Shown in pieces: positions 1 through 64,000 of a DNA stretch of 64,000 nt. The notes below the pieces were generated by a model, which had not been told where the DNA came from, made no database searches, and was given only the letters and a program-made list of their open reading frames with translations. Both the position numbers and the translations under genes were made by a program. Position 1 is the first letter of the stretch; every line of letters starts with the position of its first letter. Source of the stretch: Alphaproteobacteria bacterium (GTDB taxonomy: Bacteria; Pseudomonadota; Alphaproteobacteria; JAEULC01); NCBI GenBank assembly GCA_023150455.1, contig JAKLKW010000019.1, positions 1-64,000 on the forward strand, given 5' to 3'.

Positions 1-1
1 C

Positions 2-49
2 ATGCGCCTGGCCGAGCTCGATCACGCCGAGATCGCGCTTAGCGCCTGA
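2..49 (+). CDS. C-terminal end of an unidentified protein (partial)
   Basis: An open frame enters from the left edge and ends with TGA at 47-49; the visible residues end in ...AEIALSA. Only about 15 codons are present, so neither family nor start can be given. It could also be a chance open stretch; the only support is that the next gene is convergent and begins after an 86-bp gap. Confidence 0.3.
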   Translation: MRLAELDHAEIALSA

Positions 50-135
50 GCATCCCGCACCAAAACTGTAGTGCCGACTTTTCGGATAACGCCTTGATTC
101 TGCTCAGCCGCACTGCCGATTCTGCGCAAGTTGGG

Positions 136-639
136 CTAGCCGACCGCCTTCGCCATCCGATCGCCTTCGCGGCGATGGCCGCCCGCGACGAACCAGGCGA
201 TGACCGGATCGTCGATCGCCATCAGCGCGCCGTCGCCGATCGGCGTGTGGATCGTGGCGCAGCCATGCGCGCGTGCGAGCGCGTCGATGGCCTCGAGCAT
301 GGTCGCGACGAGCTCGGCGCGGGCGAGCAGGTCGAAGGCGATGAAGTGCTCGACCAGCAGGCGCGGCAGCGCGGAATCGGCTTCGACGCGGTAGCTGAAC
401 AGGCCGTGAATGTATCCGTCGCGGTTGCGGATGGCGCGCATGCCGCATGGCGCCTGCCCGGCCGCCTTGCCGTTCGTGCCCTTGCGCCCGGCCGGCCTTG
501 CCTCGGTCGCATGCACATAGGCGAGAGCCCGCTTGCGCCACTCGTGAAGCGTCATGCCGGGCGCCACCATGCGGACCAGCGGATAGGCCTGGGCGATACG
601 GTCCTCCGCCAGCGGTTCGCTTGAGAATCGTTCCGACAT
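136..639 (-). CDS. GNAT-like acetyltransferase family protein (putative)
   Basis: The reading gives 167 residues from an ATG at 639 (an in-frame start at 678 would add 13). The middle of the protein (about residues 70-135) has the pattern of a GNAT fold: a beta strand ending GYIHGLFSYRV, a helix with LLVEHFIAFDL, then an Ala-rich helix before the strand GCATIHTPIG. No acyl acceptor can be assigned. It is divergent from the cbb3 oxidase cluster, and its start lies 74 bp from a perfect FNR box, so it may be co-regulated by oxygen. The family assignment rests on pattern only. Overlapping frames on both strands are also open here, but this one has the most protein-like composition. Confidence 0.6.
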   Translation of the reverse strand: MSERFSSEPLAEDRIAQAYPLVRMVAPGMTLHEWRKRALAYVHATEARPAGRKGTNGKAAGQAPCGMRAIRNRDGYIHGLFSYRVEADSALPRLLVEHFIAFDLLARAELVATMLEAIDALARAHGCATIHTPIGDGALMAIDDPVIAWFVAGGHRREGDRMAKAVG

Positions 640-712
640 GAGCCGCCCGCAAGTGCACCGGCTATCGCGTTGATCCACCGGGTATGTTTGGCGCGAATCG
701 CGGCTGCGGGCG

Positions 713-726
713 TTGATCTATATCAA
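713..726 (+). promoter_or_regulatory. FNR/Anr box upstream of ccoN
   Basis: TTGATCTATATCAA matches the FNR/FixK consensus TTGAT-N4-ATCAA at all ten fixed positions. If bound at the usual -41.5 position, transcription would start near 761 and the -10 would be around 749-754 (CATGGT, weak). That leaves a leader of roughly 60 bases before the ccoN ATG at 820. The likely ligand is the Fnr encoded at 8782-9561, whose recognition helix has the E-x-x-S-R pattern that reads TTGAT. Confidence 0.88.
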
Positions 727-819
727 TGTTGACCAGTGTGCGGTGCGGCATGGTGCCCGCCTCCGTCGAAGCGGCGCCGGTCGCGCAACGCGGGCGCCCC
801 AAGCAAGGATATCGAACTC

Positions 820-2301
820 ATGGACGCAGCCTCCGGCACGTTGGCGACGACCCGCGCGACGCCAGACTACGATTTCGGCGTGGTGCGCCTGTTTACCATC
901 GCGGCGATGGCCTGGGGCATCGCGGCCTTCCTGGTGGGCGTCGTCGTCGCCCTGCAGCTGGCCTTCCCGGCGCTGAACCTGGATCTGGAATGGACCACGT
1001 TCGGGCGTCTGCGGCCGCTGCACACCTCGGCGGCCGTGTTCGCCTTCGGCGGCAACACGCTGCTCGCCACGTCGCTCTACGTGGTGCAGCGAACGTGCCG
1101 CGCCCGGCTGTTCGGCGGGCACGAGCTCGCGCGGTTCCTGTTCTGGGGCTACCAGGCGTTCATCGTCATGGCCGGCGTCGGCTACCTGTTCGGGATCACC
1201 CAGAGCCGGGAATACGCCGAGCCGGAATGGTACGTCGACCTGTGGCTGACGCTCGTCTGGGTGGTCTACCTCGTCATTTTCGTCGGCACGCTGGCCAGGC
1301 GCGAAGAGCCGCACATCTACGTCGCGAACTGGTTCTATCTCGGCTTCATCCTGACCATCGCGATGCTGCACGTCGTCAACAACCTGGCGGTGCCGGTGTC
1401 GTTCCTCGGCGCTAAGTCCTACTCGGCCTTCTCCGGCACGCGCGACGCGCTGGTGCAATGGTGGTACGGGCACAACGCGGTCGGCTTCTTCCTGACCGCG
1501 GGCTTCCTCGGCATCATGTACTACTTCGTGCCCAAGCAGGCGGGCAGGCCGGTCTATTCCTACCGCCTGTCGATCGTGCACTTCTGGTCGCTGATCTTCC
1601 TCTACATCTGGGCCGGTCCTCACCACCTGCACTACACCGCCCTGCCCGACTGGGCGCAGACGCTCGGCATGGTGTTCTCGGTGATGCTGTGGATGCCGTC
1701 CTGGGGCGGAATGATCAACGGCATCATGACGCTGTCGGGCGCATGGGACAAGCTGCGCACCGATCCGGTGCTGCGCATGCTGGTCACCTCGGTCGCCTTC
1801 TACGGCATGAGCACGTTCGAAGGCCCGGTCATGTCGATCAAGGCGGTCAACGCGCTGTCGCACTACACCGACTGGACGATCGGCCACGTGCACTCCGGCG
1901 CGCTCGGCTGGGTCGCCTTCGTCAGCTTCGGCGCGCTGTACTTCCTGGTGCCGGCGCTGTGGAACCGCCAGCGCCTGTACTCGACCATGCTGGTCGAGGT
2001 GCACTTCTGGATCGCGACGATCGGCATCGTCCTCTACATCACGGCGATGTGGGTCTCGGGGATCATGCAGGGCCTGATGTGGCGGGCCTACGACAGCCTC
2101 GGCTTCCTGCAGTACTCGTTCGTCGAGACCGTGCTGGCGATGCACCCGTTCTACGTGATCCGCGCGATCGGCGGCGTGCTGTTCCTCACCGGGGCCCTGA
2201 TCATGGCCTACAACCTCTGGCGCACCGCGCGCGGCGACGTGCGCGAGGCCGAGCGTACGGGCGGGGCGGACGTCGCACCCGCGCTCGCAGCGGCTCACTG
2301 A
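820..2301 (+). CDS. ccoN: Cytochrome cbb3 oxidase catalytic subunit I (CcoN)
   Basis: CcoN is the haem-copper catalytic subunit of the high-affinity cbb3 oxidase in the inner membrane; it reduces O2 to water and pumps protons. The 493-residue product has about 12 membrane segments and the expected ligands: a haem-b His in RPLHTS, the CuB/cross-link region [10 protein letters not shown] (His218), GPHHLHYT (His268/269), and the haem pair in [13 protein letters not shown] (His348, 356, 358). I chose the ATG at 820 because AAGGA lies about 10 bases upstream and the protein then starts [11 protein letters not shown]; the frame stays open to 736 but those residues look non-native. It is first in an eight-gene cluster behind a perfect FNR box, which fits microaerobic induction. 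Assignment is firm. Confidence 0.97.
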
Positions 2302-2314
2302 GGAGACGAGAGAA

Positions 2315-3037
2315 ATGTGGCTCAAGCATTCGACCATCGAGACCCGCATCCCGCTGATGATGGCGCTGACCCTCGTCACCGTCTCGATCGGCGGCCTGGT
2401 CGAGATCGTCCCGCTGTTCACGATCGAGACCACGATCGAGCGGGTGCAGGGCGTGCGGCCCTACACGCCGCTGGAGCTGGCGGGCCGCGCCATCTACATC
2501 CGCGAGGGCTGCTACACCTGCCACAGCCAGCAGATCCGCCCGTTCCGCGACGAGGTCGAGCGCTACGGCCACTACAGCCTGGCGGCCGAGAGCATGTATG
2601 ACCATCCGTTCCAGTGGGGCTCCAAGCGTACCGGGCCGGACCTCGCGCGCGTGGGCGGCAAGTACTCGAACGAGTGGCACGCCGCGCACCTGATAAACCC
2701 GCGCTCGGTCGTGCCGGAGTCGATCATGCCGGGCTACGGCTTCATGCAGCGCGAGCTCGGCTACGCCGACATCTCCGACCACCTCAAGGCAAACCGCGCC
2801 GTCGGCGTTCCCTACAACGACGAGATGGTGAAGAACGCCGTCGCCGACCTCGAGGCGCAGGCCAATCCAGAGGCGGACAGCAAGGGCCTCGAGGCGCGCT
2901 ATCCCAAGGCCCGCGTGGCCGATTTCGACGGCGATACGCGCAAGATCAGCGAGCTGGACGCGCTGATCGCCTATCTGCAGGTGCTGGGCACGATGGTCGA
3001 CTTCAAGACCGCGACGCCCGAGAACCTGCGGCAATAG
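2315..3037 (+). CDS. ccoO: Cytochrome cbb3 oxidase subunit II, monohaem cytochrome c (CcoO)
   Basis: CcoO is the membrane-anchored monohaem cytochrome c that passes electrons from CcoP to CcoN. The 240-residue product has an N-terminal hydrophobic segment (about residues 12-32) followed by the haem site CYTCHSQQ (Cys66, Cys69, His70), and a downstream Met-containing loop ([10 protein letters not shown]) that can supply the distal ligand. Length and motif order are normal for the family. It begins 14 bp after the ccoN stop behind GAGGAGACGAGAG, so translation is probably linked to ccoN. No anomalies. Confidence 0.97.
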
Positions 3038-3050
3038 GGAGGGACGAGCA

Positions 3051-3239
3051 ATGGAACTCGAGCTCGAAGCCCTGCGCGCGATCCTAAAGCCGGCCTGGAC
3101 GGTGTGGATGATGCTGCTGTTCGCCGGCATCGCCATCTATGCGTTTTGGCCCGGCAACCGGCGCCGTTTCGACGCGCTGGGCCGCATCCCGCTGGAAGAC
3201 GACAACCGCACCGCGCGCGCGACGCGCCCCGAGGAATAG
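3051..3239 (+). CDS. ccoQ: Cytochrome cbb3 oxidase small subunit (CcoQ/FixQ)
   Basis: This 62-residue protein has one membrane helix (about residues 16-34: WMMLLFAGIAIYAFW) followed by the basic, acidic-tailed end typical of CcoQ (RRRFDALGRIPLEDD). CcoQ is non-catalytic and stabilises the CcoNOP complex, especially CcoP. It lies between ccoO and ccoP with gaps of 13 and 4 bp and has a GGGAGGGACG ribosome site. Although small, position, size and sequence all agree. Confidence 0.93.
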   Translation: MELELEALRAILKPAWTVWMMLLFAGIAIYAFWPGNRRRFDALGRIPLEDDNRTARATRPEE

Positions 3240-3243
3240 AGCG

Positions 3244-4113
3244 ATGCCCACCAAGATCGAGAAGGACTCCGTCACCGGCACGCAGACGACCGGCCATGAA
3301 TGGGACGGCATCAAGGAGCTCAACACGCCGCTGCCGACCTGGTGGATCTACGTGTTCTACGCGACCATCATCTGGTCTGTCGGCTATGTCATCGTCTACC
3401 CGGCGATCCCGTGGTTCACCGGCCATACGACCGGCGTTTTCGGCTACACCGCCCGCGGCGACGTCGCCAAGCAGATCGCGGCGGCGCGCGCGGCGCAGGG
3501 CGAGTGGCGCGCCAAGATCGAGCAGGCCTCGCTCGAGGACATCGCCAAGGATCCCGAGCTGCAGGCCTTCGCGCTCGCCGGCGGCAAGACCGCCTTCGCC
3601 GACAATTGCGCGCCGTGCCACGGCACCGGCGGCGCCGGCGGCAAGGGCTATCCGAACCTCAACGACGACGACTGGCTGTGGGGCGGCAGCCTGAAACAGA
3701 TCTATGCGACCCTGCAGTACGGCGTGCGCGCCGACCACGCCGAGACCCGCCAGTCCGACATGCCGCGCTTCGGCGTCGACGGCATGCTGAATCGCGAGCA
3801 GGTCAACGACGTGGCGGAATTCGTGCTGTCGTTGAGCGGCAAATCGACCGACGCGGCCGCGGTGAAGCGCGGGCAGCCGCTCTACGTCGAGAACTGCGTC
3901 CCCTGCCACGGCGAGAAAGGCGAGGGCAACCGCGAGCTTGGCGCGCCGAAGCTCAACGACCATATCTGGCTCTACGGTGGGGACAAGGCCAGCGTGGCGC
4001 AGAGCGTCCATGCCGCGCGCCGGGGCGTGATGCCCGCGTGGTCGGGGCGCCTCGACGACGTGACCTTGAAGCAGCTCGCGATCTACGTCCATTCGCTCGG
4101 CGGCGGACAGTAG
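3244..4113 (+). CDS. ccoP: Cytochrome cbb3 oxidase subunit III, dihaem cytochrome c (CcoP)
   Basis: CcoP is the electron-entry subunit that accepts electrons from soluble or membrane cytochromes c. The 289-residue product has an N-terminal cytoplasmic stretch, a membrane helix (about residues 35-60, TWWIYVFYATIIWSVGYVIVY) and two cytochrome c domains with haem sites at Cys122-x2-Cys125-His126 (CAPCH) and Cys218-x2-Cys221-His222 (CVPCH). The ATG at 3244 follows the ccoQ stop by four bases (GAGGAATAGAGCG upstream) and gives the normal MPTKIEKDSVTGT start; the upstream open codons are read-through of ccoQ in another frame. Confidence 0.97.
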   Translation: MPTKIEKDSVTGTQTTGHEWDGIKELNTPLPTWWIYVFYATIIWSVGYVIVYPAIPWFTGHTTGVFGYTARGDVAKQIAAARAAQGEWRAKIEQASLEDIAKDPELQAFALAGGKTAFADNCAPCHGTGGAGGKGYPNLNDDDWLWGGSLKQIYATLQYGVRADHAETRQSDMPRFGVDGMLNREQVNDVAEFVLSLSGKSTDAAAVKRGQPLYVENCVPCHGEKGEGNRELGAPKLNDHIWLYGGDKASVAQSVHAARRGVMPAWSGRLDDVTLKQLAIYVHSLGGGQ

Positions 4114-4172
4114 GACGCTTGGGACCGCTTTCCATGGCTCCGCCGGATGGACGCGGTCCCGATGGACTTGGC

Positions 4173-5624
4173 ATGACGCTGATCGAAACGCGCCCCACCG
4201 AAGCACCGCCGGACGAGGAGCCGCCGCTCTACGCCAACCGCGTGAAGGTGTACCCGAAGGCCGTCAGTGGACCGTTTCGCAAGCTGAAATGGGCCGTACT
4301 AATCGTTTGCCTCGCGGTCTACTACCTCGCGCCCTGGCTGCGCTGGGACCGCGGCCCGGGGCATCCCGACCAGGCGCTGCTGATCGACATGGAAGCGCGC
4401 CGCGCCTATTTCTTCTGGATCGAGATCTGGCCGCAGGAAGTCTACTACCTGACCGGCCTCTTGATCCTCGGTGCGATCGGCCTGTTTCTGGTGACGAGCC
4501 TGCTCGGGCGCGTGTGGTGCGGGTATTCCTGCCCGCAGACGGTCTGGACCGATCTCTACATGTGGATCGAGCGCCTGATCGAGGGCGACCGCAACGCGCG
4601 CATACGCCTGGACAAGGCGCCGTGGACGGCAAGCAAGCTGGCGCGCAAGACCCTGAAGCACGCGCTATGGCTCGTCATCGCCGCGCTCACCGGCGGCGCC
4701 TGGGTCATGTATTTCAACGACGCGCCGACGCTGGCGCGCGACGTGATGAACCTGAACGTGTCCGGCGGGGTGCTGTTCTTCGCCGCGCTGTTCACGTCGA
4801 CCACCTATCTGCTCGCCGGCTGGGCGCGCGAGCAGGTCTGCACCTACATGTGCCCGTGGCCGCGCTTCCAGGCGGCAATGTTCGACCGCGAGACGCTGAT
4901 CGTCACCTACGAGGCGTGGCGCGGCGAGCCGCGCGGCAAGCACCGCAAAGGCGAGGCCGCCAAGAGCCTGGGCGACTGCGTCGATTGCGGCCAGTGCTAT
5001 CAGGTGTGCCCGACCGGGATCGACATCCGCGACGGCCAGCAGTTGGAGTGCATCGGCTGCGCTTTGTGCATCGACGCCTGCAACGTCGTCATGCGGAAGG
5101 TCGGCCTGCCGGCCAATCTGATCGCTTACGACACGGTCGCCAACCAGCAGGCGCGCGCATCGGGCGGCGTGTCGCGCTGGCGCCCGGTCCGGCCGCGCAC
5201 CATGATCTACGCGGCGCTGCTGCTGGTGGTCGGCGCGGCCATGCTGCTGGCGCTGGCCCTGCGTTCGACGCTCGACATCAACGTCCTGCGCGACCGCAAC
5301 CCGCTGTTCGTGACGCTGAGCGACGGGTCGATCCGCAACGGGTATACGATCAAGATCCTGAACAAGGCGCGCGAAGAGCGCAGCTTCGTGCTGACGGTCG
5401 ATGGCATTCCGTCCGGCGAGATGCAGCTGGCCGGGCACGAGAGCGCGGCCGAATCGGCGAAGCTGACGGTCAAGCCCGACACGGTCGGCACGTTCCGCGT
5501 GTTCTTGCGTGCCCCGCGCGCGAGCCTGCAGACCGAGTCCCTGCCGATCACCTTCGGTCTCAAGGAAACCGCGACCGGCGAGACGGCGCGCCACAGCTCG
5601 GTCTTCGTCGGGCCGGAGCATTGA
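4173..5624 (+). CDS. ccoG: Cytochrome oxidase accessory protein CcoG (FixG), polyferredoxin-like
   Basis: CcoG is a membrane-bound iron-sulfur protein of cbb3 biogenesis, implicated in cupric-ion reduction during CuB-site assembly. The 483-residue product has several membrane helices, the conserved loop WCGYSCPQTVWTDLYMWIER, two ferredoxin-type clusters (CVDCGQCYQVCP and CIGCALCIDAC, near residues 270-310) and a C-terminal Ig-like periplasmic domain (IG-fold FixG domain). I take the ATG at 4173; an in-frame ATG at 4134 is possible but has no ribosome site and adds a Gly/Pro-rich tail. It starts 59 bp after ccoP and begins the assembly half of the cluster. Confidence 0.93.
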   Translation: MTLIETRPTEAPPDEEPPLYANRVKVYPKAVSGPFRKLKWAVLIVCLAVYYLAPWLRWDRGPGHPDQALLIDMEARRAYFFWIEIWPQEVYYLTGLLILGAIGLFLVTSLLGRVWCGYSCPQTVWTDLYMWIERLIEGDRNARIRLDKAPWTASKLARKTLKHALWLVIAALTGGAWVMYFNDAPTLARDVMNLNVSGGVLFFAALFTSTTYLLAGWAREQVCTYMCPWPRFQAAMFDRETLIVTYEAWRGEPRGKHRKGEAAKSLGDCVDCGQCYQVCPTGIDIRDGQQLECIGCALCIDACNVVMRKVGLPANLIAYDTVANQQARASGGVSRWRPVRPRTMIYAALLLVVGAAMLLALALRSTLDINVLRDRNPLFVTLSDGSIRNGYTIKILNKAREERSFVLTVDGIPSGEMQLAGHESAAESAKLTVKPDTVGTFRVFLRAPRASLQTESLPITFGLKETATGETARHSSVFVGPEH

Positions 5625-5634
5625 GAGGGCTTCC

Positions 5635-6129
5635 ATGAACGCCGTCGCCAAGCCCCGTCCGTCCGACCGCCTGATCCCGTGGCTGTTCGTGCTCGGCTTC
5701 CTTGTCGTGTTCGCCGTCAACGCGGTGATGGTGACGATCGCGCTCGGCAGCTTCTCGGGTCTCGTGACGGACCGCGCCTACGACCGCGGCCGCGCATACA
5801 ACCGCACGCTAGAGGCGCGCGCCGCGCAGGAAGCCCTGGGCTGGCAGGTGCGACTCGGCGTCGTGCCGGCGGAACCCGGTATCGTGCGGCTGACGGTCGA
5901 GGCTGCCGACCGCGGCGGCGCCCCGCTGTCCGGGGCCACGGTGACGGCAACGCTGGTCCGCCCGATCGAGCCGGGGCACGACCGTGCGGTGGACCTGACG
6001 GAGCGCGGCGCGGGCCGCTACGGCGCAACGCTGCCGGTCGACCTCGCCGGACAATGGGAGGCACGCATCACCGTCGCACGCGGCCAGGACCGCTATCAGG
6101 CCGCGCGGCGCGTGATCGTGCCCCGGTAG
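5635..6129 (+). CDS. ccoH: Cbb3 oxidase assembly protein FixH/CcoH
   Basis: CcoH is a single-span protein needed for stable assembly of the cbb3 oxidase. The 164-residue product has an N-terminal helix (about residues 14-38, WLFVLGFLVVFAVNAVMVTIAL) and a periplasmic FixH domain beginning with the TDRAYDRGRAYN motif, followed by beta-rich sequence. The ATG at 5635 lies 10 bases after the ccoG stop and is preceded by GAGAGG. Gene order GHIS matches other proteobacteria, and ccoI starts one base after its stop. Confidence 0.93.
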   Translation: MNAVAKPRPSDRLIPWLFVLGFLVVFAVNAVMVTIALGSFSGLVTDRAYDRGRAYNRTLEARAAQEALGWQVRLGVVPAEPGIVRLTVEAADRGGAPLSGATVTATLVRPIEPGHDRAVDLTERGAGRYGATLPVDLAGQWEARITVARGQDRYQAARRVIVPR

Positions 6130-6130
6130 C

Positions 6131-8506
6131 ATGATCGCCAACGCCGCCGCCAGGACGGCACCTGCCTGCGCCCATTGCGGCGCGCGGCTTGGCGCTTCCG
6201 AGACCGCGCGGTTCTGCTGCAGCGGCTGCGCGCAGGCGCACGCGCTGATCGAGCGGCTGGGCCTCGACTCCTACTATGCTCGGCGCGTGCTCGATCCGGA
6301 CGCGCGCGCGCCCAAGCCCGAGCCCGAAAGCGCCTTGCTCGCGGCCGATCCGCCTGCGGCCGACGCGGACGGCATCGCCACCGGCCACTACATGGTGGAC
6401 GGGCTGCACTGCGCGGCCTGCGTATGGCTGATCGAGCAGTCGCTGCTGCACCAGCCCGGCGTGATCTCGGCGCGCCTCAACATGACCACGCGCCGCTTGG
6501 CCCTGCGCTGGAAGCCGGCCGAGGCGGCGGGTGATCCGTCGGCCGTCGTCGCGCGGCTCGGCTATCGCCTGGCGCCGTTCGACGCGGCGCGCCTGGCCGG
6601 CGCCGACCGGGGCGCGGAGTCCGAGCTGCTGCGCTGCCTGGCGGTTGCGGGCTTCGCCGCCGGCAACATCATGCTGCTGTCGGTCTCGGTGTGGTCGGGC
6701 GCCGTCGGCGAGATGGGCCCGGCGACGCGGGACCTGATGCATTGGATCTCGGCCCTGATCGCGCTGCCGGCCGTCGCCTATGCCGGCAGGCCGTTCTTTC
6801 GTTCGGCCGTCGCCGCGCTCGGCGCCGGGCGAACCAACATGGACGTGCCGATCTCGCTCGGCGTGCTGCTCGCGACGGCCATGAGCCTGTTCGAGACGGC
6901 GGCGAGCGGTGCGCATGCCTATTTCGATTCGGCGGTCACGCTGCTGTTCTTCCTGTTGATCGGGCGCTACCTGGACCGGCGCGCGCGCGGCCGTGCGCGC
7001 GGCGCGGCCGAGCTGCTGGCGGCCCTCGATGCCGCCACGGCCGGCGGGCTCGCCGCCGACGGCACGATCACGAGGGTCGCCGCCGACAAGCTGCGCCTCG
7101 GCGACCTCGTGCTGGTCGCGGCGGGTGAGCGCGTGCCGGCCGACGGCCGGGTCGTCGCCGGCAGGTCCGAAATCGACACGTCCGTCGTCACCGGCGAGTC
7201 GCAGCCGGTGGCGGTCGCGGCCGGCGACGCGGTCTTCGCGGGAACGGTGAACCTGGGCGCACCGCTGCGCCTGGAAGTGACCGCTTGCGGCAAGGGCACG
7301 CTCTTGTCCGAGATCGTGCGCCTGATGGAGGCGGCCGAGCAGGGCCGCGCGCGGCATGTCGCGCTCGCCGACCGCGTTGCACGGCTCTACGCGCCGGTCG
7401 TGCATCTGCTGGCGGCGGCGACGTTTGCCGGCTGGATGCTGCTGGACGCGGGCTGGCACGCGGCGCTCATGAACGCGGTGGCGGTGCTGATCATCACCTG
7501 CCCCTGCGCGCTCGCGCTTGCCGTGCCCGTGGCGCAGGTGATCGCGACGGGGCGGTTGATGCGCCGCGGCATCCTGCTCAAGAACGCCACGGCGCTGGAG
7601 CGCCTGGCCGACATCGACACCATCGTCTTCGACAAGACCGGCACCTTGACCGAGGGCCGGCCGGCGCTGGTCGAGCCGCGCGCGGTGGACACGGCGGCCC
7701 TGGCGCGTGCGGCTTCGATCGCCGCCAACAGCCGGCATCCGCTCGCGCGCGCCCTGACCGCTTCGGCCGAAGCGCGCCTCGGCCACGCCGTCGCCGCGAC
7801 CGAGGGCGTCGTCGAGGTGCCTGGTCAGGGCCTGGCGCTGGGCGAGGAACGGCTGGGCAGCCGCGCGTTCTGCAGCGTCGACGGGGACGAGCCTGCCACG
7901 GGCGGCGACGGACCCGAGCTCTGGTTTGCGCGCCCTGGCCTGCGCCCGGTGCGCTTTCTCTTCGCCGACCGGCTGAAGGCCGATGCGGCAGCGTGCGTGG
8001 GCTTGCTCGCCCGACACGGCTTCGCCTTGGAGCTTCTGTCCGGCGATCGCGCACCGGTGGTCGCGACGGTTGCCGCCGAGGCCGGGCTCACGCAATGGCG
8101 CGCGGCGCAGACGCCCGTCGACAAGGTGGCGCGGCTGAAGCAGCTGTCCGGCGAAGGGCGCAAGACGCTGATGGTCGGCGACGGCATCAACGATGCGCCG
8201 GCGCTGGCAGCGGCGCTGGTGTCGGCCTCGCCGGCCGCCGCCAGCGACATCGCGCGCGTGGCGGCGGACGCCGTGTTCCAGGGCGACCGGTTGGGCCCGG
8301 TCGCCGAGCTGCTGGACGTTGCGCGCAGGGCGCAGCGCGTGGTGCGCGAGAACCTGGCGCTGGCGATCGGCTACAATCTCGTTGCCGTGCCGCTGGCGAT
8401 GGCGGGGTTCCTGACGCCGCTCATCGCCGCCATTGCCATGTCCGGATCGTCGCTGGTCGTGGTGGTCAACGCGCTGCGACTGAATCGCGATCGGACGCGG
8501 GGCTGA
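6131..8506 (+). CDS. ccoI: Copper-translocating P-type ATPase for cbb3 assembly (CcoI/FixI)
   Basis: CcoI is a CopA2-type P1B ATPase that exports copper across the inner membrane to supply the CuB site of cbb3 oxidase. The 791-residue product has an N-terminal Cys-rich metal-binding segment (CAHCG and CCSGC, residues 13-33), an HMA domain with Cys94-x2-Cys97 (GLHCAAC), eight membrane helices, the ion-binding Cys457-Pro458-Cys459, the phosphorylation motif DKTGT at 501-505, an SRHPLARAL motif and GDGINDAPAL. Residue order and length are those of the FixI subgroup. It starts one base after the ccoH stop, which implies coupled translation. Confidence 0.96.
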   Translation: MIANAAARTAPACAHCGARLGASETARFCCSGCAQAHALIERLGLDSYYARRVLDPDARAPKPEPESALLAADPPAADADGIATGHYMVDGLHCAACVWLIEQSLLHQPGVISARLNMTTRRLALRWKPAEAAGDPSAVVARLGYRLAPFDAARLAGADRGAESELLRCLAVAGFAAGNIMLLSVSVWSGAVGEMGPATRDLMHWISALIALPAVAYAGRPFFRSAVAALGAGRTNMDVPISLGVLLATAMSLFETAASGAHAYFDSAVTLLFFLLIGRYLDRRARGRARGAAELLAALDAATAGGLAADGTITRVAADKLRLGDLVLVAAGERVPADGRVVAGRSEIDTSVVTGESQPVAVAAGDAVFAGTVNLGAPLRLEVTACGKGTLLSEIVRLMEAAEQGRARHVALADRVARLYAPVVHLLAAATFAGWMLLDAGWHAALMNAVAVLIITCPCALALAVPVAQVIATGRLMRRGILLKNATALERLADIDTIVFDKTGTLTEGRPALVEPRAVDTAALARAASIAANSRHPLARALTASAEARLGHAVAATEGVVEVPGQGLALGEERLGSRAFCSVDGDEPATGGDGPELWFARPGLRPVRFLFADRLKADAAACVGLLARHGFALELLSGDRAPVVATVAAEAGLTQWRAAQTPVDKVARLKQLSGEGRKTLMVGDGINDAPALAAALVSASPAAASDIARVAADAVFQGDRLGPVAELLDVARRAQRVVRENLALAIGYNLVAVPLAMAGFLTPLIAAIAMSGSSLVVVVNALRLNRDRTRG

Positions 8507-8515
8507 GAGGGTCGC

Positions 8516-8701
8516 ATGGATGTCTTGCTGGTTCTCGTCCCCGTCGCGTTGAGCCTGGGTTTGCTTGGCCTGCTCGCCTTCCTCTGGTCGCTGCGGAGCG
8601 GGCAGTTCGACGACCTGGACGGGGCGGGCAGCCGCATCCTGTTCGATGACGACCTGGACGCGGCGCCCCGCGCCCGGTCGACCCGCCCTCCCCCGCCCTA
8701 A
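8516..8701 (+). CDS. ccoS: Cbb3-type oxidase assembly protein CcoS
   Basis: This 61-residue protein has one N-terminal helix (VLLVLVPVALSLGLLGLLAFLW) followed by the family signature SLRSGQFDDLDGAGSRILFDDD. CcoS is required for cofactor insertion (haem and copper) into CcoN. It starts 10 bp after ccoI with GAGAGGGTCGC upstream. The Pro-rich tail after residue 50 is variable in the family. Last gene of the oxidase cluster proper. Confidence 0.93.
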   Translation: MDVLLVLVPVALSLGLLGLLAFLWSLRSGQFDDLDGAGSRILFDDDLDAAPRARSTRPPPP

Positions 8702-8781
8702 GGCCGCCCCTCGTGGCGTACAACCCTGACTCGCGCGGCTGTCCGTTGCGGGCGGCCCTGCCGGCGTCTAGGCTTCCCGCG

Positions 8782-9561
8782 ATGCCCGCCCATGCCCCTC
8801 TTCGCCGGCCGGCCGACGACGCGCCGGCCGCGCTCGATGCCGTGGAATGCCAGCCCTGCGCCACCTGCGAAGTGCGGGCCGTGTCGGTGTGCTCCGTCCT
8901 GTCGCCGGACGAGCTGGAGCGCCTGGCCGCGATCCTGGTCGATACGCATCTCGATACGGGCAGCGCCATCTTCAGCGAGGGCGACGACGCCGTGTCGCTG
9001 TTCAACGTCACCGGCGGGTCGGTCAAGCTGTACAAGCTGCTGTCCGACGGACGCCGGCAGATCACCGGATTCCTGTTCCCGGGGGACTTCCTGGGGCTCG
9101 CGGTGCGCGATCGCTACGGCTACACGGCCGAGGCGCTGGAGCCGGTCCGGCTGTGCCGCTTCCCGCGCGGCAAGCTCGAGCAGCTGATGCATGAATTCCC
9201 GCACATGAAGGACCGCCTGTTCGCGATGGCCTCGAACGAGCTGCTGGCGGCGCAGGACCAGATGCTGCTCCTGGGCCGCAAGACGGCGCGCGAGAAGATC
9301 GCCTCGTTCCTGCTGCAGCTGCAGCGCGGCGCCAAGCGGCGCCTTCAACCGGACAATCCGATCCGCCTGCCGATGGGCCGCAACGACATCGCGGACTTCC
9401 TCGGCCTCACCACCGAGACCGTCAGCCGTACCGTCTCGGCGCTGAAGCGCGCGGGCGTGATCCGGCTGCGCGAAGGCGGCAATGTCGAGATTCGCGACCA
9501 GGAAGGCCTGCGGATCATGGCCGAGGGCGATGTGCACTCGTTCGAGCAGCCGTCACACTAG
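8782..9561 (+). CDS. fnr: Oxygen-sensing Crp/Fnr-family transcription regulator (FnrN/FnrL type)
   Basis: This 259-residue protein is a cytoplasmic Crp/Fnr regulator with a probable [4Fe-4S] cluster. The N-terminal cysteines are C23, C26, C29 and C37 (C-x2-C-x2-C-x7-C), and a further Cys at 125 (VRLCRFPRGKLEQL) corresponds in context to Cys122 of E. coli FNR. A cyclic-nucleotide-like beta-roll covers about residues 35-150, a dimer helix follows, and the HTH (MGRNDIADFLGLTTETVSRT) carries E-x-x-S-R, the FNR-type TTGAT reader. Start choice is uncertain: the ATG at 8782 gives MPAHAPLRRP, and an in-frame GTG at 8713 is also open. It sits right after ccoS and probably controls the cluster through the box at 713-726. 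Its stop overlaps the convergent DUF488 gene by 9 bp. Confidence 0.92.
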   Translation: MPAHAPLRRPADDAPAALDAVECQPCATCEVRAVSVCSVLSPDELERLAAILVDTHLDTGSAIFSEGDDAVSLFNVTGGSVKLYKLLSDGRRQITGFLFPGDFLGLAVRDRYGYTAEALEPVRLCRFPRGKLEQLMHEFPHMKDRLFAMASNELLAAQDQMLLLGRKTAREKIASFLLQLQRGAKRRLQPDNPIRLPMGRNDIADFLGLTTETVSRTVSALKRAGVIRLREGGNVEIRDQEGLRIMAEGDVHSFEQPSH

Positions 9562-10086
9562 CCGCAACTGTCGGGGTTCGTCGTTGCCGGCGATGAGATG
9601 CGACGGCTCGAGGCCGGCGTCGGCGTAGAGGCGGTCGGCCACCATCAGGCGATGGCAGTCCTTGGCGTCGCGTTCCAGGCACATCAGGCAGACCGGCCCT
9701 TCCGCGGCCAGCGCGATCACCTCGCCCAAGGCCCGGCGCGCCGGCGGCGTGCCGAGATGCGCGAGGAACACGCGCCGATAGGTCGCCATGTCGCCTTCCA
9801 TGGCCGCTGCGCGGCCCGGCGGCGGGTTGCCCAGGTCCTTGAAGTGACGATAGGCGATCCCCGCGCGCTCGACGGCGCCGCGCAGCGCGCCCTGGCGGAA
9901 CTCGAGCCGCCGCGAGAAGGGATGGAAACGAATATCGGCCAGGGTGCGCACGCGATTGCCCGCCAGGCAGGCCAGGAACGCGTCGAGGCCGGCCCCCTGG
10001 TAGCCGATCGTGTAGAGGCGCCGGGAGCGCGGATACCGCGGGTATCCTCGCTCGATGACCGGGCTCCTATCGCGTCGTGCCGGCAC
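9553..10086 (-). CDS. DUF488 family protein
   Basis: The core begins [20 protein letters not shown], the DUF488 signature (TIGY/H near the N-terminus), and includes [15 protein letters not shown] and a C-terminal [19 protein letters not shown] segment whose Cys/His residues are conserved in the family. Function is not established. The start is uncertain: no ATG lies close to the core, so I chose a GTG at 10086, which gives 177 residues and overlaps the end of gpt by 20 bp. Longer starts up to 10221 would read through gpt in another frame. Confidence 0.78.
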
Positions 10087-10564
10087 GGTTGCCCGCGATG
10101 GGCTGGGCGAATTGCGGCTCGAGGTCCCAGGGGAAGAATATCCACGTGTCCTGGCTGACCTCGGTAATGTAGGTATCGACCACCGGCCGGCCCGCAGGCT
10201 TCGCGTAGATGGTCGCGACATGCGCCTTGGGCAGCATCTGCCGGACCGCCCGCATCGTGCTGCCGGTGTCGACCAGGTCGTCGATGATCACCCAGCCTTC
10301 CCCGTCGCCGGCCACGGTGCCCTTGACGATCTGCGTCTCGCCCTGCTTCTGGTGGTCGTAGCTGACGACGCAGATCGTGTCGATCACGCGCACCTCCAGC
10401 TCGCGCGCCACGACGCAGGCCGGCACCATGCCGCCGCGCGTCACCGCGATGACGCCTTTCCACGGGCCCTTCTCGACCAACCGCCAGGCCAGGGCCCGCG
10501 CGTGCCGATGCAGCTCCTCCCAGGAAACCGGGAAGCTTTTCTGGAACCGCTGCGGATCTTCCAC
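10067..10564 (-). CDS. gpt: Xanthine(-guanine) phosphoribosyltransferase
   Basis: The 165-residue cytoplasmic purine-salvage enzyme transfers phosphoribose from PRPP to xanthine/guanine. The PRPP-binding loop is [13 protein letters not shown] (about residues 92-104), with the upstream [12 protein letters not shown] strand-loop and the downstream [11 protein letters not shown] base-specificity region of bacterial Gpt. Length matches the E. coli enzyme closely. It is followed by the overlapping DUF488 gene. Confidence 0.93.
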
Positions 10565-10633
10565 CGATGCCCCCTCGCCCTTCTTGCCGCGAGGGGCTGG
10601 GTTTAGCGCGCCGGCGCGCCCCTGGGCAACGGA

Positions 10634-11089
10634 TTAGACGTCGTCGCGGCGAAACGCGAGGATGAAGCAGCCGTCGATGCGCCAGACGCCGTCCGGCATC
10701 TGGCGCATCGGATACACCGCCATCACCGCCACGCCGTCCGGTCCGATCACCACGACGCGCTGCGCGGGGCCGCCGTTGAACTCGATGACGTCCTTGAACG
10801 TGACGGCCTGGGGACGGTAGACCGGCTGGTAGCCGCTGCGCACCATCTGCATGAAGACTTCGGGCGTCTGGAACTGGCTCTGGATCGAAGGCGTGGCGAA
10901 GGAAAACGCGGTCGCGCCGTCGTCGCGCAGGAAAGCCTGGATCTGGCTTTCGATCACCTGGCGGATCGCCCGCCGGTCGGGCTCCGGCAGCATGAGCTGC
11001 ACGGCGGTTTCCTGGGCCGAAGGCGCGCGGACGCCCGCCGCCGCCAGCCCGATCGCAACGAGCAGCAGGGAAAGCAACGATCGCCGCAT
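10634..11089 (-). CDS. Secreted DUF4864 domain protein
   Basis: The 151-residue product has a clear signal peptide (MRRSLLSLLLVAIGLAAAGVRAPSAQE, cleavage near 25). The rest follows the DUF4864 pattern: IRQVIESQIQAFLRDDGATAFSFATPSIQ, then FMQMVRSGYQPVYRP, a beta strand near VVVIGPDGVAVMAVYPM, and the end GVWRIDGCFILAF. This resembles an NTF2-like or cystatin-like periplasmic fold of unknown function. Start is the ATG at 11089, directly before the signal peptide; longer in-frame starts lack sense. Confidence 0.85.
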   Translation of the reverse strand: MRRSLLSLLLVAIGLAAAGVRAPSAQETAVQLMLPEPDRRAIRQVIESQIQAFLRDDGATAFSFATPSIQSQFQTPEVFMQMVRSGYQPVYRPQAVTFKDVIEFNGGPAQRVVVIGPDGVAVMAVYPMRQMPDGVWRIDGCFILAFRRDDV

Positions 11090-11356
11090 GCTGGGCCCCC
11101 TTGGTCGCTGACGGGCGCACCGGCGCCCCACTTCATCAACACCGCCGCACCCGGCGCTATTTCGCCGGAGCATCCCTCGATCGACATACGCGACGCGGGG
11201 GATCGCGGATGATACTAGGGCGACAGGACGGGCTTGCGCAGGATTCTTGCCGACCGGTGCGGTGACAATGCAAGGACCTGTTGTTGAATCAAGGCTTTGG
11301 CTACCTATGTCGGGCAACAGGGGGATGCTTGGCCATCGCAGCAGGAGCACGCCGAG

Positions 11357-11569
11357 ATGCCCAGGAAGTCGAGCGAAAAATTCGGCGCCAATGCGCGCGT
11401 TTCAAGCCCGGTCGGACCGGCCGCCCGCTGGGTCGGCATGCACGAAGGACGCATCGCCGCCACCGACCGTAGCCTGGGGCGCCTGATCGCGCGGCTGAAG
11501 AAGGACGGCATACCCGTGGAGGAGGCGACGTTCCGCCTGACCAACGACCACGCCCAGGCCTCCGCCTAG
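11357..11569 (+). CDS. Small hypothetical protein, basic
   Basis: The 70-residue reading MPRKSSEKFGANAR... is Arg/Lys-rich at both ends, with a helical stretch TDRSLGRLIARLKKDGIPVEEATFRL. I do not recognise a family. The ATG at 11357 is preferred over 11297 because the upstream codons look like leader sequence. It is preceded by a 267-bp gap shared with the divergent DUF4864 gene and is convergent with the lipoprotein at 11586. Codon use resembles the neighbours, but reality is uncertain. Confidence 0.5.
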   Translation: MPRKSSEKFGANARVSSPVGPAARWVGMHEGRIAATDRSLGRLIARLKKDGIPVEEATFRLTNDHAQASA

Positions 11570-11585
11570 CCCCTGAATCCCGCCT

Positions 11586-12866
11586 CTAGCGAACGTAGAG
11601 ATGGACCTCGTTGACCTGCGCCTGCGGGCTGTTGGTCGCCGATAGCGTCACGCGGTTGGGCGGCAGGCCCATGTTGGTCAGGGAACGCATCACGTTCTCG
11701 GCATTGCGCCGGGCGGCTGTGCCGGAGGTCTGTCCGCGGCCGGGCTTCGACGGCGACACCGCCACGAGGTCGAACATCGCGTCGGGCCGGCGGTCCAGCG
11801 CCTGGCTGATGGCGGCATAGAGCTGCTGGTCGTATTCGACGTTGGACTTGTCGAACTTGATCACCACCAGCGGCCGGCGCGTCCCCGCCGGCTGCGGCGC
11901 CGGCGGCGGCGAGCCCGCCGCGGCGGCCGCGGTCGGTCCGCCCATGTAGACGAACGGCCGGTTGTAGAGGCTGGGGCCGTACAGCTCACCGTTCTTTACG
12001 GCGACGGCCAGGAGCTGCAAGTTGCGCCGCTCGCCGGCCAGGTAGTTGTTCTGCCGCGACAGATCCTCGCTCAGCTCGTTGAGCAGCCGCTCGATCAGCA
12101 CGACCGTGCGGTTGATCTCGTCCTCGAGGATGGCGAGCTGGCGATGGTCCTCGTCGACGGCGCCGGAGAGCGCGTAGGCGGCGCGGGTCGAGTCGAGCAA
12201 ATACGTCGCCATCGAGGCGTCGCCGCCGGTCGCGTTGGTCAGCTGGTTCAGGCGCGCAATGCTGCCGTCGAGCTTGTCGAGCTCACCCTGCGCCTGGGTC
12301 CATTGCGCGGTAAGCTCGGGATTGCCGGGCGTGGTGCCGACCTGCAGCCGCGCATTGATCGCCGCGACGATCTGGTGATAGGTGCGCGACTGCTGGATCA
12401 TAGCGGCCCGGTTCTGCTGCAGGTCGGAGTTGTGGCTCGAGATCTGGCCTTGCAGCCGCACGAGCTCGCCGCGCAGCTGCGCGATCTTCTGGCTGACGAA
12501 GGTGCCGGTCGGCGTACCCGGCGTGTTGGCGGGCGCTGCCTGCGGCTGGGGCTGGGGTTGCGGCGCGGGAGCGGCCGCTTGCGCCATCATGGTCTGGGCC
12601 GGCGTCGGCGCCGCCGGTTGGACCAGGGCCATTTGCCGCGGATACGGCGCGGGCGCCGCCGCGCCGTTTTGGGCGGCCGGCGTCACCTGCGGCACGTCTG
12701 GCTGCGGCGGGTTCGGCGCGAGGTTGGAAACGGCGGTCGGCTCGCCCCGTCCGCCGGGCGGCCCGGCCTTGAGCGAGGGCGACATGTCGCTGAGCGTGCA
12801 GCCGGCGATGAGCGCCATGCCGGCCAGCATCAGGAGACTCCGCAGCGGACTCATCCCCAAGCGCAA
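11586..12866 (-). CDS. Lipoprotein with coiled coil and OmpA-like C-terminal domain
   Basis: The 426-residue product has a lipobox (LMLAGMALIAGC, Cys about residue 23), then a Pro/Ala/Gln-rich low-complexity linker (about 40-120), a long helical region with heptad character (about 125-280) and a C-terminal region (about 325-426). That last region, VVIKFDKSNVEYDQQLYAAISQALDRRP ... ARRNAENVMRSLTNMGLPPNRVTLSA, resembles an OmpA/MotB peptidoglycan-binding fold. The likely location is the outer membrane facing the periplasm, tethering membrane and cell wall. The next downstream ATG (12854) gives almost the same signal. Confidence 0.8.
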   Translation of the reverse strand: MRLGMSPLRSLLMLAGMALIAGCTLSDMSPSLKAGPPGGRGEPTAVSNLAPNPPQPDVPQVTPAAQNGAAAPAPYPRQMALVQPAAPTPAQTMMAQAAAPAPQPQPQPQAAPANTPGTPTGTFVSQKIAQLRGELVRLQGQISSHNSDLQQNRAAMIQQSRTYHQIVAAINARLQVGTTPGNPELTAQWTQAQGELDKLDGSIARLNQLTNATGGDASMATYLLDSTRAAYALSGAVDEDHRQLAILEDEINRTVVLIERLLNELSEDLSRQNNYLAGERRNLQLLAVAVKNGELYGPSLYNRPFVYMGGPTAAAAAGSPPPAPQPAGTRRPLVVIKFDKSNVEYDQQLYAAISQALDRRPDAMFDLVAVSPSKPGRGQTSGTAARRNAENVMRSLTNMGLPPNRVTLSATNSPQAQVNEVHLYVR

Positions 12867-13092
12867 CCCTTCGATCGCCTTCCCCTAGTGCGGACGGCAC
12901 AACCGTCCGCCCAGCGACGGACTTGCGGCAAGACGATGCTTTACTTATCTGCCAAGGTATTCGGACGCGTTGGACTTTACTGAAAGCCGACTCCGCCAAC
13001 AAGCGCGATTTCCGCGATCTTCATGGTATTTCCGTGGTTTATGGCCTGCTTGCTATCGCGGACGGTATTGAGTAGTGTCCGCCCTCCTGCGG

Positions 13093-13169
13093 GCGCCCGT
13101 AGCTCAACTGGATAGAGCATCAGACTACGGATCTGAGGGTTGGGAGTTCGAATCTTCCCGGGCGCGCCA
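13093..13169 (+). tRNA. tRNA-Arg (anticodon ACG)
   Basis: The 77-nt sequence folds as a complete cloverleaf. The acceptor GCGCCCG (13093-13099) pairs with CGGGCGC (13159-13165); the D arm is GCTC...GAGC; the anticodon stem TCAGA/TCTGA closes the loop CTACGGA with anticodon ACG; the T arm is GGGAG-TTCGAAT-CTTCC; the discriminator is G and CCA is encoded (13167-13169). A T-rich stretch follows immediately. No integrase or attachment-site duplicate is seen next to it. Confidence 0.96.
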
Positions 13170-13329
13170 GTTTTTCAAATGCTTAGCCAGTCCTGCGGCA
13201 GCCCGGCGCGACCTCGGGCCGACGGCCAGACGCGCATGATCGCCACCCCGCCGGCGCGCTGATGGCACCTGATTCGGGCGGCTGTGTCCGAACTGCAACT
13301 GATCCGAAGAATCCAATGCCGGCGCGGTT

Positions 13330-14325
13330 TCAATCGCCGCGGAAACCCCGCCATGCGCGCCACAGCCGGCCCGGCAGCAGCCTCAGCCCGCCCAGCCAGC
13401 TGGTCGGCGGCACCAGGATGTCCACGGCCCGGCGGACATCCAGGCGGCCGGCCAAGGTCGCCTCGTACGCCAGCAGCAGGTCATAGGCGCAGTCGACCAG
13501 GCCGTAGAGCTCGAGCAGCATGGCGGTCTTGATGACCTCGTCCGCCGAAGGCGGCGCCGGCGGCTGCGAAAAGGAGCCCGGCGAGTCGCGCTCCTGCACC
13601 AGGTCGCGGGCGAAGAGGAAGTTGCAGGTGGCGGGTCGATGGGTGCTGCCGACCATCGCCACCCCGCTGCGCGCCGCCCGCACCCGCTCGGCGTAGGTCG
13701 CGCGCGGCACGCGGTTGAAGCGCAGGTCGAAGACCAGAAGGTTGCGGCGCAGGAGCGGCTCGTAGCTGGCCCAGAAATGCGTGTCCTGGAGGATTGGGCT
13801 GACGTTGAAGCTCGTTTCCATGTCCGCGCCGAGAAGCGGACTTTCCGCCAGGAACCGGCGCGCGCCTTTCAGCACCTCGGGCTCGAAGCCCTCGCAATCG
13901 AGCTTGATGAAATCCGCGCGCGGCACGGTGCCGTCGGCATAGAGCGTGTCGAGTCGGGCGATCGGCACGACGCGCACGCCCCGGCTCCGCCACACCGTTT
14001 CGCTGACCTCGTAGCGCGACGGCGCCTGCGCGTAGAACGACGTCGCCGTCGTGTTGCCCTGCACGTAGAGCTCGCGCTCGCCGTCCTCGTCGCCCAGTGC
14101 CATGGCGAAGTAGCGATGGCCGGGCCGGCTGGCCGCTTCGAGCGGTGCGATCGCCTCGGCCAGCGGATCGAACCCATAGACCCGGATCTGGTCGCCGAGC
14201 GCCGCCCAGCGCGTCGAGATGCCGTCCTGCACGCCGACATCGATCAGGACGAACGGATGCCCCAGCAGCCGCTCCGCCGCCACCCAGCGGGTGAACGGCG
14301 CGTCCAGGTTGCGGATCAGTTCCAT
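13330..14325 (-). CDS. FkbM family SAM-dependent methyltransferase
   Basis: The 331-residue protein begins MELIRNLDAPFTRWVAAERLLGHPF and shows the FkbM pattern: strand-loop VLIDVGVQDGISTRW (SAM-binding motif I), the acidic turn VYGFDPLAEAI, and the late motif DFIKLDCEGFEPEVLKGARR. These enzymes O-methylate sugars or other hydroxyls; the substrate cannot be read from the sequence. Start is the ATG at 14325; upstream in-frame codons are Arg/Ser-rich and improbable. It is followed by a 160-bp gap before the tRNA with no other feature. Confidence 0.87.
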   Translation of the reverse strand: MELIRNLDAPFTRWVAAERLLGHPFVLIDVGVQDGISTRWAALGDQIRVYGFDPLAEAIAPLEAASRPGHRYFAMALGDEDGERELYVQGNTTATSFYAQAPSRYEVSETVWRSRGVRVVPIARLDTLYADGTVPRADFIKLDCEGFEPEVLKGARRFLAESPLLGADMETSFNVSPILQDTHFWASYEPLLRRNLLVFDLRFNRVPRATYAERVRAARSGVAMVGSTHRPATCNFLFARDLVQERDSPGSFSQPPAPPSADEVIKTAMLLELYGLVDCAYDLLLAYEATLAGRLDVRRAVDILVPPTSWLGGLRLLPGRLWRAWRGFRGD

Positions 14326-14362
14326 GGCGGCTCCGGCGGATGACGGCCGCCGGAATACACGG

Positions 14363-15463
14363 CTAGGACGGGCCGAGCAACCGGCCGACGCGCGCGAGGC
14401 TCCTGGGCGGCGCGACGCCATAGCGCTTCAGCACCGGCTCCAGCGTCTGACGCACGACCTCGGCCCCGTCCCCGTCCATCGCCGCGCAGGGTTGCATGTC
14501 CCAGCGCAGCGCGACCCGCGCGCCGAGATCGACCGCCGTCGGCGCGGCGACCGCCTCGTCGATGAGCTGCAGCACCGGAAGATAGACGGCCCCTTGCAGC
14601 CGGCGCGCGATGACGCTGCGCGCCGGGGAGTCGGCCGGCGCGTCGCCAGCGATGGTCCAGGCGCGGTCGGCCTCGCCGCTCTCGACCAGCACGCGCGCGG
14701 GCTCGTAGAAGGCGCCGAGCTTGCCGAGCGTGCGTTGCGCGTGCAGCGCGATGCGCGGCTTGGTGATGTTCATCACCGCAAACGGCCCGAGCGGCGCCGC
14801 GAAGATCTCGCGCGCCACATGGTCGACGGCGCCGGTCGTGTAGCCATCTTCGAGCAGCCGCGCCGCTTCATTCAGATAGGGACAGAAAAAGCGGTTCACG
14901 ACGAAGCCGTGCGCGTCGCGGCAGGCGAGCGGCTCCTTCCCGGTGGCGCGCGCGAAGGCGAGCGCGCGGTCGTAGTTCCGCTGCGATGTGGCCGCGCCGC
15001 GCACGACCTCGACCAGCCGGTTGACGGCGGCCGGACTGAAATAGTGCAGGCCGAGGAAGCGCTCGGGCCCGGGCACGCCGGCGGCTAGCTCGTCGATGCG
15101 CAGCGAGCTGGTGTTGCTTGCGACCAGGTTGTCCTTCGCCAGCATGGGCGCCAGCCGGCGGAACAGCGCCTGCTTGATCGCGAGGTCCTCGAACACCGCC
15201 TCGATCACCAGGTCGCAGCGCGCCACGCGATCGAGCGCGTCGCAGGCGATCAGCCGCGCGCGCGCCGCGGCGGCTTCGGCTTCCTTCATGCGTCCCTTGG
15301 CGACGCCGCGCGCCAGCGCCACGGCGATGCCGTCGAAGGCGCGGGCGACCTGGCCGGGCGTGCTGTCGAACACCATGGCGGTCAGGCCGTGTTCGGCCAG
15401 GTTCTGGGCAATTCCGCCGCCCATCGTGCCGGCGCCAATGACGCCGACCGTCGCGATATCCAT
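14363..15463 (-). CDS. 3-hydroxyacyl-CoA dehydrogenase family protein
   Basis: The 366-residue product has an N-terminal NAD-binding Rossmann fold starting VGVIGAGTMGGGIAQ (G-x-G-x2-G), the IEAVFEDLAIKQALF motif, SNTSSLRIDEL and the catalytic His in GLHYFSPA, then the C-terminal dimerisation domain with HGFVVNRFFCPYLNEA. It oxidises 3-hydroxyacyl-CoA in fatty-acid or related beta-oxidation. No enoyl-CoA hydratase domain is present, so it is the stand-alone class, and it is longer than the 280-residue PHB dehydrogenases, resembling half of a FadB/FadJ. Start is the ATG at 15463, 26 bp after the stop of the upstream lipoprotein gene. Confidence 0.9.
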   Translation of the reverse strand: MDIATVGVIGAGTMGGGIAQNLAEHGLTAMVFDSTPGQVARAFDGIAVALARGVAKGRMKEAEAAAARARLIACDALDRVARCDLVIEAVFEDLAIKQALFRRLAPMLAKDNLVASNTSSLRIDELAAGVPGPERFLGLHYFSPAAVNRLVEVVRGAATSQRNYDRALAFARATGKEPLACRDAHGFVVNRFFCPYLNEAARLLEDGYTTGAVDHVAREIFAAPLGPFAVMNITKPRIALHAQRTLGKLGAFYEPARVLVESGEADRAWTIAGDAPADSPARSVIARRLQGAVYLPVLQLIDEAVAAPTAVDLGARVALRWDMQPCAAMDGDGAEVVRQTLEPVLKRYGVAPPRSLARVGRLLGPS

Positions 15464-15489
15464 CGAAGCGCTCCGGCAGGTCTGTTCGA

Positions 15490-16383
15490 TCAGTATTTCT
15501 GGGGCTTGGTGTAGGCGTTGTCGTCCTTGGTGACCTCGAACACGACGTAGACGGGCGTCGCTTCGTGGATCGTGACCTTGAGGCCAGGAATCTGCAATTC
15601 CTTGTTCAGCACAGGATAGAGCGAACGCGTGTGCGTCTTGATGCGGTCGAGCTGCAGCGGATCGTACTGCACCAGGGAAAGATCGAGATGCAGGCCGCTG
15701 CCGCAATTGGCCGGGGCGGCCGCCTTGGTCTTCGCCGAGCCGGGCGTGCGCTGCGGCCGGCAGTCCTTGTAGGGCTGCTCGACGTTGCCGTGGTAGATCA
15801 CGTCGTAGTTCACGTATCCTGCGCTGGTCTTGACCGACTCGCGCAGGATCGGCGACAGCTTCGCCTTCTCCGGCAGCACCGCGAACTCGGCGAAGGTCAC
15901 GAGCTTGCCGCCGCGTAGAACCGCCGGCGCCAGGAAGCCGTCCTCGTTGGCGAAGATGGCGTTGACGTCGGGCGCGGCCGGCGGCGGCGCCGGCAGCGCG
16001 ATCAGGTTGGCCAGCCTTCCGTTCACCAGCATGCGGTCGGCGACGCGGAACAGCGTTCCCTCGGCGATGTCGATGCGCAGCCCGTCGCCGATGAAGCCGA
16101 TCGGCATCTCTGCCTGGTAGGCGCCGGCGTTCTCGTTGACCATGGTGTAGAGCTTGTTTCGGATCATCACCTGGCCGGGCTCGACGCGAAAGCGCTGCCC
16201 GACCTGGTAGTTGCGGTCGACGACGATCCGCTCCTGCTTGTCCTTCTTGAAGTTGTCCATGATCCGCTGGGTCTTGATGTCGGGTCCGTTGCCGAGACAT
16301 CCCGACAGCATCCCCATCGCCATGGCCAACGCGACCAACGGCCCGGTCCGCCACCCCAGCGGATGGAAGCGGCGCTTTTTCAT
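15490..16383 (-). CDS. Hypothetical lipoprotein
   Basis: The 297-residue protein begins with a basic stretch, a hydrophobic segment and a lipobox-like MLSGCLG (Cys about residue 29). The mature part is beta-rich with no repeats and one pair of cysteines (CRPQ... and NCGSG) that could form a disulfide. I do not recognise the family. It lies upstream of the 3-hydroxyacyl-CoA dehydrogenase on the same strand with a 26-bp gap, but nothing links the two functionally. The 170 bp before it (16384-16553) hold no recognisable feature. Confidence 0.72.
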   Translation of the reverse strand: MKKRRFHPLGWRTGPLVALAMAMGMLSGCLGNGPDIKTQRIMDNFKKDKQERIVVDRNYQVGQRFRVEPGQVMIRNKLYTMVNENAGAYQAEMPIGFIGDGLRIDIAEGTLFRVADRMLVNGRLANLIALPAPPPAAPDVNAIFANEDGFLAPAVLRGGKLVTFAEFAVLPEKAKLSPILRESVKTSAGYVNYDVIYHGNVEQPYKDCRPQRTPGSAKTKAAAPANCGSGLHLDLSLVQYDPLQLDRIKTHTRSLYPVLNKELQIPGLKVTIHEATPVYVVFEVTKDDNAYTKPQKY

Positions 16384-16553
16384 GATGCGATGCTAGCGCC
16401 GAACTGTGGAAAAATCACGGCGACGCCTGCTTGTACAAGCCACGGCGTAGGTTTACGAGACGCGTTCGCACGCATCGGTAAGGGCAGCCGGGCATTCGGC
16501 CGCGGCGACGATAGGCGCGAGTCCTGACCGCCCGGTCCGCCGGTGACGGCCAG

Positions 16554-17636
16554 CTAGCTCTTCTTCTCTTCCTTCTCGACCAGGTCGTCGAGGCGCGTGA
16601 TGATCTTCTTGGCAGTCGATTCGCTGACGCGGAAGGTGAAGTTGCGCAGGCGGTTGTTCAAGTCGGCCGCCTCCTTCTTCACCTCGTCCGTAGGCTCGAC
16701 CATGGCCGTCTTGTCGCCTTCGGACTTGCGCCACGGCTCGGCCGTGGCCTCGATCCGCACCCATTTCTCGCCGTTGCGATCGGCGAGGGTCAACCGCACC
16801 ATCAGGCCGTCGAAGGTGCGGAACTCCGCCTGCTCGGCGCCGGTGGCGGGGAACGGGATCGCCGTCGCACCCTGGACGTCGTCGATCAGCAACGCGTCGA
16901 GCGTGCCGGCGAGGTCGTTCACGTTCGACTGGCTCTTGATCTTGCGGCCCTCGGGCAGGCTCGCGACCTTGAAATCCTTTTCGTCGGCCTTCTCGCGCGA
17001 CACGACCAGGCGCGACCGGTCGGGCGCGATCGTGGCCACTTCGCGCACGCGCTCGGTCTTGATGCTGACGATGCTGCGCTCGATCCAGTCCGAGACGTCG
17101 AGCCGGATGCGCGGATCGCCCTCGGCGAGCCAGGCGCGCTGGTCGCCCGGCCGGCGCACATAGATGCCGGGGCGCGGGTTCTCCAGCGAATCCGGCCGCG
17201 ACTTGCCCAGGATGATCTTGCCGATCTCGGCGCCCTCTTTGTTCTTGAGGGTCACCAGCATCGACTTGGCGTCCTTGGCCGCCGGGTCGTCGACCTCGAG
17301 GCGCGGCAGCAGTTCCGCCTTGGCTGTCTTCGGCTCCATGAGCCGAAGGCTGGCCAGCGCGTTGACGGCCTTTTGCGCCTGCTCGGTGCGCACCGGGTAG
17401 TCGCCGCGCGCGGCCAGCACCCATTGCTCGCCCCTGCGTTGCAGCGTGAAGCCGGCATCGCCGCGCGCCACGACCACCTGCCCGACCTCGTCGGGCTTGT
17501 CGGCGACTGCGGGAAAGACCGGCTCGCCGCCGGTGGCGGCCGGCCGCGCCGGCGCATGCTCGCGCAGCGCGACGGCGGCGGCGGCGGTCGCAACGACCGT
17601 GACGGCAGCGAGGGCAAGAAGAACCGGTGTGCGCAT
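16554..17636 (-). CDS. DUF4340 protein of a Gld-type ABC operon
   Basis: The 360-residue protein has an N-terminal membrane anchor (residues 4-24, PVLLALAAVTVVATAAAAVAL) and a repeated beta-rich periplasmic region with the DUF4340 features: GFTLQRRGEQWVLAARGDYPV, a helix VNALASLRLMEPK, and IYVRRPGDQRAWLAEGDPRI followed by DWIERSIVSI. The domain is typically encoded downstream of gldG-like genes and its role is unknown. It starts 15 bp after gldG and is last in the operon. The C-terminus is highly charged (VEKEEKKS). Confidence 0.85.
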   Translation of the reverse strand: MRTPVLLALAAVTVVATAAAAVALREHAPARPAATGGEPVFPAVADKPDEVGQVVVARGDAGFTLQRRGEQWVLAARGDYPVRTEQAQKAVNALASLRLMEPKTAKAELLPRLEVDDPAAKDAKSMLVTLKNKEGAEIGKIILGKSRPDSLENPRPGIYVRRPGDQRAWLAEGDPRIRLDVSDWIERSIVSIKTERVREVATIAPDRSRLVVSREKADEKDFKVASLPEGRKIKSQSNVNDLAGTLDALLIDDVQGATAIPFPATGAEQAEFRTFDGLMVRLTLADRNGEKWVRIEATAEPWRKSEGDKTAMVEPTDEVKKEAADLNNRLRNFTFRVSESTAKKIITRLDDLVEKEEKKS

Positions 17637-17651
17637 CGAGCCCTCCGCTCC

Positions 17652-19631
17652 TCAGGCCCGCGCCACGCGGCGGCGCCGGCGCGCCAGGCGCACCCCACCG
17701 ACGATCAGGGCCAGCACCGCGACCAGGATCGGCACCAGGCCGATATTGACGAAGCGCAGCACCGTTTCCAGCCGCTCGACGTCGCGCCTGAGGCCGTGCT
17801 GCACGTCGCGCAGCTGGCGGCGGATGTCGAGCATCTCCGCGCGGAACTTCTCGATCGACTGCTGCTGCTGCGGCGTCAGCGTGGGCTGGCCGCCGGTCCT
17901 GTCGCCGGTCTCGACGTCGCGCAGGTTCTTCTGCACCTCGGTCAGCTTGTCCCGCAGTTCGCGCTCGGTGCCGCGCAGCCGCGCCTCCGCGTCCTGTTCC
18001 AGCGCGCGGACCACCGTGAAGGGCCGCGCCGAGGTGCCGCGCCCGCGCAGGCCGATCAGGTCGCCGCCGCCGGCGAGGAAGTCGAGCGCATTGGCAACGA
18101 AATCGGCGTTGTTCGCGGTCGGGACCGCCAGCCGCTGGCCGAAGAAATCCTGCACCTGCACCCAGAAGCGGTCGTCGAGCAGGTCGGTGTCGGCGACCAC
18201 GATCACGTTGATCGGCTTCTGCGACTTGGCCACGTGCGGCGGCAGCGGCTTGGCGTCCTTCTGCCCGCTTTCCTTGGATTCTGCCGGCTTTGCCTCGCCT
18301 TCCTTGGGCTCGGGCGGCTTGGGCGGACCGTCGGGGAAGGCGGAACTCGCCTCGCCGCTCACGCGCGCGGCGAGCACCATGCCTTCCATGGTCGGCTTGA
18401 AGCTGCGGACGATCGACAGGATGTCGGGCTGCCCGCCGGGACCGGTGCCGAGCTGCGCCACCTCGATCGGCGCCGACTGCGCCGAGGTTGTGATGAGCGG
18501 CTCGAACGTCGTGGTGGCGCCGTCGCGCTTCTTCAGGATGCCAGCCGAGGCCATGTTGACCTGGCCGATATTGCTCATGATCGGGTCGTCGCGATTGATG
18601 TTGGCGGCGCGCATCAAGAGCCAGGCCGGATACTCGGCCGGGATCACGCGCGATGCCGTGCCGGCATTGACGCGGCGCGCGTTGGCGCGGTCGCCCGCGA
18701 CCTTGTCCTTGGTCATCTCGACGCCCCAGGCCTGGAACAGTCTGGGCAGGTCCGAGGCCGAGGCCGTGCCCGGCCGACCCATCATGTTGGGCCGGCCGAT
18801 CTCGGATTCGGCGTAGGGGTCGACCAGCACCAGCGCGCGGCCGCCCTTCAGCACGAACTGGTCGATGGCGTACTGCGTCTTGTCGCTGAGCGACTTCGGG
18901 TGCGCCAGCATCAGCACGTCGACGTCCTCGGGAACGCGGTCGAGGTCGCCGCCGAGCGTCTTGATGTCGAAGGCGCCCCGCAGCTGCTCCATCACCATCC
19001 AGGGCTGCGTCGGCATGCCGCGCATCATCATCATCATGTCGCCTTCGAGCGGCAGGTCGGTGATGAGGCCGATCATCTTGCGCTTCGGATCGGCGAGGGT
19101 CTGCACCATGCGCGCGAGGTCGTATTCGAGGAATCGCTCGCGCTCGGGCTGCAGGAAGCCGATGGTCTCCTTGTCGTCGGTCGAGTTGGTGCCGGAGATG
19201 CCGAAATAGACCGGGTCGCCGCCCTGGTCGATCGGCACGCCCTGAAGGCCCAGCGCAACGGCGCGGTCCTCGATGTCAGAGAAGGGTTGCGGGTCGAAGC
19301 GCTCGACGACCAGCCGCCCGCGCGCGTTGGCCGCGAACTCGGCCAGCATGTCCTCCACGCGCTTGCCGTAGTTGGCATAGGCGGGGATCTCGCGGCCGAG
19401 CCGGTCGGAGAAGAAGTAGCGCAGCGTCACCGGCTCGTCGATGCGCCCGAGGATCGCGCGCGTGCCGGGCGAGAGGGTGAACAGCTTGTCGCGCGTCAGG
19501 TCGATGCGCGCGCCGGTCAGCAGCGCCTGCGCCAGGAGGTTCATCGCGACGAACAGGATCGCGGCGAGGCCGAGGGCGATGACGGAGTTGCGCCGCCGGG
19601 TCAGGGCCGTGGTGTTGAGGGCAGCCGCCAT
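17652..19631 (-). CDS. gldG: GldG-like ABC auxiliary protein
   Basis: The 659-residue protein has an N-terminal membrane helix (about residues 17-37) followed by the GldG signature DLTRDKLFTLSPGTRAIL, a periplasmic domain (about 40-590) with VVERFDPQPFSDIEDRA, GLITDLPLEGD and QFVLKGGRALVLVDPYAES, a coiled coil (about 540-610), and a C-terminal membrane helix ending in a basic tail. In Bacteroidetes GldG partners with GldA/GldF in gliding. In proteobacteria homologues have no gliding role and the transported substrate is unknown. It lies one base after the permease. Confidence 0.88.
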   Translation of the reverse strand: MAAALNTTALTRRRNSVIALGLAAILFVAMNLLAQALLTGARIDLTRDKLFTLSPGTRAILGRIDEPVTLRYFFSDRLGREIPAYANYGKRVEDMLAEFAANARGRLVVERFDPQPFSDIEDRAVALGLQGVPIDQGGDPVYFGISGTNSTDDKETIGFLQPERERFLEYDLARMVQTLADPKRKMIGLITDLPLEGDMMMMMRGMPTQPWMVMEQLRGAFDIKTLGGDLDRVPEDVDVLMLAHPKSLSDKTQYAIDQFVLKGGRALVLVDPYAESEIGRPNMMGRPGTASASDLPRLFQAWGVEMTKDKVAGDRANARRVNAGTASRVIPAEYPAWLLMRAANINRDDPIMSNIGQVNMASAGILKKRDGATTTFEPLITTSAQSAPIEVAQLGTGPGGQPDILSIVRSFKPTMEGMVLAARVSGEASSAFPDGPPKPPEPKEGEAKPAESKESGQKDAKPLPPHVAKSQKPINVIVVADTDLLDDRFWVQVQDFFGQRLAVPTANNADFVANALDFLAGGGDLIGLRGRGTSARPFTVVRALEQDAEARLRGTERELRDKLTEVQKNLRDVETGDRTGGQPTLTPQQQQSIEKFRAEMLDIRRQLRDVQHGLRRDVERLETVLRFVNIGLVPILVAVLALIVGGVRLARRRRRVARA

Positions 19632-19632
19632 G

Positions 19633-20367
19633 TCAGCTCCCCTTCTTCCATTCGACGACGACGACGTTGGCGTAGAGAAACAGCGCGATCAGCGAGCCGA
19701 AGAACACGATGTCCTTGGCGTCGATCACGCCGCGCGTGATGGCGAGGTAGTGGCCGAGGAAGCTGAAGGACGCGACCGTGTCGACCACCAGCTTCGGCGC
19801 CCAGCCGGAGAAGAAGTTCAGCACGATCGGCGTGCCGCTGACGGTGAACAGGAAGCACGCGGCGCAGGCCACGACGAAGGCGATCACCTGGTTGCGCGTC
19901 AGCGCCGAGACGCAGGCGCCGATCGCCAGGTACGCGCCCGCCAGCACGAAGCTGCCGAGATAGGCGGCAACGATCACGCCGTTGTCGGGCGAGCCCAGGT
20001 AGTTGACCGTGATCCAGATCGGGAAAGTCAAAAGGAGCGCCACGCCGGCGAAGGCCCACGCCGCCAGGAACTTGCCGACGACCGCGCCGGTGAGCGACAC
20101 GGGCAGGGTCAGGAGCAGCTCGATGGTGCCGGTCTTGCGCTCCTCGGCCCACAGCCGCATGGCGATCGCCGGCACCAGGAACAGGTAGAGCCAGGGGTGG
20201 AACGAGAAGAACGGCTCCAGGTCCGCCTGGCCGCGCGCGAAGAAATTGCCGAGGAAGAAGGTCATGGCGCCGCTCAGCGCCAGGAAGATGACGATGAACA
20301 CGTAGGCGAGCGGCGTCGCGAAATACGCGGTGAACTCGCGCTTGAAGACGGCGACCGTCTCACGCAT
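19633..20367 (-). CDS. gldF: ABC-2 type permease, GldF-like
   Basis: The 244-residue membrane protein has six predicted helices and the ABC-2 pattern EFTAYFATPLAYVFIVIFLALSGAMTFFLG at the N-terminus and MRLWAEERKTGTIELLLTLPVS after helix 2. It forms the membrane channel with the ATPase encoded just upstream. The ATG at 20367 overlaps the end of the ATPase gene by 8 bp, indicating translational coupling; longer in-frame codons only read through that gene. Substrate unknown. Confidence 0.9.
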   Translation of the reverse strand: MRETVAVFKREFTAYFATPLAYVFIVIFLALSGAMTFFLGNFFARGQADLEPFFSFHPWLYLFLVPAIAMRLWAEERKTGTIELLLTLPVSLTGAVVGKFLAAWAFAGVALLLTFPIWITVNYLGSPDNGVIVAAYLGSFVLAGAYLAIGACVSALTRNQVIAFVVACAACFLFTVSGTPIVLNFFSGWAPKLVVDTVASFSFLGHYLAITRGVIDAKDIVFFGSLIALFLYANVVVVEWKKGS

Positions 20368-21316
20368 GGGCGGTCTCCGGCGCGGCGCGCGTGGTGATGG
20401 CGCGGAACACCTCGTCCAGCCGCCCACGCTCGACGTGGAATTCGGCGATCTGCCATCCCTTTTGGGCGACGAGCGCGCGCAGGCTTGCCGCGATGTCCTG
20501 GCCGTCCGATGGGATCACGGTCAGGCGCACATGCGGACCCGCGCTGTCGCCGAGCTCGACCGCGGCCACGCCGCTCGCCGCCTTGAGCGCTTCGGCCGCG
20601 CCCGGCGCCTGCGCGGCGGGCAGCGCGATCGTCACCGCGTTGTGGTGGCGCGAACGCGCCTCGAACTCGGCCGGCGTGCCGTCGGCCACCAGCCGGCCGC
20701 CGGCGATGATCACCGCCCGCGAGCAGACCGCGTCGACCTCTTCGAGGATATGGGTGGAGATCACGATCGCCTTTTCCGGCGCCATGGCGCGGATCAGGCC
20801 GCGCACCTCGTGCTTCTGGTTGGGGTCCAGGCCGTCGGTCGGCTCGTCGAGGACCAGCACCTCGGGATCGTGCAGCAGGGCCTGCGCCAGGCCGACGCGC
20901 CGCTTGAAGCCCTTGGACAGCGTGTCGATCGGCTGCGCCATGACGCCCTTGAGCTGCGTCAGCTCCACGGCGCGCCCGATGCGCCGGTCGCGCTCGGCGC
21001 CGGAAAAGCCGCGCAGCTCGGCGCAGAAGCGCAGGAATCCCTCGGCCGTCATGTCGGGATAGGCCGGCGCGCCCTCGGGCAGGTAGCCGAGGTGACGCTT
21101 GACCTCGATCGGATGGTCGACGACGTCGAAGCCGCAGACGCGCGCCGTGCCGCTGGTCGGCGACAGGTAGCCGGCGACCATCTTCATGGTCGTCGACTTG
21201 CCGGCCCCGTTGGGCCCAAGGAAACCGAGCACCTCGCCGCGCGCGACCTGGAGGGAGATGCCGTCGACGGCGACGATGGCGCCGAACCGCTTGCCGAGGT
21301 TGTCGATCTCAATCAT
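20360..21316 (-). CDS. gldA: ABC transporter ATPase, GldA-like
   Basis: The 318-residue ATPase has Walker A GPNGAGKST (about residues 34-42), the ABC signature LSKGFKRRVGLAQAL, Walker B VLVLDEPTDGLDP and the switch His in VISTHILEEV. A C-terminal regulatory domain (about 220-318) is typical of ABC-2 exporters. It is the first gene of the gldA-gldF-gldG-DUF4340 operon. The upstream 275-bp gap is shared with the divergent cyclase gene and must hold the promoter. Confidence 0.92.
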   Translation of the reverse strand: MIEIDNLGKRFGAIVAVDGISLQVARGEVLGFLGPNGAGKSTTMKMVAGYLSPTSGTARVCGFDVVDHPIEVKRHLGYLPEGAPAYPDMTAEGFLRFCAELRGFSGAERDRRIGRAVELTQLKGVMAQPIDTLSKGFKRRVGLAQALLHDPEVLVLDEPTDGLDPNQKHEVRGLIRAMAPEKAIVISTHILEEVDAVCSRAVIIAGGRLVADGTPAEFEARSRHHNAVTIALPAAQAPGAAEALKAASGVAAVELGDSAGPHVRLTVIPSDGQDIAASLRALVAQKGWQIAEFHVERGRLDEVFRAITTRAAPETAHA

Positions 21317-21460
21317 CGGCTGCCGAAACCCGTTCCTCGATCGTTCTCGTTGGCCGGCGCCCGGCTTTCAGGCGGGCCGCCCGCGTGCACTGGCTCCCGC
21401 TTCGCCCAAGGGCGACGGTGATTTAGTCGACCACGCGGGAATTGCAAGTGTATTTCCTGT

Positions 21461-21486
21461 AATCCCCGGGGCCTGGGACGGGGATT
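21461..21486. repeat. Inverted repeat in the gldA / cyclase divergent promoter region
   Basis: AATCCCC (21461-21467) and GGGGATT (21480-21486) form a perfect 7-bp inverted repeat with a 12-base spacer. It lies in the 275-bp gap between the divergent gldA and cyaC-like genes. It could be an operator or a leader hairpin of the cyclase; nothing in the sequence decides between these. Confidence 0.35.
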
Positions 21487-21591
21487 CCCGCCGGTCGCCG
21501 ACCGCCGTGGGGCCGGCCCATGGCGACGGGTAGGCTTCCCCTGTATTGATGGCTCGATGCGAAGATCGGCGGCGTGCGGGGCATCCGGGCC

Positions 21592-23322
21592 ATGACCAGT
21601 ACGGACGCGGCGACACGGGCCACGGCGCGCCCCTGGCATCTCGACGCCACCGCGATCCGGCGGGCACGGCTGCTGAGCGGCTCGGTGCTGTACACCTATG
21701 TGACGCTGCATCTGACCAATCATGCGCTGGCCCTGGTCTCGCTCGACGTGGCCGAGCGGGTGCTCTTGGTGCTGCGGCTGGTCTGGCGCAGCCCGCCGGG
21801 GACGATCGCGCTCTACGGTGCCTTGCTGGTGCATGCGGTGCTGGCGCTGTGGGCGATCTATCTGCGTCGGCGCCTGCGCATGAACGCGGGCGAATGGGCG
21901 CGCCTGGTCCTGGGCCTCGCTATCGTCCCGCTGATGGCGGCGCACGTGGTGGCGAACCGCGTCGCCCCGGCGGCCTTCGGCATCGACACCGACTACGTCT
22001 TTGTACTCCTCGGGACCTGGGTCCAGGGCCCGGTGGCCAGCCTCCGCCAGGCCATCGGTCTCTTGGCGGCGTGGGTGCATGGCTGCATCGGCCTGCACCT
22101 CGTCTTGCGGTTGAAGCCCTGGTACCCGCGCTGGGTCGCGCTGCTCTATGCCGCGGCCGTGTTGCTGCCGGCCCTCGCGCTGCTCGGTTTCGTCTCGGCC
22201 GGGCGAGAAGTCGAGCTGCTGGCGGCCGATCCGCACTGGATCCGGCAGTACGCTGCTTCACGCCGGCAGCCGACCAGGGAGGAGGTCGACTGGATCTACG
22301 CTGTCGCCGACGGGATCTCGTGGGGATTCGCCGCGCTGCTCGCCACGACGCTCATGGCGCGGACCGTGCGCAGCTATGCCCGGCGGCGCAGCGTCGTGCG
22401 CGTGACCTATCCCGACAAGCGGGTGGTCGAGATCCAGCCGGGCGTCAGCATCCTGGACGCGAGCCGTCAGGCGGGCATCCCGCACGCCGAGGTCTGCGGC
22501 GGCCGCGGCCGCTGCTCGACCTGCCGCGTGCGCGTCGGCATGGGGCTCGAGTCCCTGCCCGCGGCGAGCGACGCCGAGCGCAAGGTGCTGGAGCGCATCG
22601 CCGCCGCGCCGAACGTGCGCCTGGCCTGCCAGACGCGGCCCGTCGCCGACATTGCGGTGATGCCGCTGCTGCCGCCGACCGCGTCGGCGCGCGACGGCTT
22701 CGCCCGCGCCCGGCATCTGCAGGGCCAGGAGCGCGAGATCGCGATCCTGTTCGCCGACCTGCGCGCCTTCACCGGCATGGCCGAGCGCAAACTGCCCTAC
22801 GACGTCGTCTTCCTGCTCAACCGCTACTTCGCGTCGATGGGCAGCGCGATCGAGCAGTCCGGCGGGCGCGTCGACAAGTTCATCGGCGACGGGGTCATGG
22901 CGCTGTTCGGCATCGAGCGCGGGCCGGCCGAGGGCTGCCGGCAGGCGCTCGCCGCGGCCCGCGCCATGGCGCACCAGCTGGACGGGCTCAACGCGACGCT
23001 GGCGCACGACCTGGATCAGCCGCTCAGGATCGGCATCGGCATCCATGTCGGCCCCGCCATCGTCGGCGAGATGGGCTACGGCAGCGCCACCACGATCACC
23101 GCGATCGGCGACGCGGTGAACACCGCCAGCCGGCTCGAGACGCTGACCAAGGACTACGATTGCCAGCTCGTGCTGTCCGAAGCCGTGGCGCAGCGCGCCG
23201 GCGTCGCGCTGTCGGGATTCGCGCGCCACGAGATCATGGTGCGCGGCCGCGAGGGAAAGATGGCGATCCGCGTCGTGCCCTCGGCGCAGGACCTGCCGGC
23301 CGGCGGCGCTGCCGCTAGCTGA
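21592..23322 (+). CDS. cyaC: Class III adenylate cyclase with SDH-like haem-b membrane anchor and [2Fe-2S] domain (CyaC-like)
   Basis: The 576-residue protein has three parts. Residues 30-260 hold six membrane helices with histidines placed as in succinate dehydrogenase cytochrome b (H40, H44, H81, H118, H163, H169). Residues 268-360 are a plant-type ferredoxin domain with C302, C308, C311 and C346 (C-x5-C-x2-C-x34-C). Residues 380-565 are a class III cyclase: metal Asp389 (FADLRAFT), Lys429/Asp433 in DKFIGDGVMA and the IGDAVNTASRLE helix. Sinorhizobium meliloti CyaC has a quinone-responsive dihaem-b anchor of this kind, so a role as redox-controlled cAMP synthase in the inner membrane is a reasonable inference. 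Start is ATG 21592 (GTG 21574 possible). The stop overlaps the convergent TPR gene by 8 bp. Confidence 0.88.
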   Translation: MTSTDAATRATARPWHLDATAIRRARLLSGSVLYTYVTLHLTNHALALVSLDVAERVLLVLRLVWRSPPGTIALYGALLVHAVLALWAIYLRRRLRMNAGEWARLVLGLAIVPLMAAHVVANRVAPAAFGIDTDYVFVLLGTWVQGPVASLRQAIGLLAAWVHGCIGLHLVLRLKPWYPRWVALLYAAAVLLPALALLGFVSAGREVELLAADPHWIRQYAASRRQPTREEVDWIYAVADGISWGFAALLATTLMARTVRSYARRRSVVRVTYPDKRVVEIQPGVSILDASRQAGIPHAEVCGGRGRCSTCRVRVGMGLESLPAASDAERKVLERIAAAPNVRLACQTRPVADIAVMPLLPPTASARDGFARARHLQGQEREIAILFADLRAFTGMAERKLPYDVVFLLNRYFASMGSAIEQSGGRVDKFIGDGVMALFGIERGPAEGCRQALAAARAMAHQLDGLNATLAHDLDQPLRIGIGIHVGPAIVGEMGYGSATTITAIGDAVNTASRLETLTKDYDCQLVLSEAVAQRAGVALSGFARHEIMVRGREGKMAIRVVPSAQDLPAGGAAAS

Positions 23323-23794
23323 GGCCCTTCGACTTCTTGTAGGCGGCGACCGCCTTCTCCAGGTCCCTGCGCTCGGAGCAGCCGCCACACAGCTCGCCGA
23401 GCTTCTTCAAGAGCTCCTCGGCCTTGGGCAGGTTGTCGGTCATCAGATAAAGCTCGCCCAGATACTCGTGCGCCCCCATGTGCTTGGGATCGATCTCGAG
23501 CGCGCGGGTATAGGACTTCAGCGCCGCGTCGTACTGCCCGGTCTTGCGCTGGCTGTAGCCGAGATAGTTCCAGGCATCGGCCTTGCGCGGATCCTTCTGC
23601 ACCGCCTTTTCCAGCAGCTTGATGGCGTCCTTGTATTTCTCGCTCTTCACCGCCTTGACGCCCTTGTCGTAGTCGCTGCCGCCCGTGGTCTGCTCGTCCA
23701 GCGAGGCGGCGGCCAGCGCGGGCGTGGCCGGGGCGGCGAGCCCGAGGGACAAGGCGATCGCCAGGGTGGCGAGCAGGGTCTTGGTGGCCGACAT
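23315..23794 (-). CDS. Secreted TPR-repeat protein
   Basis: The 159-residue protein has a signal peptide (MSATKTLLATLAIALSLGLAAPATPALAA) and then three or four TPR units: SDYDKGVKAVKSEKYKDAIKLLEKAV, ADAWNYLGYSQRKTGQYDAALKSYTRAL, HMGAHEYLGELYLMTDNLPKAEELLKKL. A Cys pair (CGGC, about residue 138) lies near the end. It is probably a periplasmic scaffold. Its last 8 bases overlap the end of the convergent cyclase gene. No partner is obvious. Confidence 0.85.
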   Translation of the reverse strand: MSATKTLLATLAIALSLGLAAPATPALAAASLDEQTTGGSDYDKGVKAVKSEKYKDAIKLLEKAVQKDPRKADAWNYLGYSQRKTGQYDAALKSYTRALEIDPKHMGAHEYLGELYLMTDNLPKAEELLKKLGELCGGCSERRDLEKAVAAYKKSKGLS

Positions 23795-23874
23795 GAAGTC
23801 TCTCCTTCGTCTGGTCTTGCCAGGTCCTTGTACGTGTACGTCGGGGCAGGCCGACTTATTCCCCTCCGGGAGCG

Positions 23875-24354
23875 TCAGGCAGAGGAAGCTGCCAGCGCCT
23901 CGGCCAGTTCCTTGGATTCCGGTGCCACGGATGACGGGAAGGCGCCAGCGAGCGCGCCGTCGGGGCCGATCAAGTACTTGTGAAGATTCCAGCGCGGCTG
24001 GCCCGCCTCGCCCAGTTCCGCGGCGACCCAGCGGTAGAACGGATGCGCCTTGCCGCCGATCACCGTCTGCTTGGACGTCATCGGGCAGTCGACGCCGTAA
24101 CGCTGGGAGCAGAACCGGCCGATCGCCGTCTCGTCGCCCGGCTCCCGGGCGCCGAAATCGTTCGACGGCACGCCGAGGACGACGAGGCCGCGGTCGCGCT
24201 CGGCCCGCCACAGCTTCTGCAGGCCGGCATATTGCGGCGTGTAGCCGCATTCCGACGCAGTGTTGACGACCAGCACCGCCTTGCCCTTGAAGCGCGCGAG
24301 CGGCAGCGGCGATCCGTCGAGCGCGATGAAGGAGAAGTCGTGGGCCGAGGTCAT
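23875..24354 (-). CDS. Glutathione peroxidase family protein (Cys type)
   Basis: This 159-residue thioredoxin-fold protein is predicted to reduce hydroperoxides. The peroxidatic Cys36 is in VVNTASECGYTPQYAGLQ, and the Trp/Asn motif WNLHKYLIGPDG is present (about residues 121-132). The usual loop (F-P-C-N-Q-F-G) reads VPSNDFGAREPG, so the resolving Cys is Ser and the Gln of the catalytic tetrad is Asp. The protein may therefore use a different reductant or resolve by another route. Length is normal. Confidence 0.87.
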   Translation of the reverse strand: MTSAHDFSFIALDGSPLPLARFKGKAVLVVNTASECGYTPQYAGLQKLWRAERDRGLVVLGVPSNDFGAREPGDETAIGRFCSQRYGVDCPMTSKQTVIGGKAHPFYRWVAAELGEAGQPRWNLHKYLIGPDGALAGAFPSSVAPESKELAEALAASSA

Positions 24355-24400
24355 CGCTTGGCTCCCTGCGCGTGGCCGGTCGGCACGATGATAGCGCGGA

Positions 24401-25213
24401 TCAGCGCCAGCGGAGCAAGCGGCGCTCGAGCCGGCCGAGCACGAAGCTGATCACGAGGCCGAGGACCGACAGCACGACCACGCCCGCCAGCAGCTGGTCG
24501 GTCTGCATCAAGCTGCCGGCCAAGAGCACCAGCGCGCCAATGCCGGTCTGCGCGTTGATCATCTCGGCTGCGACCACCAGGATCAGCGCGATCGAGGCCG
24601 AGATGCGGAAGCCCGAGAGGATGCCGGGCAAGGCGCCGGGCAGCACGACCTTGCGCACGATGTCGAACGGCGGCAGGCCGAAGCTCTGCGCCATGCGGAT
24701 CAGGCTCTTCGGCACGTTGTCGACGGCGCCGAAGGCGGCGATGGCGGTGGGGAAGAACACGCCGAGCGCGATCGTGGCGACCTTCGACGGCTCGCCGATG
24801 CCGAACCACAGGATGAACAGCGGCAGCAGCGCGATCTTGGGGATCGGGAACAGCGCCGAGACCAGCGGCAGGCCGATCGAGCGCACCAGGCCGAACAGGC
24901 CGATGGCGAAGCCCACACCCAGGCCCGCCGCCGTGCCGAACGCCCAGCCCAAGAGGATGCGCCGGAGCGAGGCGGCGACGTGCAGGAACAGCTCGCCGGT
25001 CGCGGCCATCGCGTAGAGCGACGCGGCGATCTGGAGCGGGCTCGGCAGGAACAGCGCGTTGACGAGCTTGAGCGACGCGGCCGCCTGCCAGGCGGCGATG
25101 AGGGCGGCGAAGGCGACGAGGGCCGCGCCGCGATGCAGGCGCGGGGCGAAGCCCCCGCCGCGGAACGGGACCGTGCGCCCGGCGGCCGGTGCCGCTGTCG
25201 CGTCAGGCGGCAT
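24401..25213 (-). CDS. ABC transporter permease, SsuC/TauC-like
   Basis: The 270-residue inner-membrane protein has about six helices and the binding-protein-dependent transport signature IRMAQSFGLPPFDIVRKVVLPGALPGILSGFRI (EAA loop) followed by ALILVVAAEMI. This matches the nitrate/sulfonate/taurine/thiamine-precursor permease family. Start is at 25213 and overlaps the ATPase gene by 11 bp. The operon order is binding protein, ATPase, permease. Substrate unknown. Confidence 0.9.
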   Translation of the reverse strand: MPPDATAAPAAGRTVPFRGGGFAPRLHRGAALVAFAALIAAWQAAASLKLVNALFLPSPLQIAASLYAMAATGELFLHVAASLRRILLGWAFGTAAGLGVGFAIGLFGLVRSIGLPLVSALFPIPKIALLPLFILWFGIGEPSKVATIALGVFFPTAIAAFGAVDNVPKSLIRMAQSFGLPPFDIVRKVVLPGALPGILSGFRISASIALILVVAAEMINAQTGIGALVLLAGSLMQTDQLLAGVVVLSVLGLVISFVLGRLERRLLRWR

Positions 25214-25970
25214 CGGCCGCGATCTCGCGGTCGGCCGAGGCGGCCTCGTCGCGGATCGTGCGCCAGAGTCGCTCGTGCAGCCCGGCGAGCGCGGCCATGC
25301 TGCGCGCGCCGCGCGGCACGTCGACCGTGACGATCTCGCGGATGCGGCCGGGGCGGCGCGACAGCACGACGACGCGGTCGGCGAGACGGAGCGCCTCGTC
25401 GAGATTGTGGGTGACGTAGACGGCGGTGATCCGCCGCTGCGCCCACAGACGCTCGAAATCCTCCATCAGCAGGTCGCGTGTCTGCGCGTCGAGCGCCGAG
25501 AGCGGCTCGTCGAGCAGCAGCACCGCGGGCCGCGCGGCCAGCGCGCGGGCGACGCCGACGCGCTGGCGCATGCCGCCCGAGAGCTGCTTGGGCAGGGCCG
25601 CGCGAAAGTCGGCCAGTCCCGTCAGCGCCAGCACCTCGTCGATCGCCGCGCGCCGCTCGGCCGCGCCCAAGGAATGATGCTCCAGCGCCAGCGCGATGTT
25701 GGCCTCGACCGTGCGCCAGGGCAGGAGCGCGAAATCCTGGAACACGTAGGTGAAGGGATTGAGCGTGCCGGGCGGCAGCGCGCCGACCAGCCTCACCTCG
25801 CCGCGCGTCGGCCGCAACAGGCCCCCGAGGATGCCGAGCAGCGTGGACTTGCCGCAGCCCGACGGACCGATCAGCGCGAGGATCTCGCCGTCGCGGACCT
25901 CGAGATCGATGCCGTCGAGCGCGACGAGATCGTCGTAGGCGTGTCCGACGCCGTCGACGACCAGTTCCAT
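25203..25970 (-). CDS. ABC transporter ATPase, SsuB/TauB-like
   Basis: The 255-residue ATPase shows Walker [10 protein letters not shown] (about residues 36-44), a Q-loop in VFQDFALLPWRTV, the signature LSGGMRQRVGVARAL, Walker B VLLLDEPLSALD and VTHNLDEAL. It resembles the nitrate/sulfonate ATPase class, which matches its permease and binding-protein partners. The ATG at 25970 follows the binding-protein stop by 23 bp; longer in-frame codons run back through that gene and are not native. Confidence 0.92.
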   Translation of the reverse strand: MELVVDGVGHAYDDLVALDGIDLEVRDGEILALIGPSGCGKSTLLGILGGLLRPTRGEVRLVGALPPGTLNPFTYVFQDFALLPWRTVEANIALALEHHSLGAAERRAAIDEVLALTGLADFRAALPKQLSGGMRQRVGVARALAARPAVLLLDEPLSALDAQTRDLLMEDFERLWAQRRITAVYVTHNLDEALRLADRVVVLSRRPGRIREIVTVDVPRGARSMAALAGLHERLWRTIRDEAASADREIAADAA

Positions 25971-25993
25971 CGCGCCCGACCCGGGCCGGCGGC

Positions 25994-27022
25994 TCAGTTC
26001 GGCACGTCGAGATGGCCCTTGACGAAGCCGAGATCGACCACGCTCTTGGCGTCGAGCGCCTTGTCGACCAGGTTCTGCTGCTGGTACCAGCGCACCTGCT
26101 CGTAGAGATCGCGCACGAGCAGCCGGCCCTGCGGGTCGATATAGGGCAGGCTCTGCTTGATCACCTCGGGCTTTGCCTTGGTGTACTTCTCGATGATCGC
26201 GATCAACTCGTCGGACTTGGGTCCGAACACGCGCTTGCCCTCTGCGTCGCGGCGCTGGAACGCGGCGTCGTAGTCGGCGGCGGCGGCGACCCAGGCCTTG
26301 ACGAAGCGCTCCACGACCGGGCGGCGCTCGGCGATCATCTTGGGCGAGGTGAACACGGCGCCGAGCTGCCACGGCGTTTCCTGATGCACCCAGCCGATGA
26401 TCTTGGCCTCGCCCGCGGCCTGCATCGCGTTGGCGAACTGCGCCGGCGCGATCACGCTGTCGACCTGGCCGCTCTTGACCGCCGCGAGCATGGCCGGCAC
26501 CGAAGGCAAAGGCGTCAGGTTGACCTTGGCGAGGTCGAAGCCGCGCTTCTCCGCCAGGCGCCCGATCATGTAGTGGAAGGTGGAGCCCGTCTGCGTCAGG
26601 CCGAAGCTGTGGCCCGGGAACTGGTCGAGCGACTTGAAGCCGGCGTCATAGGCCTTGTTCGAGACGACATAGGCCGAGAAATCCCAGCCCTTCTCCTCGC
26701 GCGACTGCGCGCAGATGATCCTCAGCGTGCCCTTGGCCGCGAGGTTGAAGAAGCCGCCGGTCAGGCCCGTGAGGCCGAAATCGGCGTCGCCCGAGGTGAC
26801 GGCGACCGCGACCGGCTGGGCGGCGTTGAAGAACTTGATCTCGACCTCGAGCCCTTCGCGGGCGAAGTAGCCCTTGTCCTGCGCGATGAACAGCGGCGCC
26901 GAGGACACGAACGTCAGCGCCGAGACACTGACCTTGTCGGCGGCATCCGCCGCAGGAGCGCCGAACGCCGCCAGCGCGGCCAGCGCCGCGCAACCCTGCC
27001 AGAACCATCGCCGCGCGATCAT
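25994..27022 (-). CDS. ABC transporter substrate-binding protein, NMT1/SsuA-like
   Basis: The 342-residue periplasmic protein has a signal peptide (MIARRWFWQGCAALAALAAFGAPAADAA) and the NMT1/THI5-like pattern: SAPLFIAQDKGYFAREGLEVEI near the mature N-terminus, then GDADFGLTGLTGG, a TGSTFHY loop and KSGQVDSVIAPA. Candidate ligands are sulfonates, nitrate, aromatic acids or pyrimidine precursors; the sequence does not choose. It heads the three-gene importer operon. The 158-bp gap upstream is shared with the divergent flavoprotein gene. Confidence 0.88.
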   Translation of the reverse strand: MIARRWFWQGCAALAALAAFGAPAADAADKVSVSALTFVSSAPLFIAQDKGYFAREGLEVEIKFFNAAQPVAVAVTSGDADFGLTGLTGGFFNLAAKGTLRIICAQSREEKGWDFSAYVVSNKAYDAGFKSLDQFPGHSFGLTQTGSTFHYMIGRLAEKRGFDLAKVNLTPLPSVPAMLAAVKSGQVDSVIAPAQFANAMQAAGEAKIIGWVHQETPWQLGAVFTSPKMIAERRPVVERFVKAWVAAAADYDAAFQRRDAEGKRVFGPKSDELIAIIEKYTKAKPEVIKQSLPYIDPQGRLLVRDLYEQVRWYQQQNLVDKALDAKSVVDLGFVKGHLDVPN

Positions 27023-27180
27023 GACCGGTTTCCTCCCTGTCGTTCCTTGTTCGCCGCTTGTCGGCGAGACCCTATATCGGGCGGGGGCACCCGGCGTCAA
27101 ACGGAAGCGACCGTTTTGCACTGCGGGCGGCGCTATCGTATCTGTCGCGCAAACCTGCTCCCCGAGACAAGGATACTCCC

Positions 27181-27801
27181 ATGTACGTGCCCGGCCATTT
27201 CAAACAGGACGACCAGGCGGCGATGCATGCGCTGATGCAGGCGCATCCCTTCGCGCTGCTGGTCTCGGTCGTCGACGGCGCACCCTTCGCCACGCACGTG
27301 CCGGTCGTGCTCGATCCCGCGTGGGGGGCCAGGGGCACGCTGCGCATGCATGTCGCGCGCGCCAATCCGCATTGGCGCGGGCTGGAGACGGACCCCGCCT
27401 GCATGCTCGTGTTCCAGGGACCGAATGCCTATGTCTCGCCGGGCTGGTACGACAAGCATCCCGCGGTGCCGACCTGGAACTACGTCGCCGTGCACGCCCA
27501 TGGCCGCGCCCGCGCCATGGACGACGGCGCGTTGCGCCGGCTGCTGGACGACCTGTCGGCGATCCACGAGGCGAGCCAGCTCGAGCCCTGGACCTCGGCC
27601 AAGCTGACCGAGGAATGGTTCGCCAACATGCGCAAGGCCGTGGTCGGGCTGGAAGTCGAGATCGAGCGGCTGGAAGGCAAGTTCAAGCTGAGCCAGAACC
27701 GGCCGGAAGGCGACCGCCGCAACGTGATCCAGGCCCTCAGCCGCGGCAACGAAGGCGCGCGCGCGATCGCCGCGATGATGCGCGAACGCGAGGAGGCGTG
27801 A
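27181..27801 (+). CDS. FMN-binding PaiB-like protein
   Basis: The 206-residue protein follows the PaiB/FMN-binding negative regulator pattern: MYVPGHFKQDD at the start, HPFALLVSVVDGAPFATHVPVVLD (split-barrel strands), RMHVARANPHWRG, YVSPGWYDKHPAVPTWNYVAVHAHG and a C-terminal helix GLEVEIERLEGKFKLSQNRPEGDR. Despite the historical name, these proteins are flavin-binding split barrels with an unclear role. The ATG at 27181 is preceded by ACAAGGATACTCCC. It is convergent with phoB, 4 bp apart. Confidence 0.9.
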   Translation: MYVPGHFKQDDQAAMHALMQAHPFALLVSVVDGAPFATHVPVVLDPAWGARGTLRMHVARANPHWRGLETDPACMLVFQGPNAYVSPGWYDKHPAVPTWNYVAVHAHGRARAMDDGALRRLLDDLSAIHEASQLEPWTSAKLTEEWFANMRKAVVGLEVEIERLEGKFKLSQNRPEGDRRNVIQALSRGNEGARAIAAMMREREEA

Positions 27802-27805
27802 GGGC

Positions 27806-28498
27806 CTATTCCTCCGCCAGTGCGTAGCCGGCGGAGCGGACGGTGCGGATGGCGTCGGTGTCGTGGCCGTTGTTGACGGCCTGGCGCAGGCGGCGGATAT
27901 GCACGTCGACCGTGCGCTGCTCGACCTCGACGTCGCGGCCCCAGACGGCGTCGAGCAGCTGCTCGCGGCTGAAGACGCGGCCGGGGTGCTCCATGAAGTG
28001 GCGCAGCAGGCGGAACTCGGTCGGGCCCAGGTGCACGTCGCGCCCGGCGCGCCGCACGCGATGCGCCGCCAAGTCCATCTCCAGCTCGCCGTGGCGCAGC
28101 GTGGCGCCGCCGAGCGCCGGGCGCGAGCGGCGCAGCACGGCGCGCACGCGCGCCACCAGCTCGTGCGGCGAGAACGGCTTGGTGACGTAGTCGTCGGCGC
28201 CGGTGTTCAAACCCCGGATCTTGTCGGACTCCTCGCCACGTGCCGTGATCATGATGATCGGGATGTCGCGCGTCGAAGGTCCCCGGCGCAGCTGCCGGCA
28301 CAGATCGAGGCCGGACAGATGCGGCAGCATCCAGTCGAGCAGGATCAGGTCGGGCCTGGTCTCGCTGACCGAGACCAGCGCCTCCTCGCCGTCGCTGGCG
28401 GCCGCGACGCGGAAGCCTTCGCGCTCGAGGTTGTAACGCAGCATCTCGGTCAGCGCCGCCTCGTCCTCGACGATCAGGATCGATGGTTTCAGCGTCAT
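27806..28498 (-). CDS. phoB: Phosphate regulon response regulator PhoB
   Basis: The 230-residue OmpR/PhoB-family regulator has a receiver domain with phospho-acceptor Asp in LILLDWMLPHLSG (about residue 53) and Lys in VTKPFSPHEL. A winged-helix DNA-binding domain (about 130-228) includes LGPTEFRLLRHFMEHPGRVFSREQLLDAVWG and RTVDVHIRRLRQAV. Under phosphate limitation it is phosphorylated by PhoR and activates the pho genes. It overlaps phoU by 4 bp (ATGA), so it is translated with the operon end. Confidence 0.96.
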   Translation of the reverse strand: MTLKPSILIVEDEAALTEMLRYNLEREGFRVAAASDGEEALVSVSETRPDLILLDWMLPHLSGLDLCRQLRRGPSTRDIPIIMITARGEESDKIRGLNTGADDYVTKPFSPHELVARVRAVLRRSRPALGGATLRHGELEMDLAAHRVRRAGRDVHLGPTEFRLLRHFMEHPGRVFSREQLLDAVWGRDVEVEQRTVDVHIRRLRQAVNNGHDTDAIRTVRSAGYALAEE

Positions 28499-29244
28499 CT
28501 ATCCCCCCGTCCCTCCGGCGCGCCGCCCGAATCGGGCGGCGGCTCGACCACCTCGTAGCTGCTGGTATCACCCTTCGGCCGTGCGCTGGCCGGGCGCTGG
28601 CCGATCACGAGGAAATGCACGGTCTCGGCGATGTTTGTGGCGTGGTCGCCGATGCGCTCGATGTTCTTGGCGATGAACAGGAGATGCGCGCAGGGGCTGA
28701 TGCTGCGCGGATCCTCCATCATGTAGGTCAAGAGCTCGCGGAACAGGCTCGAGGTCAGATCGTCGAGGTCGTCGTCGCGCTGCCACACGGCGATCGCCTT
28801 TCGCGCGTCGTGCTCGACATAGGCGTCGATCACGTCCTTGATCGCCTGCTGCGCCAGGCGGCCCATGCGCGGCACCGCAGCGACCGGCCGGACCGGCGCC
28901 GACTGGTTCAGCGCGATCGCGCGCTTGGCGATGTTGGCGGCCAGGTCGCCGATGCGCTCGATGTCGCTGGCGATCTTGATGGCGGCAAGGATGTCGCGCA
29001 GGTCGCGCGCCACCGGTTGGCGCAGCGCCAGGAGGCGCACGGTCTGGCTCTGCACCACTTCCTCGAGCTGGTCGATCGCGCTGTCGTTGCGCACGACGCG
29101 GCCGGCCAGCTCGCTGTCGCGCTTGGCGACGGCCTGGATCGCCTGGTCGAGCTGGGATTCGGCCGACCCGCCCATCTCGACGATTGCGTTGGTCAGCCGC
29201 TTCAGCTCCTCGTCATAGGACCGGACGATGTGTTGCGCGGTCAT
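28495..29244 (-). CDS. phoU: Phosphate signalling protein PhoU
   Basis: The 249-residue all-helical protein consists of two three-helix PhoU repeats, with the metal-binding motifs E-x3-D/N: LAAIKIASDIERIGDLAANIAKRA (about residues 85-108) and LLFIAKNIERIGDHATNIAETV (about 190-211). PhoU represses PhoR kinase signalling through the PstSCAB transporter when phosphate is plentiful. It is encoded 28 bp after pstB and overlaps phoB by 4 bp. The final 30 residues are acidic and variable. Confidence 0.96.
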   Translation of the reverse strand: MTAQHIVRSYDEELKRLTNAIVEMGGSAESQLDQAIQAVAKRDSELAGRVVRNDSAIDQLEEVVQSQTVRLLALRQPVARDLRDILAAIKIASDIERIGDLAANIAKRAIALNQSAPVRPVAAVPRMGRLAQQAIKDVIDAYVEHDARKAIAVWQRDDDLDDLTSSLFRELLTYMMEDPRSISPCAHLLFIAKNIERIGDHATNIAETVHFLVIGQRPASARPKGDTSSYEVVEPPPDSGGAPEGRGDR

Positions 29245-29272
29245 CGCTGCTCTCCGTTGCCTCCGTCCGGTC

Positions 29273-30091
29273 TCAGCCGAACCGCCCGGTCACGTATTCC
29301 TGGGTCTTCTCGAGCTTCGGCGTCGTGAAGACGGTCTCGGTCTCGCCGTACTCGATCAGCTTGCCCAGGTACATGAAGGCGGTGTTGTCGGACACGCGCG
29401 CGGCCTGCTGCATGTTGTGCGTGACGATCACGATCGTGTAGTGCCCGGCCAGCTCCTCGATCAGCTCCTCGATCTTCGAGGTGGCGACGGGGTCCAGGGC
29501 CGAGCACGGCTCGTCCATCAGCAGCACCTCGGGATCGCCGGCGATGGCGCGTGCGATGCACAGCCGCTGCTGCTGCCCGCCGGAGAGGCCGAGCGCGCTT
29601 TCGTGCAGCCGGTCCTTGACCTCCTCCCACAGGGCCGAGCCGCGCAATGCGCGTTCGGCCGTCTCGGCCAGCATGCGGCGGTCGTTGATGCCGTCGACGC
29701 GGAGCGGATAGATCACGTTCTCGTAGATCGACATCGGGAACGGGTTGGGCTTCTGGAAGACCATGCCCATGCGCTTCCTGAGCGCGATCACGTCGCAGTC
29801 GGGCGCGTAGATGTCGGCGCCGCCGAAGGCGATCCGGCCGCCGATGCGCAGGCCGTCGATCAGGTCGTTCATGCGGTTGAGCGAGCGCAGCAGGGTGGAC
29901 TTGCCGCAGCCCGACGGGCCGATCAGCGCGGTGACGAGGCCCTTTTCGACCGCCATGGTGACGTCGAACAGCGCCTGCTTGGCGCCGTACCACAGGCAGA
30001 ATTCCTCGACCGCCAGGGCCTGGCCGGCCCCGCCGGGCTTGACGTGGTAGACTGTGCCTTGTTCCTCGACGGCCTTGAGCACCGCGACCAT
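29273..30091 (-). CDS. pstB: Phosphate ABC transporter ATPase PstB
   Basis: The 272-residue ATPase has Walker [10 protein letters not shown] (about residues 57-65), [22 protein letters not shown] typical of PstB, the signature [14 protein letters not shown], Walker [14 protein letters not shown] and [13 protein letters not shown]. It energises phosphate import. I chose the ATG at 30091 ([11 protein letters not shown]), 17 bp after pstA; the frame is open farther upstream, but that is read-through of pstA. Confidence 0.96.
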
Positions 30092-30108
30092 GGATTCTTC
30101 TCCTGCCG

Positions 30109-31851
30109 CTAGAACTGGCTGCCGGCGAACCGCCGCTTCAGCCGGTTGCGGATCATGATCGCACCGATGTTCATGACGAAAATCAGCGCGACGAGCAACA
30201 ACGTGGTGACGAAGACCATCGGCTTGCCGGCCTCGGAATTGCGCGACTGGAACCCCACGTCGTAGATGTGGAACCCCAGATGCATGAAGCTGCGCTCGAG
30301 GTGCAGGAACGGGAAATACCCGTCGATCGGCAGCTCGGGCGCCAGCTTCACCACGCCGACCAGCATCAGGGGCGCCACCTCGCCGGCGCCGCGCGCCATG
30401 GCGAGGATGATGCCCGTGAGGATGCCCGGCATGGCGCGCGGCAGGACGATGCGGCGGATGGTCTGCCACTTCGACGCGCCGCAGGCGAGCGAGCCCTCGC
30501 GCATGGAGCGCGGCACGGCCGCCAGCGCCTCCTCGGTCGCAACGATCACCACCGGCACGGTCAGCAGCGCCAGGGTCAGCGACGACCACAAGAGACCGCC
30601 GGTGCCGAAGGTCGGCGAAGGCAGGCGCTCGGGGTAGAACAGCTGGTCGATGGTGCCGCCCAGGAAATAGGCGAAGAAGCCGAGGCCGAACACGCCGTAG
30701 ACGATCGAGGGCACGCCGGCGAGGTTGTTGACCGAGATGCGCACGACCGCAACCATGCGGCCCTGGCGTGCGTACTCGCGCAGGTAGAGCGCGGTGACGA
30801 CGCCGAACGGCGCCACCGCGATCACCAGCAGGATGGTCAGCGCCGCCGTACCGAAGATGGCCGGCATGACGCCACCTTCGGTGTTGGCCTCGCGCGGCTC
30901 CTCCGACACGAACTCCCACCAGCGCGACAGATAGACGACGAGCATGTCGCTCCAACCCATCGCGTTGGGCGCGTAGTAGCGCACGATGGCGGAGAGCGGA
31001 ATCTGCTTCTCCTTGCCGGCGATGTCGGCCAGCACGACGCTGTCCCGGGCGTCGCGGTCCTTGAGTGCCTTGGCCTCGGCCGCGAGCGCCTCGTAGCGCT
31101 GGCCAAGGTCCGTCTGGCGCCGGTCGAGCCGGGCCTTGGCTTCGGCATAGGCCGCGCTCGCCTCGCCCTGGTCGATCGCGACCCGCCGCAGACGGAGGCG
31201 TTCCTGCTCGAGCGCATGATTGACCGCGCCGATGTCGCCGCGCTCGATCTCGCGGATCCGCTGCCAGCGCGCGCGCGCCTCGCCGTGCAGCCGCGCCAGC
31301 TCGCCCGGGCCGAGCAGGTCGGGTGCCTGTTGCCGGCCGTCGGCGGTCAGCGACTTGACGGTGCCGATGAAGGGACCCCATTCCAGCCGCTCGAACAGCA
31401 TCATGCCGGGCGGTTGCTCGACGGACCGCGCCTCGAACGAGGTCACCCAGAGGAAATCGTCGCCGTAAAGGTCATAGTTCGCCACCCGGTAGAGCGTGCG
31501 CGGCGCGAAGCCGTCGCTCCTCGCGATCGCCGCGCGCTGGTCCGGCACCAGCTTCGCCAGCACCTCGGGACCGGGCCGAAACAGCTCGCTGCGGATCGGT
31601 TCGCCGGCGATCTTCCTGCCGTCGGCCAGGGTGACGACCGCGATCGGCTTGGGCCAGAAGGTGACCACTCCATTCCAGGCGACCAGCAGCAGGAAGCCCG
31701 CGATCATCAGGCAGCCGAACGCCAGCGCACCGCCGAGCGCCCACAGATAGGGCTCGCCGAGCGACTGGATGTCGACCGCGCGGGCGCGGCTCGCCTCGCG
31801 CGCGCCCGCAACCTCCAGCTTCAGCCTTTCCACGGCTACCGGCGCTACCAT
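30109..31851 (-). CDS. pstA: Phosphate ABC transporter permease PstA, long type
   Basis: The 580-residue protein is about twice the length of E. coli PstA. The C-terminal 270 residues are the normal permease, with [49 protein letters not shown] (EAA loop) and [14 protein letters not shown]. The N-terminal part has one helix (about residues 35-60), a periplasmic region of about 250 residues and an Ala/Arg/Glu-rich coiled coil (about 190-265). Extended PstA and PstC pairs occur in several proteobacteria, and the extension has no assigned role. It starts 16 bp after pstC. Confidence 0.94.
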
Positions 31852-31867
31852 GTTTGCCTGCCCCCGG

Positions 31868-34492
31868 CTAGAGCTGCGCGGAGCGCTTGCGGAACCGCAG
31901 CCGCACGATCTCCGCCAGCGTGTTGATGACGAAGGTCATGCCGAACAGAACCAGGGCCGCGAGGAACAGCATGCGGTAGAGCGTGCCGTCCTTGACCGCC
32001 TCGGGCAGCTCGACCGCGATATTTGCCGACAGCGCGCGCAGACCGCTGAAGATGTTCCATTCCAGCACCGGCGTGTTGCCCGCGGCCATCACCACGATCA
32101 TGGTCTCGCCGACGGCGCGGCCCATCCCGATCATGACGGCGGCGAACACGCCGCTGGCCGCCGTCGGCAGGATCACGCGCGTGGCGGTCTGCCAGGGCGT
32201 GGCGCCGCAGGCGAGGCTGGCGCCGCGCAGATGCTCGGGCACCGCATTCAGCGCGTCCTCGGCGATGGTGTAGATCAGCGGGATCACGGCAAAGGCCATG
32301 GCGAAGCCGACCACCAGCGTGTTGCGCTGGACATAGGTGTCGACCAGCGCGCCGCGCGGATCGCCGCCCAGCGCGTCGACCAGCGCAGCCGCCGCGTAGG
32401 CGAGGAGGGCCGAGGTAGCCAGCACGGCTACCCAGCGCGTCATGTCGACCAGGCCGGCCTGCACCCGCGGCATCGAGCGCAATCGCTGCGCGTGGCGCGG
32501 GTCGAGATAGCGGTCGAACAGGTGAAGCGCCGCGAAGAAGGCGAGCGGCCATAGCAGCAGGAACAGGAACGGCGCGCCCGAGCCGCTGCGGGCGTTGACC
32601 CAGGCCTTGAAGTCGCCTCCGAACAGCGCTTTCTCGAAGGCGCCGCCGGCGTAGTAGCAGGAGACGAAGGATCCGGCCAAGGCGAGGAAGATCAACGCGA
32701 ACTTCGGCAGGTTGCCGTAGCGGATCGATACCGGCGTCGGCAACATCTGCCACAGATGCGCGCCGACGAAGAGGCCGAGCGGAACGGCGACGAAGGCCAG
32801 CAGCACGGCGGCGATCCAGGTCTCGACGACCGGGGCCAGGATCAGGGCGGCGATGAAGCCGAGCACGACGGAGGGCAGCGACGCCATCATCTCCATGGTC
32901 GGCTTGACCACGCCGCGCACGGCCGGATGCACGAACTCGGAGGTATAGATGGCGGCGCCCAGCGCGACCGGCACCGCGAACAGCAGCGAGTAGAACGCCG
33001 CCTTGATCGTGCCGAAGATCAGCGGGACCAGCGACAGCTTGGGCTCGAAGCTGTCGGTGCCGGACGAGGACTGCCACGTGTAGCTGGGCTCGGGATAGCC
33101 CTCATACCAGATCTTGCCGAAGATCGCCTTGACCGTCGTCTCGGGATGCGGCGCGTGGACGCCCCAGGCGTGCACGCGCGTTCCTTCCTCCATCGCGACG
33201 ATGCCGTCGTCGCGCGGCGCAAGGGCGAGCGCGCTGTAGCGGACCGCGGCGCTCGCCGGCCTCACCTTGACGACGGTCTGCTCGCTGGTGCCGTGGCGCA
33301 GGAAGACGTTGCCGGTGGCATCGGCGGTCGCGAACAGCTTGCTGCGCTGGCTGGGCGCGATGGCGACGACGGGCGCGGTGTGGCGTTCCAGCTCGTGCGC
33401 CCGCACCAGCGTCGCGCCGTCGGCCGAGCGGGCTCCGTGGCGCGGCAACTTGAAGTAGATGTCGACCCGCCCGTCCGACCCGCCGAGCACGAGCGACTGG
33501 TCGCCGATCAGGAATCCCAGCGCGGTCAGCTCGCCCTCGCCGGCCACCAGGTCGACGCTCTCGGCCAGGACGGGCTTGCGGAAGTCGCGCGTGTCGTAGC
33601 GCGCGACCATGCCGCCACGGTCGGCAATGTAGACTTGGTCGGCCGCCTCGGTGGTCAACAGCGTGGCGACGCGGAAACCCGCCGGCAGCGGCGGCAGCTC
33701 GACGCTGTCCACCGTCGTGCGCGGCTGGCCGGTCATCAGGTTGATCTTGGTTTCGCCCAAGGTCAGCCGGGCGATTCCTTTTGCGTCGACCGTCGCGATC
33801 GTCTTGGTCGGCCGCTCCACCGTTCCCGCGATGTGGTAGTCGGCGGCGACGATCGGCGTCCCGGGATCGGCCACCTTCTCCGCCGGCTCCAGGCGCGCTT
33901 CGACGCTCAGGCGGCGGACCTGTCCGCCCGGGATGGAGGCGTAGATCGCCTCGCCGTCGGTGCGGTCCGGAGAGCCCGGCAGCTCGCTGGCGCCCGCCGG
34001 GATCGACCCGCCGGGCAGAACCTGAACCGCGATTTTCAGCTGTGCGAACCGGATGGACCCGTCGTCGAGGCCGAAGACGATGTTGTCGCCCGCGCGCGTG
34101 CTGGCGAATGCGGTCGCCCGGCGCCCTTCCAGGTCGAAATTCGCGACGCGGAGCGGCGTGCCGGTATCGACATGGATCGCCTGCACCTCGCCGCGGTCGG
34201 TGACGGCGACGGAGAGCGTCTTGTACTCGTCGACGCGGTCGACCAGCACGCGGCCCTGCGTCGCTGGGCGCTCCACGGTGCGCACGGCGGTTACGGAGCC
34301 GCCGGCGAACAGCGGCACCGTCACTTCGGCGAGAAAGGCCATGATGCCGAACACGGCCACGATCACGCCGATCCCGCCGATGCGGATGCCCCAGTCGGCG
34401 ACCATGTCGGCGACGACGACGGACCGGCGCGTCTGGAAGCTGCGCTTGCGCGCCGGGGCGGCTGGGGACGGCGGGGCGGCGGTCGTTGTCAT
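31868..34492 (-). CDS. pstC: Phosphate ABC transporter permease PstC, with large periplasmic domain
   Basis: The 874-residue protein has an N-terminal helix (about residues 35-60), then about 430 periplasmic residues, then the permease domain (about 490-874) with MEMMASLPSVVLGFIAAL, EDALNAVPEHLRGASLACGATPWQTATRVILP and GRAVGETMIVVMAAG. The periplasmic part contains repeated units such as LVLGGSDGRVDIYF, APVVAIAPSQRSKLFATADATGNVFLR and YSALALAPRDDGIVAMEEG, which read as a WD40/beta-propeller-like fold. E. coli PstC has about 320 residues, so this is the long form; phosphate or accessory binding by the propeller is only a guess. Confidence 0.93.
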   Translation of the reverse strand: MTTTAAPPSPAAPARKRSFQTRRSVVVADMVADWGIRIGGIGVIVAVFGIMAFLAEVTVPLFAGGSVTAVRTVERPATQGRVLVDRVDEYKTLSVAVTDRGEVQAIHVDTGTPLRVANFDLEGRRATAFASTRAGDNIVFGLDDGSIRFAQLKIAVQVLPGGSIPAGASELPGSPDRTDGEAIYASIPGGQVRRLSVEARLEPAEKVADPGTPIVAADYHIAGTVERPTKTIATVDAKGIARLTLGETKINLMTGQPRTTVDSVELPPLPAGFRVATLLTTEAADQVYIADRGGMVARYDTRDFRKPVLAESVDLVAGEGELTALGFLIGDQSLVLGGSDGRVDIYFKLPRHGARSADGATLVRAHELERHTAPVVAIAPSQRSKLFATADATGNVFLRHGTSEQTVVKVRPASAAVRYSALALAPRDDGIVAMEEGTRVHAWGVHAPHPETTVKAIFGKIWYEGYPEPSYTWQSSSGTDSFEPKLSLVPLIFGTIKAAFYSLLFAVPVALGAAIYTSEFVHPAVRGVVKPTMEMMASLPSVVLGFIAALILAPVVETWIAAVLLAFVAVPLGLFVGAHLWQMLPTPVSIRYGNLPKFALIFLALAGSFVSCYYAGGAFEKALFGGDFKAWVNARSGSGAPFLFLLLWPLAFFAALHLFDRYLDPRHAQRLRSMPRVQAGLVDMTRWVAVLATSALLAYAAAALVDALGGDPRGALVDTYVQRNTLVVGFAMAFAVIPLIYTIAEDALNAVPEHLRGASLACGATPWQTATRVILPTAASGVFAAVMIGMGRAVGETMIVVMAAGNTPVLEWNIFSGLRALSANIAVELPEAVKDGTLYRMLFLAALVLFGMTFVINTLAEIVRLRFRKRSAQL

Positions 34493-34525
34493 GTCATGCC
34501 GGAAGCGACGGACACGGAAAGAAGC

Positions 34526-34567
34526 GGGCGCCCGACCTGCACCGCGATGCGGCCGATACGGGCGCCC
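34526..34567 (-). repeat. Potential hairpin between pstS and pstC
   Basis: GGGCGCCC occurs at 34526-34533 and again at 34560-34567; each is self-complementary, so they can form an 8-bp stem around 26 bases. The 92-bp gap between pstS and pstC is where other pst operons carry an intercistronic hairpin that keeps pstS message in excess. A regulatory role here is inference; no U-tract follows. Confidence 0.4.
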
Positions 34568-34584
34568 TAGTCAGAGGGGTCAGC

Positions 34585-35562
34585 CTAATTGACCAGCTTC
34601 TTGGCCTTCAGGTCCTGCTCGGCGATGGTGCTCGGCACCGGGAAATAGCCGTCCTTGACCACGGCCTGCTGGCCCTGCTTCGAATAGATGAACTTCACGA
34701 ATTCGCCCCGCACCGGGTCGAGCTTCTCGTTCGGGTTCACGTTGACATAGATGTAGAGGAAGCGCGCCAGCGGGTAGTCGCCCGAATAGGCGTTCTCGGC
34801 GTTGCCGTCGAAGCACTTGCCGCCCGGCTTGGCGGCCAGCGGCACGGTGCGCACGTCGGCGGTCTTGTAGCCGATGCCGGAATAGCCGATCGCGAACTTG
34901 TCGGATGCGACGCCCTGGACGACGGTCGACGACCCGGGCTGCTCCTTGACGCTGTCCTTGTAGTCGCCGTTGAAGAGCGCGACTTCCTTGAAGTAGCCGT
35001 AGGTGCCCGAGGCCGAGTTGCGGCCGTAGAGCGAAATCGGCTTCGACGCCCATTCGCCGGTCAAGCCCACATCGCCCCAGGTGGCGGCATCCTTGCCGGC
35101 CCCGCCTTTGCGCGTCTTCGAGAAGATCGCGTCGACCTGCTGGAGCGTCAGGCACTGGATCGGGTTGTCCTTGTGCACGAACACGGCGAGCGCGTCGACG
35201 GCGCTGCGGATGGCCGACGGCTTGTAGCCGAACTTCTTCTCGAAGGCGTCGATCTCGGCGCCCTTCATCGGGCGCGACATCGGGCCGAACTGCGACGTGC
35301 CGGCGACCAGCGCGGGCGGCGCGGTCGAGGAGCCCTTGCCCTCGATCTCGATCTTGACGTTGGGGTACATGGACTTGAAGCCCTCGGCCCACAGCGTCAT
35401 CAGGTTGTTGAGCGTGTCCGAGCCGATCGACTTCAAGCTGCCCGACACGCCGCTCACCGGCTTGTAGTCCGACAGCTTTGGGTCGATCTGCTGGGCGTTC
35501 GCGGCAAGGGCCGTGCCCATGGTCAGGGCGGCCGCCGCCATCAAGCCTGTGGTCCAGCGCAT
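34585..35562 (-). CDS. pstS: Phosphate ABC transporter substrate-binding protein PstS
   Basis: The 325-residue periplasmic protein starts [25 protein letters not shown] (signal peptide, cleavage near 23). Phosphate-binding segments typical of PstS follow: [62 protein letters not shown], and the [10 protein letters not shown] strand. It is of the SphX/PstS-like subgroup with the early GSDT motif. I took the ATG at 35562 because the signal peptide begins there; longer in-frame codons are noncoding in character. It is first in pstSCAB-phoU-phoB, 229 bp after phoR. Confidence 0.95.
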
Positions 35563-35682
35563 TCCGTTGCTCCTCGCGTTCAGTGTGGCGGTGATCTTGT
35601 TGTCTTGCGGGCGGACCTTAGGGCGGCGCGGCAACGCTATTGCTACAGTTGCGTTGCGGATCCGTGACATCATCAAGTCTTT

Positions 35683-35702
35683 GGAAAAGCTGGCACTTTT
35701 CC
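35683..35702. promoter_or_regulatory. Perfect dyad in the pstS promoter region
   Basis: GGAAAAG (35683-35689) and CTTTTCC (35696-35702) form a perfect 7-bp inverted repeat around CTGGCA, about 120 bp upstream of the pstS start and 90 bp after phoR. It does not look like a Pho box and no T-run follows on the minus strand, so an operator is slightly more likely than a phoR terminator. Confidence 0.4.
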
Positions 35703-35758
35703 ATATCCGCCGCACGTGCGCCAAGAAAAAGACATACCATCGCACGGTGGCGGAAGCG

Positions 35759-35772
35759 TTGATCTGGATCAG
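35759..35772. promoter_or_regulatory. FNR-like box near the end of phoR, upstream of pstS
   Basis: TTGATCTGGATCAG matches nine of the ten fixed positions of the FNR/FixK consensus (last base G instead of A). It is palindromic, so both directions are possible. It lies about 200 bp upstream of the pstS ATG, just beyond the phoR stop. Given the Fnr encoded in this window, oxygen control of pst transcription is conceivable but unproven. Confidence 0.4.
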
Positions 35773-35791
35773 GCGGACGAAGGGGCGCCGG

Positions 35792-37219
35792 TCACGGCTC
35801 GGGCAGGGCGGCCGTCCTGCTGCGCTCGGCTTCCGCCGGCCGGGGCGTCGGGCGCGCGGCCGGCACGTAGACGGTGAAGGTGCTGCCCTCGCCCACTTCG
35901 CTCTCGATGGTCAAGGCGCCGCGATGGCGGCTGACGATATGCTTGACGATGGCAAGCCCCAGGCCGGTGCCGCCGAGCTGGCGCGAGCGCGCCGCGTCGA
36001 CGCGATAGAAGCGCTCGGTCAGGCGCGGCAAATGGCGCCGCTCGATGCCGTCGCCGCGGTCGATCACGGCCACCGCCACGGCGCCGAGCGACCCGCCGAC
36101 GAGACCCGGCGCCGCCGTCGCGTGCCAGCCGCGCACGGTCACCGCGGTGCCCGCGCGGGCATACTTGATCGCGTTGACCACGAGGTTCTGGAAGACCTGG
36201 GCCAGCTGGTCCTCGTCGCCGGTCGCCGGCGGCAGGCCGGGTGCGATCTCGAGCTCGAGCGTCATCTTGCGTTCCGCCGCCTGCGGCCGCAGCGCATCGA
36301 GCACCCCGCGCAGCGTCTCGCCGACATCGGCCGTCGCGGTCGGCGGCGTGTGCTCGAACAGCTCGATGCGCGACAGCGACAAGAGGTCGTTGACGAGGCG
36401 CGTCATGCGTTGCGCCTGGTCGTGCATGATGGCGAGAAAGCGCTCGCGCGCCGATTCGTCGTCCTTGGCCGGGCCGCGCAGCGTCTCGACGAAGCCCAGC
36501 AGCGTCGCCAGCGGCGTGCGCAGCTCGTGGCTGGCGTTGGCGACGAAATCGGCGCGCATCTGCTCGCCGCGGCGGATCACGGTCATGTCGTTCAGCGTCA
36601 CGACGGCGGCGACGTCCGGCAGGTCGAGCGCGACCTGCCCGACATGCGCCGTGAAGTGCCGCTCGACCGGCACAGCGAGGGAGAACTCCACCTCGCGCGC
36701 GGTCTCGCCCCCGAGCACGGCGTCGACGGCCTGCAGCAGCAGGGGATGGCGGATCGAGGCGGTCAGGTCGCGGCCCACGCCGGCCTTGCCGACGATCTGC
36801 GCCGCGGCACGGTTGACGCGCACCACGCGCCGCTCGGCATCGAGCAGCAGCAGCGGCACCGGCAGCCCGTCGAGGATGGATTGCGCGACGCGCCGCCCGC
36901 TGTCGCCGACGCGCAGGCTCTGCGCCGCGCGGTCGATCGCGCCCGCCGCGCCGAGCAGGCGGGCGAGGGCGCCGTGGCGCGGCGCTTCGCTCGGCTCGCC
37001 TTCGTTCGATGCGCGCAAGGCGCGCAGGAAGCGCACGGTTTCGGCGGTCGCCAGCGCGCCGAGCACGGCGCCGGCGGCCGCCGACAGCAGCGCCCCGGAC
37101 AGGGCCGCCACGGGCGCCAGCGCACCCGCCAGCCACAGCGCCGCCAGGGCCGCCCAGCCCGGCAGCGCGAGGATGGCGGCGAGCAGCACGGCGCGCAGCA
37201 GCGTCGGCAGCTTGTCCAT
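35792..37219 (-). CDS. phoR: Phosphate regulon sensor histidine kinase PhoR
   Basis: The 475-residue kinase has two membrane helices in the first 60 residues with almost no periplasmic loop, a PAS domain (about 110-205, starting [25 protein letters not shown]), the HisKA phospho-acceptor His in [25 protein letters not shown] (about residue 238), and an ATPase domain with [36 protein letters not shown] and [14 protein letters not shown]. It phosphorylates PhoB on phosphate limitation, with PstSCAB-PhoU as sensor. Here it precedes pstS, whereas in other bacteria it commonly follows phoB. Confidence 0.94.
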
Positions 37220-37279
37220 GGCGCCTGAGAGAAAGCCGCGGGCGCGGCCCCCGTCAAGCCTTCGTCCCTGTGGATTGTG

Positions 37280-38407
37280 TTAGCCGATGCGCAGCACGGG
37301 CTCGCCCAGCGCATCCATCAGCGGCACGACGCCGAGCCCCGACGCGGCCGAGGCGGCGAGCGTGCCTTCGCGCCGCTTGGGCGCGCCGACGGCGATCGGC
37401 CTCGTGACGTAGCTGTTGAAGTCGGTCGCCGCGAACAGGAACTCCGGCGCCGTCGAATGCGCGAGATGCGCGATCGCCGCGGTGACGATGTCGCCGCCCC
37501 AGGTGTCCTCGATGATCATGGCGAGGCCGAGCGACTGGCAGAGGTCGCGGATCTGCCGCGCCTTGGTGAGGCCGCCGACCTTGGAGATCTTGAGATTGAC
37601 CACGTCGGCGGCGCGGTCCTGCGCCGCGCGCAGCACCATCCCCACGCCGTCGATCACCTCGTCGAGGATGAACGGGCGCTGTGTGCGCTCGCGGATCGCG
37701 CGGCATTCCTCGTAGCTGGGGCAGGGCTGCTCGATATAGACGTCGACGTCCTTGACCGCGTCGACCACGCGCGTCGCCTGGTGCATCAGCCAGCCCGTGT
37801 TGGCGTCGGCTATCAGCACGTCGCCGGGCTTGAGCTTCTCGGCGCAGGCCTTGATACGCTCGATATCGGTGTCCGGGTCGCCGCCGACCTTGAGCTGGAA
37901 CTTCGAGTAGCCTTCCTTGCGGTAGTCGCCGACGCGGCCCGCCATCTGCTTCGCGCTCTCCTGCGAGATGGCGCGATAGAGCCGGAACGAATCGCCGTGC
38001 GCGCCGCCGAGCAGGGTCGCGACCGGCAGGCCGGCGATCTTGCCGGTGATGTCCCAGCAGGCCATGTCGAGCGCCGACTTGACATAGGGATGACCGCGCA
38101 TCGCCTGGTCCATGCGCCGGTTGAGCGCGCCGAGCGCGGTCGGATCCTGCCCGATCAGCGCCGGCGCCAGCTCCTTGATGCCGGCGCGGGCGCCGGCGGC
38201 GTAGGCCGGCAGGTAGGCAGGGCCGAGCGGACAGACCTCGCCATAGCCGGTCACCCCGGCATCGGTTTCGACCGCGACCACCGTGCTGTCGAACACCGTC
38301 ACCTGGTTCCCGCCCGACCATTTGTAGCTGCCCTCGTGCAGCGGCAGCTCGACGCGCCAGGCGCTGATCTGGGTGATGCGCGGATGGGACTTGGCAGATG
38401 CGGTCAT
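37280..38407 (-). CDS. Mandelate racemase / muconate lactonizing enzyme family protein
   Basis: The 375-residue enolase-superfamily enzyme has the N-terminal capping domain ([16 protein letters not shown]...) and a TIM barrel with the general-base lysine region KFQLKVGG, metal ligands in [16 protein letters not shown] and FILDEVIDG, and the second lysine KISKVGGL. The pattern resembles the cis-3-hydroxyproline dehydratase / hydroxyproline-betaine epimerase subgroup, but subgroup assignment is tentative. The start codon is the ATG at 38407. A decayed, divergent copy of its first 25 codons and upstream bases lies at 45587-45675 (see that entry). Confidence 0.9.
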
Positions 38408-38565
38408 GGATGGCGGTCTCCGGCGGCGGAAGGGCTGAGAGGATTACGCGACCCGTGCCGGTCTGTCACGCCGGGCCGCCGCGACGGCCGCACCGCAACG
38501 AGATGCGGGCGGGGCGCCGTGTAGCATCCCGCCCGCCGGATAGGGAAACAGAGTCAGGACCGCGT

Positions 38566-40975
38566 TCAGCCAGTGCGGTATTCCTGCGACTTGAAGCTCA
38601 GCCGCCGCGTCACTTCCGGCGCGTCGGCGATCTTTCGGATATTGGCCCAGGTCTGCTTGTAGTTCGGGATCACCAGCTCGTTGACGCCGGCGTTGATCAC
38701 GTTGCCTTGGACGCCGGTCGGATATGCGAAGAGCATGAAGGTCTGGCCGCGCTTCGCCGATGCCGTGGGCTGCACCATCGCCTGGGTCGACCCGGCCTCG
38801 TTGTAAACCTCGACCAGATCGCCCGCCTGCAGCGAGAGTTCCTTCATGTCGTCCGGATTCATCTCGATGAAGGGGAACGGCATGCGATCCATCACGAAGT
38901 CGTTGTGCTGGTCCATGAAGGCGTTCTGCCAGACGATGTTGGCCCGGCCGTTATTGATGAGGAACTTGTTCTTCGCCTTCTGCTCCGCCTTGCCGGCAGC
39001 CTGCAAGCCGCGCCAGGGGGTCGCCATGAAGCGGGCCTTGCCATCCTTCGTGCTGAACTTGCCGTCGGCATAGAGACGTTGCGTGCCGACGATCTTGTTG
39101 TCCCGGAACCCGGTCGCCGGCTCCTGGAAGCCGTTGTTGCCCATGGCCCGCAGGCGGGCATAGGTGACATGCTGCCCGCCTTCCGCGTGCTTGTTGTAGC
39201 CGTCCATGAAGGCGTCTTCTTCGCTCTTCCAGTCGTAGCCCTTGAACTGCTCGGCGTACTTGGCATTGCCCTGCTCGCGGAAGACGCGCTCCAAAGCTCG
39301 AGCCAGGGCCGCGGCGATCAGGCAGTCGGGCTTGGCCTGGCCGGGGGGGTCGGCGTAACGCTCGGTCAGGCGCATGCGGCGCTCGCCGTTCATCGACGTC
39401 AGATTCATCTCGCCGGCGACCGCCGCGGGCAGCCACACATGGCTCGCCTGGCCGATTTGGGTCGGCACGATGTCGACGTCGACCGAGAACAGGCCGCCCT
39501 GACGGATCGCCACCATGATCGCATCGACCATGGCTTTGCGGTCACCCCAGGGCACGGTGTTCATGGCGTCCTTCACCATGTCGGTGCGCCGCTTGTAGAC
39601 CTGCTTGAACTTGTGGGCGTTCAACGTGGTCTTGTAGTGGTCGCAGGCCCAGACGTGGTGCACGCCACCGCGGCCTTCGATGAGAAGCTTGTCGACATAG
39701 GCCGCCGGGCGGCCGACATGGGCGTCGGAGGGCCGCACGTAGCCTTCCTGATGGCCGCCGAGGCGGACAACGCCGCCACCGGGCCGGCCGACATTGCCCG
39801 TCGCCAGGGCAAGGTTGGTGATCGCCCCGTTGGTGCGATAGTTGTCGTTGCCCCAAATGATGCCCTTCTCGTAGCCGAACATCGTCCGGCGGCGCTTGCC
39901 GCCTTCCTTCGGCTCCGCGATCCAGTGCGCCGCCTTGCGCATGTCCTCGACCTTGAGGCCGGTGATCTTGGCCGCGTCCTCGAGCGAGGTCTTGTTGGTG
40001 GCCAGCGTCGTGGCGAAATCGGTGAGCTCGCCGCCACCGGCCGCGCCACCGCCGGGGCGGGCGGGAACCATGGCCGCGCCGGCAGCGGCAGCCAGAGTGT
40101 GGGCGGCGATGAACTGCTTGTCGACCCAGCCTTTCTCGGCGATGTAGGTCAGCAGCGCGTTGAACAGGACCAGGTCGGTCCCGGACTCGAGCGCCAGGTG
40201 CAGCACGTTGTCCTTGCCCGCCTCCGTCTCGCAGGCGGCGACCGTCACCGTGCGTCGTGGATCGACGATGACGATCTTGGCTGGTGCGTGCGCCTCGCCC
40301 GGCAGTTGCTGTTTCTTCTTGTCCATGGAGGTTCCCCGGAGATTGGGAACCCAATGGTTCAGGAAGTAGTTGGTTTGCGTCTCGAGCGGATTGGTGCCGA
40401 TCGCGACGATCGTGTCGGCAAGCTCGGCATCCTCGTAGCAATTGTTGAGCTCGCCGACGCCCATGTCCCGCGTGGCGTGAACCTCGGAGTTGTAGGCCGG
40501 CCTGTTGTGGATGCGGACGTTCTTGACCTTCATGGAGCCGAAATAGAGCTTGCCGGTGCCCCAGGTGTTCTCGTAGCCGCCTGCGGAGCCGCCATGATCG
40601 AACATCGACACGAACAGACCGTCCTCGCTGCGGCGAGGTGTGGTTTTCGGCCATCCGCGCCCCGCGGATCGACCCGAGCCCCGAGTTCACGACGCAGCCG
40701 ACGTCCGGCTTGATGACGAGGTGAACGTCCTGGCCGTTCTGCTTGACGATGTTGTACATCGACGGCGGGTACCAGGCCGGCGTCTCCGCGCCCTGCTGCT
40801 TGGCGAGGTCCACCCCGAACTTGTTCTGGCTCGGCGCGAAGCCGCCCTGCCGATTGGCGGGCCAGCTATAGGCCTTGTAGCCGCAGCCGACGATGCAGTA
40901 GTGGCAGGTGACGTTGTGTTCCTTGGCGTCGGCCGGGATGATCGGAAGCCGATCGACTTGCCGCTTGAAGGTCAT
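38566..40975 (-). pseudogene. aioA: Arsenite oxidase large subunit AioA, disrupted by an internal frame-breaking deletion
   Basis: Two frames together encode a molybdopterin arsenite oxidase catalytic subunit. The 5' part (40975 to about 40630) starts MTFKRQVDRLPIIP and holds the [3Fe-4S] ligands Cys24-x2-Cys27-x3-Cys31 (CHYCIVGC). The 3' part (from about 40626) resumes at EDGLFVSMFDHGG and runs through FENTWGTGK-like sequence, RIHNRPAYNSE, NNCYEDAELAD and LTSMNGERR to the normal end. Near 40624-40632 roughly 45 residues seen in this place in other AioA proteins are missing and the frame shifts. No single frame can produce the enzyme, so it is inactive unless the deletion is an assembly error. 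It starts 12 bp after aioB. Confidence 0.88.
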
Positions 40976-40986
40976 GGCAGCCCTCC

Positions 40987-41508
40987 TCAAAGCACGTTGG
41001 AAAGCCGGCCGTACAGGAGCTCGTCGACCCCTTCGGCGTAAATGTCGCCCTTGGCGTCGACGCGCAGCGTGAACTGGGCCAGGTTCTGCGTCGCGTGTCC
41101 CCAGATCTGCTGGCCGCCCTTTTCGCAATCGAAGCGACCGTAGTGCCCGGGGCAGTTGAGCGTCTTGTCGGCCGCGACGTAGTTGAGCGGGAAGCCCTTG
41201 TGGGGACACAAGGTCGAGAACGCGACGACGTCGCGTTCCGGCCCGACGCCGCCTTCGACCGCGCGGCCGAGCTTCAGCAGGACGCCCGGGGAGTCCGCGT
41301 CGGGATAGGCGATGTCGACCGGCTGGTCGACCTTCAGATCCTTCACGTTGCCCAGCTTGGCGCCGGGATAGGCGACGCGGGCCAATGTCGGCGCTGCTTC
41401 GGCCCGGTTGGCCACGAACGTGGCGGCTGCGACGCCGGCAGCCGCGATGCCGCCGCCGCGCAGGAAATGACGGCGGCCGATCTCGGCCATCCGATGGCAC
41501 TTGGTCAT
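40987..41508 (-). CDS. aioB: Arsenite oxidase small subunit AioB (Rieske protein)
   Basis: The 173-residue periplasmic Rieske subunit has a Tat signal (GRRHFLRGGGIAAAGVAAATF, cleaved near 39) and the cluster ligands Cys101-x-His103 (CPHKG) and Cys119-x2-His122 (CPGH). Residues 106 (Phe) and 121 (Gly) take the places where some AioB proteins have a disulfide pair, so this is the disulfide-free type described for strain NT-26. It passes electrons from AioA to a cytochrome c. ATG 41508 is preceded by GGGAGG. It is first in aioBA and has a sigma-54 promoter upstream. Confidence 0.95.
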   Translation of the reverse strand: MTKCHRMAEIGRRHFLRGGGIAAAGVAAATFVANRAEAAPTLARVAYPGAKLGNVKDLKVDQPVDIAYPDADSPGVLLKLGRAVEGGVGPERDVVAFSTLCPHKGFPLNYVAADKTLNCPGHYGRFDCEKGGQQIWGHATQNLAQFTLRVDAKGDIYAEGVDELLYGRLSNVL

Positions 41509-41556
41509 GCGTGTCCTCCCACCCGACCGTGTGAACAGGTCTTGCCGGCGGGAAGA

Positions 41557-41571
41557 GCAAGCTGCGGACCA
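41557..41571 (-). promoter_or_regulatory. Sigma-54 (-24/-12) promoter of aioBA
   Basis: On the minus strand TGG-TCCGCAGC-TTGC has the invariant GG and GC elements with exact 8-base spacing between TGG and TTGC, and resembles TGGCACG-N4-TTGC. It lies 49 bp upstream of the aioB ATG, giving a predicted start near 41546. AioR, encoded just upstream, is a sigma-54 activator, which makes this the expected promoter type. Confidence 0.82.
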
Positions 41572-41635
41572 GCGCGGCAGTCCCTGGCGCGTCAGGGGCT
41601 TAACGATGACGCCGCGGTCCGGCGCCGGTCAGGAC

Positions 41636-41651
41636 GTTCGGAGATCCGGAC
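41636..41651. promoter_or_regulatory. Candidate AioR enhancer site 2 (GTTCGG-N4-CCGGAC)
   Basis: GTTCGGAGATCCGGAC repeats the half-site layout of the perfect dyad at 41669-41684 with one changed base in the right arm. Centres of the two sites are 33 bp apart, about three helical turns, so a regulator would bind both on the same DNA face. It lies about 98 bp upstream of the predicted aioBA start. Confidence 0.65.
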
Positions 41652-41668
41652 GCGCCGGCGGGCGCGAT

Positions 41669-41684
41669 GTTCGGGACGCCGAAC
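41669..41684. promoter_or_regulatory. Candidate AioR enhancer site 1 (perfect GTTCGG-N4-CCGAAC dyad)
   Basis: GTTCGGGACGCCGAAC is a perfect 6-bp inverted repeat with a 4-base spacer, 4 bases after the aioR stop codon and about 130 bp upstream of the predicted aioBA start. The spacing and the matching second copy suggest sigma-54 enhancer sites. A short transcription-terminating hairpin after aioR is an alternative, but there is no T-run. Confidence 0.68.
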
Positions 41685-41687
41685 GGC

Positions 41688-43034
41688 TCAGGCTTCGCCT
41701 TCGGGGTTCAGGCCGAGCCGCCGCATCTTCTCCCACAACGTCGTGCGCGAGATGCTCAGCAGCTCCGCCGCCTTGCCGACCTGCCCGCCCGTGCGCTCGA
41801 GGGCGGACAGGATGTGGCGGCGCTCGGCTTCGTCGCGCGCCTCGGCCAGCGACATCGATTCGGCGCCGGCCGGCGCGGCTGCGTTGCCGGGCACGGCCTC
41901 CGGGAACAGCGCCGGCGCATCGACCAAGGATGCATCGCTGAGCGCGACCGCTCGCTCGATCCGGTTGCGCAGCTCGCGCACGTTGCCGGTCCAGGCATGG
42001 GTGCGCATCGCTTCGCGGGCGGCGAGCGTGAACCCGCGGACGTCGCGGCCGAACAGGTCGCAGAACTCGTCGAGGAACCGCCGCGCCAGACCCGGGATGT
42101 CCTCCTGCCTCTGCCGGAGCGGCGGGATCGCCACCGGAATCACGTTGACGCGGTAGTAGAGGTCCTCGCGGAAGCGCCCGTCGCGCACGCGCGCATCGAG
42201 ATCGGCGTTGGTGGCGCAGAACAGCCGCGCGCGGAACTCGACCGGCCGCTCGCCGCCGACGCGGAAGAACACGCGCTCCTGCACCAGGCGCAGCAGCTTG
42301 GCCTGCACGGCCGGCGGCAGCTCGGCGACCTCGTCGAGGAACAGTACGCCGTCGCGCGCGCGCTCGGCATAGCCTTCGTGCCGGCTGGTCGCGCTGGTGA
42401 AGGCGCCGCGCTCGTGGCCGAACAGCTCGCTGTCGATCAGCTCGGGCGGGATGGCGGCGCAGTTGACCGCCATGAACGGCTTGACCGCGCGCGGTGAGAT
42501 CCGATGGACGAAGCGCGCGGCCACTTCCTTGCCGACGCCGCTTTCGCCCGTGAACAGCAGGTTGCTGTCGATGTCGCCGACGCGCCGCAGCAGCGTCTCG
42601 ATCCGCCGCATCGGCGCTGACGTGCCGAGAACCGCATCTTCGCCCGGGTGCAGGGCGTCGTGCTGCTCGAGCAGGCGGTCGATGCGCGCGAGGAACTCCG
42701 GTAGGTCGAAGGGCTTGGTGATGTAGTCGTCGGCACCTTCGCGGATCAGCCGCACGGCCTGGGGAATCTCGCCGTAAGCGGTCATGAACAGGACGGGCAC
42801 GTCGCGCAAGCGCGCGCGGGCGCGCTGGAACAGCTCCTCCCCGTTCATGTCGGGCAGGCGGATGTCGCAGATGACGAGATCGGGACGCTCAGCCGAGAGC
42901 CCGGCCAGCGCTTCGCCGCCGGTCTGCCACCAGATCGGCGCGTGCTTTTCCAGCGACAGGCGTTGCACCAGGGACTCGCCCATGATCGGGTCGTCCTCGA
43001 TCACCGCGATGCGACAGGACTTAAGCGACTGCAT
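41688..43034 (-). CDS. aioR: Sigma-54 dependent response regulator AioR
   Basis: The 448-residue NtrC-family activator has a receiver domain (Asp57 in DLVICDIRLPDMNG, Lys107 in ITKPFD), an AAA+ domain (about 135-365) with Walker A GESGVGKE (163-170), Walker B GVLFLDEVAELP, and the sigma-54 contact loop at 210-215, and a Fis-type HTH at the C-terminus (LERTGGQVGKAAELLSISRTTLWEKMRRLGL). The contact loop reads GAFTSA instead of the usual GAFTGA. It is partnered by AioS and activates aioBA. ATG 43034 overlaps the end of aioS by 14 bp; a start at 43067 is less likely. Confidence 0.93.
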   Translation of the reverse strand: MQSLKSCRIAVIEDDPIMGESLVQRLSLEKHAPIWWQTGGEALAGLSAERPDLVICDIRLPDMNGEELFQRARARLRDVPVLFMTAYGEIPQAVRLIREGADDYITKPFDLPEFLARIDRLLEQHDALHPGEDAVLGTSAPMRRIETLLRRVGDIDSNLLFTGESGVGKEVAARFVHRISPRAVKPFMAVNCAAIPPELIDSELFGHERGAFTSATSRHEGYAERARDGVLFLDEVAELPPAVQAKLLRLVQERVFFRVGGERPVEFRARLFCATNADLDARVRDGRFREDLYYRVNVIPVAIPPLRQRQEDIPGLARRFLDEFCDLFGRDVRGFTLAAREAMRTHAWTGNVRELRNRIERAVALSDASLVDAPALFPEAVPGNAAAPAGAESMSLAEARDEAERRHILSALERTGGQVGKAAELLSISRTTLWEKMRRLGLNPEGEA

Positions 43035-44472
43035 CGAGCCGTTCTCCCTTCGTGACGGGAACGACAATCGCGAGCGTCGTTCCTTTGCCCGGCGCAGTCC
43101 GGATCGCGACCGTGCCGCCGATCCGGTTCAGCAGCCGCGCCGCGGTCCACAGGCCCAGCCCGACCTTGGCGCTGGGCGCTTCCGGCGATGCGCTGCCGAG
43201 CAGCGCCGCCATGTCGGGCGGGAGGCCGGGCCCTTCGTCGCCGATCTCGAACCGGACACTGTCGCCGTCGCGCGCCGCCGCGACCCGCACACACCCGCCG
43301 ACCGGCGAGGCCGCGCAGGCGTTGAGCAGCAGGTTGAGCACGATCTGCCTGACTGCGGCGCCGTCGACCTGCAGCGTCGCCGGCAGGGAATTGTGCCAAT
43401 CGAGCCGGATCCTCCGCCGGACGGTCTCGTGCCGGACCAGGTAGCGCAGGTCGTCGATGTCGCCATGCGTCAGCCGGTCCGGCTGGTCGCCGCCCTTGTA
43501 GGTCACCAGCGCCGCGCGCACGACGTTCCTGATGCCGGTGAGCCCGCGCTCCAGCAGGTCCAGCGACCGGCGCCGGACGTCGACGTCGTCGCCGTGCTTC
43601 CTCAGCGTATCGACCGCGTTCACCATGCCGCCGAGCGGGTTGTTCACCTCGTGCGCCATGCTGGAGGTGAGCTTGCCCAGAAGATAGACCTTCTCCTCGC
43701 CCGCCAGCCGCTGCGCCAGCGCCTCGCGTTCGCCGATGGCGGCCGCCATCGCGTTGAATCGGTGGAACAAGCGGCCGAACTCGGTGCGCTCGTCGCCCAG
43801 CCGCTCCTGCGGGATCGCCTCGACCCGGCCGCCGCGCAAGCGCTCGACATGGACGCCCAGCAGCTTGATCGGGCCGACCATCCGCCGCGTCATGGCGTAG
43901 CCGACGACGGCGAACAGCAGCGCCAAGCCGGCGTTGAAGAGCACGAGCGTGCGCAGCACCTCGCGGCGCACCTGCAGCAGCTTGGCGATGTCGACCTCGG
44001 CGATCAGGTGCCCGATCAGCGTGCCGCTGTCGAGCAGCGGGCGATGCAGCAGCGCCGTTTTCTGCGCATCGTCGATCACGAGCTGCCGGCGATCGTCCAG
44101 CCGCCCAGCCAGCGCGGCGGTCACCGGATCGCCGACCGGGAAGCTGCGCGGGTCGGACGAGGCCAGCACCGAGCGTCCCGGCAGGGCCACGATGGCGTAG
44201 CGCAGGGTCAGGCCGGCATACCGGCCGCGCGCGCGGTCGAGCGCGTCGAAGGCCTCCCAGACGTCCTGACGCAGCACGGCGGGCGCGATCGCGGTCGACA
44301 GCCCGTCGAGATAGGCGCCGGCCAGCTCGCTGAGATGCGCTTCCTGATCCGACGTCAGGCGGCGGAGGATGACCGTGGACATCGCCGTCGCGACCAGGAT
44401 CATCAGGACAGCCACCGCCGCGGGCACCCTGACGGTCAGCGGCCAGGTCAGCGGCGATCGCCAGCGGGTCAC
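43021..44472 (-). CDS. aioS: Arsenite-responsive sensor histidine kinase AioS
   Basis: The 483-residue membrane kinase starts with a GTG at 44472 that overlaps the aioX stop by 4 bp. It has a membrane helix (about residues 14-36), a periplasmic domain to about 180, a second helix (about 190-212), a HAMP-like linker, the phospho-acceptor His in LTSSMAHEVNNPLGGMVNAVD, and an ATPase domain with QIVLNLLLNACAASP, GDEGPGLPPD and KVGLGLWTAARLL. With AioX it detects arsenite in the periplasm and phosphorylates AioR. The nearby operon supports this assignment strongly. Confidence 0.93.
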   Translation of the reverse strand: MTRWRSPLTWPLTVRVPAAVAVLMILVATAMSTVILRRLTSDQEAHLSELAGAYLDGLSTAIAPAVLRQDVWEAFDALDRARGRYAGLTLRYAIVALPGRSVLASSDPRSFPVGDPVTAALAGRLDDRRQLVIDDAQKTALLHRPLLDSGTLIGHLIAEVDIAKLLQVRREVLRTLVLFNAGLALLFAVVGYAMTRRMVGPIKLLGVHVERLRGGRVEAIPQERLGDERTEFGRLFHRFNAMAAAIGEREALAQRLAGEEKVYLLGKLTSSMAHEVNNPLGGMVNAVDTLRKHGDDVDVRRRSLDLLERGLTGIRNVVRAALVTYKGGDQPDRLTHGDIDDLRYLVRHETVRRRIRLDWHNSLPATLQVDGAAVRQIVLNLLLNACAASPVGGCVRVAAARDGDSVRFEIGDEGPGLPPDMAALLGSASPEAPSAKVGLGLWTAARLLNRIGGTVAIRTAPGKGTTLAIVVPVTKGERLDAVA

Positions 44473-45359
44473 ACCTGCTTCCTCACGAAGTCGTACTTGG
44501 CGGCGATGCCGTCGAACAGCGCGTCGTCGGGCGCGCCGAAGCGGTCCAGCCGCAGCATCGCCAGCACTCTGCGGCCAAGCGGATGATCGCTCATGCTCAA
44601 GAGGGCATGGCCGAGGCCACGCACGTTGGCCGACGACTCGTAGTTCCTGTTGCAGGCGACGGGGGGAAAGCCCAGCCATTCCGATTTTCGGATCACCCTT
44701 GTCTGCCGCGTGAGATCCGGATCGATCTCGGCGACGACCTCCCAAACGTAACCGTCCACGCTGCCGCTGTGGGCCAGCCCGGCGGCGACGGCGCGGATCA
44801 CGTTGCGGTGCCCGTAGGTGTAGAAGGTTCGCGAGAAGAACGAGGCCGGGCTTTCGCCCATCGTCGCCAGCAGATGGCGGGTCACCAGGAAGCCCGAGTT
44901 GCTGTCCGGGTCCGAGAAGGCGTGGATCTTCCCGCGCAGGTCCTCGACCGACCGGGCCGGGTCGTTCGCGTTGACGACGATGTAGGACTGGTAGCGTCCC
45001 TGGCCGTGATGGATCGGTATGGCCACGAGCGATAGCCGCTCGCGGTACTGGACGTAGGGGAAGCCGCAGATCCACGCGGCGTCGATCTGGCCGGACAGCA
45101 GCAGCGCGGTCATTTCCTGATAGGTGCGCCGCTTCACCAGCGCCACGTCGCGCCCGAGGCTCTCGCTCAGGTACTGCTCGAGCACCGTCAGCAGCTCGAG
45201 GTCCGAATCGAGAAAGACGGGCGTCAGGCCGAACGTCGCCGGCGCGGCGACGCGTGCGACAGCCGCCGGCGACGCCAACAGGACGCCGGCGGCGGCGCCG
45301 AGGAATCGGCGCCGCGACGTTCGCGGCGGCAGTTCTTCCGGCAGGGCGTGCCGGGACAT
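44469..45359 (-). CDS. aioX: Periplasmic arsenite-binding protein AioX (PhnD-like)
   Basis: The 296-residue PhnD/phosphonate-binding-like protein has a Tat signal (SRRRFLGAAAGVLLASPAAV) and the family pattern MTALLLSGQIDAAWICGFPYVQY, SYIVVNANDPARSVEDLRGK, FSDPDSNSGFLVTRHLLA and a SGSVDGYVWE strand. Cys98 in AAWICGFPY is at the place of the Cys shown to be needed for arsenite sensing in Agrobacterium AioX. It is first in the aioXSR operon. The 120 bp upstream of it hold no recognised promoter. Confidence 0.93.
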   Translation of the reverse strand: MSRHALPEELPPRTSRRRFLGAAAGVLLASPAAVARVAAPATFGLTPVFLDSDLELLTVLEQYLSESLGRDVALVKRRTYQEMTALLLSGQIDAAWICGFPYVQYRERLSLVAIPIHHGQGRYQSYIVVNANDPARSVEDLRGKIHAFSDPDSNSGFLVTRHLLATMGESPASFFSRTFYTYGHRNVIRAVAAGLAHSGSVDGYVWEVVAEIDPDLTRQTRVIRKSEWLGFPPVACNRNYESSANVRGLGHALLSMSDHPLGRRVLAMLRLDRFGAPDDALFDGIAAKYDFVRKQV

Positions 45360-45477
45360 TTCCTCACCCGTTTCGCGCCGTCGCTGCTCCGCGGCGCCTC
45401 TCGGTCCTCCACCGAGGTTAGTTCCTCACCGCCCACTCCGCAAAGGTCAATCCGCCCGGTGAATGCCGCAATCGCCA

Positions 45478-45675
45478 ACTACCCGATCCGGGACGGCATC
45501 AGGAGCGTGCGCTGGAGCGGGCTCTTGTTGTCGTCGGACATCAGCCACCGCAGCGCGGCGCCCGCATCGGGGCCGTCTCGGGGGCCGCGGCAGCTCCACG
45601 CGCCAGGCGGTGACCTGGGTGATGCGCGGATGGGACTTGGCGAATGCGGCCTTGGATGGCGGTTTCCGGCGGCGA
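45478..45675 (-). pseudogene. Chimeric gene scar: phytase-like gene 3' end joined to MR/MLE gene 5' end
   Basis: Positions 45478-45591 match 50229-50342 (3' end of the esterase-like phytase gene) with about nine differences in 113 bases, and on the minus strand still encode [15 protein letters not shown]. Positions 45587-45675 match 38341-38429 (5' end of the MR/MLE gene) and encode [17 protein letters not shown]; the start codon is changed to AAG. The two parts join at a shared GCGGC (45587-45591). Upstream of it (about 45690-45790) the minus strand has a hydrophobic stretch (ILALVPGIMLWGIGQVAQ) that may be another gene remnant. No functional product is expected. Confidence 0.88.
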
Positions 45676-45872
45676 TTCGGCAGGACTGCGGCCACCAGCG
45701 ACTTGAGCGGCAGGTCCTGAGCCACCTGCCCGATTCCCCACAGCATGATCCCCGGAACGAGGGCGAGGATCCGGTTCCCGGCCGCCGGGCGGCGATGAGA
45801 CCGCCTGGTCTGGCGGTAGTCGCCGATCGATGACATGATCGCGACCGGTCATACGCCACTGCGGCCCGAACC

Positions 45873-46211
45873 ATGCGCAACCGCCACGTCGCCAGCCAGA
45901 GAAGCGCGAGCGACAACCAGCTCTACTCGGGCCTGATCCGGCTGCACATCCTGCACCATGCCGTGCGCGAGCCGATCTTCGGCACCGGCATCATGGAGGA
46001 GCTGGCCCGCCACGGGTACAAGCTGAGCGCCGGCACGCTCTACCCGCTGCTCCACGGGCTGGAGGCGCGCGGCTACCTGCGCTCCCGCCAGGAGCGCAAC
46101 GGGCGCAGCGCGCGCCGGCTCTATCGTGCCACCCCGGCCGGCAGGCGCGCGCTGGCAGAGGCCAGGGAGAAGGTCCGCGAGCTGTTCGGGGAGCTGTTCG
46201 AAGACGACTGA
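45873..46211 (+). CDS. PadR family transcriptional regulator
   Basis: The 112-residue protein matches the PadR winged helix over residues 18-95: YSGLIRLHILHHAVREPIFGTGIMEELARHGYKLSAGTLYPLLHGLEARGYLRSRQE, then RRLYRATPAGRRALAEAREKVRELF. PadR proteins are often effector-responsive repressors. Neighbours are TSUP, cytochrome c and chrA genes, so it may control them through the dyads at 47741-47768, although this is only inferred. It is convergent with the TSUP gene, 13 bp apart. Confidence 0.88.
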   Translation: MRNRHVASQRSASDNQLYSGLIRLHILHHAVREPIFGTGIMEELARHGYKLSAGTLYPLLHGLEARGYLRSRQERNGRSARRLYRATPAGRRALAEAREKVRELFGELFEDD

Positions 46212-46224
46212 TGCCGGTAGCGCG

Positions 46225-47013
46225 TCAGGCGATGCCCGCGGCCAGCGCCAGGCCGAGTGCGATCATCATCGCGGCCACGAGGATCTGAACGAAACGAAGC
46301 GTCACTTTCTTCAAGAGACGCGCCCCGAGCCAGGCTCCCAGAAAGGCGCTGGCCGTCCCCACCGCGACAGCCGCGAGTACGTGGCGGTCCAAGGCGGCGA
46401 ACTGCGCGGTGTAGAACGACAGGCCGTAGGCGACGAGCCGGACCGTATCCACGATCACCGTCGACACCACGCCGGTGCCGATGAAGGCCTCTTTTGTCAG
46501 GCCCGCCTTGATGAGAAAGGCCGTCCGGAACGCGCCCTGGTTGCCGGTCAGGCCGCCGAAGAAGCCGGAGATCAGCCCGCCCAGAATCAGCAGACGCGGC
46601 GGGACTGCGAGATTCTCCAGGCGGGACGACAGCTCCAGGCTGGCGAAGGCGACGATCAGCAGCCCGACCGTCAGCTTGAGTACGGAAACCTCGTGGGCGG
46701 CGCCGGCGAAATGATAGGTCGCGAGCGGCGGCAGCCCGGCGAACACGGCCAGGAGGCGGGCGCCGAGGATGGCCGCGAGCGCCGCGGGAAGCCCAAACCG
46801 CAGCACGGCCCCCCAGTCCGCCTGCCGCCCGATCAATCCCACCTTGAACAGGTTGTTGGCCAGATGCACTACCGCGGTCGCCGCGATCGCCACTGGCACT
46901 GGAAAGAACAGCGCGAACACCGGCATCAGGACGGTGCCGAGCCCGAAGCCGGAGAACAGCGTCAGGCCCGATACGGCAAGGGCCGTTGCGGCAATGACCG
47001 CGTATTCAGCCAT
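46225..47013 (-). CDS. TSUP (TauE/SafE) family membrane transporter
   Basis: The 262-residue protein has about eight membrane helices in two related halves, with the TSUP pattern GFGLGTVLMPVFALFFPVPVAIAATAVVHLANN in the first half and GGLISGFFGGLTGNQGAFRTAFLIKAGLTKEAFIGTGVV in the second. TSUP proteins export sulfite, sulfoacetate or related anions. Placement in an arsenic/chromate block suggests an oxyanion or sulfur function, but the ligand is unknown. It is read towards padR; the next gene upstream on the same strand is the cytochrome c, 99 bp away. Confidence 0.88.
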   Translation of the reverse strand: MAEYAVIAATALAVSGLTLFSGFGLGTVLMPVFALFFPVPVAIAATAVVHLANNLFKVGLIGRQADWGAVLRFGLPAALAAILGARLLAVFAGLPPLATYHFAGAAHEVSVLKLTVGLLIVAFASLELSSRLENLAVPPRLLILGGLISGFFGGLTGNQGAFRTAFLIKAGLTKEAFIGTGVVSTVIVDTVRLVAYGLSFYTAQFAALDRHVLAAVAVGTASAFLGAWLGARLLKKVTLRFVQILVAAMMIALGLALAAGIA

Positions 47014-47112
47014 GCCGGGCGCCTTCTCATGCAGTCGCCGAGACGATCGGATCCGCTCCGGGCCGATCCGCCGCTGACAGGCAAGTCGCAGGCGTCGGTC
47101 GGGATCCGCTCT

Positions 47113-47628
47113 TCAATTGTGGAAGAGCGGGGCCTGCTTGATCGCGGGAATCCCGACTTGGATGAACTCCACCTTTTCCGCCGTGTGGCACGCGTTGCAG
47201 GCGGCGCGCAGGACGTCGAAGCGCTCCTTGAAGAGAGCGATGTCCTTCTTCTTGATCGCGTCCAACACGTTCGGGTATGCCACCTTCAGGAAGATCTCTT
47301 CGGCATTGGCACGACGCTTGGGTCGGCGCTCGTATCCATTCATGATGGCCCATGCGATCTTTTCGCCCGTATAGCGCGCATAGTCCCAGTTGCCCTCGAT
47401 GGCGCCGAAATACATTTCCGTGTAGCGATAGTTCACCTCGAACATTGCCATGTCGAATCCGCGGAGCTGGCGGTCGATCGCTTCCGTCTGCTTGTCCGGC
47501 GGCAGCGCCTTGAGCCAGCCGCCCGCCTGCGGCGGGTTCGGGACCTGGGCCTGCACGGTGGCGAAGCCGACAAGGGAGGCGACGGCGACGATCCCCATAA
47601 TGGCGCGCGGTCGGCGTAAGTCCATCAT
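47113..47628 (-). CDS. Cytochrome c' -like monohaem protein
   Basis: The 171-residue exported protein has a signal peptide (MGIVAVASLVGFATVQAQ, cleavage near 28) and a C-terminal haem site Cys144-x2-Cys147-His148 (CNACH), the placement typical of four-helix cytochromes c'. Segments DMAMFEVNYRYTEMYFGAIEGNW and ALFKERFDVLRAAC look helical. It could accept or store electrons for a periplasmic redox enzyme such as arsenite or sulfite oxidation, or bind NO; the sequence cannot decide. It is divergent from chrA with operator-like dyads in between. Confidence 0.83.
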   Translation of the reverse strand: MMDLRRPRAIMGIVAVASLVGFATVQAQVPNPPQAGGWLKALPPDKQTEAIDRQLRGFDMAMFEVNYRYTEMYFGAIEGNWDYARYTGEKIAWAIMNGYERRPKRRANAEEIFLKVAYPNVLDAIKKKDIALFKERFDVLRAACNACHTAEKVEFIQVGIPAIKQAPLFHN

Positions 47629-47740
47629 GCGTACCTCCTAATCTTGGGGTTTGTGGTCCGGTGCCGCAGCCGATCATTCCACGGCGCGCTGCCGCACTTT
47701 CCCAGAGAAGTCCGCGGGACCGGATGGTGCTTGCATTGTC

Positions 47741-47768
47741 TATCGTATACCGATATCGAGAGTCGATA
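47741..47768. promoter_or_regulatory. Two tandem TATCG-N5-CGATA operator-like dyads
   Basis: TATCGTATACCGATA (47741-47755) and TATCGAGAGTCGATA (47754-47768) are both perfect 5-bp-arm dyads with 5-base spacers, offset by 13 bp and sharing the central TA. They lie in the gap between the divergent cytochrome c (start 47628) and chrA (start 47797). A possible + strand promoter TTGCAT (47731-47736) with TATCGA 17 bp downstream would be covered by them, which suggests repression. Confidence 0.7.
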
Positions 47769-47796
47769 CGCCAATTTGACGCGGGGGGCAACGACC

Positions 47797-49062
47797 ATGG
47801 CAAATGACGCTCGAGTGGCCGAGGCGCATGCGACGGCGCGCCGGCACCATCGCCATCGCCGGCCGCTCGGCGAGATCTTCCTGGTATTTCTCCGCCTGGG
47901 GCTGACCTCGTTCGGCGGGCCGATCGCGCATCTGGGGTATTTCCGCGACGAGATCGTCAACCGCCGGAAATGGATGGACGACCACGGCTACGCCGACCTG
48001 GTGGCGCTGTGCCAGTTCACGCCCGGTGCCGCCAGCAGCAAGGTCGGAATCGGCGTCGGCTTGGCGATGGGCGGGCTGCCGGGCGGCATCGCCTCGTGGC
48101 TCGCGTTCACCCTGCCGTCGGCGCTGGCGCTGGTCCTGTTCGCCTATGGCGTCAGCACCTACAGCGATCTTCTCGATTCCGGGTTCCTGCACGGGCTGAA
48201 GGTGGTCGCGGTCGCGGTCGTGGCGCTGGCGGTCTGGGGCATGGCGCGCAACCTGTGCCCCGACCCGACGCGCGCGAGCCTGGCCATTGCCGCGGCCTGG
48301 GCATTCTCGCTGTGGCCGAGCTCGCTTGGCCAGATCGCCGCCATCGCGGGCGGCGGGCTGTTCGGCGTTCTGTTCCTCAAGGACACGCGCGACGGCGCGC
48401 ACGAACCGCTGCACGCCGGCGTTTCCAGGCTTGTCGGTGCGACGGCGCTGTTCCTGTTCTTCGGCCTGCTGGTCGGCCTGCCGGCCTTCGCGGCGGTTTA
48501 TCCTTCGCATGCGCTGGGGATGTTCGACAGCTTCTATCGCACCGGCTCGCTGGTGTTCGGCGGCGGGCATGTGGTGCTGCCGCTGCTGCAGTCCGAGGTG
48601 GTGCAGCCCGGCTGGGTCACGGGCGACACGTTCCTTGCCGGGTACGGCGCCGCCCAGGCGGTGCCGGGGCCGCTGTTCACTTTCGCCGGGTATCTAGGCG
48701 CCGTCATGGACCCGCAGCCCAACGGCTGGCTCGGCGCCGCAATCTGCCTGGTCGCGATCTTCCTGCCGTCGTTCCTGCTGACGCTCGGCGCGCTGCCGTT
48801 CTGGGAAGACCTGCGCCGCGTGCGACCGGTGCGCTCGGCGCTGCTGGGCGTCAACGCCGCCGTGGTCGGGCTGCTGCTGGCGGCGCTCTACAACCCGGTA
48901 TGGACCAGCGCGGTCAAGTCGCCGGCCGACTTCGCCCTGGCGGCGACGGGCTTTGCGTTGCTGGCGTTCTGGAAGTGGCCACCCTGGCTCGTGGTCATCC
49001 TGACGGCTGCCGGTGCCGCGGGCATCGAATCGCTGCCTGGCCTGCCGAGAGCCGGCGCCTGA
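47797..49062 (+). CDS. chrA: Chromate transporter ChrA (long form)
   Basis: The 421-residue protein has two homologous CHR halves with about 10-12 helices: FLRLGLTSFGGPIAHLGYFRDEIVNRRKWMDD and LCQFTPGAASSKVGIGVGLAMGGLPGG in the first, FGGGHVVLPLLQSEVV and GYGAAQAVPGPLFTFAGYLGAV in the second. It exports chromate and thereby gives resistance. ATG 47797 is preceded by GGGGGG-rich sequence; the upstream in-frame codons cover the operator region and are unlikely to be translated. The C-terminus ends 15 bp before the acyltransferase start. Confidence 0.94.
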   Translation: MANDARVAEAHATARRHHRHRRPLGEIFLVFLRLGLTSFGGPIAHLGYFRDEIVNRRKWMDDHGYADLVALCQFTPGAASSKVGIGVGLAMGGLPGGIASWLAFTLPSALALVLFAYGVSTYSDLLDSGFLHGLKVVAVAVVALAVWGMARNLCPDPTRASLAIAAAWAFSLWPSSLGQIAAIAGGGLFGVLFLKDTRDGAHEPLHAGVSRLVGATALFLFFGLLVGLPAFAAVYPSHALGMFDSFYRTGSLVFGGGHVVLPLLQSEVVQPGWVTGDTFLAGYGAAQAVPGPLFTFAGYLGAVMDPQPNGWLGAAICLVAIFLPSFLLTLGALPFWEDLRRVRPVRSALLGVNAAVVGLLLAALYNPVWTSAVKSPADFALAATGFALLAFWKWPPWLVVILTAAGAAGIESLPGLPRAGA

Positions 49063-49076
49063 CCGTCATCCCCGTC

Positions 49077-50165
49077 GTGGCCCGCCGACCCGGGCCGGCG
49101 ATTCTGCGCCCGTTCGGCGCGTTGCGGCTCATATTGGCGCTGTTGGTGGTCGTCTACCATTTCGGGATCGACCTGGCGCCGTCCTGGATGGCGAGCCGGA
49201 TCGTGCCGCTCGGTCCCGGCAACGCCGCCGTGATGATCTTCTTCATGCTGTCCGGCTTCATCATCCTCGAGGCCGTGACACATTTCTATGCAGGGCGGCC
49301 GATGCCGTTCCTCGTCAACCGCCTGCTGCGGCTGGTGCCGGGATTCCTGGCGGCGCTCGCACTATCGATCCTCGTGCATGCCGCGCTCTGGGCCGCGGGA
49401 ACGCTGCGCGCGATCGACGGGCGCGCCCTGCCGGCGGCGATCTTCTCCCCGACAAGCCTGTTCGAGAACGTCCTGTCGATCGTGCCCGGCCTGGATCGGC
49501 TGGGCCTCGAGGCCGCGTACGAGTTCCTGTTCCTGGTCTGGTCGCTGCGCGCGGAGTTCCTGTTCTATCTCGCCGTGTTCGCCGCGGTTGCGCTTGCGAC
49601 GGCACGTTTCCACGGCTTGGGTTACGAGCGGATGCTGCGCTGGAACTGGGGCGGGCTCGCCGGCGTCGCAGCGGTCGTCGGGACCCTGTCGCTGCTGGGG
49701 CGCGCGCCGAACCTCTTCCAGTTCGGCCCCTATTTCCTGTTCGGCGCTGCCGTATTCCTTGCGACGCGAGGCAGCCGCGCCGCCCTGGCCGCGGCGCTGG
49801 CCTCGATCCCGCTCATGGCGCTGCAGTTCTGGGACTACAACCCGGCCGTATATGCCGCGTACGGCCGCGACCGGCTGGGACAGTACTTGCTGATGGCCGC
49901 CCTGGCCGGGCTGTTCGCGTGGCTGGGCTGCCGGTCGTCGTGGCGGCCGGGCCGCTGGGACCGCATGCTGGGCGATCTTGCCTATCCGCTCTATCTGAAC
50001 CACCTGACCGTCGGCGTGCTCGCCCGATCGATCGCACCCGACCGTTCCGTGACGGCGGCGCTGCTCGCGTTCGCCGCCAGCATCGCGCTGGCTGCGCTGA
50101 TGCAAGCGATCGTCGAACCGCCCGTGCGCGCCTGGCGCAACCGCTGGCGCGGGGTCGCGATTTGA
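49077..50165 (+). CDS. Acyltransferase 3 family membrane protein
   Basis: The 362-residue protein begins with a GTG at 49077 (start uncertain; no ATG is closer) and has about ten membrane helices. Acyltransferase-3 marks are GALRLILALLVVVYHFGIDL (His of the first helix), FFMLSGFIILEAV and, near the end, DLAYPLYLNHL. These enzymes acylate sugars or exopolysaccharide. It follows chrA by 14 bp, so it is in the same transcript, but a link to chromate is not known. Confidence 0.85.
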   Translation: MARRPGPAILRPFGALRLILALLVVVYHFGIDLAPSWMASRIVPLGPGNAAVMIFFMLSGFIILEAVTHFYAGRPMPFLVNRLLRLVPGFLAALALSILVHAALWAAGTLRAIDGRALPAAIFSPTSLFENVLSIVPGLDRLGLEAAYEFLFLVWSLRAEFLFYLAVFAAVALATARFHGLGYERMLRWNWGGLAGVAAVVGTLSLLGRAPNLFQFGPYFLFGAAVFLATRGSRAALAAALASIPLMALQFWDYNPAVYAAYGRDRLGQYLLMAALAGLFAWLGCRSSWRPGRWDRMLGDLAYPLYLNHLTVGVLARSIAPDRSVTAALLAFAASIALAALMQAIVEPPVRAWRNRWRGVAI

Positions 50166-50212
50166 AGGTGTCGCGTCCACCGAGCCATGGGCAGGCCGCC
50201 ACTTGGCACGGC

Positions 50213-50228
50213 CGCGCCCCTTGGCGCG
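50213..50228. terminator. Stem-loop between convergent acyltransferase and phytase-like genes
   Basis: CGCGCC (50213-50218) and GGCGCG (50223-50228) can form a 6-bp stem with a CCTT loop one base before the stop of the minus-strand gene at 50230. It may end both transcripts. No T-run is seen, so a role as intrinsic terminator is only possible. Confidence 0.35.
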
Positions 50229-50229
50229 C

Positions 50230-51201
50230 CTACTCGATCCGGAACAGCATCAGGAGCGTGCGCTGGAGCGGGTTCTTGTTGTCGTCGGACATCAGCCACA
50301 GCAGCACGGCGCCTGCGTCGGGGCCGTCGCGGGGGCCGCGGCCGATCGCCATCGCTTCCATGTTGTCGACGGTCATCGAAGGCTCCCAGTCGGCCAGCAC
50401 CTCGCCGTAGAGCCGGCCGGCGGGCACGACGCGCTGGGCGGGAACGCGGATGACGCGCGCGCCCTGCGAGGCGAACAGCCCGTAGCGCCGTTCGAGCACC
50501 AGCAGATCGCCCGATGGCAGCACGACGGCATCGGTCGGCTGGTGCTCGCCCGAGAGGACGTAGCTGAGCTCGTGCCATTGGCCGCGGGCGCGCAGCCAGG
50601 CCTTGAGGTCGCCGCCATCGCTGCGCGCCAGTTCGCTGATCAGGAGAATCCGCCCGTCCGGCCAGGCGGCGATCGACTCGATGCCGCCGTTGCCGGGCTG
50701 CGAGGCCAGGTCGGCCGGTGCGTCCACCCGCTTGCCGGGCGCGCCGGGCGCGGCGTAGCGCAGCAGTCGGTGGTCGCGCTCGAAGCCGATCAGGAAGCCG
50801 CCGTCGCGCTCGCGACGCAGGCTTTCGGCGTCGGCCTGAAGCTTGCGCTTGAACGGCCGCCCGGCCTCGTCCTTCAGGGGCTCGATCTCGCCGTCGATGG
50901 CGCCGACCAGCCGCCCGTCCATGTCGAAGACGGGGCGGAACACCAGCCAATGCCCGAGATCGGACACCGCGACCAGGCGACCGTCGGGCAGCCGCTCCAA
51001 TCCCGAGTAGCCGCCGAAGCGGCGGTCCGGGCTCTTAAGGTGCAGGCCGCCGCGCCATTGGAGCCGGCCGACCTGCCGCACCTCGGGCCGGCCGGGCACG
51101 AGCTCGACCGGCGCCGCCTCGAGCCGGACCGGCTCCGCCGGGGCGGCGGCGGCGGCGGTGAACCAGACGAAACAGGCAACCAGAAGACGCGCGCGCATCA
51201 C
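50230..51201 (-). CDS. Esterase-like activity of phytase domain protein (secreted)
   Basis: The 323-residue protein has a signal peptide ([24 protein letters not shown]) and the phytase-like beta-propeller signature: [73 protein letters not shown] and [43 protein letters not shown]. Enzymatic activity is unproven for the family. It overlaps mutS by 4 bp (ATGA). Its last 113 bases have a divergent duplicate at 45478-45591. Confidence 0.9.
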
Positions 51202-53963
51202 CCCTTTTCCGGCGACAGCAAGGCGCGCAGGCGATAGAGCGCGTCGAGCGCCTCGCGCGGGGTGAGCTCGTCGGGGTTGAGGCCTGCGAGCGTTGCTTCG
51301 AGCGGCGACGGGCCGGCATCGCGCTCATCGCTCGCCCCCTTCGATCCGTTGGGGCCGGTGCGCCTGGCGACAGCGGCGAACAAGGGCAGGTCGGTCGCGA
51401 GCTCGGTCACGACGCCGCTCTGCTCGCCGGCCTCCAGACGCGCCAGGACTTCCTCGGCGCGCTTGACGGCCGCGGCGGGCAGACCTGCCAGGCGCGCGAC
51501 ATGGATGCCGTAGGAGCGGTCGGCCGCGCCCGGCGCCACCTCGTGCAGGAACACCACGTCGCCGTGCCATTCCTTGACGCGCATCGTGTAGGGCGCGAGC
51601 TCGGCCAAGCGGCCGGTCAGCGCCACCAACTCGTGGTAGTGCGTCGCGAACAGGGCGCGGCACCGATTCACCTCATGCAGGTGCTCGACGCAGGCCCAGG
51701 CGATCGACAGACCGTCGAAGGTCGCGGTGCCGCGCCCGATCTCGTCGAGGATCACCAGCGCGCGCGGTCCCGCGAGATTGAGGATCGCCGCGGTCTCGAC
51801 CATCTCGACCATGAAGGTCGACCGGCCGCGCGCGAGGTCGTCCGAAGCGCCGACGCGGCTGAACAGGCGGTCGACCACGCCGATGCGGCATTCCTCGGCC
51901 GGCACATAGGAACCCGCCTGCGCCAGGATCGCGATCAGCGCGTTCTGGCGCAGGAAGGTGCTCTTGCCGGCCATGTTGGGGCCGGTCACCAGCCACAGGC
52001 GCCGGCCGGGCGACAGGTCGCAATCGTTGGCGATGAAGCGCTCGCCCGCGGGCAGCGACTGCTCGACCACGGCGTGGCGCCCGCCGCGCACGAGGAACAG
52101 GGCGCTGTCGTCGACCGCGGGCCGGCAATAGCGCTGCTCGACCGCGAGCTCGGCGAGCGCCGCAGCGACGTCGAGCGCCGCGAGGCCCGCCGCCGCCCGC
52201 GCGATGGCGTCCGCCCGCGCGCGGATCTCGCCGACGAGGTCGTCGAACAGGCCGAGCTCCAGCGCCAGCGCCTTGTCCGCGGCGGCGGCGATGCGACGCT
52301 CGAGCTCGCCCAGCTCGACCGTGGAGAAGCGCATGGCGCCGGCCATGGTCTGGCGATGGATGAAGCGCTGGGGATGCTCGCCCTTGGTCAGCTTGTCGGC
52401 CTGCGCCGCCGAGGCCTCGATGTAGTAGCCGAGCACGTTGTTGTGGCGGATCTTGAGGGAGGCAATGCCGGTTTCCGCCACGTAGCGCTGCTGCAGCTCG
52501 GCGACCAGCCGGCGGCTTTCGTCGCGCAAGGCGCGCTGCTCGTCGAGTTCGGCCAAGTAGCCCTCGGCCACGAAGCCGCCGTCGCGCGCGATCAGCGGCA
52601 GGTCCGGCGCCAGCGCGCGCCGCAGGCGCTCGACCAGCACCTCGTGATGGCCGAGATCGGCGAGCGCCGATGCGAGCTCCTCCGGCGCCTTGGCCAGGGG
52701 GCCGGCCGGCCGTGCCTCGAGCGCGGCCTTGAGTGCGCCGGCGGCGGCGAGCCCGTCGCGGATGGCGGCGAGGTCGCGCGGGCCGCCGCGGCCGAGCAGC
52801 AGCCGGGTCTGTGCGCGCTCGATGTCGGGCGCACCGCCGAGCGCGGCGCGCGCCGCGGCGCGCGCCTCGACGTCGTCGACGACCCAGCCGATCACGTCGA
52901 GCCGCCTTGCGATGGCGCGCGGATCGGTCAGCGGCGACGACAGCCGCGCCAGCAAAAGCCGGGCGCCCGCGCCGGTGACGGAGCGGTCGATCGCGCCGAT
53001 CAGGCTGCCGCGCCGGTCGCCGGTCGCGATCGAGCGGTCGATCTCGAGCGAGCGGCGCGTCGCCGCGTCGATCTCCATGATCGCGCCGTCGCCGAGCAGA
53101 CGCGGCTGCTCCAGCCGCGGCAGGCGGCCCTTCTGGGTCAGCTCGACATAGTCGACCAGCGCGCCGGCGGCGGCGAGCTCGGCGCGGCCGAACGCGCCGA
53201 ACGCGTCCAGCGCCTCGACCTGGTAGATCGCCTGCAGCCGGCGGCGCGCGTTGTCGCTGTCGAAGCGCGGCGACGGCAGCGGCGTCAGCCGCTCCTTCCA
53301 CTGGCCGAGCGCCTCGAACAGCTCGGGGCGCTGCAGCATCCGGTCGGACAGCAGCAGCTCGCCGGGCTGCACCCGCTCGAGCACGGCGGAAAGCGCCGCC
53401 GCCGCCACGTGCTGCACGGTGAAGCCGCCCGCGCTCATGTCGAGCCAGGCGAGCGCCAGGCGCCGCTCAGCCTCGGCCAGCGCGGCCAGGTAATTGTGCC
53501 GGCGCGAATCGAGCAGCGCGTCCTCGGTGATCGTGCCGGGCGTGACGAGGCGCACCACGTCGCGGCGCACGACGGCTTTGCTGCCGCGCTTCCTCGCTTC
53601 GGCCGGATCCTCGAGCTGCTCGCAGACCGCGACCTTGAAGCCCTGGCGAATCAGCCGCAGCAGATAGGACTCGGCGCTGTGCACCGGCACGCCGCACATC
53701 GGGATGTCCTGGCCGGCATGCTGGCCGCGCTTGGTGAGCGCGATGTCCAGCGCCTTGGCCGCGCGGGCCGCGTCGTCGAAGAACAACTCGTAGAAGTCGC
53801 CCATGCGGTAGAACAGCAGCGAGTCGGGGTACTGCCGCTTGAGCTCGAGATACTGCGCCATCACCGGCGAGGCGCCGTCGGTGCGCAACGCGGCCGAAGC
53901 CGGCGCGTCCGGGGCCTGCGCCGCGACGTTGTCCTTGGGCGGATGGGTGCGCACGGAAGCCAT
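51198..53963 (-). CDS. mutS: DNA mismatch repair protein MutS
   Basis: The 921-residue protein is a full-length MutS. Domain I has the mismatch-contact region [18 protein letters not shown] (about 52-69, Phe-x-Glu as Phe61-Tyr62-Glu63), followed by connector, lever ([23 protein letters not shown]) and clamp; the ATPase has Walker [15 protein letters not shown] (about 662-675), Walker [16 protein letters not shown] and ATHYHEL. Mismatch recognition in replication repair. It reads into the phytase-like gene with a 4-bp overlap, an unusual pairing that suggests shared transcription rather than shared function. Confidence 0.97.
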
Positions 53964-54140
53964 GGGGCCGGAACGATATCATGCGCGCCTTGCGGCGACA
54001 GTCGCCTTGACGCGTGGCCCGCGGCGCTGGTCAAATGCGATGTGTGCTGGTCGAAGCGGCGGCGCAAGCGCGTACATCGGACGTCTTGTCCCGGCTTCGT
54101 CCGCCCAAGCCAGCACCGGCGAACAAGGGGGAATCACGCC

Positions 54141-55517
54141 ATGCAACGGAAATCGAATCTGTGGCGACTCGGGCTCGCGGCCGGGATCGCGCTCACCCTC
54201 GCCCTGCCCTTGCCGGCAGCGGCGCAGAAAGTCGTCAACGTCTGGCACACCGAGCCCAACCCGAAGACGAAGGCGGCCATCGACGAGATCATCAAGGCGT
54301 TCGAGAAAGAGAACCCGGGCGTCAAGGTGATGCAGGAGGCTGTCGCGTGGGGCGATCTCGACAAGAAGATGCAGGCGGCCCTTGCCTCGGGCGCGTTTCC
54401 CGAGATCGCGCACGGCCAGACCTATGTCGAGCGCTCGCTGTCGGCCAAGGGCTTCCTCCGGCCGCTCAACGACGTGATCGAGTCGATCGGCGAGAACGAC
54501 CTGTTCGAGGTCGTGCGCAAGCTCGACTACAACCCGAAGGACAAGAAGTATTACGGCCTCGCCCACGCGGTCGGCGTCGATCTGATCGTCTACCGCAAGG
54601 ACTTCATGCGCGACGCCAAGCTCGATCCCGAGAAGCCGCCGGCGACGTTCAAGGAATGGCTGGAGCAGCTGAAGAAGCTGACGGTCGACACCAACGGCGA
54701 CGGCAAGCCCGACCGCTACGGCCTGAGCCTTGCCGGCCCCGGCTTCTTCATCAACGAGGACCTCTACATGTGGGTCGGCTCGAACGGCGGTCGGCTGTTC
54801 GACGAGAAGGGCAAGCCGGTCTTCACCGAGAAGCCGGTGCTCGAGGTGCTGGAGTTCTGGAAGCAGCTCAACGACTGCTGCCTCGCGCCCGACTGGCTGA
54901 GCCGGCAGTACCTGGACACGTTCGCCGACTTGGCCACCGGCAAGGCGGCGCAGATCCTGGGCTGGGGCCGCGGCAACGGGTATTTCGAGCAGTATGCACC
55001 CGATGTCGTCGCCAAGGGCAACATCGGCGTCTACGCCATGAAACCGCTGGGCCCGTCGGCCAAGCCCGGGCAGTCGTTCGTCACGCAACTCGACTGCGAG
55101 CCGTGGATGGTGTTCAAGAACTCGAAGAATCCCGAGGAGGCGGCGAAGTTCCTGAAGTTCTTCCACCGCTCCGACAACTACCTGAAGTACATCCAGACCG
55201 TCCCGGTGCACTTCTTCCCGATCAACAAGTCGCTGCGCGAGAACGCGGCCTACAAGGCGACCCCCGAGTTCCAGAAATGGAAGTTCTGGGTCGACGCCCA
55301 GCACGAGGTGATCGCGAAGCACGACCCGCGGCCGCTCTTGATCACGCAGTGGAGCGACCTGGAGCTGCCCTACATCGCCGAGATCGCCGGCTCGACCATC
55401 CTGGTCGACATGGTCACCGACGTGACCAAGAACGGCAAGACGCCGATGGAAGCGGCCACCAAGGCGCAGCAGCGGGCCGAGCAGCTGATCACGCAACTCG
55501 GCTACAAGAAGTGGTAG
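54141..55517 (+). CDS. ABC transporter substrate-binding protein, sugar (UgpB/MalE) family
   Basis: The 458-residue periplasmic protein has a signal peptide (MQRKSNLWRLGLAAGIALTLALPLPAAAQ) and the family-1 extracellular solute-binding pattern: VNVWHTEPNPKTKAAIDEIIKAFEKENPGVKV, MQAALASGAFPEIAHGQTY, FKEWLEQLKKL, WVGSNGGRLFDEKGKPVF. The family binds oligosaccharides, polyols or glycerol-3-phosphate. ATG 54141 follows AAGGGGGAATCAC. It is divergent from mutS with 177 bp between them, and is the first gene of an importer whose ATPase is missing from the window. Confidence 0.9.
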   Translation: MQRKSNLWRLGLAAGIALTLALPLPAAAQKVVNVWHTEPNPKTKAAIDEIIKAFEKENPGVKVMQEAVAWGDLDKKMQAALASGAFPEIAHGQTYVERSLSAKGFLRPLNDVIESIGENDLFEVVRKLDYNPKDKKYYGLAHAVGVDLIVYRKDFMRDAKLDPEKPPATFKEWLEQLKKLTVDTNGDGKPDRYGLSLAGPGFFINEDLYMWVGSNGGRLFDEKGKPVFTEKPVLEVLEFWKQLNDCCLAPDWLSRQYLDTFADLATGKAAQILGWGRGNGYFEQYAPDVVAKGNIGVYAMKPLGPSAKPGQSFVTQLDCEPWMVFKNSKNPEEAAKFLKFFHRSDNYLKYIQTVPVHFFPINKSLRENAAYKATPEFQKWKFWVDAQHEVIAKHDPRPLLITQWSDLELPYIAEIAGSTILVDMVTDVTKNGKTPMEAATKAQQRAEQLITQLGYKKW

Positions 55518-55588
55518 CAGGCACGCTTGCCGGCTGAGATGATGCCCCGCGTCGGCCGAGGCCGGCGCGGGGAGCTCTCGGGATCGAC

Positions 55589-56524
55589 ATGTCGATGACC
55601 ACGACCGCCGCCTATGGCGAGCGCAAGGCGCTGCCGGCGCTGAGGCCCAGGCGCATCCCCGAGCATTGGTGGGGCTACGTCCTGCTGGCGCCGGCGGTGG
55701 CGCTGGTCGTCGGCATCATCCTCTATCCCGTCGCCTATTCCTTCTGGATCAGCTTCCATGCCAAGCATGCCTACATGCCGATCCAGAACTGGGTCGGGCT
55801 CGACAACTACATCTTCTTCCTGACGGACTACGACGGGTTCTGGCGCTCGCTGTGGCTGGGCACGATCTACGCCTTCGGCACGGTCACGCTGCAGATCGTG
55901 GTCGGCGTGGCCGCCGCGCTGGTGCTCAACGAAACCTTCATCGGCCGCGGCTTCGTGCGCGGGCTGACGCTGTTCCCCTACATGCTGCCGACGATCGTGG
56001 TCGTGATCCTGATGCGGTGGCTGTTCAACGACAGCATCGGTGTCGTCAAGTACCTGCTCGAGTCGACCATCGTGACCCGGGCCATCGTGTGGTTCGCGCC
56101 CGAGACGATCATGGTGACGATGATCCTGGTCAGCACCTGGACGTTCTTTCCGTTCGTCGTGATCGGCACGCTGGCGCGGATGCAGACGATCGATCCCGAG
56201 CTCTACGCCGCCGCCAAGGTGGACGGCGCCGGCATCCTGCGGCGTCTCTGGCACGTGACGCTGCCGCAGATCCGCAGCGTGCTGTTCGTGGTGGTGTTGC
56301 TGCGCTTCATGTTCATGTTCACCAAGTTCGACGTGATCTGGCTGTTCGCCGGTGCCGGCGGTCTTGGCTCCTACGTGCGCACCTTGCCCATCTACACCTT
56401 CGTCAAGAGCTTCGGCGAGCTGCAGGTCGGCATGGGAGCGGCCCTGTCGACGATCATGTTCATGATGCTGGCGGCGTTCGTGGCGCTGTATTTCCGCTTG
56501 TTCAAGCGCGACGAGAACCTCTAG
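55589..56524 (+). CDS. ABC transporter permease, MalF/UgpA type
   Basis: The 311-residue membrane protein has six helices, the N-terminal WWGYVLLAPAVALVVGIILYPVAYSFWISF, and the EAA loop LYAAAKVDGAGILRRLWHVTLPQIRSV (about residues 205-231). It forms the channel with the downstream permease. It begins 71 bp after the binding protein, and the stop is 3 bp before the next gene. Confidence 0.92.
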   Translation: MSMTTTAAYGERKALPALRPRRIPEHWWGYVLLAPAVALVVGIILYPVAYSFWISFHAKHAYMPIQNWVGLDNYIFFLTDYDGFWRSLWLGTIYAFGTVTLQIVVGVAAALVLNETFIGRGFVRGLTLFPYMLPTIVVVILMRWLFNDSIGVVKYLLESTIVTRAIVWFAPETIMVTMILVSTWTFFPFVVIGTLARMQTIDPELYAAAKVDGAGILRRLWHVTLPQIRSVLFVVVLLRFMFMFTKFDVIWLFAGAGGLGSYVRTLPIYTFVKSFGELQVGMGAALSTIMFMMLAAFVALYFRLFKRDENL

Positions 56525-56527
56525 GCC

Positions 56528-57358
56528 ATGGTCGCCCAGATCGCACAGCGCACGGCGATCTACCTGTCGGCGGGCGTCATCTGCCTGATGTGCGGGTTCC
56601 CGCTCTACTGGATGGTGCTGACCTCGCTCAAGCCCGACGCCGAGATCATCCAGGCGGTGCCGACCTTCTTTACCTGGCAGGCGCATCTCGACGCCTATCA
56701 GCGGCTGTTCACGCAAACGCGCTTCCTCACCTATTTCATCAACAGCATCACCGTGGCGGGCTCGGCGACGCTGCTGACGATCCTGGTCGCGGTGCTGGCG
56801 GCCTATGGAATCACGCGCTTTCGCTTCCGCGGGCGCGAGGCGGTGGCGGGCACCATGCTGTTCACCTACATGTTCGCGCCGATCATGATCGTCGTGCCGT
56901 TCTATATCCTGATGCGCAGCGTGGGGTTGGTGAACTCGCACCTGGGCCTCATCCTGTCCTACACGACCTTCTCGCTGCCGTTCAGCATGTGGATGCTGCG
57001 CTCGTTCTTCCAGTCGATCCCGCTCGAGCTCGAGGAAGCGGCGATGATCGACGGCGCCTCGCGCCCGCGCGCCGTCGCGCTCATCATCGTGCCGCTGGCA
57101 CTGCCCGGCGTCATCGCCGTGTCGATCTTCACCTTCATCGTGGCGTGGAACGATTACCTGTTCGCGCGCGTCCTGATCGGCGCCGACCAGCTCAAGACCC
57201 TGCCGGTGGGCATCCAGGACCTCTACGAGTCGACGGTCACCGACTGGGGCATGGTGATGGCGGCCGGCGTGATGATCACGATCCCGGCGCTGGTCTTCTT
57301 TGTTGCGGTGCAGCGTTATCTCGTCTCGGGCTGGGGCGCCGGCGCGATCAAGGGATAG
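56528..57358 (+). CDS. ABC transporter permease, MalG/UgpE type
   Basis: The 276-residue membrane protein has six helices: FPLYWMVLTSLKPDAEII after helix 1, and the EAA loop LELEEAAMIDGASRPRAVALIIVPLALPGVIAV (about 170-200). It starts 3 bp after the first permease. The importer lacks an encoded ATPase on either side; in many bacteria a shared MsmK/UgpC-type ATPase serves such systems. Confidence 0.92.
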   Translation: MVAQIAQRTAIYLSAGVICLMCGFPLYWMVLTSLKPDAEIIQAVPTFFTWQAHLDAYQRLFTQTRFLTYFINSITVAGSATLLTILVAVLAAYGITRFRFRGREAVAGTMLFTYMFAPIMIVVPFYILMRSVGLVNSHLGLILSYTTFSLPFSMWMLRSFFQSIPLELEEAAMIDGASRPRAVALIIVPLALPGVIAVSIFTFIVAWNDYLFARVLIGADQLKTLPVGIQDLYESTVTDWGMVMAAGVMITIPALVFFVAVQRYLVSGWGAGAIKG

Positions 57359-57394
57359 CGTTTCTTCCCGGATTGCTGGACAGGCAAGCGACAA

Positions 57395-57413
57395 ACCTGG
57401 GATTATCTCAGGT
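57395..57413. promoter_or_regulatory. Imperfect 19-bp dyad upstream of malic enzyme
   Basis: ACCTGGGATTATCTCAGGT has arms ACCTG and CAGGT that match perfectly, with GGA/TCT completing an 8-bp stem containing one G-T pair and a TTA loop. It lies about 40 bp upstream of the maeB GTG at 57452. It may be an operator or a leader hairpin; no known motif is recognised. Confidence 0.4.
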
Positions 57414-57451
57414 AACGACTCCAGGAACTTCGGGGATAAGGAAACGCCGCC

Positions 57452-59722
<2,271 letters not shown>

Positions 59723-59738
59723 GGACATCGCGCGCGCC

Positions 59739-60995
59739 TTGACCGTCGCAAGCGGAGGCGAGCCGGGGTCCAGCGGCGTCTCGGCGCGCGCCTGGGCGGC
59801 GTGGCTGCTGGCGTCGCTGTTCTTCTTCTACGCCTTCGCCCAGCGCGTGGCGCCCTCGGTGATGGTCGAGGAGCTGATGCGCGACTTCGCCGTCGGCGCG
59901 GCGATCCTCGGCAACCTCGCCGCCTTCTACTTCTATGCCTATGCCAGCCTGCAGATCCCGATCGGCTTCATGCTGGATCGGCTGGGACCCCGCCGGCTGA
60001 TGACGGGCGGGCTGCTGCTGGCGGGCATCGGCAGCCTGGTGTTCACCGCCGGCGAGTCGATCCTGTTCGCCTATGCCGGCCGCCTCTTGATCGGCGCCGG
60101 CTCCGCGTTCAGCTGGGTCGGCGCGCTGACGGTGGCCCTGCAGTGGTTCCCGCCGCGGCGCTTCGCCGGGCTCGCCGGCGGCACCCAGGCCTTCGGCATG
60201 GCGGGCGCCGTGTTCGGCCAGGCGCCGGTCGCCGCGCTGGTGGCGGGCTGGGGCTGGCGCGGCGCGATGATGGCACTGGCAGCGCTGGGCCTGGCGCTCG
60301 CCGCCGCGATCTGGGCCGTGGCACGCGACAAGCCGGTGCCGACGCACGCGGCGGTCGGCCTGGGCGCCGGATTGCGCATCGTGCTGGCCCGGCGCCAGAC
60401 CTGGCTGTCGGGCATCTTCGGCATGGCCATGGTGTCGCCCATGGTCGCCTTCGGCGGTCTCTGGGCCGTGCCCTACCTGACCCAGACGCAAGGCATGACG
60501 CGGGCCGAGGCCGCGGCGCTGACTTCGATCATGTTCATCGGCTGGGGCATCGGCGCGCCGCTGGTCGGCTGGCTGTCCGACCGGATCGGCCGGCGGCGGG
60601 TGCCGATGCTGGCGAGCGGTGCGCTCACCACGTTGATGCTCGCGGCCCTGCCGCTGGTCGACGGCGCGCCGGCCTTGGTCATCGCCGGCTTGATGACCGT
60701 GCAGGGGTTCTGCGCCTCGACCATGGTGGTGGGCGTGGCGCTGGCGCGCGAATCCACTCCGCCGCACGTCAGCGGCACGGTGCTGGGCGTGGTCAATACC
60801 TTCGTGGTCGGCAGCGGCGCCCTGCTGCAGCCGCTGATCGGCGCGCTCTTGGACCTGCAGTGGGACGGCACGATGTCGGGCGGCGCACGCGTCTATTCGG
60901 CCTCGGCCTACTATCACGCCTTTGCCGTGCTGCCGCTGATCATGGCGATCGGGACCGTCGCCGCGCTGCTGTCGCGCGATACGGCGAAAGCCTGA
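59739..60995 (+). CDS. Major facilitator superfamily transporter
   Basis: The 418-residue protein has about 12 membrane helices and MFS marks such as the loop FMLDRLGPRRLMTGGLLLAGIG after helix 2 and GWLSDRIGRRRVPML after helix 8 in the second half. No substrate signature is obvious. The start is a TTG at 59739, 16 bp after maeB; the first ATG in frame would be past helix 1, so TTG or another weak start is used. It could share a transcript with maeB and so may transport an organic acid, but that is inference. Confidence 0.85.
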   Translation: MTVASGGEPGSSGVSARAWAAWLLASLFFFYAFAQRVAPSVMVEELMRDFAVGAAILGNLAAFYFYAYASLQIPIGFMLDRLGPRRLMTGGLLLAGIGSLVFTAGESILFAYAGRLLIGAGSAFSWVGALTVALQWFPPRRFAGLAGGTQAFGMAGAVFGQAPVAALVAGWGWRGAMMALAALGLALAAAIWAVARDKPVPTHAAVGLGAGLRIVLARRQTWLSGIFGMAMVSPMVAFGGLWAVPYLTQTQGMTRAEAAALTSIMFIGWGIGAPLVGWLSDRIGRRRVPMLASGALTTLMLAALPLVDGAPALVIAGLMTVQGFCASTMVVGVALARESTPPHVSGTVLGVVNTFVVGSGALLQPLIGALLDLQWDGTMSGGARVYSASAYYHAFAVLPLIMAIGTVAALLSRDTAKA

Positions 60996-61009
60996 CGCCC
61001 GGGCGGGCG

Positions 61010-61035
61010 CGGCCGGGCGCGGGGAAGCCCGGCCG
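61010..61035. terminator. Strong GC stem-loop between convergent genes
   Basis: CGGCCGGGC (61010-61018) and GCCCGGCCG (61027-61035) form a perfect 9-bp stem with an 8-base loop GCGGGGAA. It lies between the MFS gene stop (60995) and the convergent peptidoglycan-binding gene stop (61053), where a shared terminator would be expected. The lack of T-runs means that the terminator assignment is based on position and stem only. Confidence 0.5.
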
Positions 61036-61052
61036 GACCGGCGTTCAGCCGA

Positions 61053-61853
61053 TCAGTTGACCGGCTTCCACGTTCCGTCGGGCTGCAGGCACGCCGTGCC
61101 CTTGGTCACCGTCTCCTGGCCTTCCACGACCATCCGACGCTCATAGGGCTGGCAGTCCTGTGCCTGCTGCTGCGCGCCGGCGCCGGGCAGCCGCGGCAAA
61201 TCCGGCCGCGGCTCGGCCTGCTGCACGACGGGCGCCGGCGGCACCGTCACGGGAGCCAGGCTTTGTTGCGGTCCCGGGCCGGGCGGTACGTAGCCGCCCG
61301 AGGGAGTGGCCGTCGTTCGCTGCGGCAGCTGCGGCTGCGTCTGGTGCGACGGCTGCGGCTGGTGCTGCGGTTGGTACTGGGGCTGGCCGGCGCCGGTGCT
61401 GTAAGCGGACAGGCGCTTGCTGCGCAGATGGTCGAGCAGCGCCGGCGACACCACACCGTCCTGCGCCAGCCCGTTGTTGGCCTGGTACGCGCGGACCGCG
61501 TTGGCGGTGCGCGGGCCGGCGACGCCGTCCGCCGGGCCAGGGTTGTAGCCGGCAGCGGTCAGCTCGCTCTGCACCTCGGCGGTCAGGTTGCCGCTCGCGT
61601 AGGCGGGCGCGTAGGCGGAGCCGGTCGCTGCCCGGCGGCCGCTTTGATCGGGCCCGCTCAGCGCCTGGTTCGCGTCCTTCACGACATCCTTCACGCCACC
61701 GCGCGCGTCCTCGTAGGCGCCTGTGAAGGTGTCGACGAACGTGCGCTCGACATCCTTGAAGAAGTCGGCCTTCACGGGCGCTCCACCCGCGACGACCAGT
61801 CCGGCGGCCATGGCCAGCATCATCGCCGATTGGCTCATCGCTTTGTGGATCAT
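61053..61853 (-). CDS. Secreted peptidoglycan-binding domain protein
   Basis: The 266-residue protein has a signal peptide (MIHKAMSQSAMMLAMAAGLVVAGGAPVKA), an amphipathic stretch (FFKDVERTFVDTFTGAYEDARGGVKDVVKD), a PG_binding_1 repeat (about 88-145: EVQSELTAAGYNPGPADGVAGPRTANAVRAYQANNGL), then a Gln/Pro-rich linker (about 155-220) and a short C-terminal beta segment with Cys pair (CQPYERRMVVEGQETVTKGTACLQ). It probably binds the cell wall. ATG 61853 is chosen because the signal peptide starts there. Confidence 0.85.
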   Translation of the reverse strand: MIHKAMSQSAMMLAMAAGLVVAGGAPVKADFFKDVERTFVDTFTGAYEDARGGVKDVVKDANQALSGPDQSGRRAATGSAYAPAYASGNLTAEVQSELTAAGYNPGPADGVAGPRTANAVRAYQANNGLAQDGVVSPALLDHLRSKRLSAYSTGAGQPQYQPQHQPQPSHQTQPQLPQRTTATPSGGYVPPGPGPQQSLAPVTVPPAPVVQQAEPRPDLPRLPGAGAQQQAQDCQPYERRMVVEGQETVTKGTACLQPDGTWKPVN

Positions 61854-61986
61854 CGCCAGAACTCCTATCCTGCTCGTCTCCACCAAGAGCGGTGCGGTCC
61901 AGCGCCTAATGGCGCCGGCCCATGCAGTGAAACGCACAAGCGAAGGTTCTGGTTCCGGCGGGTTTCCGCGCCCGGAACGGCGGGAG

Positions 61987-62166
61987 TCAGCGCCGATAGG
62001 ACGTGTTGGCGCTGCCGCGGACGGTCTGCCAGAGATCGTAGACCAGCAGGGCCATCACGCCGACGGCGATGATGATCAGCGGCACTTCCTTGATCCACGT
62101 CACCACGATGCCGAGAAACGCCGTCATCAGCGCGATCCCGATCAGGCCCGGAACAATGTTCATCAT
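61987..62166 (-). CDS. Small two-helix membrane protein
   Basis: A 59-residue reading begins MMNIVPGLIGIALMTAFLGI and contains two hydrophobic segments (about 4-22 and 28-45, VPLIIIAVGVMALLVYDLW) followed by a short basic tail ending in SYRR. The ATG at 62166 overlaps the amidase stop in an ATGA arrangement (62163-62166), so it is translated with the amidase. Function unknown. A GC-rich chance open frame of this size would rarely have such a clean hydrophobic pattern. Confidence 0.78.
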   Translation of the reverse strand: MMNIVPGLIGIALMTAFLGIVVTWIKEVPLIIIAVGVMALLVYDLWQTVRGSANTSYRR

Positions 62167-63533
62167 CGCTTGCCGCCTTTGCCCGTCTGTTTGCCGCGGC
62201 GCGGCTTGCTGCCGAGAGACTCCGCGAGCCAGCGCGCCGTGCGCAGCAGCCGTGCGTCGTTGCCGCGCCGCCCGACCAGCTGCACGCCGAGCGGCATGCC
62301 CGCCGGCCCTTTGAGCAGCGGCAGCGTGACCGCCGGCGTGCCCAGATAGGTCCAGGGCGAGCAGAACACCGGGTTGCCGGTGGCGTCCAGCCCGAGCGGA
62401 GCCTCGCCCGGCGCGGCGGGGGTCACGATCGCGTCATATTCGTCGAAGACGGCGTCGATCGCCGCATTGATCGGTTCGATCAGGTCGACCGAGCGCCGAT
62501 AGGCGACCGCCAGATGGCTGCGGCCGCGCTCGATCAGCTGGCGCAGGCGCAGGCTCAGCTTCTCGGCGCCATCCTCGTATTCGCGGTGCAGGTTGTGCGC
62601 CATCTCGACGTCCATGACCGTGCCGTGCAGCGCGATGATCTCGCCGGCGGCGGACGGCAGCTCGACCTCGCCAGCACCCTCTCCGAGGCTCTCTGCGAAC
62701 GCGACGAAGGCATCCTGCGTCGACTTTTCCGCCTGATCCCACATCGGCGTCTTCACGAAGGCGAAGCGCGGCGGCAGCGGCGGCCTTTCCGCCGCCACGG
62801 CGGCGAGCGGTGGTGTGGCGATCGGCCGCGTGTCGGGATCGCCGTCGTCGTGGCCGGCCATCACCTCGGCCATCAACGCCGCGTCCTCGAGCGTGCGCGC
62901 GAACACGCCGATATGGTCGACCGTGCGCGAGAGCAGCAGGGCGCCGGTGCGCGGGATCAGCCCGTGGGTCGGCTTGAAGCCGACCACGCCGCAGAAGGCG
63001 GCCGGGCGGATCACCGAGCCGGCGGTCTGCGAGCCGATGGCGCCCGGCACCATCGTCGCGGCCACCGCGGCGGCCGAGCCCGAGGACGAGCCGCCCGGCG
63101 TGCGCCTCGGATCGTGCGGATTCGCGGTCTTGCCGGGCGTGAAATAGGCGAATTCGGTCGTCACCGTCTTGCCCATGATGACGGCGCCGGCGGCACGCAG
63201 CCGGGCCACACAGGCCGCATCGCGTCTCGGCATGCGCCCCGCATAAAGCGGCGAGCCGAGCTCGGTCGGCATGTCGCCGGTGTCGAACACGTCCTTGATC
63301 CCGACCGGCACGCCGTGCAGCCGGCCGATCGGTTTGCCTTCGCTGCGTTGCCGGTCCAGCGCCTCGGCCTGGCGCAGGGCGTGATCCGGGTCGAGGAAGG
63401 TCCAGGCGCGAATGTCGCCATCGACCGCCTTGATGCGGCCGAGGCAGGCGCGCACCAGTTCGGCCGACTTGATCCGGCCTTCGCGGATCTCGAGCGCCGC
63501 CTGCGCCAGCGAAAGCGCGTGCAGGTCCGTCAT
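62163..63533 (-). CDS. Amidase family protein
   Basis: The 456-residue cytoplasmic enzyme has the amidase signature: Lys in GRLHGVPVGIKDVFDTGDMPT (about residue 79), the Gly/Ser-rich RRTPGGSSSGSAAAVAA (about 144-160) and the nucleophile Ser in GAIGSQTAGSVIRPAAFCGVVGFKPTHG. It hydrolyses a carboxamide; the substrate is unknown. The start may be 63533 (used here, GGA about 10 bases upstream) or 63539. It lies 10 bp after a TRAP transporter gene, so substrate uptake and hydrolysis may be coupled. Confidence 0.92.
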   Translation of the reverse strand: MTDLHALSLAQAALEIREGRIKSAELVRACLGRIKAVDGDIRAWTFLDPDHALRQAEALDRQRSEGKPIGRLHGVPVGIKDVFDTGDMPTELGSPLYAGRMPRRDAACVARLRAAGAVIMGKTVTTEFAYFTPGKTANPHDPRRTPGGSSSGSAAAVAATMVPGAIGSQTAGSVIRPAAFCGVVGFKPTHGLIPRTGALLLSRTVDHIGVFARTLEDAALMAEVMAGHDDGDPDTRPIATPPLAAVAAERPPLPPRFAFVKTPMWDQAEKSTQDAFVAFAESLGEGAGEVELPSAAGEIIALHGTVMDVEMAHNLHREYEDGAEKLSLRLRQLIERGRSHLAVAYRRSVDLIEPINAAIDAVFDEYDAIVTPAAPGEAPLGLDATGNPVFCSPWTYLGTPAVTLPLLKGPAGMPLGVQLVGRRGNDARLLRTARWLAESLGSKPRRGKQTGKGGKR

Positions 63534-63543
63534 CGCCATTCCA

Positions 63544-64000
63544 TCAGCGCGGCGTATAGAGGTAGTTCGGCAGCCACAGCGCGATCTCGGGGAAGACATA
63601 GACCAGGATCATGCTGAGGAACACCATGCCGACGAAGGGCAGCGCGCCGTTGAATATCTCGCTTAGCTTCACGTGCGGCGGCGCGACGCCTTTCAGGTAG
63701 AAGGCCGCCATCGCCACCGGCGGCGTGTTGAACGCCGTCTGCGTGTTCAGCGCTACCAGGATGCCGAAGAAGATCGGGTCGACGCCGAAATCGTCGAGCA
63801 GCGGCAGGAAGATCGGCACGAAGATGATGATGATCTCGGTCCATTCCAGCGGCCAGCCGAGCAGGAAGATGATCGCCTGAGTCATCAGCAGGAACTGGGT
63901 CGTGGAGAGATTGAGCGAGAGGAAGAACTGCTCGACCACCGACTGGCCGCCGAGCAGGGCGAACACCGACGAGAAGGTCCACGAGCCGATGAACAGGTAG
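63544..64000 (-). CDS. TRAP transporter large permease DctM family (partial, C-terminal)
   Basis: About 152 codons are visible; the gene enters from the right edge, so its N-terminus is outside. The end shows the DctM signature GWPLEWTEIIIIFVPIFLPLLDDFGVDPIFFGILVALNTQTAFNTPPVAMAAFYLKGVAPP, and several membrane helices follow. Predicted uptake of a dicarboxylate or other organic anion driven by sodium or proton gradient. It is the last transporter gene before the amidase, 10 bp away. Confidence 0.92.
   Translation of the reverse strand, partial: YLFIGSWTFSSVFALLGGQSVVEQFFLSLNLSTTQFLLMTQAIIFLLGWPLEWTEIIIIFVPIFLPLLDDFGVDPIFFGILVALNTQTAFNTPPVAMAAFYLKGVAPPHVKLSEIFNGALPFVGMVFLSMILVYVFPEIALWLPNYLYTPR

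Follow-up and report, generated by a model that had tools for sequence, protein, structure and literature searches.

Within the window, by which we mean the whole 64,000-nucleotide stretch of DNA analysed here, one open frame very probably encodes a CyaC-type, quinone-responsive adenylate cyclase, as judged by analogy with CyaC of Sinorhizobium meliloti. On its domains and conserved residues, the product is a candidate redox-sensing class III adenylate cyclase with a fumarate-reductase/succinate dehydrogenase (SDH)-like dihaem anchor and a [2Fe-2S] domain, and the parallel with CyaC suggests that it most likely couples cAMP synthesis to redox state as a quinone-responsive switch. It is a further member of the described CyaC family and not a new kind of protein. 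A first-pass annotation of this DNA had already read the gene as a redox-sensing cyclase that joins an anchor, a ferredoxin domain, and a class III cyclase in one protein. That overall reading is right in substance, as judged by the domains, the conserved ligands, and the identity to CyaC, and the three-part architecture is borne out by the open frame, the Pfam matches, the AlphaFold2 (AF2) model of the anchor, and the invariance of the ligands.

The frame runs from an ATG at 21592 to a stop at 23322; an in-frame GTG at 21574 would lengthen the product to 582 aa, and the ATG is therefore regarded as the putative start. A Pfam scan of the protein recovered (i) Fer2 (PF00111) over residues 275-350 and (ii) Guanylate_cyc (PF00211) over residues 380-554, whereas residues 1-270, a stretch that includes the anchor, gave no significant match. 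Ligand conservation was read from 118 different homologues, part of which were fetched by a pattern containing CGG[RK]GRCST, so that Cys conservation within the set is biased; members found by whole-genome searches without this pattern show the same Cys conservation. The positions of all features are collected in the table.

Features of the CyaC-type gene and its product, with positions in the window
Feature	Position	Strand	Evidence
CDS, 576 aa, CyaC-type: 6TM dihaem anchor - [2Fe-2S] ferredoxin - class III adenylate cyclase (probable)	21592..23322	+	Open frame; Pfam; 45% full-length identity to S. meliloti CyaC
Six-helix membrane anchor, residues 19-266	21646..22389	+	AF2 model; hydropathy; positive-inside count; FrdC fold match
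H40, helix 1, predicted axial ligand of distal haem b	21709..21711	+	118/118; pairing by analogy with FrdC H44/H143
H81, helix 2, predicted axial ligand of proximal haem b	21832..21834	+	118/118; pairing by analogy with FrdC H93/H182
H118, helix 3, predicted axial ligand of distal haem b	21943..21945	+	118/118
H163, helix 4, predicted axial ligand of proximal haem b	22078..22080	+	118/118
Fer2 [2Fe-2S] domain, residues 275-350; ligands C302, C308, C311, C346	22414..22641	+	PF00111 E=7.4e-10; Cys 118/118
Class III nucleotide cyclase domain, residues 380-554	22729..23253	+	PF00211 E=1.5e-17; 32-34% identity to Spirulina CyaC structures 1wc0/1wc1

Hydropathy and the AF2 model of the anchor (48 homologues; pLDDT 93.1, pTM 0.87) both place six long membrane helices in this region, with short extra helices outside these. 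The loops predicted to face the cytoplasm hold most of the positive charge, and both termini of the anchor are probably cytoplasmic. Among the anchor histidines, which include residues 40, 44, 81, 118, and 163, His44 is kept in 114 of the 118 homologues, and the other four are invariant. A 48-row alignment of the anchor contains 11 invariant columns, five of which are His; the hypergeometric chance that five of the eight anchor histidines would be invariant is 2e-6. Taken with the invariance across 118 homologues, this places the His/Cys pattern beyond chance.

In a Foldseek search of the PDB with the anchor model, FrdC of Wolinella succinogenes (entries 1e7p_C, 2bs4_C, and 2bs3_C) was the sole confident match (probability 0.99-1.00, TM 0.50-0.54), with an E-value of only 0.2 despite that probability; all remaining listed matches had probabilities of ≤0.25. 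The model has the dihaem type-B anchor fold of the SDH/fumarate reductase (FRD) cytochromes b. The first-pass annotation, which had placed the histidines of a six-helix anchor as in SDH cytochrome b and had called for a structure prediction, is thus supported by the fold match and by the four invariant histidines. In FrdC, the distal haem is ligated by H44/H143 and the proximal haem by H93/H182 (PMC10739449); by analogy, H40/H118 would hold a distal haem in the periplasmic half of the membrane, and H81/H163 a proximal haem in the cytoplasmic half. At the sequence level, the anchor profile matched no PDB sequence at E≤10, a Pfam scan of 56 family members left the anchor without any match (no SDH family), and TIGR02046 (sdhC_b558) had no match in the source genome. 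Aligning the histidines via TIGR02046 proteins was also tried, and was set aside after a search of 200 genomes yielded weak matches below the curated cut-off; a sequence-level tie to SDH cytochromes was likewise given up, as neither the PDB profile comparison nor Pfam yielded one. It is consequently the fold and the arrangement of the histidines that tie the anchor to the SDH/FRD cytochromes: it would work in the manner of these cytochromes and falls outside their curated sequence families.

The Fer2 domain lies between the anchor and the cyclase; Fer2 is present in all 56 family members scanned, and its cluster cysteines are as strictly conserved as the four haem-ligand histidines. Its Cys spacing is C-x5-C-x2-C-x34-C, which is the spacing of adrenodoxin/ISC-type and NqrF-type ferredoxins and not that of plant ferredoxin. 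Consistent with this, fdx_isc was its best curated match in the NCBIfam comparison, and its best PDB ferredoxins were 1i7h, a 111-residue bacterial ferredoxin, and putidaredoxin. Of the earlier description as a plant-type ferredoxin, the four Cys positions were exact, and "plant-type" holds for the Fer2 fold only. A 2019 paper on CyaC reportedly also found a binuclear cluster in the purified protein.

The cyclase domain carries the complete set of residues expected of a class IIIb enzyme, namely the metal-binding Asp389 and Asp433, the adenine-specifying Lys/Thr pair Lys429 and Thr503, and the transition-state residues Asn510 and Arg514; Lys429, Thr503, Asn510, and Arg514 align with the published K410, T484, N491, and R495 of S. 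meliloti CyaC. A class III cyclase with catalytic residues, as first annotated, is therefore found by both the Pfam match and the residues themselves, and the nearest structures in the PDB comparison were Spirulina CyaC and Cya2. At 12 other loci (L023, L024, L026, L053, L076, L084, L090, L100, L102, L104, L105, and L111), all haem and cluster ligands are kept while the catalytic Lys is replaced by Gln, Ala, or Ser, in many cases together with a change of the catalytic Asn to His or Ser; cyclase activity in these family members is possibly altered or lost, judging from the substitutions. The window protein, which has Lys429 and Asn510, was considered for this degenerate subfamily and excluded.

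Anchor matches were found in 74 of 241 sampled alphaproteobacterial genomes, nearly all of them within frames of about 550-690 aa. The module is common, occurring in about one third of the near-complete genomes sampled (72 of 234, counting genomes with completeness ≥90% and contamination ≤5%). Scanning genome contigs gave at least 557 relatives, the best 80 of which were mainly from Alphaproteobacteria, with some on contigs assigned to Rokubacteria, Nitrospinota, Binatia, Chloroflexota, and others. Relatives also occur on plasmid records (Rhizobium, Azospirillum, Phyllobacterium, Cupriavidus, and others), and none was found on the viral contigs searched. In the family tree, the window protein clusters with its three genus relatives; placing it relative to CyaC was attempted and abandoned, as the deep forks are not resolved and the tree supports the genus grouping only.

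Several proteins lack one part of the architecture, and these deletion variants serve as natural controls for the question of what the [2Fe-2S] domain does. Two of them, L153 (1971-3095, minus strand; 374 aa) and L154 (2420-3580, plus strand; 386 aa), consist of a dihaem-type anchor and Fer2 without a cyclase; the L154 frame overlaps a downstream gene resembling an MscS-type channel. The converse arrangement, Fer2 and cyclase without the anchor, is found in a 308-aa protein of Hymenobacter volaticus (L121; 2977-3903, plus strand), whose cyclase has an Asp at the adenine-specifying Lys position and perhaps, on this substitution, a different nucleotide preference. Further, a 460-aa protein (L162; 1983-3362, plus strand) joins Fer2, a class III cyclase, and a Rieske [2Fe-2S] domain in one chain, again without the anchor. 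Its hosts are Rhizobium gallicum and R. etli 8C-3 (NZ_CP017244.1 1948689-1950068); among plasmid records, only two contain 80% or more of this protein, and a literature search turned up no paper on it. In Burkholderia (L122), the anchor occurs by itself. That the anchor-Fer2 and Fer2-cyclase pairs each exist alone is consistent with a place for Fer2 on the signal path from haem to cyclase.

As the mechanism, we propose that the anchor, like that of CyaC, would bind two b haems and exchange electrons with ubiquinone/ubiquinol, so that the quinone pool would set the redox state of both haems. The proximal haem might then pass electrons to the [2Fe-2S] cluster just below the membrane, much as the haem of FrdC does to the iron-sulfur subunit, and the ensuing redox change may alter the packing of the cyclase dimer. 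If the protein behaves as CyaC does, cAMP would rise when the quinone pool becomes oxidized; this cAMP could act on one or more of the many CRP-type receptors of the genome. The source genome contains 22 cyclase-domain matches and 16 cNMP-binding matches, which indicates an elaborate cAMP signalling. The AF2 model of the full-length protein reached a pTM of 0.52, for which reason it was not used for the domain arrangement or the haem-to-cluster distance. Respiratory state would, by this mechanism, be tied directly to a global second messenger within one polypeptide.

Three other explanations bear on individual parts of this mechanism. The first, an ordinary 6TM cyclase anchor that senses lipids or ligands and whose histidines do not ligate haem, would agree with the lack of sequence-level matches to SDH cytochromes; it is nonetheless extremely improbable, because the four histidines are invariant in 118 homologues, FrdC is the best fold, and dihaem content is published for the 45% identical CyaC. 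A more serious alternative, although still rather unlikely, is that the [2Fe-2S] domain works as an independent second sensor, responding for instance to superoxide, NO, iron supply, or cytoplasmic reductases, whose signal is integrated with that of the quinone without any relay from the haems. The anchor-less proteins of H. volaticus and of R. gallicum and R. etli 8C-3, in which Fer2 directly precedes a class III cyclase, speak for it by indicating that a cyclase can be coupled to Fer2 in the absence of haems. Counting against it, the anchor and Fer2 almost never part in the CyaC family (frames of about 550-690 aa hold the anchor in nearly all of 74 genomes), and the two cyclase-less proteins keep both; being rarely apart, and kept together even without a cyclase, they look more like one electrical unit.

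The same two cyclase-less proteins, which belong to two families, could also be taken to mean that the anchor and Fer2 form an electron-transfer enzyme that oxidizes quinol and reduces a cytoplasmic acceptor, with the cyclase reporting the flux. We consider this quite improbable, since only two such proteins were found, both on long branches, and no gene for an acceptor or a dehydrogenase partner lies directly beside the window gene. A broader proposal, which we put forward tentatively and judge to be unlikely as it stands, is that the dihaem anchor and the [2Fe-2S] domain form a portable transmembrane electron wire, also in the absence of a cyclase, that the redox state of the cluster itself would regulate the cyclase, and that Fer2 would be the common switch in the anchor-less and Rieske-bearing relatives as well. 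Were this so, these proteins would be respiratory enzymes repurposed as switches.

Convergent with the cyclase gene and just downstream of it is a gene (23315-23794, minus strand) for a small TPR protein of 159 aa with a signal-peptide-like N-terminus. A TPR homologue occupies the same place in many cyaC-like loci (for example, L015, L044, L079, and L157), and the gene appears in 41 of 134 locus views, some of which are duplicates and a few of which have it at other positions; a functional link with the cyclase is possible. Divergent from the cyclase gene are genes for an ABC ATPase, an ABC-2 permease, a GldG-like ABC_transp_aux protein, and a DUF4340 protein (16554-21316, minus strand), and in about 24 locus views an ATPase/permease pair likewise points away from the cyclase. 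A glutathione peroxidase family gene (23875-24354, minus strand) also lies near the cyclase, in an adjacency conserved in the genus. About 12 kb from the cyclase, a CRP/FNR-type regulator with a cysteine-rich N-terminus (C-x2-C-x2-C-x7-C) is encoded at 8713-9561 on the plus strand and, from this motif, is possibly an FNR-like redox regulator.

Among known systems, FrdC (the dihaem cytochrome b of quinol:fumarate reductase; PDB 1e7p, 2bs3, and 2bs4) shares with the anchor the four histidines and their distal/proximal pattern. It differs in having five helices, not six, and separate FrdA and FrdB subunits, and the searches run here gave no significant sequence similarity between the two. The Fer2 domain shares its fold, the C-x5-C-x2-C spacing, and its best sequence matches with ISC Fdx and putidaredoxin-type ferredoxins, which are free electron carriers, whereas the window Fer2 is embedded between anchor and cyclase.

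The closest comparison is S. meliloti CyaC (SMc01818), also chosen by the first-pass annotation for its quinone-responsive dihaem-b anchor, and rightly so: the sequence, taken from an annotated record (CP090106.1, gene cyaC, locus L161; 557 aa), is 45% identical to the window protein over 555 positions, with an anchor, a Fer2 domain, and a cyclase domain of the same kind in both. Its counterparts H27/H68/H105/H149, C283/C289/C292/C327, D370/D414, K410, T484, N491, and R495 are all conserved, and K410, T484, N491, and R495, the residues mutated in the published work (PMC10463352), fall at exactly the published numbers, which confirms the identity of the fetched sequence. According to PMC10463352, the 6TM domain of CyaC binds two haem B, ubiquinone oxidizes or reduces both, the enzyme is activated by oxidation, and a [2Fe-2S]2+ cluster appears in the scheme. 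The earlier suggestion that the ferredoxin domain is an addition beyond CyaC thus fails, since the same Fer2 with its four cysteines is present in CyaC itself, the cluster is drawn in that scheme, and the architecture is described in PMC4821796; as a trait setting the window protein apart from CyaC, the domain is ruled out by the S. meliloti sequence. The window protein is ∼13 residues longer at its N-terminus, where its start is putative. The loci also differ: S. meliloti cyaC adjoins the TetR gene cycR/rutR, and a second Sinorhizobium record (L120) has the same features with a TetR gene convergent beside cyaC, whereas the window gene adjoins the convergent TPR gene and the divergent ABC transporter set. 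No TetR-type cycR is among the window neighbours (ABC transporter genes, TPR, and glutathione peroxidase), and the downstream wiring may therefore differ from that in S. meliloti. Linkage to cycR is a trait of rhizobial cyaC and does not define the protein family.

The same architecture is found in cluster 1 of the class IIIb adenylate cyclases of Beltz et al. 2016 (for example, Rhodopseudomonas palustris Q132R4), in which a ferredoxin separates the catalytic domain from an SDH-like anchor with four histidines; two haems were predicted for these proteins (PMC4821796). The window protein likewise has a six-helix anchor with four precisely placed intramembrane histidines and a ferredoxin with cluster cysteines between anchor and catalytic domain, and we found no feature separating it from this cluster. 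Architecture, cofactors, and quinone response are thus already known from Beltz et al. and the published CyaC work, and the window protein takes this quinone-to-cAMP switch, which has been characterised but studied little, into an uncultured alphaproteobacterial lineage.
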